From positions 1-26,567 of IMG/VR virus record IMGVR_UViG_3300024999_000341: a stretch of 26,567 bases of DNA. The stretch is one strand, 5' to 3'. This DNA is from a virus. The position numbers and the translations under genes were made by a program. How positions within the stretch are numbered: position 1 is the stretch's first letter; each line of letters opens with the position of its first letter. Positions 1-26,567 of this stretch are shown piece by piece. The notes below the pieces were generated by a model. It saw nothing but the letters and a program-made list of their open reading frames with translations, ran no database searches and was not told where the DNA came from.

Positions 1-618
1 CTGTTTTTGTAATTTCTCCAAAGCCTTTTCATTCTTTTCATCTTCTTCAGCCATTTCCTCATTCCTTTCTTTTTCTTCATCAGAAGCAAAAGCCTCAATT
101 GCTGTTCTACCTTTATAAGCAGGTAGTCCTACAATAGTTGCAGCAGTTAGAAATACATTTCTTAAAGTAGTAATTCCGTCTGCTTGTTCTGATGCTTCTG
201 TATCATATGTTAGTTCCCAAGAAAGATTTACAGTCTTTCCAGATTTTAACTCTTCCTTGATTTGTTTCACATCTTCGGGCCTTTCTTTACTCCATAGAGT
301 AGCGATGCCCTTGATTTTATCCTCAACTTGTTTAAGGTGGGTGATTACACCCAATGGGGAAGAATCTTTATGCCCCTTTTCGGTTTTACCAACTGCCTTT
401 TTGACTGGCATAAAGATACCACTATTGATGACATTAGAAAACTCTTCTTGAGGAATCCTCTTTTTGTTTCCATTTGGTTTATCATCAGTTAGGGTAAACC
501 TAATGTAGTTTACACTAGGGTTTTGTGCTAAAGAAGCAAAAGCATCTCCATCACTTGTACCATCTAATGATTGTACCATATCTTCTAAATTAGCACTAAA
601 AGTAGCTTTATTTTCCAT
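1..618 (-). CDS. Probable prohead protease (head maturation), C-terminus cut by window edge
   Basis: The first 206 codons are present and the frame is open to base 1. The start ATG at 618 overlaps the portal stop by 11 nt and follows an AAGGT-type SD. Position after terminase and portal is where tailed phages keep the prohead protease. Visible motifs fit an assemblin/S78/XkdF-like serine protease in outline: candidate His at 83 or 94, a conserved-looking NLSWEL segment with Ser133, and a hydrophobic block ending in GLPAYKGRT (about 159-172). From residue 178 the chain becomes very Glu/Lys-rich and probably coiled, as in protease-scaffold fusions. The functional call combines gene order with partial motif resemblance; I cannot prove the catalytic triad. 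It could instead be a head morphogenesis or scaffold protein without protease activity. Confidence 0.5.
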   Translation of the reverse strand, partial: MENKATFSANLEDMVQSLDGTSDGDAFASLAQNPSVNYIRFTLTDDKPNGNKKRIPQEEFSNVINSGIFMPVKKAVGKTEKGHKDSSPLGVITHLKQVEDKIKGIATLWSKERPEDVKQIKEELKSGKTVNLSWELTYDTEASEQADGITTLRNVFLTAATIVGLPAYKGRTAIEAFASDEEKERNEEMAEEDEKNEKALEKLQKQ

Positions 619-2113
619 TATTTATTACCTTCTTAGTTGAAGCGGGGGTTTTAGGTTTTACAACATCGGTTTTTGTAGTATCAGCAGATGTGGGTGGTCT
701 GCTATTCGGATTCTCACCAAAAGCAGGCACATTGAATGCCTCAACTTTTTCCTGTTCAGAAGCTCTTTTCTCAACTTCATCATTGAAGTTATATCCAAGA
801 ACATCCGCCAAAGAATCTCTGCTTAATCCACCACTGTCAAATAGTTTAGATAGAGCAGCAATATAAACATCAAATTTATGAAAATTAATTGGTTCAAATT
901 CCACTTCTGGAACAGAAGTAAAATTATTTCTTTTTGATACCTGATAAACTATTTCTTTAATAACCGTTAGAATTTTATTTCTAAAGTTATCCATAGTCTT
1001 TATGGGTGCTAGAGAAGCAAATTCTTGGTCTCCTGCACCACTTCTCTCTGTTTCACCAGCAATAAGAATCCTTGGAAATCCTAAAGCAAATAGAATTTCT
1101 TGATTAATCTCTTGATATTTCGCATCATTAAGAAGTATAGATATGTCAGGGAATATCCACTTTAATTCTACCACATGTGACGTAAATAGCTGGAATATGT
1201 TCTCTACATCGTTATTTCCACGATTTCTCCACAGTAACTGGTTCTTTAGTCCATCCATAAACTGTGTATCTTCTTCACTAGCAGTCATTGGGAATAAATC
1301 ACTACCAACTTTAATTTGTAGAATAGCACTTAGAACTTTATTAGCAACAGAATAATCTGTTCTTCGTAGATTACGTTTATGCTCTAGAATATCTACTGCG
1401 GAAGAAAGATAAGGAGTGGGATAAGCAGATTTAGTAGTAACTCTGCGTCTAATAATAAAAGCATTTTCAAGTAGAACCCTATTCTGACCTGCTTTAATTT
1501 TCTCAACAAAGTCTGGATAATAAGTACTAAAAGACGCATAGAGTTGCTGGTCTTCTGTACCATCTGGATATGTTCCAGAATTCCTAATAAAATATAACAT
1601 CTCATCTGGAACTGTAACAAAATAAGACGGTTTATCGGGAAGTGGGGATGCTTTTATTTCAATAGATGCTGGATCTCGTATCCACATAGTTTTAGGCATA
1701 GTAAGTCTATCATATTTCTTTATACCCAAAGATTTTAATTCGTCCTTTGGAATAGAACCGTATTCTACTTCGGGAACTACTAATCCTGAGATAAGATATT
1801 CTAATGCCATGTCTTCTGCGAATCCTAAAAGTTTATTTTTCATTCCCTCAAAAACCTTAAATTCGTTATCAGATAAACCATTTTTATGAAACTTTAGGGT
1901 ATTAATTCCAATATCAATAAGTTTATTTATGGTAGTAGATGTTAGAGGATCTCGTTCATAATAAAATCTACATCTTTTTACCATAGATAAAAAGTCTTGC
2001 TGAGGTCCTTTTGTATCTTTATTTTTTTCCCAAGTATATCTCCAAGGATTTTTGGTAACATCACTTGGGTCTAAGGATACAATAGACGCGGTTGCATTTT
2101 GTAATTTTGTCAT
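608..2113 (-). CDS. Phage portal protein
   Basis: 501 aa, a usual portal length. The protein would form the dodecameric ring at one capsid vertex through which DNA is packaged. Evidence is mainly context: it starts 6 nt after the terminase large subunit stop and is followed by a protease-like gene. Sequence character also fits: an alpha/beta N-terminal half, a central region of long helices (about 240-300), a Gly/Ser-rich segment near GETERSGAGDQEF (about 365-377) and a hydrophilic Pro/Thr/Lys-rich tail (about 465-501) that is probably disordered. There is no catalytic motif to check. The start follows the terminase stop in a TGAAAATAAATG context. Another head-vertex protein is conceivable but less likely. 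Confidence 0.75.
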   Translation of the reverse strand: MTKLQNATASIVSLDPSDVTKNPWRYTWEKNKDTKGPQQDFLSMVKRCRFYYERDPLTSTTINKLIDIGINTLKFHKNGLSDNEFKVFEGMKNKLLGFAEDMALEYLISGLVVPEVEYGSIPKDELKSLGIKKYDRLTMPKTMWIRDPASIEIKASPLPDKPSYFVTVPDEMLYFIRNSGTYPDGTEDQQLYASFSTYYPDFVEKIKAGQNRVLLENAFIIRRRVTTKSAYPTPYLSSAVDILEHKRNLRRTDYSVANKVLSAILQIKVGSDLFPMTASEEDTQFMDGLKNQLLWRNRGNNDVENIFQLFTSHVVELKWIFPDISILLNDAKYQEINQEILFALGFPRILIAGETERSGAGDQEFASLAPIKTMDNFRNKILTVIKEIVYQVSKRNNFTSVPEVEFEPINFHKFDVYIAALSKLFDSGGLSRDSLADVLGYNFNDEVEKRASEQEKVEAFNVPAFGENPNSRPPTSADTTKTDVVKPKTPASTKKVINNGK

Positions 2114-2119
2114 TTATTT

Positions 2120-3670
2120 TCACCACCAGCTCGCCATCATTAGTTTCTTTTTTTCTACAGCAAAAAGATTATAGTCATTGACCATATAGTAGCTAGTCAT
2201 AGCACAAAGTAAGGCAGAAGTAAAGTGATCTTCCCCTCTTTTTCCACCTCTTTGTGTAAGAGTTTTGTATACAATTTCTCCTGTAGGAGTTTTAGAATAA
2301 GTCATTCTTTCTAGTTCTGTTATCATTTCTGTATCGGTATAGGAATAAATAATCTTTCTATTATTAGTATATTCTTGTAATACTGTTACAGCAAATGGTT
2401 TTGTTTTTTGTTTTATTTCTTTCCCATCAGAGTCAATTCCTAAAGAAATGGATGAAGAAAAATCTATGGGAACTATTTTTTTCTTGTAATCCTTATGAAC
2501 ATAATCTCTGTGTTCCAATAGGTTTTGAATAACTGAAACACCAGCACTTCCTCTATCAATTCCTATAATATAAGGATTATACTTAGTGTCTAGTAAATCT
2601 ATAATTTTTTCTTGTATTGGATAGGTAACTTTTGTAAGTTTGACCTTAGCATGAAATTTAATAGTACCATTACTTGGGTCTTCATACATTACGAACACAC
2701 AAGATGGCTCGGTGTATCCAAGGTCAATTCCCATAATGCATTGTTTTATCTTATCAGGAAGTGCGGGGAGAATAGATATACCACTAAGAATATTTATTAG
2801 ATTATCCCCCTCCCTAACTCCATCAAACTCAAATTTGTATACTGGATAAGATTGAATATCAAACGCATTTCTATCAAATAGAGAGAATACTGGTTTCCCA
2901 TGCTGGCCTAGCCAAAGATGAACATAGTCATCTGAATCTTCTCCACCATATTGTTCAATAGCTCTCTGTCTGTCTTCTTCAGTAAATCTAGGGTTTTGAA
3001 AAGAGGATATTCTGTGTTTAGTATAATTAGTATTTTCTTGGTCGGTGTGCCAAAGAACGTTCTTTTCTCGTAATCCTGTAGGAACACCAGAACAAACTAA
3101 TTTATAACCATTTTGCCAAGTATTAACAATTGGTTGTAACTCCAGAAAAGTAGCAAAAGGGTAGTAACCAGCCTCGTCCAGTATAACATAGGGGGTGTGT
3201 AAACCAATTACATTTGCCCCTGTACCACTCATACCAGCAATACGACAGATTAGTTTGGACTGATTCTTTAGAGAAATAGAAAATTCAGATCCATTAATTC
3301 CACCATTTCTTTCTATATAGTTTTGTAATAGAGAATTAGATCTAAACATTCTGGTAAGATTAGCAAAAACAGGCTCTAGATGTACCTTACTTGGAACTGT
3401 ATACACAACATAGTTATCTGGAAAGATGTTGAAAAGTAGTGCCCAAATAATGTTTATAGTTAAAGATACTGTTTTTCCTGTGGCTCTAGATGCCATTAAA
3501 GAGACATAAGAATTAAAGTCGCAAAGATACTCTTTTTGGTAGCTAGTTAGAATGAATTCTTCCTCATGTTCTGTTCTATCTAAGTTAGATAAAAACTCTC
3601 CGAGTAGGCAAGGATTACGGAAGATTTCATAAACTTCCAAATCGTCTCTAGTGCATCGCTCCTCAATCAT
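2120..3670 (-). CDS. terL: Terminase large subunit (ATPase and nuclease)
   Basis: 516 aa, normal for TerL. It packages and cuts concatemeric DNA into proheads. The N-terminal ATPase has a Walker A-like SRATGKT at 61-67 and Walker B VILDEAG with D165-E166. The C-terminal RNase H-like nuclease shows three acidic positions in the expected order: D316 in GIDLG, D372 in GIDRG and D481 in GEDHFTSA. All key acidic residues are present, so it looks functional. The ATG at 3668-3670 overlaps the stop of the upstream glycosyltransferase by 8 nt, so the sugar cassette and the packaging genes are on one transcript and probably translationally coupled. Portal follows after 6 nt. Confidence 0.95.
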   Translation of the reverse strand: MIEERCTRDDLEVYEIFRNPCLLGEFLSNLDRTEHEEEFILTSYQKEYLCDFNSYVSLMASRATGKTVSLTINIIWALLFNIFPDNYVVYTVPSKVHLEPVFANLTRMFRSNSLLQNYIERNGGINGSEFSISLKNQSKLICRIAGMSGTGANVIGLHTPYVILDEAGYYPFATFLELQPIVNTWQNGYKLVCSGVPTGLREKNVLWHTDQENTNYTKHRISSFQNPRFTEEDRQRAIEQYGGEDSDDYVHLWLGQHGKPVFSLFDRNAFDIQSYPVYKFEFDGVREGDNLINILSGISILPALPDKIKQCIMGIDLGYTEPSCVFVMYEDPSNGTIKFHAKVKLTKVTYPIQEKIIDLLDTKYNPYIIGIDRGSAGVSVIQNLLEHRDYVHKDYKKKIVPIDFSSSISLGIDSDGKEIKQKTKPFAVTVLQEYTNNRKIIYSYTDTEMITELERMTYSKTPTGEIVYKTLTQRGGKRGEDHFTSALLCAMTSYYMVNDYNLFAVEKKKLMMASWW

Positions 3671-4499
3671 GAATTATCCTATTATAAATATCATTACAGA
3701 TTCTTTTCCAAGAAAATCTATCTCTTACATAATTTATCTGCTCTAAAGACAATGGTTTGTAATCAGATAAGAGAATATCAATAAGTTGTTGTGTTATATC
3801 CTTATCCATATCAATGTATATACCGAAATCTTTATAATAACCATATGTTTGAATAAAAGGAATTATGGGTACTGCCCCAGTCATTGCTCCCTCTATGCAA
3901 TGCATCTCAAAACCCTCTGTTCTTCTTAGGCCGGAAACGTATTTTACTTTTTGTAATAGACTAGCAAACCAAGGGTCTTCCATATAACCAAGAAACTGAT
4001 AATGGTTATTATCCCATTTGAAATTCTCTCCGGTATGAATCATTTTTCTGTTTGTGCAAACACAAGCATCGAAGATTTTATCTAAACACTCTGTTTCTGC
4101 TACATGTCCCGTAGAAAAAATGGTATAGAATCTTGGTTGTGCTCCTATAGGAAAAAGGTCTGGCTCTGCTCCTAATGGAGACATAAGAAAATTAATTTTT
4201 TCCTCGGTATATGCTTTACAATCATGAAAAGAAATTATTAATTTACACTGCTTCCATAACTCTACCCATTTTTCTAGAGAAATTCCGGTAGTAAATAAGC
4301 ACTGTTGCTGGATAACTACATTAGACAAAGAGTTCTTATTTACTAAATAGTCGTACTCTGCTTTTCCAACAACCTGAACTATTTCAACATCTGCATTACT
4401 ACTAACCCACTCAACATTAGGAAAGTGTGTTTTAAATGCTTTGCTTATTCTTTTAAAGGCTTTACCAAAATCTGGGTTACTATGTTCATAAATTTTCAT
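3663..4499 (-). CDS. GT4-like glycosyltransferase
   Basis: 278 aa, short for a GT-B enzyme (usually 350-400). The C-terminal half has the GT4 donor-site signature EGFEMHCIEGAMTGAVPIIP: E195 and E203 form the E-x7-E pair, followed by the Gly-x-Pro stretch. A TGHVAETE segment near 130-137 is also typical of retaining GT4-like enzymes. The N-terminal acceptor domain is reduced. It would transfer a sugar from a nucleotide sugar onto an acceptor in the cytoplasm; the sugar and acceptor are unknown. It is the last gene of the sugar cassette and its 3' end overlaps terL by 8 nt. It is not an obvious paralogue of the four-member array upstream. Confidence 0.75.
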   Translation of the reverse strand: MKIYEHSNPDFGKAFKRISKAFKTHFPNVEWVSSNADVEIVQVVGKAEYDYLVNKNSLSNVVIQQQCLFTTGISLEKWVELWKQCKLIISFHDCKAYTEEKINFLMSPLGAEPDLFPIGAQPRFYTIFSTGHVAETECLDKIFDACVCTNRKMIHTGENFKWDNNHYQFLGYMEDPWFASLLQKVKYVSGLRRTEGFEMHCIEGAMTGAVPIIPFIQTYGYYKDFGIYIDMDKDITQQLIDILLSDYKPLSLEQINYVRDRFSWKRICNDIYNRIIHD

Positions 4500-4503
4500 A
4501 TTA

Positions 4504-5331
4504 TTAACTTTCTATCGCCCTTATAATAGTTTCACAAATTCCCTTATTATCAATGGCAGGAGACCAAAACTGTTTCATTTTTGTTTTTGGGTCACTAGTG
4601 AAAGAACATCCCAGCTTTCTATAAGTAAATGTCACTAGTCTTTTTGTCTCATCAAACCAATTTTGTTTTACTTGAGAACATGTGTGTGGACCAGAATATC
4701 TTCCGACCAAAATTCTGCAAAAAGTACTCAAATAGGAGATTTCATTTATATCAAATCCATCTGTTGTTCTAGTAATATCATCCGTGTATATTATTCTTGG
4801 ATGCTGTATAGGAATTTTTCTAGTTAGTATAAATAGTTTCGTGGGGTATTTTTGTGCAAGAAGGTAGATAGAATGCCCAAAATCAAAGTTTTTGGCTTGT
4901 CCAGACAAAACATCTCCATTACAAATAAGAATCTTGTCTTCTGTGTGTTGTTGTAAAAATATATCAATATTCTGGATTTGAAACTTTGTATAATCTATTG
5001 TTGGTAGATAGTCTAAAGGAGTTCCTGATAGTTTACCCAGATTTCCTAAGATATCATTATACATTTGATAATTGGATTCTACTGTACACCCATATTTTAA
5101 TCCATTTTGACCGATCCAAGTATTAATTTTTAGTATATTACTGTCTATAGATAACTTATCAAAAGGCAGATACTGTAATATGCTTATATCAGCGAAAGTT
5201 CTAGGATGCTGCCTATGGGCATAAAAATATTCCTTCGCCGGAATGATTCTTATACACTCTTTAACAAACCCCCTGCTTTCAAAAAGATCTCCGGCTCCCC
5301 AAGGATTATGAAAAAGTACTTTATCATGCAT
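4504..5331 (-). CDS. Glycosyltransferase, heptosyltransferase (GT9)-like
   Basis: 275 aa. The N-terminus NPWGAGDLFESRGFVKE (about 9-25) resembles the Gly-x-Gly-Asp start of ADP-heptose:LPS heptosyltransferases. A later VGRYSGPHTCSQ (about 213-224) resembles the donor-site IGxDSGPxHLA block of that family. The known family moves a heptose from a nucleotide sugar to LPS core; here only a GT-B fold with that general layout is supported. The ATG overlaps the stop of the preceding glycosyltransferase in an ATGA junction. The exact sugar cannot be read from sequence. Confidence 0.6.
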   Translation of the reverse strand: MHDKVLFHNPWGAGDLFESRGFVKECIRIIPAKEYFYAHRQHPRTFADISILQYLPFDKLSIDSNILKINTWIGQNGLKYGCTVESNYQMYNDILGNLGKLSGTPLDYLPTIDYTKFQIQNIDIFLQQHTEDKILICNGDVLSGQAKNFDFGHSIYLLAQKYPTKLFILTRKIPIQHPRIIYTDDITRTTDGFDINEISYLSTFCRILVGRYSGPHTCSQVKQNWFDETKRLVTFTYRKLGCSFTSDPKTKMKQFWSPAIDNKGICETIIRAIES

Positions 5332-6277
5332 TGTTCAAAATTCTTTCACAAATATCATCAAAAACCTTAATAAAATTATCTTCAGAAAAAGCATTATAAA
5401 TGGGTTGTAGTGGCCCAATCCCCCTTTTAATTATTTCTTTGATAGATGAATTTTCAATACAAATTTCTGGTACTAAAGAATGAAGGTGTGAAAACATTGG
5501 AACTTTCGTTACAGCAATTGGTCTTTTTACAGATAATGCTAGATCGGTAGAACCTGCAATTCCGTCAGTTTTTTCTGCACCATAAAAGAAACAATTTATG
5601 TCATTACTGGATAAGAAAGTTAAAAGCTCGTCGTCTGATACAAAATTTCTATTTATAAATAATTTAATATCTGGCTTAGTAATTTTTTTGTAGCAGTCTT
5701 CTATAGTTTTGTTTGCTAAATCCCCGTTTGGATCACTATGAAAAGAGTTTGATATATAAAACTCTATGTTGGCAACATCAAACTCATTGTTAACTTTTTC
5801 CACAATAAAATCAAAATTTTTTCTTGGAAATCCAAAACCAAAACTTCCTATTTTTGGCACTATATTTTCTTGATATTCTCCTGTATATGAAAGTAGATAA
5901 CGAACAGGAGTGCTAAACACACTACTTTGAAACTCTGGTGCAATTTCCATAGCATCCTGTAAGTAAATGATGTTTGTAAATTCTACAAAATTATTGAGGT
6001 ATGAATATCCTTCATGGATTAGTGCCGTATGTTTTACATCTTTAAATTTTCTTGGCAAAACTTTTGTTATAAAGGGCATTGTACCAGGACTATAATTATA
6101 TAAAACTATACTTGGATTTATATAAAGAATCTCATTTATTGCCTGTTCTTCCGTTTCTATTTCTCTATAGAAATAAAAAAATTGTTTTGAATTTTTTAGC
6201 GAGTTTATTATTCTTTCACCATACTGTTGAATTCCACAGGGCTTTTCTTTATTATTCAAAATTAGGATTTTTTTCAT
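5324..6277 (-). CDS. GT-B-like glycosyltransferase, array paralogue 4
   Basis: 317 aa, fourth and last member (transcription order) of a set of paralogues. Shared blocks: Cys14 followed by GIQQYGERI; LYNYSPGTMPF near 59-69; IGSFGFGF at 143-150; DELLTFLSSNDIN at 216-228; and TDLALSVKRPIAVT at 244-257. The last two correspond to the nucleotide-sugar binding half of a GT-B fold. A classical E-x7-E pair is not obvious. The ATG overlaps the methyltransferase stop (ATGA) and the stop overlaps the next gene's ATG (ATGA). Donor and acceptor are unknown; the paralogues probably add successive or alternative residues of one glycan. Confidence 0.65.
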   Translation of the reverse strand: MKKILILNNKEKPCGIQQYGERIINSLKNSKQFFYFYREIETEEQAINEILYINPSIVLYNYSPGTMPFITKVLPRKFKDVKHTALIHEGYSYLNNFVEFTNIIYLQDAMEIAPEFQSSVFSTPVRYLLSYTGEYQENIVPKIGSFGFGFPRKNFDFIVEKVNNEFDVANIEFYISNSFHSDPNGDLANKTIEDCYKKITKPDIKLFINRNFVSDDELLTFLSSNDINCFFYGAEKTDGIAGSTDLALSVKRPIAVTKVPMFSHLHSLVPEICIENSSIKEIIKRGIGPLQPIYNAFSEDNFIKVFDDICERILNNA

Positions 6278-6993
6278 GAAATTTTTCTAAATACCATTGT
6301 GGAGAAACTATATTTACATAAATCATAAGTAAAATAGGGCTCTACATTTGCTATAAACTCATCAACAAAAAAACAGCCGTTTTTTTCAAGAACATTGGAA
6401 AGTCGTTTGTAGTCTTTAGATGTGTATAGTCTATAATCTTCTTTGGGCTTTGGCGAAAAGGGTTTTCTTTCCTTTTTAGATTCGTTCAATTTTTTTACCC
6501 AATATAGTCTTTCCTTTGTCGTTGATTTACTCAGATTCGGAATTTTTAATGCTTGTTGCTCTGATGGAAACCAATTTTCTAAGAAATCGGTTGTCAATAT
6601 TCCAGTACCATTCTTACACAAAAGATTACTAATGTCTTCTATAAATTCTTCATCGTTTTCTACATGTTCTATTACAGAAACGGAAAAAACCATGTCGAAT
6701 TTTTTATCCGTTGATTTTCTATATGTATGTAGATCCACGTTTATTTGTGGATCAATCCCCACTACGGAAACTCCTTTTGCCTTTAAATATTCATATGTAA
6801 CATCCTCATAAGAGCCTACGCACAATAACTCCCCACTGTGGTATCTATTTGTTATATAATCGATTGCAAAAGCAGCTTGTATTTCCGATTCGGGAATTTT
6901 TCTTTTCATCATATCAGGCAATGTTTTATACATATCGTCAATTATGGAAGAAAATTCTCCTTTATTTACAGGCAACAAAATTCTATTCTTCAT
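6274..6993 (-). CDS. Class I SAM-dependent methyltransferase within the glycosyltransferase array
   Basis: 239 aa from the ATG at 6993. A longer reading from 7044 exists, but 6993 is preferred: it has a GGAAGGTG SD about 8 nt upstream and gives the same 11-nt overlap with the preceding stop seen elsewhere, whereas the 7044 ATG has no SD and would overlap by 62 nt. Rossmann motifs (short numbering): motif I LLCVGSYED at 56-64, acidic GIDP at 79-82, and FDMVFSVSVIEHV at 99-111. This is the Methyltransf_11/23-type small-molecule layout, not a DNA methylase (no NPPY or cytosine C5 PC motif seen). Sitting between two glycosyltransferases, it probably methylates a sugar or glycan hydroxyl. Confidence 0.75.
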   Translation of the reverse strand: MKNRILLPVNKGEFSSIIDDMYKTLPDMMKRKIPESEIQAAFAIDYITNRYHSGELLCVGSYEDVTYEYLKAKGVSVVGIDPQINVDLHTYRKSTDKKFDMVFSVSVIEHVENDEEFIEDISNLLCKNGTGILTTDFLENWFPSEQQALKIPNLSKSTTKERLYWVKKLNESKKERKPFSPKPKEDYRLYTSKDYKRLSNVLEKNGCFFVDEFIANVEPYFTYDLCKYSFSTMVFRKIS

Positions 6994-7900
6994 TAAATAC
7001 ACCTTCCATTTCAGCTTTAAAATTATTTTCTGACCATTTTTCATAAAACTCGTCTAACGGTTTTGTTCCAAAAGAAAGAATTTCTGGAATAGGGTGTTTA
7101 TCTAAACGTATTTCATCCTTCATAAAATGTCTAAACATAGTGCAGTTTGTTATGGCAATTGGTCTTTTTACGGCTAGGGCATAGTCCCCAATGCCGGATA
7201 AACCCTCTCCATTTTCAGTGTGCATGAACACATTTATATCATTTCCAGCTAAAAAGGTTAGAAGTTCAGCATCATTTTTAAAGTTTTGCGTGATATTTAA
7301 TTGTATTCCTCTGTTTGTATTTAATCTTCTACATTCATCTGCAACACGTTTTGTTTCAGTACCTGTCGGATCAGAAAAATAAGACTGCGGCATATGAAGA
7401 TTTAATACCGCCCGCTCAAAAGTAGCATTCACTAGTTTTGTAAGGGTATGGAAACCTTTTTGGAAAAAGGCCAGACCAAAACTTCCGATGGTCGGGATAT
7501 TGTTTTTTGGATAAGTTCCCCTATATTTTAGTATAGGTCTTGGAACTAGAATCTGCCTATCGAGGGGTAAGATGTTCCTATCTAAAGCATAATCACCAAA
7601 AAATAAGTATGCTCCAATTTTAGGATCTAATACTGTAGTATGAAAATAAAAATAGCTTTTGGCCCCCGTATTTTCAACCATTTTTTTTGTTAACCAATTC
7701 ATGGTTCCTTGATGCCAATTATATAAAACAGCATCTGGGGAAATAATTTTCATTCTGGATACAAACTCTTGATAAGATTCTACCTCTCTGTAGATAAAAT
7801 TTATTTTTGTTGAGTCTTCTAGAAGTTCGTAAATTCTTTTCCCCGACTGATAAACCCCACAGGCTTGTTTTTTATGATTCAATATTAAAACTGTTTTCAT
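6983..7900 (-). CDS. GT-B-like glycosyltransferase, array paralogue 3
   Basis: 305 aa. It shares with its neighbours an N-terminal VLILNHKKQACGVYQSGKRI, a PRPILKYRGTYPKNN segment (about 120-134), IGSFGLAFFQKGF (138-150), AELLTFLAGNDIN (211-223) and DYALAVKRPIAITN (239-252). It looks closest to the next upstream paralogue (7897-8820), which has nearly the same spacing of all blocks. ATGA overlap at its start; an 11-nt overlap with the methyltransferase start at its end. The fold call is from the C-terminal half pattern; the sugar specificity is unknown. Confidence 0.65.
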   Translation of the reverse strand: MKTVLILNHKKQACGVYQSGKRIYELLEDSTKINFIYREVESYQEFVSRMKIISPDAVLYNWHQGTMNWLTKKMVENTGAKSYFYFHTTVLDPKIGAYLFFGDYALDRNILPLDRQILVPRPILKYRGTYPKNNIPTIGSFGLAFFQKGFHTLTKLVNATFERAVLNLHMPQSYFSDPTGTETKRVADECRRLNTNRGIQLNITQNFKNDAELLTFLAGNDINVFMHTENGEGLSGIGDYALAVKRPIAITNCTMFRHFMKDEIRLDKHPIPEILSFGTKPLDEFYEKWSENNFKAEMEGVFNEE

Positions 7901-8820
7901 ATTAGTTCCATCATTGCTTTATCTAAATCTGAAATATATTTTTCTATAGACCATTTGTTATAATATGGTTCTAGTGGGGTAATTCCTTTTTGAAGAATTT
8001 CTGATAATGTGTTTTTTTCCAATGAGTTGTCATCATTTATGACGTGTCTTAGCAAAGAAACATTACGAACAGCTATGGGCCTCTTTACTGATAAAAGATA
8101 ATCAGGTGCACTGGAAAGACCGCTGTTCTTTGTTTCCTCGTAATTTAAGATGTTTATGTCGTTTCCGGCTAAGAAGGTTAGCAAACCGTTATCGTCCAAA
8201 AAATTACTTGTTATATTTAGTTTTATATCCTTCTTGGTATTATTTTTCCTACATGCATCTACTATTGGATATAATTTGTATCCGGGAATTTCACCAAACC
8301 AAGGAATTGTTATGTGCAGATTTATTACCGCATGATTAAAAGATTCATTAATTAGCTTTACAAGTTGGGGAAATCCTTTATAGGCAGAACAAAAACCAAA
8401 ACTTCCGAAAGTTATAGTATCATTTTTAGGATGCAAACCAGCATATTCAAACAATGGTCTTGGTAGCAATATTCTTTTTTCCTTTGGAACGGAATTTTCT
8501 TCCGAGTCATAGGAACCAAAAAATAGATACTTATCATAAGACCCTATTAAAGATCCATCATGAAAGCAGAATAGGTGTTTTATTTCTTTGTATGATTTGA
8601 TGTCTTTTTCGGTTAGCCAAGGCATTCTATCCCAATGGTAATTATAAATTATTACATCTGGTTTTATCTTATTTACCACATTTACATATTCATCATGAGA
8701 GCCTATAATTTTGTAATAGTAATCTACATTGGTCGATCTCGATGCTAAATCATAAACTCTTTTTCCAAACTGAAATACTCCGCACTCTACATGAGTATGA
8801 TTAATAATTAGTACTCTCAT
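7897..8820 (-). CDS. GT-B-like glycosyltransferase, array paralogue 2
   Basis: 307 aa. Block structure as in paralogue 3: VECGVFQFGKRV (11-22), LPRPLFEYAGLHPKND (119-134), FGSFGFCSAYKGF (138-150), LLTFLAGNDIN (213-223) and DYLLSVKRPIAVRN (240-253). Conserved spacing shows a tandem duplication followed by divergence. It starts and ends with ATGA overlaps, so translation is coupled to both neighbours. Function is inferred as transfer of a sugar onto a cassette-specific acceptor. Confidence 0.65.
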   Translation of the reverse strand: MRVLIINHTHVECGVFQFGKRVYDLASRSTNVDYYYKIIGSHDEYVNVVNKIKPDVIIYNYHWDRMPWLTEKDIKSYKEIKHLFCFHDGSLIGSYDKYLFFGSYDSEENSVPKEKRILLPRPLFEYAGLHPKNDTITFGSFGFCSAYKGFPQLVKLINESFNHAVINLHITIPWFGEIPGYKLYPIVDACRKNNTKKDIKLNITSNFLDDNGLLTFLAGNDINILNYEETKNSGLSSAPDYLLSVKRPIAVRNVSLLRHVINDDNSLEKNTLSEILQKGITPLEPYYNKWSIEKYISDLDKAMMELI

Positions 8821-9764
8821 AATACCTTCTCTTCTCGCAACATATTTTCAAAAGCCAACAAAAAATTTCCTGTGCTCCAGTCCTCTTGCATCTTCTTTAC
8901 TCCTGCCAAAGAAGATTCGGCTAATTGTAAATAGGATTGTTTTGGATAATATGATATATATTTATGTATATGTCTAAAAGTATCACAATTTGTTACTGCT
9001 ATTCCCCTTCCAGACGAAATTGCTTGGTCTGTTACAGCAGATAGCCCAGGCTGCTTTCTGTAATAAGGGAAGATATTTATTGTGTTTTCTGAACACCACC
9101 GTATTAATTCTTCCTGTGTCATATAATTATCGGTTATTCTTAGGTCTATTGTTCCTTTAGCTAACCTTCTTAGTCCATTTGCAAAATCTACTAGACGTTT
9201 ACATCCTGGGGAATCCCATGCCCAAAAAGCTGGAGGAACATTAATTCTTACTATGCAATTATCCATCTTATTAGCGTTTGTAATAATCTCCTCAAAACGC
9301 TTTCCAGCCGTTAATAGTCCAAAACTTCCTAGTACAGGAATCTTATCACTTAATAATGGTCTTAAATTTTCTACAAATAATATCGGTCTGGGAAATGGAT
9401 AGCCATTTTTTTCTCTTTGCTTTGTTGGATCTATTACCATACAGGCATCAAACCAAGTTGGTTGTGTATATAGTTTTGGAAACATCTCCTCAGCACTAAC
9501 TTCTAATACTATACACAATTTTTTCCCCACTAGTTTTTTTATACGATCTTCCTTTATTGGTAATGCCCAACTATGCCAGTTAATTAAATAAAAGTCGTAT
9601 CCGTTTGGAATGCCATAATTTTCATTAAGTACGTCTTCCCTTGATATATTAATAATATCCAAATCATATGCTCTAGAGTCTGTAAGAATTCTGCTTATCA
9701 TTGCTCCTGATTCATAAATGCTACAATTTGTTTTGGATGGATTTATAAAAAGACCTCGTATCAT
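8817..9764 (-). CDS. GT-B-like glycosyltransferase, array paralogue 1 (most diverged)
   Basis: 315 aa, first of the four paralogues to be translated and the most diverged. It retains NCSIYESGAMI (13-23), FPRPILFVENLRP (124-136), VLGSFGLLTAGKRF (144-157), ELIRWCSENTIN (219-230) and DQAISSGRGIAVTNCDTFRH (246-265). The ATG follows the upstream TAA directly, and its stop overlaps the next ATG (ATGA). Its divergence suggests a different donor or acceptor from paralogues 2-4. Confidence 0.6.
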   Translation of the reverse strand: MIRGLFINPSKTNCSIYESGAMISRILTDSRAYDLDIINISREDVLNENYGIPNGYDFYLINWHSWALPIKEDRIKKLVGKKLCIVLEVSAEEMFPKLYTQPTWFDACMVIDPTKQREKNGYPFPRPILFVENLRPLLSDKIPVLGSFGLLTAGKRFEEIITNANKMDNCIVRINVPPAFWAWDSPGCKRLVDFANGLRRLAKGTIDLRITDNYMTQEELIRWCSENTINIFPYYRKQPGLSAVTDQAISSGRGIAVTNCDTFRHIHKYISYYPKQSYLQLAESSLAGVKKMQEDWSTGNFLLAFENMLREEKVL

Positions 9765-10013
9765 TTATTTTTTATCTTCTTTATAATATGTTTTAGTTAC
9801 ATTAGTAAATTGTCCAAAACCCAGTAATTCATCTATTGCTTTAATTAATTCTGTACGTCTAGCATTAGTTTGTTGTGCCGTAATAGCAGCAGTTAGTCTA
9901 TCCTTTTCTGATAGGGACATATTCATAAGATTATTTTGGGAATCCCAACATCGGTGACTGCAAGTAATTAACTCATCTATTAGAGTAGCAACGGTTTTGT
10001 CCTTTATACTCAT
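9765..10013 (-). CDS. Small helical protein of the sugar cassette (DUF4254-like impression)
   Basis: 82 aa, almost wholly helical by composition, with no Cys knuckle and no membrane segment. The pattern ELITCSHRCWDSQN, a short linker, then NARRTELIKAIDELLG (about 51-66) recalls small helical proteins such as DUF4254 that accompany polysaccharide biosynthesis genes. That resemblance is from memory of the pattern and is weak. The ATG overlaps the C-methyltransferase stop (ATGA) and the next glycosyltransferase follows directly, so it belongs to the cassette. A role as an accessory to a sugar-modifying enzyme is only a guess. Confidence 0.55.
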   Translation of the reverse strand: MSIKDKTVATLIDELITCSHRCWDSQNNLMNMSLSEKDRLTAAITAQQTNARRTELIKAIDELLGFGQFTNVTKTYYKEDKK

Positions 10014-11227
10014 AGATTAAACCCACCATTTTTTGTTTTGACGTGGGGAGTGGGTAACATGTATAATGCCAAGCCGCCACTTTCCAAGAAAGGTTTTAGA
10101 ATTCTATCAAAGGTTTCAGTAAAATGCCATGCTAATACTATAATTACTTTGGGGTTTGCCTCAAAAACTTCTTTTTCGGGAATAATTGGAATATTAGTCC
10201 CTGAGGTTCGTTTTCCAAACTTATCTTCGTTTACTTCACCAATAGCTTTAATCCAAGTATTATCTAACCCAAATACTTGAAGGGCGGTATTGGCTTTCGT
10301 TGAAGCAGCCAAAGCATAGACATCATTTAAATCATATTGAATTAGAAAAGCTTGAATTTTCTTTTTAAATTCGGCAGTATTTTCTTTTAGTTTTTCTATA
10401 GAAACTGCTCCTGTTTCAAAAGCAAAATACTCATCTTTTATAGCATCTTTTAGTCTTTTTGTTTCTTCAAAATTTCCTGGATATGAAATATATACTCTTA
10501 AAGAACCACCATTTACTTTATTATATTCTGCATCAAAAAGATGAAGACTGTGTTTTGACATTAGTTTATATAAATCACTAAGTTTATAGTATTCTAAGTG
10601 TTCTGAATTAATGTCATCTACCCCATTTACTTTTAGCATGGAATATAAATCCATTAATTGAATTACCCATATTCCATCTTTATCAAGAATAAATTTTACG
10701 TCTTCTACAAACTTATTAATATTTGAAATGTCATAAAACATAGCAATGGTTGTAACTACTTTTGCTCTTTTAACTCCCATAGGATATAAATCAGCGGAGA
10801 AAAAATCATTTATAAAATAACTACATTTTTTCTCTGCTCTTTCTTGTAGGTTAGGTGCAGGATCGAACCCAACCCTAGTAATATTCTTATTGGAGTACAT
10901 TCCTAGCATAGATCCGTCGTTTGCACCAAGATCTACAACAGTATGCCCATCTTCTAATTCAATTCTTCTTTCAATATTTTCTACAATATCTTTTAAATCT
11001 TTTAGCATTGAATTATTAAGTCCAGAACGATACCAGTAATGATCTTTGTACATAAAATCTAAATCTGGGGTATCTCGTAACTGAACTAATCCACAAGATT
11101 CACATTCTGCCAGTGCAAGAGTATCCTGTACAGCATCTTCTCCATCTGAAAGAAAATCAGAAAGATAAAAAGTTCCTAAATCCATAACCGTTTTTAAATT
11201 CCCATTACAAATTCTACATGTTGTCAT
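10010..11227 (-). CDS. NDP-sugar C-methyltransferase (TylC3/CloU-like)
   Basis: 405 aa, the normal length. Domains in order: N-terminal zinc-binding knuckle with C4-x2-C7 and C42-x2-C45; SAM-binding domain with motif I VVDLGANDGS at 97-106; the family's EHLEYY at 209-214 and NGGSLRVYI at 239-247; and a C-terminal Rossmann-like domain containing ALAASTKANTALQVFGLD at 305-322 and GTNIPIIPE. Known family members add a methyl carbon to C3 (or C5) of NDP-4-keto-deoxysugars. Directly downstream of Gmd, the natural substrate would be GDP-4-keto-6-deoxymannose or a derivative, giving a branched-chain sugar. That pairing is inferred from context. ATGA overlaps on both sides. Confidence 0.85.
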   Translation of the reverse strand: MTTCRICNGNLKTVMDLGTFYLSDFLSDGEDAVQDTLALAECESCGLVQLRDTPDLDFMYKDHYWYRSGLNNSMLKDLKDIVENIERRIELEDGHTVVDLGANDGSMLGMYSNKNITRVGFDPAPNLQERAEKKCSYFINDFFSADLYPMGVKRAKVVTTIAMFYDISNINKFVEDVKFILDKDGIWVIQLMDLYSMLKVNGVDDINSEHLEYYKLSDLYKLMSKHSLHLFDAEYNKVNGGSLRVYISYPGNFEETKRLKDAIKDEYFAFETGAVSIEKLKENTAEFKKKIQAFLIQYDLNDVYALAASTKANTALQVFGLDNTWIKAIGEVNEDKFGKRTSGTNIPIIPEKEVFEANPKVIIVLAWHFTETFDRILKPFLESGGLALYMLPTPHVKTKNGGFNL

Positions 11228-12189
11228 AGTTCGTCCTTCACTAACTTAAGATCGTTTTCTACCATCATTTCAACCAACTGTTTAAAAGTTGTTTCTGGAT
11301 ACCAACCCAAGATTTTATGGGCCTTGGTACAATCAGATAACAGAGTGTCCGTTTCTGTGGGCCTATAAAACTTAGGATCAATAACCACATAATCAGTATA
11401 ATTTAATCCCACATAACTAAATGCTATATCACAAATTTCTCTAATTGGGTGTGTTTCTTCTGAACCAATACAGTAGGTGTCTGGTTTATCCTTCTGTAAC
11501 ATTAACCAAATGGCATTAACATATTCCTTAGCAAAACCAATATCTCGTTTAGAATCTATATTTCCTAAATGAATGTCTTTATCTAAACCCCACTTAATTC
11601 TAGCAACCCCGTTGGAAATCTTTCTAGTTACAAATTCTATACTTCGTCTTGGGGATGTATGATTAAATAAAATTCCAGATACACCAAACAAGTCATAAGA
11701 TTCTCTATAATTTACAGTAATCCAATGTCCAAAAAGTTTTGAGACACTATAGGGACTTTTTGGATAAAAAGGGGTTTTTTCCGTTTGGGGGGTTTCTTGA
11801 ACCTTACCAAAACACTCTGAACTAGTTGCTTGATAGAACCTAGTGTCTGGTTTAATCCTTTTGATGGCTTCCAAGCAGCGAAGTGGGCCAATGCCATCAA
11901 TATCGGCAGTATATTCTGGGGCCTTCCAAGATGTGGGTACGAAACTCATAGCACCAAGATTATAAAATTCATCTGGTTTATACTTTTCTATAATACCAGA
12001 AATAGAACTTGAATCGGATAGATCTCCGTATACAAGTTCTATATCATTTAAAATACTATTAATATTAATAGTATTTATTGTACTAGATCTGCGAACCACC
12101 CCAATTACTTTATAGTTTTTGCCTAAAAGTAACTCCGCCATATAGGAAGAATCTTGACCTGTAATTCCTGTTATCACAGCAGTTTTCAT
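11224..12189 (-). CDS. gmd: GDP-mannose 4,6-dehydratase
   Basis: 321 aa, slightly short for the extended SDR family (320-370). It converts GDP-D-mannose to GDP-4-keto-6-deoxy-D-mannose in the cytoplasm. The NADP-binding motif TGITGQDSS starts at residue 7 (G8, G11), the catalytic set is in TSSECFG (S124, E125) and SPYSVSK (Y147, K151), and NHTSPRRSIEFVTRKI at 176-191 is the Gmd signature (NHxSPRRGxxFVTRKI) with Ser-Ile in place of Gly-Glu. The ATG overlaps the HNH stop (ATGA), and a GAGGG SD lies inside the HNH 3' end. It starts the sugar cassette. Confidence 0.93.
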   Translation of the reverse strand: MKTAVITGITGQDSSYMAELLLGKNYKVIGVVRRSSTINTININSILNDIELVYGDLSDSSSISGIIEKYKPDEFYNLGAMSFVPTSWKAPEYTADIDGIGPLRCLEAIKRIKPDTRFYQATSSECFGKVQETPQTEKTPFYPKSPYSVSKLFGHWITVNYRESYDLFGVSGILFNHTSPRRSIEFVTRKISNGVARIKWGLDKDIHLGNIDSKRDIGFAKEYVNAIWLMLQKDKPDTYCIGSEETHPIREICDIAFSYVGLNYTDYVVIDPKFYRPTETDTLLSDCTKAHKILGWYPETTFKQLVEMMVENDLKLVKDEL

Positions 12190-12752
12190 TTTAGGCCCTC
12201 CGCCATAACAAAATTAACATACACAGCTGTAATCCAAGATTTAAATTCTTCTACAGACATTTGCTTTTTGGCATAATTACATTTTTTGCAACAAGGAACT
12301 ACATTATTCGTAGTATATCCCTTAGAAGAATCTATTCTATCTAAACCATTAGATAACATATGGCCATTTCCTCTGGCTTCGTGCCATCGTTCGCTGGGAG
12401 GTTCATTGCAATAAAAGCAACTTTTGCTTATTAAGGAAACAAACTCTTCTTTTGTTAATTCAAAACTTAAACACCTATTTTTTGCAGAATCAGCATATGT
12501 TTTAAATAAACCATTTATATGGGCAACCCCATTTGGTAAAGAATTACATTCTTTAGCCCTTTCTAGCATGAAACAACCACAACTTAAGGTATGACCACTT
12601 ATTAAGGTCGATCTTGATACGGTTTTCTCTGTACCACAATCACAAACAACTGACCAAAAACCTCTACCATTTTTTGTTCCCATAAACTTCTTAACAACGA
12701 GTCTACCAAATCGTCTCCCAATTAAATCTGTAGTTTCTGGATATCCGCTCAT
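12186..12752 (-). CDS. HNH endonuclease, probable free-standing homing element
   Basis: 188 aa. The N-terminal domain GRRFGRLVV (12-20) with CDCG (37-40) and SCGC (57-60) is the module often found before phage HNH nucleases. The C-terminal nuclease has C112-x2-C115, GLDRIDSSKGYTTNN (136-150, with D138 and N150) and C154/C155 with C158-N159. The first canonical His of the HNH core is replaced by the D138 position, as in other members of this phage subgroup. It lies between two otherwise adjacent operon genes, and its last residues MAEGLK repeat the last residues of the upstream protein. This looks like a mobile gene that restored the reading and ribosome-binding context at its insertion site. 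Confidence 0.85.
   Translation of the reverse strand: MSGYPETTDLIGRRFGRLVVKKFMGTKNGRGFWSVVCDCGTEKTVSRSTLISGHTLSCGCFMLERAKECNSLPNGVAHINGLFKTYADSAKNRCLSFELTKEEFVSLISKSCFYCNEPPSERWHEARGNGHMLSNGLDRIDSSKGYTTNNVVPCCKKCNYAKKQMSVEEFKSWITAVYVNFVMAEGLK
12187..12206 (-). repeat. 20-nt repeat, copy 2 (3' end of HNH gene, SD and start of gmd)
   Basis: Matches copy 1 (12750-12769) at 17 of 20 positions. On the sense strand it encodes MAEGLK, supplies a GAGGG SD and ends in the ATG of gmd. All three mismatches are third codon positions. Confidence 0.8.
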
Positions 12753-13438
12753 TTAAGTCCCTCTGCCATAAGTTCGGGATGATTGGATCCCCCGTTTTCA
12801 AATAGTTCCTTAGTAGTAACCGTTTCAACATGTCCGCAAACTCCGGTTTCTGTGGGTCTATTACATACAAATCTTAGTTTATTTTTAGATTCTGATGGAT
12901 ACAGGGCCCAAACAGTGGAAATTAACATGTGACACTCGCTACAGAATATCCACATGTTTCTACTCTCTTGAAATTTCTTAGCCTTAGCTTTCAAAGACTC
13001 TATAAAACTAATAACTGACGTTTCTTGATCGGACTTCCTAAATTTTCTTGTAATCTTTAGGTCATTCTGAAAAGAAGAAATATCGGAACGTAAGTCCGAC
13101 ATTACCTTTTGAATCTTATCAATCATTACTATATTATCTAGAGAAACTTCTTTAGACCTCTCTTTATACAGAACTTGTTCATAATCTTCAAGAGAAATCT
13201 GAGCCTGAACTAAAGCTCTTAATGTATCCATATCATTGATTTTCAAATCATTTAGATCATAGTCTTTTTCAAACTCAGATAACTTCTTGATAATTCTTTT
13301 TTCAAACTCCATAGAAGGAGAAACGTTTAGTACTATCTTACCATATTTATCATCAAACTCTTCATCAGTAAGATTTCTATATTGAACTAAGTTACGCATT
13401 TTAATTTTTGACGGAAGTACCATTCTTTTATTGCCCAT
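12749..13438 (-). CDS. Coiled-coil/zinc-ribbon protein, possible small terminase subunit
   Basis: 229 aa. Mostly charged helices (about 40-160; ISLEDYEQVLYKERSKE and following are coiled-coil-like), then a C-terminal zinc ribbon: CSEC at about 165-168, then two more Cys near VCNRPTETGVCGH. I do not recognise the family with certainty. A helical protein encoded upstream of terL in the same operon could be the small terminase (DNA recognition) subunit, now separated from terL by the HNH gene and the 9 kb sugar cassette. Alternatives are a transcription factor or a DNA-binding structural protein. It ends in MAEGLK with an ATGA overlap to the HNH gene; its start overlaps the upstream stop (TAATG). 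Confidence 0.4.
   Translation of the reverse strand: MGNKRMVLPSKIKMRNLVQYRNLTDEEFDDKYGKIVLNVSPSMEFEKRIIKKLSEFEKDYDLNDLKINDMDTLRALVQAQISLEDYEQVLYKERSKEVSLDNIVMIDKIQKVMSDLRSDISSFQNDLKITRKFRKSDQETSVISFIESLKAKAKKFQESRNMWIFCSECHMLISTVWALYPSESKNKLRFVCNRPTETGVCGHVETVTTKELFENGGSNHPELMAEGLK
12750..12769 (-). repeat. 20-nt repeat, copy 1 (3' end of upstream gene, SD and start of HNH gene)
   Basis: Encodes the C-terminal MAEGLK of the 229-aa protein and provides the GAGGG SD and ATG of the HNH gene. With copy 2 it brackets the HNH gene exactly. Confidence 0.8.
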
Positions 13439-13650
13439 TATTTACTCTTCCTTACTTTCTTTATTTTACATTCAATATATCTATTATACTCTATTTCGGA
13501 TTTTTGGGCTAAATATAGATTAATATCCGATTTTACATATAAATTGAAGCAGTTTTTATGAAAGAAAAGATTCACATACGGAACATCGAGGCCCAACATA
13601 GTCCGTTCTTGTGAATCTTCTATTTCTTCATTACAATGAAAACATATCAT
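13438..13650 (-). CDS. Small zinc-knuckle protein, unknown function
   Basis: 70 aa. C3-x2-C6 and H31-x2-C34 make a complete CxxC/HxxC zinc site around a short beta region; the C-terminal third is basic (ends KIKKVRKSK). The start follows the upstream TAG directly and its TAA overlaps the next ATG. No family recognised. It may bind nucleic acid or serve as a small adaptor. Confidence 0.65.
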   Translation of the reverse strand: MICFHCNEEIEDSQERTMLGLDVPYVNLFFHKNCFNLYVKSDINLYLAQKSEIEYNRYIECKIKKVRKSK

Positions 13651-13956
13651 CTATAAACTGTCCCATACTTTTTCTATATACTTATCTGCTTTTGGAATTC
13701 CACAATTTATTTCGATATAGGCATAATCTTTCTTGTTTATCTTCTTAATGCTGCACCATCCCCCAACCATCGAAGAGTAAATATCCTTACAGGATTCCCC
13801 CCACCTTTTGGGCGGATATCTTAAAAGATAATAGCAATCCCAAGGATCATCTCCAAAGCCAATTAATCTTGATATCTGTGTGCCTCCATAAATTCCAAGC
13901 TCGTTGAATTGTTTTTGGCATTGTTTTCTTGCTTTGTCTCTATTAAAATGTGTCAT
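13651..13956 (-). CDS. Hypothetical protein, 101 aa
   Basis: Not recognised. A basic N-terminus is followed by a Trp/Tyr-rich globular middle (DDPWDCYYLLRYPPKRWGES near 36-55, then GGWCSIKK). No membrane segment or clear catalytic motif. It overlaps the HAD gene stop (ATGA) and abuts the next gene, so it is a real operon member. Confidence 0.6.
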   Translation of the reverse strand: MTHFNRDKARKQCQKQFNELGIYGGTQISRLIGFGDDPWDCYYLLRYPPKRWGESCKDIYSSMVGGWCSIKKINKKDYAYIEINCGIPKADKYIEKVWDSL

Positions 13957-14480
13957 AAATATTTATCCAATTCCTGTATTTTATCTATAAATTCAAACTC
14001 ATCTTCGTACATTTCATTCCAAGGTTGCCTACGAAGAATTACTTTGCAAAGATTTCTTAGTTTTTCTGCATATTTATATTGATCTTCTACAAATATGTCT
14101 ATTTCTAAAAGCCTTACATATTTATCTTTGTCCTTAGAGAAAATAAGATTTCTAACTTGAGGAAAATAATATCTTTCCAAATATAGCTCTGTGGTGGTTT
14201 CCACTTCCTTATGTCTAGCAGTAATGTAATAAATGGTGTGTCCAAGATTTGATAACTTCCATAGATATTCAACTAACCCTTTTTCGGGAAACATTTTCTC
14301 ATAGAGTAAGGGAAGTTCAAGTAAAAAATCTATTTCTTTTTCAGGAAGTATTTTATCAAACTGTGCCCAAAATTCAGAATATTCTGGCAACTTCCTACCT
14401 TGTTCTTTAAGATATGAATATACTGCCAAATGCCAACGATATAAAACGCCGTCTAAATCAATGCCTATAATTTTTGGCAT
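13953..14480 (-). CDS. HAD-superfamily 5'(3')-deoxyribonucleotidase-like phosphatase
   Basis: 175 aa, right for the NT5C subfamily. HAD motif I is GIDLDGVL with nucleophile D8 and acid D10; motif II is ITAR (T87); a Lys-rich FSKDKDKY segment (114-121) gives the motif III Lys; motif IV is FVEDQ with E132-D133. The set is complete, so it is likely active. The known family removes phosphate from dNMPs and so tunes deoxynucleotide pools. A polynucleotide phosphatase role is possible but less supported. An AAGGA SD lies about 7 nt before the ATG; the gene overlaps its upstream neighbour by 16 nt. Confidence 0.75.
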   Translation of the reverse strand: MPKIIGIDLDGVLYRWHLAVYSYLKEQGRKLPEYSEFWAQFDKILPEKEIDFLLELPLLYEKMFPEKGLVEYLWKLSNLGHTIYYITARHKEVETTTELYLERYYFPQVRNLIFSKDKDKYVRLLEIDIFVEDQYKYAEKLRNLCKVILRRQPWNEMYEDEFEFIDKIQELDKYL

Positions 14481-14683
14481 TCTTTTTCCTTTCCATGAAT
14501 AGGGCAGTTTGGGTTGGGCTCTATAAATCCTTCTGGAATATCTAAAGATTCACAGATACATTCATCTATTGCATCTGCTGAAATACAATCTTGACAAAAA
14601 AAGTCTCCCATGAAGTCAAAGCTTCCTCTTCTACCACATCCGTCACAGACTGCTTCTGGATCAAATGGAACATCTCTAGACAT
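14465..14683 (-). CDS. Small Cys-rich zinc-binding protein
   Basis: 72 aa. C13-x2-C16 and C30-x2-C33 form a four-Cys zinc finger (CDGC and CQDC). Three further Cys and a His (CICES, NCPIHG) lie in the acidic second half, possibly a second site. The start overlaps the upstream stop by one base (TAATG) after a GAGGA SD. Function unknown. Confidence 0.65.
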   Translation of the reverse strand: MSRDVPFDPEAVCDGCGRRGSFDFMGDFFCQDCISADAIDECICESLDIPEGFIEPNPNCPIHGKEKECQKL

Positions 14684-15138
14684 TATTTATCCTCAAGATT
14701 ACTTACATGTAGTAAGGCAGATGGAGAAACACATTTATTTTCAACTATCAGGAAGGTACAATCTTTTAATAGGTATACTTCTTCAGTATATCCAACAAGT
14801 TCGAGTGATTTCAATTCGGTAACAAGGTCGCCACCCTCGCTAGAAAATTGTATTGTGTTTGCTGCGAATTCTTCCCCAAGCCACCTCAAATAATGCAATA
14901 ATGATTCGAGAAGGTTAGATGCCGTAGTGCTTCGTGTTGCATACTTTGGATATCGTACCAGCACCTTATTTTCTTCTATAATAATATGTAAACGCGATAT
15001 GTAACCGAATCTATCTTTTACTTTGATGCATGTCCACTTTCCTGCCTGTCCTGCGTTAATCTCTTCACTACGCATCCCAATTCCAACATTGCCACCCGTT
15101 GAAATTGTAAATAATTCTTTGTTAATATATGTTTCCAT
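14683..15138 (-). CDS. Hypothetical protein, 151 aa
   Basis: The start is placed at the ATG at 15138 (METYINKE), with AAAGAGG about 9 nt upstream. A longer reading from 15216 would overlap the small membrane-protein gene (15185-15346) and has no better SD. Not recognised. An alpha/beta pattern with several short beta strands, a segment GKWTCIKVKDRFGYISRLHIII and a helix SNLLESLLHYLRWLGEEFA. Codon choice looks less AT-rich than neighbouring genes. No membrane segment or catalytic motif seen. Confidence 0.65.
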   Translation of the reverse strand: METYINKELFTISTGGNVGIGMRSEEINAGQAGKWTCIKVKDRFGYISRLHIIIEENKVLVRYPKYATRSTTASNLLESLLHYLRWLGEEFAANTIQFSSEGGDLVTELKSLELVGYTEEVYLLKDCTFLIVENKCVSPSALLHVSNLEDK

Positions 15139-15184
15139 TATTTTATGCCTCTTTCTAGAAAGACAACAATTTTCTCCCAAAGTA

Positions 15185-15346
15185 TTATAGCCATAACGGC
15201 CAACCCAAGACAACAAATAGCATCTCTTTCTGTGTAAGTGGGCGCAGAAAACGAGTCTTTAGTAGATAATCTAAGGTCCAAATACCAAACAAAAGGTATA
15301 AACCGCAAAGCAAGACTAGTGTTCTAATAATTATGTTTATTTCCAT
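15185..15346 (-). CDS. Small membrane protein, 53 aa
   Basis: A short gene in what would otherwise be a 230-nt gap. The ATG at 15346 has AGAGGA 5-6 nt upstream and the stop TAA is at 15185-15187. Residues 5-29 (IIIRTLVLLCGLYLLFGIWTL core) are a clear transmembrane helix; a basic loop KTRFLRP follows, then a second hydrophobic stretch LFVVLGWPLWL to the end. The gene uses the same GGAAATAATGG start context as its neighbours. Function unknown; a membrane-acting early or accessory protein is possible. Confidence 0.65.
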   Translation of the reverse strand: MEINIIIRTLVLLCGLYLLFGIWTLDYLLKTRFLRPLTQKEMLFVVLGWPLWL

Positions 15347-15368
15347 TATTTCCTCTGTAATATAGATC

Positions 15369-15602
15369 CTAAATATGGATTTCTTTTTCTAGTAATTCAA
15401 TAATTTTCTCTAGAGCAATAGCAATTCGTTCTTGAATTGGGTCGGATTTCCACTCAAGTAGAGAATATTTTACCTTTTTTTTAGTGTTACACTGACAAAT
15501 AAAATCGGGTTGAAAGCAATCACCTATATATACATATGGTTTATGACACTTTGGGCAATACCCATCACCAATAAATGAATTACCAATAGTTGTTGTTTCC
15601 AT
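15369..15602 (-). CDS. Small zinc-ribbon protein
   Basis: 77 aa. C16-x2-C19 and two later Cys (C29, then C36/C38) suggest a zinc ribbon in the first half; the second half is an amphipathic helix ending IEELLEKEIHI-like. The start has an AAAGGATAAATAATGG context, with the SD sitting in the 3' end of the upstream gene. Not recognised beyond this. Confidence 0.65.
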   Translation of the reverse strand: METTTIGNSFIGDGYCPKCHKPYVYIGDCFQPDFICQCNTKKKVKYSLLEWKSDPIQERIAIALEKIIELLEKEIHI

Positions 15603-15605
15603 TAT

Positions 15606-15869
15606 TTATCCTTTCTCTGGAACAGGGAATGGATTACTATTAAAAGAACCTTTAGTACTCAGATACAATCCACATTTGTTTGTTTTTTGTACTTCATCAT
15701 TAAAGTCATTAAAGGTATCGTAAATAACTATCCATCTTTTACCGCAATGCCTGCAAAACCTATGTCTGCCCTTATCTAGTCTAAGGTGGTCATAAACTAG
15801 TCTATGTGATCCACATTCGGGACAAAAATTAAATTTAAAACCTTTGCCATTAGTGCTATTTTCTTCCAT
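15606..15869 (-). CDS. Zinc-ribbon protein
   Basis: 87 aa. A classic four-Cys ribbon: FCPECG (C16, C19) and FCRHCGKRW (C39, C42), with a short basic loop between. The layout resembles transcription-factor and transposase-type ribbons, so nucleic acid binding is likely. It overlaps the primase stop by 14 nt with an AAGGA SD about 8 nt before its ATG. An accessory role for the primase is possible, because the primase N-terminus has lost its own zinc Cys residues. Confidence 0.7.
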   Translation of the reverse strand: MEENSTNGKGFKFNFCPECGSHRLVYDHLRLDKGRHRFCRHCGKRWIVIYDTFNDFNDEVQKTNKCGLYLSTKGSFNSNPFPVPEKG

Positions 15870-16746
15870 TAAACAGATCCTTTTTTATTTCAAATAAATA
15901 TTTAGAGTTGTCTATTTTAGTTTTAAATTCAGAAATGGTATGGCCGTCTAAAATAAAATTCTTAAATCCGAACTTTGGTTTTTCGTCCTGAAAAGCAATT
16001 ATTTTTACTCTATGCTCCCCAAGAATTTTGCATACTTTTTTGGCTCCCGAATATCCTGCGTAATCATTATCTGGAAGATAATAAATTAATTTTTGTCTAA
16101 TAAAATATGGAAAAAATTTCTCTTGAAATCCTTCGCTTCCGCCAGTTGTAGAAATGCATGGAAACCCACACTGATTCATCAAAATACAATCTACTGGCCC
16201 CTCAGTAATGAACACATAATCAACAAGTTGTAAAATATTAGAATTAAATAATAATGTTCCTCCTCCCCTATACCAAGGTCTGATTATTTTCTCAGGAACA
16301 TCAGTCCTACACTGAAAATTCTTAAACTCTCCATCCATGTAAATGGGCAAAGTCCAAAATCCATCGTATTTACCAAGTCTAAATGAGTCTATGGTAGAAT
16401 CTTTTAAGCACCTTCTATACCAATAATCCCTATCATTTTTACCGTTTTCCCAAAATACTTTAACTAGTTTTTCATTGGGTGTAGAAATTTCTCCCTTATG
16501 AGGTTTAGATACAGAACTAATTCCAGATAAGTCATTTATTAGTTCTTCTGCTTGTTTTCTAGATAATCCCTTTACTTTGGTAAGATAATCTATGGGCCTG
16601 CCGGAAATTCCTCGTGAGTTCCAAAAAAAAGTATTTTCTTGCAAATCTAATACAAGACTTGAGTGCTGTTCAGTACTTCGCCAACGCTGTCCCCCACCCT
16701 TTATTTTAAAGTCCAGAGAAACTACCTTTTCTATCAAAGAATCCAT
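15856..16746 (-). CDS. DnaG-like TOPRIM primase with zinc-less N-terminal domain
   Basis: 296 aa. The TOPRIM domain is clear: FITEGPVDC with E182 and D186, then LPDNDYAGYSGAKK with D226 and D228. Residues 20-70 (fold like CHC2: SLVLDLQENTFFWNSRGISGRPIDYLTKV) match the shape of a primase zinc domain, but all the zinc-binding Cys/His are gone. It would make RNA primers for lagging-strand synthesis with the DnaB-type helicase encoded at 23875-25161. There is no helicase-interaction domain at the C-terminus, and the protein is short compared with cellular DnaG (about 600). The ATG abuts the upstream TAA. Confidence 0.8.
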   Translation of the reverse strand: MDSLIEKVVSLDFKIKGGGQRWRSTEQHSSLVLDLQENTFFWNSRGISGRPIDYLTKVKGLSRKQAEELINDLSGISSVSKPHKGEISTPNEKLVKVFWENGKNDRDYWYRRCLKDSTIDSFRLGKYDGFWTLPIYMDGEFKNFQCRTDVPEKIIRPWYRGGGTLLFNSNILQLVDYVFITEGPVDCILMNQCGFPCISTTGGSEGFQEKFFPYFIRQKLIYYLPDNDYAGYSGAKKVCKILGEHRVKIIAFQDEKPKFGFKNFILDGHTISEFKTKIDNSKYLFEIKKDLFNGRK

Positions 16747-16929
16747 TTATTTCTTCTTTCTTTTGGGGATATGCCTACCACGATCTTTCATATATTTAGA
16801 ATCGTTTTTGTAAAAAAGAATTTGGCGTTCACGTTTCTTTAGTGTTTCCTTAGATTTTGTAACCTTAGATAATCTACGTCCGGTAGTTTTAGATACTAAT
16901 ACATATCCTCCAGTAACTTTCCTAATCAT
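16747..16929 (-). CDS. Small basic protein, 60 aa
   Basis: Very Lys/Arg-rich. The first half GGYVLVSKTTGRRLSK then KSKETLKKRERQILFYK resembles a short module seen in many phage small proteins (VxSxxTGKxLxxxxTKExAxxRxRQI), recalled as a pattern only. The tail is GRHIPKRKKK. It may bind DNA or RNA. Overlaps the upstream gene by 8 nt and sits directly before the primase. Confidence 0.6.
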   Translation of the reverse strand: MIRKVTGGYVLVSKTTGRRLSKVTKSKETLKKRERQILFYKNDSKYMKDRGRHIPKRKKK

Positions 16930-17104
16930 CTTCTTTCTCCTCGACTTCTTTATGAAGTTGTCTTTCTATCTTTCTCTTTGCTTTCTCTGCTCTTTTTCGT
17001 TGAAGTTCTTCTATAAGAAATACACTACGGCTATCTATAATTGGCCCTCTACTTCGTTTTAAGATTTTTCTGTCTCTTCCTAAAGACTTATGTATACTAG
17101 ACAT
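16922..17104 (-). CDS. Small charged helical protein, 60 aa
   Basis: Basic N-terminal half (KSLGRDRKILKRSRG) and a long Glu/Lys/Arg helix (IEELQRKRAEKAKRKIERQ) ending in acidic EEKEDD. No family recognised. It overlaps both neighbours by 8 nt, which supports it as a true gene. Possibly nucleic-acid binding. Confidence 0.55.
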   Translation of the reverse strand: MSSIHKSLGRDRKILKRSRGPIIDSRSVFLIEELQRKRAEKAKRKIERQLHKEVEEKEDD

Positions 17105-17288
17105 GATTACCTTTTTCGGGATAAAATTTATTATCTACTTCGGTATTAAATTCATTCCAAGAAGAATATAGTCTAAACCACTCTGCAAAACTCAGATCTT
17201 TGTTTTTAATATTCTTAACAAAGGCATGAGAAATTTCATCACTATTTACTTCTTCTCTTAGAATTTGAATAAAAGTATTAAAATTCAT
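17097..17288 (-). CDS. Hypothetical protein, 63 aa
   Basis: The start is set at the ATG at 17288, which makes an ATGA overlap with the GMP reductase-like stop; the in-frame extension to 17315 would lie inside that gene. Helical, acidic, Trp/Phe-containing (FAEWFRLYSSWNEF near 33-46). No motif recognised. Confidence 0.6.
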   Translation of the reverse strand: MNFNTFIQILREEVNSDEISHAFVKNIKNKDLSFAEWFRLYSSWNEFNTEVDNKFYPEKGNHV

Positions 17289-18310
17289 TTTTGTATAATA
17301 CTCTCCGTGCCGCACAAAATAAACTTGGCATTTTTATGCAAATCACTTATAGATGTTGAATTGCTATATACAAAACCACTTCTCATGTTCCAGCAAAATT
17401 CTGTAATTAACTCCTCCAAAGACATTTTCTTAGTTGCTTCTTGTTGAACACCCTCCACACTTTTCCTAACTTCTCCGTAGAACTGTTCTTGATGTTCTCT
17501 AGATGCTTGTCCTTGAATTTTTCCATCGTGATCAGATTCATAAGCATTTGCAAATAATGACCCAATCATTAAGAAGTCTGCTCCAAGTGCTAGTGCTTTT
17601 GTTCCGTCCCCAGATGTTTTTATTCCTCCGTCTGCTATAGTATACCAAGGGGTTTTAGGGTTGATTCTGTGCTCGCTGCCCATCTCGTAAATATCAATAT
17701 CATTAAGATAATGACTGCAATCCTGAATGGCAGTAGCTTGAGAAACGCCTGAGCCAGTATTTTGTCTCGTAACACAGAGTTGTCCTGACCCAATGCCAAC
17801 TCTGATTAAAGTAGCTCCTGCATCATATAGTCTCTTCGCTCCATCAAAAGTAGCAACATTTCCCGCCATAACTAGGCAATTATACCCACTTTGTTTAATA
17901 TAACCAGCAACATTTTCTGTAAACTCTACTACGGAATCAAGGTATCCATTTGCAACATCGATCAAAAGTATGTTTGCTCCATAACTTAATGCATGTCTAT
18001 AATAATTGTCACCTAATCCTATTGCCACACCAAAATTAATTGCAGATTTTTCTAAGAAAGATACATCCTTTTCTCGTTCAATAACATCATTATAAAATCT
18101 ATGAAGAATCCCAAGTCCTCCAAGCCTTCCCAATTCTCTAATTAACTCCACACCGACAATTCCAGACATTGGTGCAGAAATAATAGGTAGTTTTAGTATA
18201 AAACCATTGCCCAAATCTGTAGATAAATCTACTTCACTTCTGGAATTTATTGACGATGGCTGTGGAATAAGAAGTATATCATCCAGTTCAAATCCTTGTC
18301 TAACGTTCAC
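17285..18310 (-). CDS. guaC: GMP reductase-like enzyme (IMPDH/GMPR family, no CBS domains)
   Basis: 341 aa, the length of GMP reductase. The start is GTG at 18310, with AAGGAG about 8 nt upstream. Catalytic loop GIGSGQLCVTR has C179; IDVANGY at 117-123 follows GMPR (IDVANGY) rather than typical IMPDH (AHGH); ADGGIKTSGD at 226-235 and GADFLMIGSLFA complete the barrel phosphate site. GMPR reduces GMP to IMP with NADPH; IMPDH runs the other oxidative direction. The flap after FYGE (277-280) is about a dozen residues shorter than in cellular GMPR, although an S-x-E-G-like element (SVEG) follows. IMPDH or a changed nucleobase specificity cannot be excluded. Overlaps the upstream zinc gene by 11 nt. 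Confidence 0.75.
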   Translation of the reverse strand: MNVRQGFELDDILLIPQPSSINSRSEVDLSTDLGNGFILKLPIISAPMSGIVGVELIRELGRLGGLGILHRFYNDVIEREKDVSFLEKSAINFGVAIGLGDNYYRHALSYGANILLIDVANGYLDSVVEFTENVAGYIKQSGYNCLVMAGNVATFDGAKRLYDAGATLIRVGIGSGQLCVTRQNTGSGVSQATAIQDCSHYLNDIDIYEMGSEHRINPKTPWYTIADGGIKTSGDGTKALALGADFLMIGSLFANAYESDHDGKIQGQASREHQEQFYGEVRKSVEGVQQEATKKMSLEELITEFCWNMRSGFVYSNSTSISDLHKNAKFILCGTESIIQK

Positions 18311-18479
18311 CTAAAAGCTCCTTTTCTAGTTCTTCCTTATTTATTTTTACTAATTTTCCAGCAATAATATCATAGTATTTTCTACAGAGAAAACACCAGA
18401 ACACTCTTTTGCGCTCTGCAATCCAAGTTGGTGTGAGACAGCCGTTGCAAACCAAACACTTATGTATCAAGAAACACAC
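18300..18479 (-). CDS. Small zinc-finger protein, 59 aa, GTG start
   Basis: A coding frame in the gap between the lysin and GMP reductase-like genes. Two CxxC pairs are well placed: C8-x2-C11 plus C14 (CLVCNGC) and C29-x2-C32 (CFLCRKYY), followed by a Lys/Glu-rich helix. The stop TAG at 18300-18302 overlaps the GTG of the next gene by 11 nt, the same overlap length used elsewhere in this operon. The start is uncertain: GTG at 18479 or TTG at 18470; neither has a strong SD. The only ATG in the area is in another frame and dies after seven codons. Confidence 0.5.
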   Translation of the reverse strand: MCFLIHKCLVCNGCLTPTWIAERKRVFWCFLCRKYYDIIAGKLVKINKEELEKELLGER

Positions 18480-18494
18480 CCATAAACTATTCTT

Positions 18495-19385
18495 TTACGG
18501 AACATAACCAAATGTAGAATAGTACATATTGATCGTGCGTCCATCTTCCAAGGTATAGCGATAAATATATTTTGCTTCGGTCTCAAGTTTCTGAACACGT
18601 CCGTCCTCTCCAAAACCTACGCTTGCATAATCATACATGATGCCTTGATTTGTAATTAGGGTAGATGCGGGCCAAAAAATACGTTGGCCCCAAGACACTT
18701 GTAGAACGTCTGGTGTCTCTAACCATGTATTCACAGCGTCATAGATAGAAAGATATAAACTTCTTTGATATGGCAATCCCAAGATTGAAATATATGGGAA
18801 TGGTACATCCCATCCATTCCATGCCGGATATGTCTGACTACCGGCAGTGTAAGGCCGGGATAGCAAATACAGTACTAAACGTTCTCGAATGTCTCGTGTT
18901 GTTTCATCATAACCGATATGGGTAGGATTTAGTGCACTCCATTCAGCAGAACAATATTTCCATTGCCAGCAATCCCAAGCATTTCTCATCGCATTGTCGA
19001 GTAGTTGTATCGTATCGGCAATTGCCTGCGGAGAGATGGCTCCGGCCTCCATGAATAAAGTTTGTGATATTGCGTCTAGTACAGGAGTTGTCATATCAAT
19101 GCACGACTTGGTTTCACTAGTGACACAGCGGTAAAATATAGGGGTTGGAATATTATCTATTTTTTCTACAACCGAGATTTCAGTAACAACTGCTGTAGGA
19201 ACCTCAATAACTGCTGGTGTTTCGGTTGGTACTATAGGAATAACTGTAGATTGAACTGGAATTGGGGTTGAAATGATAGTAGTAATATCAGGTATGCTTT
19301 CTTCAATACTTTGTACCTGTACTGCAATTCCTTGGACTAAGATTAAAGACAATGTTAGCATTACTAATACTATGTTTTTTAACAT
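18495..19385 (-). CDS. Exported probable cell-wall hydrolase (SleB-like), endolysin candidate
   Basis: 296 aa. Signal peptide about 1-22 (Lys, then a long Leu/Val/Ile core), then a 55-residue Thr/Pro/Val/Ile linker (25-80) and a globular domain with paired Cys (C87/C95, C139/C145) that would suit an exported, oxidised protein. The segment ISQTLFMEAGAISPQAIAD (106-124), followed by LLDNAMRNAW, resembles the SleB/CwlJ hydrolase core, where the Glu (E113) is catalytic. That assignment is moderate; other lysins or a surface protein are possible. Position just after a holin-like gene supports a lysis role. GC content is visibly higher than in neighbours, suggesting recent acquisition. AAAAGGA SD before ATG. 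Confidence 0.5.
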   Translation of the reverse strand: MLKNIVLVMLTLSLILVQGIAVQVQSIEESIPDITTIISTPIPVQSTVIPIVPTETPAVIEVPTAVVTEISVVEKIDNIPTPIFYRCVTSETKSCIDMTTPVLDAISQTLFMEAGAISPQAIADTIQLLDNAMRNAWDCWQWKYCSAEWSALNPTHIGYDETTRDIRERLVLYLLSRPYTAGSQTYPAWNGWDVPFPYISILGLPYQRSLYLSIYDAVNTWLETPDVLQVSWGQRIFWPASTLITNQGIMYDYASVGFGEDGRVQKLETEAKYIYRYTLEDGRTINMYYSTFGYVP

Positions 19386-19414
19386 TTATTTTCCTTTTAA
19401 ATATTTTATTGCAT

Positions 19415-19445
19415 TAATATAGGGAGATTTTAGCTCCCTATATTA
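19415..19445 (-). terminator. Perfect 12-bp hairpin between holin-like and lysin genes
   Basis: Arms 19415-19426 and 19434-19445 are exact inverted complements around a 7-nt loop, with a TAGGGAG/CTCCCTA core. It begins 7 nt after the holin-like stop. On the minus strand it is followed by an AT-rich stretch but not by a clean U-run, so it could be a weak or partial terminator, an RNA-processing/stability element or a translation attenuator. Confidence 0.6.
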
Positions 19446-19452
19446 TAAATAC

Positions 19453-19671
19453 TTAAGAACTGCCTGCGGTAATCTTAGCAGCATCTTCTGTAGCAATACC
19501 ATTAATTACCGCAATAAAAATTGGTTGCAGGGTAGCAAGAACACCTAAAACCAAAACACGAATTTCTGTCTGATCTGATAAAAGGAAGGTAAGTAACATT
19601 GTTACAATAGAAAATATTGCATCAGAAACAGCGATCCAAAACTTACGACTGCGGAACAAATTAGGTTTCAT
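19453..19671 (-). CDS. Holin-like small membrane protein
   Basis: 72 aa. Basic N-terminus SRKFW at 8-12, two hydrophobic segments (about 13-31 and 39-58) separated by a short polar turn DQTEIR, and a soluble C-terminal tail GIATEDAAKITAGSS. Size and two-helix topology fit a class II-type holin. It has AAGGAG ahead of its ATG and is followed by the exported hydrolase gene, a normal holin-endolysin order. The call is from topology and context; small membrane proteins of other function look alike. Confidence 0.55.
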   Translation of the reverse strand: MKPNLFRSRKFWIAVSDAIFSIVTMLLTFLLSDQTEIRVLVLGVLATLQPIFIAVINGIATEDAAKITAGSS

Positions 19672-19679
19672 TTTTCTCC

Positions 19680-20249
19680 TTAAAATTTACTTTGTAGGGA
19701 GTCTAACTTATCGCATAAACCAGCTAATTTTTCTAAAAAGTTAGACTCAATAAAATCATTAAAAACTGTATAATTATAATAAGATTTATCTTCGGGAAGT
19801 GAGTTTTCTGATATGTGGTTTCCACAATCATGATTAAGATATGTTTTTATTTCCCTTGATAATATTTTTACTTTTACTACATTATATAATGGTTCATCTT
19901 TAAAATATTCAAACTCATTGGGAAATCTCCAGTCATCTATAATAACAACATCGTATGGAAAGTTTGATGTGTTCTCAAGGGTTCTTAGCAAATACTCCAC
20001 CCAACAATCTGGATTATATTTTCTACCAACATCTGTGCCCAATATCTGTAGAAGTTTTCTGCCTTTTTCATCTTTAATTCCATCCCATCCAATATATTTA
20101 TATGCAATTTCTTTAGCTCCTGTAGCAAAAGAACTATTAATTACATTTAAATTCTTGGAAATAAAACAATCTTTTAATATCTTTGCTGCAAGGGTTTTTC
20201 CCATTCCTGCTTTACCAGACAGAAGAATGACCAAAGTTTTGTTATACAT
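19680..20249 (-). CDS. Deoxynucleoside monophosphate kinase
   Basis: 189 aa. P-loop GKAGMGKT at 12-19; LLQILGTDVGRKYNPDCWVE at 66-85 and VVIIDDWRFPNEFEYFK at 101-117 (D105, D106, R108) are the signature blocks of T4 gp1-type dNMP kinases, which phosphorylate dGMP, dTMP and modified dCMP to diphosphates. All blocks are present. Strong AGGAGG SD, 10 nt upstream, inside the preceding gene. With the HAD nucleotidase and GMP reductase-like enzyme it forms a nucleotide-pool set. Confidence 0.88.
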   Translation of the reverse strand: MYNKTLVILLSGKAGMGKTLAAKILKDCFISKNLNVINSSFATGAKEIAYKYIGWDGIKDEKGRKLLQILGTDVGRKYNPDCWVEYLLRTLENTSNFPYDVVIIDDWRFPNEFEYFKDEPLYNVVKVKILSREIKTYLNHDCGNHISENSLPEDKSYYNYTVFNDFIESNFLEKLAGLCDKLDSLQSKF

Positions 20250-20466
20250 CTAGATTAGAACCTCCTGTATGATAATCCTCTAAAATTCCTTCCAAAACTT
20301 GATGAGGAACTAAATTATTTTGTACTAGAAATTGTAAAATAAATATATAACTAGGAATATTAATTACTAGACAATTTCTGGAACCAACAAAGAAATCATT
20401 ACCACCCTCTTGTTTTACAATGAGGGTATTAGTTTTTGGTAATCTTGTTATCTTTAGTTGTGCCAT
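20242..20466 (-). CDS. Hypothetical protein, 74 aa
   Basis: The start is set at the ATG at 20466 (MAQLKITR) with AAAGGA about 6 nt upstream. A TTG two codons earlier is too close to that SD. The first 45 residues look like beta strands with a hydrophobic core (CLVINIPSYIFILQFLVQ) and the tail is a short helix. No family recognised. Overlaps the next ATG region by 8 nt. Confidence 0.6.
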   Translation of the reverse strand: MAQLKITRLPKTNTLIVKQEGGNDFFVGSRNCLVINIPSYIFILQFLVQNNLVPHQVLEGILEDYHTGGSNLDV

Positions 20467-20743
20467 CCTCAATCCTTTCTTTTAGGGTAATAAAGGCATT
20501 ATCAGGAATTTTAAATAAATCAAAACTATATTGGGAAAGTTCTTTCATGGCAGTAACCATAATGTCTCTGTAAGCACTATCATAACTTAAACCAGACTCT
20601 ATTTTAAAAGTAAGTGAACGTTCGTTCTTTATTCCTGTCTGATTAACTCTACCTTGAGTAAGATTATAGGTAATATGCCACTTCTTATCTACAAAATTAG
20701 CATCCACCTTAGTATCAAAATAAACATTTGAATAGATCATCAT
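20429..20743 (-). CDS. Hypothetical protein, 104 aa
   Basis: A beta-rich N-terminal half (IYSNVYFDTKVDANFVDKKW) followed by a helix (YDSAYRDIMVTAMKELSQYS). GAGGAG SD; the first codons are ATG ATG, so the exact start may be 20743 or 20740. No Cys, no membrane segment, no recognised motif. It lies between the exonuclease and dNMP kinase genes. Confidence 0.6.
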   Translation of the reverse strand: MMIYSNVYFDTKVDANFVDKKWHITYNLTQGRVNQTGIKNERSLTFKIESGLSYDSAYRDIMVTAMKELSQYSFDLFKIPDNAFITLKERIEDGTTKDNKITKN

Positions 20744-20744
20744 T

Positions 20745-21602
20745 CTAACTCCTCACCAAAGCACTTGCTTTTTCTTTTGATAACTCATTTATCCTGCTTC
20801 TTCCGATTGCTCCACATTTACAGCGGAAAGCATTGTATTTTCCACACTGAGTAACATATTCCCCACCCCAAGATAGTTCGCTACTTCCACAATTAGGACA
20901 AACTGATTCGTTTGTATCTACATAAATTCCTATGTTTGGGTGACCGGTAATCCAAGGACGAATTTTTACATAGACCTCCTCTAGTAAAGAAACATCTCCT
21001 TGGTTATACGTTACCATTTCTTGAAGTGCTTCTTTATCTCCTACTACACAGCGTTTCCATAACTCAAACGTAGTATGAACTTTTTCCCCAATCCCAAGAA
21101 ATTTTGTCACATAATCCAAAGAGTTAGAAGAAATCTTGAACTTATTTCTAAGAACGGATAGTGTATCTATTGTTTGATAATACATTGGCGGGGGAAGTCC
21201 ATGAAGCAGAAATCTGGTATTTAATTTTTTAATATCAAAAGAATTTGAATTATGCCCAATTATTATATCCGCGCTATTCATAAGTTTCCACACATCTTCA
21301 ATAATTCGTCTATCATTATTTTCTAATGCTTCTCGTGAAGTAACAACGCTAGACATGCTTTCTGAGCTAAACAACCATTTTGCAGACCAAGAAACTATGC
21401 TCCAGTCTTTTACTACGTTATCTGGAGAAATTCGTTGCTTGTATAGTCCCCAAACAAACACCTGCATTGGCAATGTTTCTATGTCTAGAAGCAATACTTT
21501 TGGTAACTTTACCATATTATTATTTCTATGACAGTTGGGGTGTTGTCTCGCGGTCTTTCTATGAACACAACGAAGTTCTGGTGTTTTATTGAATATACCC
21601 AT
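20745..21602 (-). CDS. DnaQ-like 3'-5' exonuclease with C-terminal zinc ribbon
   Basis: 285 aa. RNase H-like DEDD motifs: ExoI LLLDIET (D40, E42), ExoII IIGHNSNSFD (H117, D123) and ExoIII YNQGD (Y199, D203), giving the DEDDy pattern. The chain starts with a possible zinc knuckle (C12, H14, H21, C24) and ends in a zinc ribbon CPNC (235-238) plus QCG and CKCG (253-264). No polymerase motifs are attached, so it is a stand-alone nuclease for replication, recombination or host DNA degradation. An internal ATG at residue 30 is an alternative start, but the N-terminal knuckle supports the longer form. Confidence 0.85.
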   Translation of the reverse strand: MGIFNKTPELRCVHRKTARQHPNCHRNNNMVKLPKVLLLDIETLPMQVFVWGLYKQRISPDNVVKDWSIVSWSAKWLFSSESMSSVVTSREALENNDRRIIEDVWKLMNSADIIIGHNSNSFDIKKLNTRFLLHGLPPPMYYQTIDTLSVLRNKFKISSNSLDYVTKFLGIGEKVHTTFELWKRCVVGDKEALQEMVTYNQGDVSLLEEVYVKIRPWITGHPNIGIYVDTNESVCPNCGSSELSWGGEYVTQCGKYNAFRCKCGAIGRSRINELSKEKASALVRS

Positions 21603-22013
21603 TTATTTGTTTTTTATCCTCGATAACTTGTGTTTATATTCCGAATTCATATAGGTTATTAGGTTGTTTGTTTGTTCTTCTGTAAGACTATACTTATCTA
21701 CTAAATCATCTACTGTACCAAAATCTGTAAACTCTCCTCCTAAGCAAAAAGCTATTTTTTCACACGCTCGTCTAAAGAATAAAATAATAGTCTCCTTTGA
21801 TAGCGGAATTTCTTTACTTATGTCTATTAGTGTTGAACCATTTGAAAAAGAATTGAGTATCTTTGCTTCCAAAGTAGACAGTATTCTAAGTTCATAAAGT
21901 TCTTTTGCTTTCTTCTCTATAATTAGAAGATTATTATAATCATCTGATTCTAAATCGTGTTCTTCCTTTAGAGAAAGTCTATTGATTATTAGGGTCTCTA
22001 TCCTCCACGACAT
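21603..22013 (-). CDS. HTH protein resembling sigma region 4/LuxR-type
   Basis: 136 aa. Residues about 45-90 (LSTLEAKILNSFSNGSTL, then DISKEIPLSKETI and AFCLGG) have the spacing of a sigma-70 region 4 or LuxR helix-turn-helix. The rest is charged helix, ending with KHKLSRIKNK. No region 2 is present, so it is not a complete sigma factor. It could be a phage regulator of middle/late transcription or a DNA-binding partner of the polymerase. AGGAG SD about 8 nt before ATG. Confidence 0.55.
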   Translation of the reverse strand: MSWRIETLIINRLSLKEEHDLESDDYNNLLIIEKKAKELYELRILSTLEAKILNSFSNGSTLIDISKEIPLSKETIILFFRRACEKIAFCLGGEFTDFGTVDDLVDKYSLTEEQTNNLITYMNSEYKHKLSRIKNK

Positions 22014-22015
22014 TT

Positions 22016-22714
22016 TTACACTCCTAACTCATTTTCCATATCTTTAGCACAAACCTTCTTAAACTTACATCCAAAGCACGAACTATTGAAAAGTCCAAGT
22101 GGAGGAAGATCATTTTTCTTTATTTTAATAAGCATACTAGGAACTACATTATGAAATAATTGGTAATAAATATCTGGGCTAAAATTTAATCGTATAATCT
22201 TATTCTCAAGAAGAGATACATAAAGAACAGATGTAGGTGGTTTATGAAACATGCTTTTATATGCCCAAAAATAAGTTAGAAATTGTGGATCTTTATCTAT
22301 ATTTTTTGGAGTTCTAGTAGATGTTTTCCAATCTATAATAGTACCATTACCTGTAATTCTATCAATCTTTCCTACTAGAAAACTATTATCATCTAGGGTT
22401 ATTTTAAACTTGTGTTCTATTAAATCTCCCTTTCCAAGCATATCCTTGACACCACAAGAAAAGAAATTGCTAACTGATTCCAGGGCTTTTTCTACAAAGT
22501 GTTCCTCTAAAACAACTTCATCAGATCTTTTCTTACAATAAGCAATAGCAGCGTCTTTGTTTGTCCAAAATTTTTCCAACGTCTCATGAACTATTGTACC
22601 CGCATCCATGTCTGGATTTGATTCTGCTAGTTCTGGAAAATTAGTTCGGTAGAAAATTCTCTTGGGACACTGAATATAGTCTTTAATTGCTGTTGCAGAT
22701 AGATATATACTCAC
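22016..22714 (-). CDS. Cas4/RecB-like PD-(D/E)XK nuclease with Fe-S cluster Cys
   Basis: 232 aa, GTG start forming a GTGA overlap with the upstream stop. N-terminal SATAIKDYIQCPKRIFYR carries C16; GTIVHETLE gives H43; the nuclease core is GKIDRI (D118) then IIDWKTS (D128, K130) and QFLTYFWAY (Q144); the C-terminus has C213-x2-C216-x5-C222. Four Cys at the two ends are the Cas4/AddB-type 4Fe-4S arrangement. The known family trims or resects DNA ends 5' to 3'. No CRISPR array or other Cas gene is present, so a phage recombination or end-processing role is likely. Confidence 0.88.
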   Translation of the reverse strand: MSIYLSATAIKDYIQCPKRIFYRTNFPELAESNPDMDAGTIVHETLEKFWTNKDAAIAYCKKRSDEVVLEEHFVEKALESVSNFFSCGVKDMLGKGDLIEHKFKITLDDNSFLVGKIDRITGNGTIIDWKTSTRTPKNIDKDPQFLTYFWAYKSMFHKPPTSVLYVSLLENKIIRLNFSPDIYYQLFHNVVPSMLIKIKKNDLPPLGLFNSSCFGCKFKKVCAKDMENELGV

Positions 22715-23085
22715 AAAGAAATCCGCCTCTCATTAGCAGAAAGTGTTTGCCAAGTTCCCAACATTTCTTTATAAATATCTAGTGTTCCACGAAGTTTCTC
22801 AAGAGATGAAATAACTTCTGCTAACTGATGTCTAAGAGGGAGTAATTCTCCTTCTGTTCCTAAGAACTTATAAGTATTTTCTACAAATGACATGGAGGGT
22901 GGTTTTCCACCCATAAAATACTTTTCTTCTGTGGTTACTTTAAGAACTGTTTCTGCTTCTTTTTGCTTGATTTCATTTTCTAAAAACAATTTTGTAGATG
23001 ATATTTCTGCTGCTCTATTTACTAATTCAAAAAGAATTTCAAAATCTGGCAATTGACTTAGAAATTTACTCGCTGTAGTTTCCAT
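22711..23085 (-). CDS. Coiled-coil protein, 124 aa, unknown function
   Basis: Two helical stretches (about 15-55 and 75-115) flank a Gly/Pro turn YFMGGKPPSMSF near 57-68, as in an antiparallel hairpin. No Cys. AAAGGA SD, and a GTGA overlap with the Cas4-like nuclease gene suggests a joint job, perhaps an accessory factor or single-strand DNA partner, but this is guesswork. Confidence 0.6.
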   Translation of the reverse strand: METTASKFLSQLPDFEILFELVNRAAEISSTKLFLENEIKQKEAETVLKVTTEEKYFMGGKPPSMSFVENTYKFLGTEGELLPLRHQLAEVISSLEKLRGTLDIYKEMLGTWQTLSANERRISL

Positions 23086-23095
23086 TTATTATCCT

Positions 23096-23431
23096 TTACT
23101 TGTAATATGGTTCTATTTTAGAATATATTTCTATATATTTTTTACACAAATCATACTCTATAGTTCCCTCGTATATTCCAGTAGTTTTATATCTATATAG
23201 TGGACTATAATCTAAATCTTTTTCCCACCCGCTAAATCCAAAAGCAATGCTTATATATTCATCTACAATTTTTCTATCTACTTCTAGAAATTCTGCAATA
23301 GATTTATTTGACATTCCTGAAACACATAGAGTTAGTACTGCTCTAGTACACATTACAGATAATACAGTTTCGGGAACACCAAACTCCTGTTTATATAATT
23401 TAGATAGGGTTTTCCAAGTAGATTTAGTCAT
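23096..23431 (-). CDS. Small HTH protein, 111 aa
   Basis: A helix-turn-helix is plausible at about 38-62 (SGMSNKSIAEFLEVDRKIVD), preceded by a hydrophobic helix and followed by a Tyr-rich C-terminal part. The pattern fits a homeodomain-like or LuxR-type DNA-binding protein. The ATG has only a weak SD. Probably a regulator, with unknown target. Confidence 0.5.
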   Translation of the reverse strand: MTKSTWKTLSKLYKQEFGVPETVLSVMCTRAVLTLCVSGMSNKSIAEFLEVDRKIVDEYISIAFGFSGWEKDLDYSPLYRYKTTGIYEGTIEYDLCKKYIEIYSKIEPYYK

Positions 23432-23437
23432 TGTTTC

Positions 23438-23863
23438 TTATTCTAGGGATGCCATCAATTCTGTATATAAATTAATTAGGGTGGCAAAGGTTTCCACGTC
23501 TAAAACTATAAACTCCTTCACACCAGACCTTGCTCCTGAAAATTTACCAATTAAAAATGGTAGGGAATAGTTATTATTTGCTTCTTCTATAATCTTATCC
23601 ATCCACTCCTTTTTAAGTGTAAACTGTTTTACTCCTACTACAGAAGAGGAATTATAGCCACACTTTGCTTCTCCCTTTAGTGTTTTAGGAAACAAATCTA
23701 TCTTGCCTGATAAATCTCCCGTAAGTAACGACTCGGCCATAGTAGTTCCCAATGCGCCGCTTCCGGGAATTCTACGAAACTTAGAACCTTTTATTGCCTT
23801 ATCTAGTAATTCTACTGCATCTCGTTCAAAGGTACTGCCCTTTTGCTTAGCCTTAAATACCAT
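23438..23863 (-). CDS. Hjc-like Holliday junction resolvase / PD-(D/E)XK nuclease
   Basis: 141 aa. KGSTFERDAVELL (E13) then FRRIPGSGALG (29-39), GDLSGKIDLFP (D50, D56) and GEAKCGY (E65, K67) reproduce the E...SGA...D...ExK order of archaeal-type Hjc resolvases. The C-terminal half supplies a beta sheet and a helix. It would resolve branched DNA before packaging or take part in recombination. A different restriction-like nuclease is the alternative. GGAAGG SD before the ATG. Confidence 0.75.
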   Translation of the reverse strand: MVFKAKQKGSTFERDAVELLDKAIKGSKFRRIPGSGALGTTMAESLLTGDLSGKIDLFPKTLKGEAKCGYNSSSVVGVKQFTLKKEWMDKIIEEANNNYSLPFLIGKFSGARSGVKEFIVLDVETFATLINLYTELMASLE

Positions 23864-23874
23864 TTTTCCTTCCT

Positions 23875-25161
23875 CTATTCGTCACGAATCTGATTATTTT
23901 CTTGATTAAACTTTAGTATAGTAGTTCCAGTAGGGCCATTTCTTTGTTTAAGAATGATAAACTCTAGCTTACCTTTATCCTTAGAATCTTTATTATAATA
24001 TTCATCTCGATAAAGCCCTACTACGAAGTCTGCATCTTCTTCCAAGTTGCCACACTGTCTAATATCGGACATTACGGGACGTTTATTGTCTCTGTGTTCC
24101 ACTTCTCGATTTAATTGAGACATAGATACTATTGTCATGTCTAAGGTATTTGCCATCAACTTTAGTTTACGAGAAACCCTACCCAATTCTTGTGTTTGAT
24201 TGGTGTCTCTTTCTACCATTAGCTGAATATAATCAATATAAGCAACTTTTATATCATGAATAGATTTATACTTTCTAATTACTGCTTCCATCTGGTCTAT
24301 GTTTGAAGAGAAACTCAAATCTATATGAATTGGTTGTTCTTTTAGTTCTTTGGTTGCCTCGTATAGAATATCTAGTTCTGGTTGTTTCAGTAATCCCATT
24401 CTAATGTTGAAGATTGGAAGCCCTGTTTTTATTGCTAACATTCTCTCAATAAGCGGCTGCTTAGACATTTCTTTGGAGAATAGAAGTGTTGGTACATTAT
24501 TCTCAGCATTCTCTAAAATAATATTTAGTGCTAGGCCTGTTTTTGCCATTCCCGGACGACCCGCTATATACCACAAGTCTCCTGCACACAACCCACCAGT
24601 AATTAAATCTACCTTCTTAGAACCAAACGAAACTCCTCTAATTCCTGGTTTCTCAATTCTAGTAACAATTTCTTTATAGGCATCTCCTAGTAAACTACCT
24701 ATTTGATAAGTACCTTCTCCACCTACTGAACTCTCAAGATTTTCTAGAGAGTTCTGCACTGCTAAAATATTAGCATCTACATTGTCTATAGTTAAACCAT
24801 CAAGAGATATTCCACTAGATAGACTGACAAAAGAACGAATCTTATAATTATTTTTTACAATTCTTAGGTGTTCTGTAAAGTTCTCTTTATTATATGTTTG
24901 TGAAGACAGATATTCGATATATTCTTTTCCTCCACAAAGAGGGAGTTTTCCATTAGATTCTAAAGAACTGTATAAAAGACTAAAATCTGGCAACAAGTTC
25001 TTACTACTTAGTTCTACCATATTAGTAAGAATGTTTTGATGAATGGATGAAGAAAACATAAATGGTTTTAGACCATCTATATTGAAAATATATTCTGGAT
25101 TTTTACCAATAATTGATAGAACGGCAATCTCTGAATCACTAGCGAAAGGTTCATTTGCCAT
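23875..25161 (-). CDS. DnaB-type replicative helicase
   Basis: 428 aa, typical for phage DnaB. N-terminal helical domain about 5-110; RecA-like domain with Walker A GRPGMAKT at 201-208, Walker B VAYIDYIQL at 306-314, sensor SQLNREVE at 348-355, DIRQCGNLEEDAD at 366-378 (usually DLRESGxIEQDAD) and KQRNGPTGT at 405-413 with the arginine finger region. It unwinds DNA 5' to 3' ahead of the fork. It overlaps the upstream stop by one base (TAATG). Confidence 0.95.
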   Translation of the reverse strand: MANEPFASDSEIAVLSIIGKNPEYIFNIDGLKPFMFSSSIHQNILTNMVELSSKNLLPDFSLLYSSLESNGKLPLCGGKEYIEYLSSQTYNKENFTEHLRIVKNNYKIRSFVSLSSGISLDGLTIDNVDANILAVQNSLENLESSVGGEGTYQIGSLLGDAYKEIVTRIEKPGIRGVSFGSKKVDLITGGLCAGDLWYIAGRPGMAKTGLALNIILENAENNVPTLLFSKEMSKQPLIERMLAIKTGLPIFNIRMGLLKQPELDILYEATKELKEQPIHIDLSFSSNIDQMEAVIRKYKSIHDIKVAYIDYIQLMVERDTNQTQELGRVSRKLKLMANTLDMTIVSMSQLNREVEHRDNKRPVMSDIRQCGNLEEDADFVVGLYRDEYYNKDSKDKGKLEFIILKQRNGPTGTTILKFNQENNQIRDE

Positions 25162-25538
25162 TAATCTAATTCCTTTACTTTTAGTGGCTTTCTTCCTTCT
25201 TGGGCGGCTATCTGTTCCCCAAGTTTTTCTATGTTCTTATCTAGATTATTATATGCACCATTATAAACTTCTGGGTTTTTCTGTTCTATACGTTTCTTGC
25301 AGAAATAAGAAAGTATTCCAAATGGATTATCTAAATTTACATCATTCATACTATTCACATCTAGTATCGCAAAATAAGGAATAGTTCTTCCATATAGTTT
25401 AATCAGACGATTAAACATAATAATCTCTGATTTAGATAGTGTAGTATTCGTGCTCTGGCAAAAAAACTTTGCCAAAAGTAAACCAGGATTTGAATCTAAT
25501 GGAAGTTTTTCAAAATAAAACTCTGCTAAGTTTTCCAT
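25161..25538 (-). CDS. Hypothetical protein encoded directly before the DnaB helicase, 125 aa
   Basis: Helical. A segment TLSKSEIIMFNRLIKLYG (about 33-50) and later NPFGILSYFCKKRIEQK (about 72-88) recall winged-helix replication-initiation or helicase-loader proteins, but the match is not good enough to name. The tail is charged. Position immediately upstream of dnaB, with its stop sharing the TAATG junction, makes a helicase-loading role plausible. Confidence 0.5.
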   Translation of the reverse strand: MENLAEFYFEKLPLDSNPGLLLAKFFCQSTNTTLSKSEIIMFNRLIKLYGRTIPYFAILDVNSMNDVNLDNPFGILSYFCKKRIEQKNPEVYNGAYNNLDKNIEKLGEQIAAQEGRKPLKVKELD

Positions 25539-25841
25539 TTATTTACCAAGATCAATTAGTTTGTTATCAATGAGGACATTAGCAAATCCTAATGCTATCA
25601 TATCTACTTGATGTTCATCCAAGTTTAATTCTAAAGTAGTACTGATTCCGTGTGTAATCTCATGCAAAAGAACCTGTAATCTATCAAACTCCTTTAATTT
25701 ATTAAAAATTCTAATAGATTCATCAGCAAATTTAAATTCACCAAATAAGGGCTCTTTATTAGTAGTATTTACAGATTCCATAGTGGGATGATAAGTAATT
25801 TTATATGTTTTACCTAAAATCTTTACTTTGTTTAGTCTCAA
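25539..25841 (-). CDS. Small zincin-like metallopeptidase (HExxH), TTG start
   Basis: 100 aa. LLHEITHGI near 58-66 is a HExxH zinc site, and the later LDEHQVDMIALGFANVL (about 74-90) supplies the third acidic or His ligand, the arrangement of ImmA/SprT-like phage proteins. The start is TTG at 25841, supported by an AAGGAG SD 6 nt upstream; the next in-frame ATG is at codon 21 and would remove a beta strand. It probably cleaves a repressor or other regulator, or is a structural zincin. Confidence 0.75.
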   Translation of the reverse strand: MRLNKVKILGKTYKITYHPTMESVNTTNKEPLFGEFKFADESIRIFNKLKEFDRLQVLLHEITHGISTTLELNLDEHQVDMIALGFANVLIDNKLIDLGK

Positions 25842-25874
25842 AATATTCTCCTTTAGAATTATTTTAGTGTTAAA

Positions 25875-25944
25875 GCTCCCTAGTAGACTCGAACTACTAC
25901 CAAAACTGTACAGAGGTCTTATGCTACCATTACACCAAGAGAGC
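25875..25944 (-). tRNA. Atypical tRNA, best read as tRNA-Thr(TGT)
   Basis: A 70-nt cloverleaf: 7-bp acceptor (GCTCTCT/AGGGAGC, one G-U), a 4-bp D stem with AATGGTA loop, T stem AGTAG/CTACT with TTCGAGT loop, and no encoded CCA. With standard spacing the anticodon is TGT (25910-25912), followed by A37. Thr identity is supported by G1-C72 and C2-G71. Odd points: position 33 is C rather than T, and pair 31-39 is C-A. A 9-nt loop reading would place GTA (Tyr) instead. The isoacceptor is therefore uncertain, and it may be a decayed gene. Confidence 0.7.
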
Positions 25945-25964
25945 CCTGCGACAAGCTTATTTAA

Positions 25965-26065
25965 AGTCTACCGCTGCTCGGTTCCATTGTCCTCTGGCCG
26001 TTTCTGACCAACTTCCGCACCCCTTTACTGATATTTGAGTAAACTCAGGGACACAGCAGTAGACT
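25965..26065 (-). ncRNA. Structured RNA module C: long hairpin with three-way junction
   Basis: The outer stem pairs 25965-25976 with 26054-26065: 12 bp, with one G-U on the minus strand that would be a mismatch on the plus strand, so the minus strand is the likely RNA. Directly inside is a 5-bp stem (25988-25992 with 26049-26053). Two hairpins follow: 26024-26029 with 26038-26043, and 25995-25999 with 26006-26010. No open reading frame is credible here. Family not recognised. Confidence 0.5.
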
Positions 26066-26069
26066 TAAA

Positions 26070-26162
26070 GAATGTAGAGAGATTCTAACTCTCATCTCCT
26101 GTCATAAAGAACCACAGGATGCTCACCTAGATCATATTTATTTTGATTTACACCATACATCC
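26070..26162 (-). ncRNA. Structured RNA module B: tRNA-like acceptor and T-arm
   Basis: The 5' seven bases (26156-26162) pair with 26070-26076, and a 5-bp T-arm-like hairpin (26077-26081 with 26089-26093, 7-nt loop) lies immediately before the 3' strand, as in a tRNA. An internal stem (26097-26102 with 26114-26119) has an 11-nt loop. The T-loop is TTAGAAT instead of TTCRAAT and no D-arm is clear, so it is not a normal tRNA. Confidence 0.35.
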
Positions 26163-26228
26163 TCTAAAAAATACCGGTGGGGAAACAATCCCGCTATCTA
26201 TCCAAAGAGGCTGGAGATTTTGTTTTTT

Positions 26229-26323
26229 CTCAACCATCGGCAGAGGCCATCCTACCTTCTGAACCAGCGGCATGGAGCCACCGTGCTGTTATGTCTACCG
26301 CGAGACGGAAACTGCGGATTGAG
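26229..26323 (-). ncRNA. Structured RNA module A overlapping HNH gene end
   Basis: The closing stem pairs 26312-26323 with 26229-26243 (7 bp, then 5 bp with a small bulge). Three smaller hairpins fit inside, including one with a CGGTGGC/GCCGCTG stem. The stretch is clearly GC-richer than the surrounding phage DNA. Its right arm lies in the last codons of the HNH gene. Family not recognised. Confidence 0.4.
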
Positions 26324-26567
26324 CCACAACCTCTATTTTATTATACTTTTTACAGTTACATGAGATACATAATGGTTGAACATTATCGGCTGAGTGTGTT
26401 CCGCCTTTTGATAATGGAATAATGTGGTCAAGACTTATCCTCTCTTGTGTTCCACATTTAGCACATTTGTATTCGTGTTTAGATAATATTTCCAACCATT
26501 CGGACTTAGTCAACTTGTTTTCACAGCCATTTTTAGCTGCTCTGCGTTTTTCATCATTTAATCTACG
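26295..26567 (-). CDS. HNH endonuclease, N-terminus beyond window edge
   Basis: The frame is open from base 26567 to a TAG at 26295-26297, giving about 90 codons. C-terminal HNH core: YKCAKCG (two Cys), then ISLDHIIPLSKGG (DH pair), NVQPLCISCNCKKYNK (N and the second CxxC). The preceding part LTKSEWLEIL is the usual helix. No in-frame ATG is inside the window, so the start is outside. The last 12 or so residues run into structured RNA module A, unlike a normal HNH C-terminus, which suggests it was inserted beside or within an RNA element. Likely a homing endonuclease. Confidence 0.85.
   Translation of the reverse strand, partial: RRLNDEKRRAAKNGCENKLTKSEWLEILSKHEYKCAKCGTQERISLDHIIPLSKGGTHSADNVQPLCISCNCKKYNKIEVVAQSAVSVSR

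Follow-up and report, generated by a model that had tools for sequence, protein, structure and literature searches.

A tRNA-like element and a stable hairpin between an HNH gene and tRNA-Thr at the end of a phage contig

We analysed a 26,567-bp virus contig from IMG/VR (the window, meaning the whole stretch) whose genes lie on the minus strand. On balance, we favor the reading that this contig stops within a phage tRNA array or on its border, and that the 349 nt between an HNH endonuclease gene and a tRNA-Thr gene hold a degenerate or atypical tRNA (module B) and a structured spacer (module C), all transcribed together. This is the simplest account of the tRNA, the HNH gene, the rise in GC content, the tRNA-like module and the stable hairpin. 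Before the contig stops, 622 nt past tRNA-Thr, the window shows a single canonical tRNA, together with one element resembling a tRNA. Counted against the array reading are two relatives, L101 and L203, whose syntenic stretch is without tRNAs, the sub-threshold scores of module B, and modules A and C, which are unexplained as tRNAs.

Phage tRNA arrays typically include HNH genes and additional structured RNAs (PMC5966550; PMC12286853). Among the CDSs in tRNA arrays of mycobacteria and mycobacteriophages, HNH genes are the most widely distributed, and a structured RNA of ~430 nt is present in about 81% of the mycobacterial arrays (PMC5966550). Like the mycobacteriophage arrays that carry HNH genes, our locus combines a tRNA, an HNH gene and a GC-rich structured noncoding stretch on one strand (PMC5966550). 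Unlike them, it has a single canonical tRNA in the window, and its structured stretch has no GOLLD match.

The gap and its neighbors

Portal and terminase genes occupy the left end of the contig, followed rightward by genes for a DnaB helicase, exonucleases and a primase. Read on the minus strand, the right end runs from the HNH gene through the 349 nt to tRNA-Thr(UGU) and then to a short protein gene. An earlier note on this DNA had described a gene-free gap of about 350 nt, richer in GC than its surroundings, between an HNH gene and a tRNA in the same orientation, and these points held up. The gap at 25946-26294 (minus) has no credible ORF, with the HNH ORF stopping at 26295 and the tRNA starting from 25945, and its GC content is ~0.45 vs ~0.30 (~31%) in the surroundings. 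The tRNA at 25873-25945 (minus) is a genuine, canonical tRNA-Thr with anticodon TGT/UGU (ARAGORN 105.6; RF00005 45.7 bits), and ARAGORN finds the gene uninterrupted. The HNH gene, whose 3' part lies at 26295-26567 (minus) and which leaves the contig end, matches Pfam HNH_5/HNH (HNH at 1e-10) and PHROG 1035. Its product has 415 viral relatives, the best at 55-60% identity, and its C-terminus extends 12 residues beyond the conserved motif, as in free-standing phage HNH relatives. Since this length is normal for free-standing phage proteins, it gives no sign of an intron ORF, and the product reads as a free-standing endonuclease, probably of the homing type. Elsewhere the window encodes an IMP dehydrogenase/GMP reductase (17285-18310, minus), which has a counterpart in the relative G005.

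Module B (26066-26166, minus) resembles the cloverleaf of a class II tRNA. Below its default cut-off, ARAGORN calls a tRNA with a long variable arm at 26068-26163 (score 92.1); at the default cut-off the module is uncalled. ARAGORN and the pairs read from the sequence place the acceptor (8-10 bp), anticodon and T arms (5-bp T stem) in the correct cloverleaf order, together with the long variable arm. The ARAGORN score was equalled in 4 of 3000 dinucleotide shuffles of the region; as a natural background, 756 kb of related phage DNA, both strands included, yielded 8 scores of 92-100. The T arm of module B is also the second-best RF00005 match in the whole contig, a local match of 12 bits that is below the gathering score of 29. 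When a sequence-only model of the module (R3) was run on 98 kb of relatives, one further match appeared, at L214 1273-1311 (E 0.027), and it coincides with the variable arm and T arm of a tRNA gene (L214 1265-1338, RF00005 29.9 bits). The next four matches of a model with the cloverleaf imposed (R1) were all tRNA genes, a result that is partly built into the model.

What kind of tRNA would this be? The anticodon loop, CUAGGUG, gives the anticodon AGG (Pro), and no normal bacterial isotype fits this anticodon combined with a long variable arm. In tRNAs, the D-loop GG and C56 of the T loop are partners of one tertiary contact. Module B has neither G18G19 nor C56: its D loop, AAATCAAAATAA, is without GG, and its T loop, UUAGAAU (TTAGAAT in the DNA), is without C56. 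Judged from these residues, a decayed or structurally reduced tRNA would be expected to show this joint loss. A tRNA origin explains the module better than a new structured RNA does, and a degenerate or atypical tRNA is our best reading of it.

Module C (25961-26069, minus) is a hairpin domain with inner hairpins, recognized as an inverted repeat and assessed with shuffles. Its 16-nt arms are inverted and 88% complementary, and 13 consecutive pairs close the hairpin; the earlier note had counted a 12-bp stem with a G-U pair on the minus strand only, and the single U-G among the 13 pairs is indeed A-C on the plus strand. None of 200 shuffles was equally stable on the minus strand (z -2.93), and the plus strand is less stable (9 of 200). 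Of 300 shuffled regions, 5 reach the score of this stem, which ranks in the top 4 when 262 segments of the window are compared. The best reading of module C is a structured leader or spacer RNA.

Of three structured modules originally proposed, module C is thus retained and module B is modest (4 of 200 shuffles equally stable), while module A is lost: its folding is at chance level (33 of 200), and the HNH coding sequence takes up its first 29 nt. Most of module A falls in the remaining noncoding stretch at 26170-26294 (minus), which has no significant structure. On the minus strand the whole 395 nt of the region is no more stable than its shuffles (z -1.09; 15 of 100 equally stable), and the 349 noncoding nt are modestly more stable (3 of 80). 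Some coding segments elsewhere in the window fold as strongly or better, so folding by itself is no proof. The motif reported as common to modules A and C, GTCTACCGC (minus strand GCGGTAGAC), does occur twice; two copies of this 9-nt repeat in ~400 nt are near chance (expected ~0.3).

A transcript of the minus strand would run from the HNH gene through the 349 nt into tRNA-Thr, and such read-through would make the region the leader or spacer of a multi-RNA precursor. Module B would then be a decayed or atypical tRNA gene that has kept its acceptor, T, variable and anticodon arms. Module C, beside the 5' end of the tRNA, would most simply be a structured spacer that insulates or guides RNase processing of the precursor, with cleavage at tRNA-Thr by host or phage RNase P. 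We infer whatever function modules B and C may have.

tRNA arrays in related phages

A terminase search returned 13 contigs, the best of which is nearly identical yet represents the opposite half of the genome. With DnaB we reached L101 (55% identity) and L203 (53%). Related-locus searches with DnaB alone and with the 100-aa gene adjoining the tRNA gave no relatives, and no DnaB relative was found in prokaryote genomes. Upstream of DnaB, L101 and L203 have protein genes where the window has the tRNA, the region and the HNH gene, and this block is therefore variable. At 2284-2372 (plus), L101 has a 90-nt intergenic element, flanked by the genes of a cysteine-rich protein (1489-2283) and a ClpP-like protein, in which we read by eye several obvious stems, GGTGGG...CCCACC and an inner GGCGAAAGCC among them.

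The tRNA arrays found in relatives have 6 to 28 genes: six in G015 (DnaB 53% identical, long synteny), 19 in G005 (terminase 66% identical) and, in G016, 27 by covariance model or 28 by ARAGORN. In these relatives, high GC content and structure are frequent among the array spacers, and z lies between -1.6 and -4.6 for most of them. None of the array elements was convincingly alignable with modules A or C, and local alignment of the region to the arrays was no better than shuffles, with the exception of G018. That alignment exceeded all 60 crude shuffles but is very gap-rich and lies outside the tRNAs, and we treated it as chance.

The closest parallel to module B is in G005, where ARAGORN missed a gene (L202 15981-16067, minus; RF00005 34.1 bits) that resembles tRNA-Ser(GCT) but is atypical. 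Both are of class II type with a long variable arm, a D arm without GG, an AT-rich D region and a good T arm. Module B differs in its lower score (the local 12 bits with RF00005), its 8-10 bp acceptor, its UUAGAAU T loop and an AGG (Pro) anticodon that is unusual for class II.

Other features of these genomes are worth recording. Two tRNAs have insertions in the anticodon loop: a tRNA-Trp that is one of the six in G015 (L211 2659-2779, minus; 43 nt) and a tRNA-Arg (L213 896-1021, minus; 31 nt). The G015 array (L211 2290-3125, minus) also contains several stem-closed inter-tRNA elements that have ACAGCAA in common just inside the 5' arm; two also have a GAGGTGAAGACCTC hairpin, and two are directly upstream of a DUF2828/DUF7788 gene. 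This pattern suggests a repeated RNA family, possibly Y RNA-like. We compared ATAACAGCAC of module A with this ACAGCAA-after-stem motif and dropped the comparison, the motif being too short to support a claim. In G017, an 80-nt stretch (L216 3919-3998, plus) matches tmRNA (RF00023) with 41.2 bits, narrowly short of the gathering score; this phage may carry a tRNA-like remnant of a tmRNA there.

Weighing other explanations

Could modules B and C, perhaps with A, instead form one new phage noncoding RNA of ~230-350 nt, with a tRNA-like domain and its own expression? We regard this as possible though doubtful. Module C is strand-specifically stable and module B tRNA-like, GOLLD and ROOL adjoin phage tRNAs (PMC12286853), and most mycobacterial arrays carry the ~430-nt RNA (PMC5966550). 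There could even be two folds, since GCGGUAGAC in module A could pair with GUCUACUGC of module C and replace its 3' arm, so that the module A copy and that arm would compete for one partner. However, 34 viral records that are related or carry a DnaB gene contain no homologue of modules B and C, blastn with the region found nothing but matches of chance length in annotated phages and plasmids, and the exact pattern of both module C stem arms has no match in IMG/VR; the chance-level module A and near-chance repeat also weaken the case. The version in which B and C make up one discrete RNA, with a long hairpin attached to a tRNA mimic, from a new family restricted to a little-sampled phage group and with the alternative GCGGUAGAC fold, is slightly less likely again, and if true it would be more interesting than the array reading. 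It is unlikely, to a greater degree than either of these, that the gap is ordinary untranslated DNA of higher GC content, its structure mostly chance and module B a chance cloverleaf. The z of -1.09 for the whole region and the window segments that fold as well or better are consistent with this, whereas the 0 of 200 shuffles for module C and the 4 of 3000 for the tRNA score of module B, both on the strand of the neighboring tRNA, argue against it.

Several named RNA types are much less probable. We ran cmscan against all of Rfam 15 on both strands of the region, using gathering thresholds as well as a cut-off of E=10, and recovered the tRNA plus chance matches to unrelated families, with no match to ROOL, GOLLD, HEARO, group I intron or tmRNA. 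The earlier guess about context is upheld by relatives whose tRNA arrays have structured spacers, while the ROOL-, GOLLD- or HEARO-like and intron identities proposed with it are not. Permissive ARAGORN calls of a tmRNA and of intron-containing tRNAs over the region were overlapping, mutually exclusive and poor, and we rejected them. It is improbable that the region encodes a Y RNA-like partner for a Ro60-type protein whose gene lies past the contig end. Module B does look like a tRNA and module C has a long closing stem, a resemblance to YrlA, the bacterial Y RNA (RF02553), with its tRNA-like domain and stem; stem-closed RNAs lie immediately upstream of the DUF2828/DUF7788 gene inside the G015 array, and jumbo phages can carry TROVE proteins (PMC7824862). 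However, the region has no YrlA match, the best match in relatives covers tRNA genes, and neither the window nor 19 other records gave a TROVE match. Still less credible are the remains of a group I intron with the HNH gene as its ORF. The HNH gene adjoins the gap, and a group I intron lies near 1 of 20 HNH relatives (L014), but the region has no RF00028 match up to E=10 (in its visible part, since any 5' half would lie beyond the contig), the HNH C-terminus is of the free-standing type and tRNA-Thr is uninterrupted. Least probable is a known large phage RNA of the ROOL, GOLLD or HEARO kind: like GOLLD and ROOL the region is phage-encoded and beside a tRNA, but no covariance model matches it at E<=10, and GOLLD is often >800 nt (PMC12286853) compared with the 349 nt here.

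An RNase P-like RNA and what the arrays may hold

Within its 28 tRNAs, the G016 array contains a 195-nt RNA resembling class A RNase P RNA (L212 1584-1778, minus, which is G016:C1:24583-24777 of IMG/VR 3300027917_000041), with tRNA-Leu and tRNA-Cys as neighbors. It matches RF00010 over model positions 1-367 with 61.5 bits (E 7e-20), short of the gathering score of 100, and has GAGGAAGGTC and ACAGAATCC, which resemble RNase P conserved regions. On this likeness, it is a candidate phage-encoded miniature RNase P RNA; the literature searched yielded no paper on such an RNA, and the window has no RF00010 candidate. This RNA may outweigh the region itself, whose own novelty is modest. If it is what it appears to be, some phages supply the RNA part of a tRNA-processing enzyme of their own.

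For the window, what follows depends on the array reading. If the contig does end in a phage tRNA array, then the tRNA-like genes of such arrays escape tRNA annotation when they are unusual or decaying, and the spacers between phage tRNAs contain structured RNAs that are unannotated.
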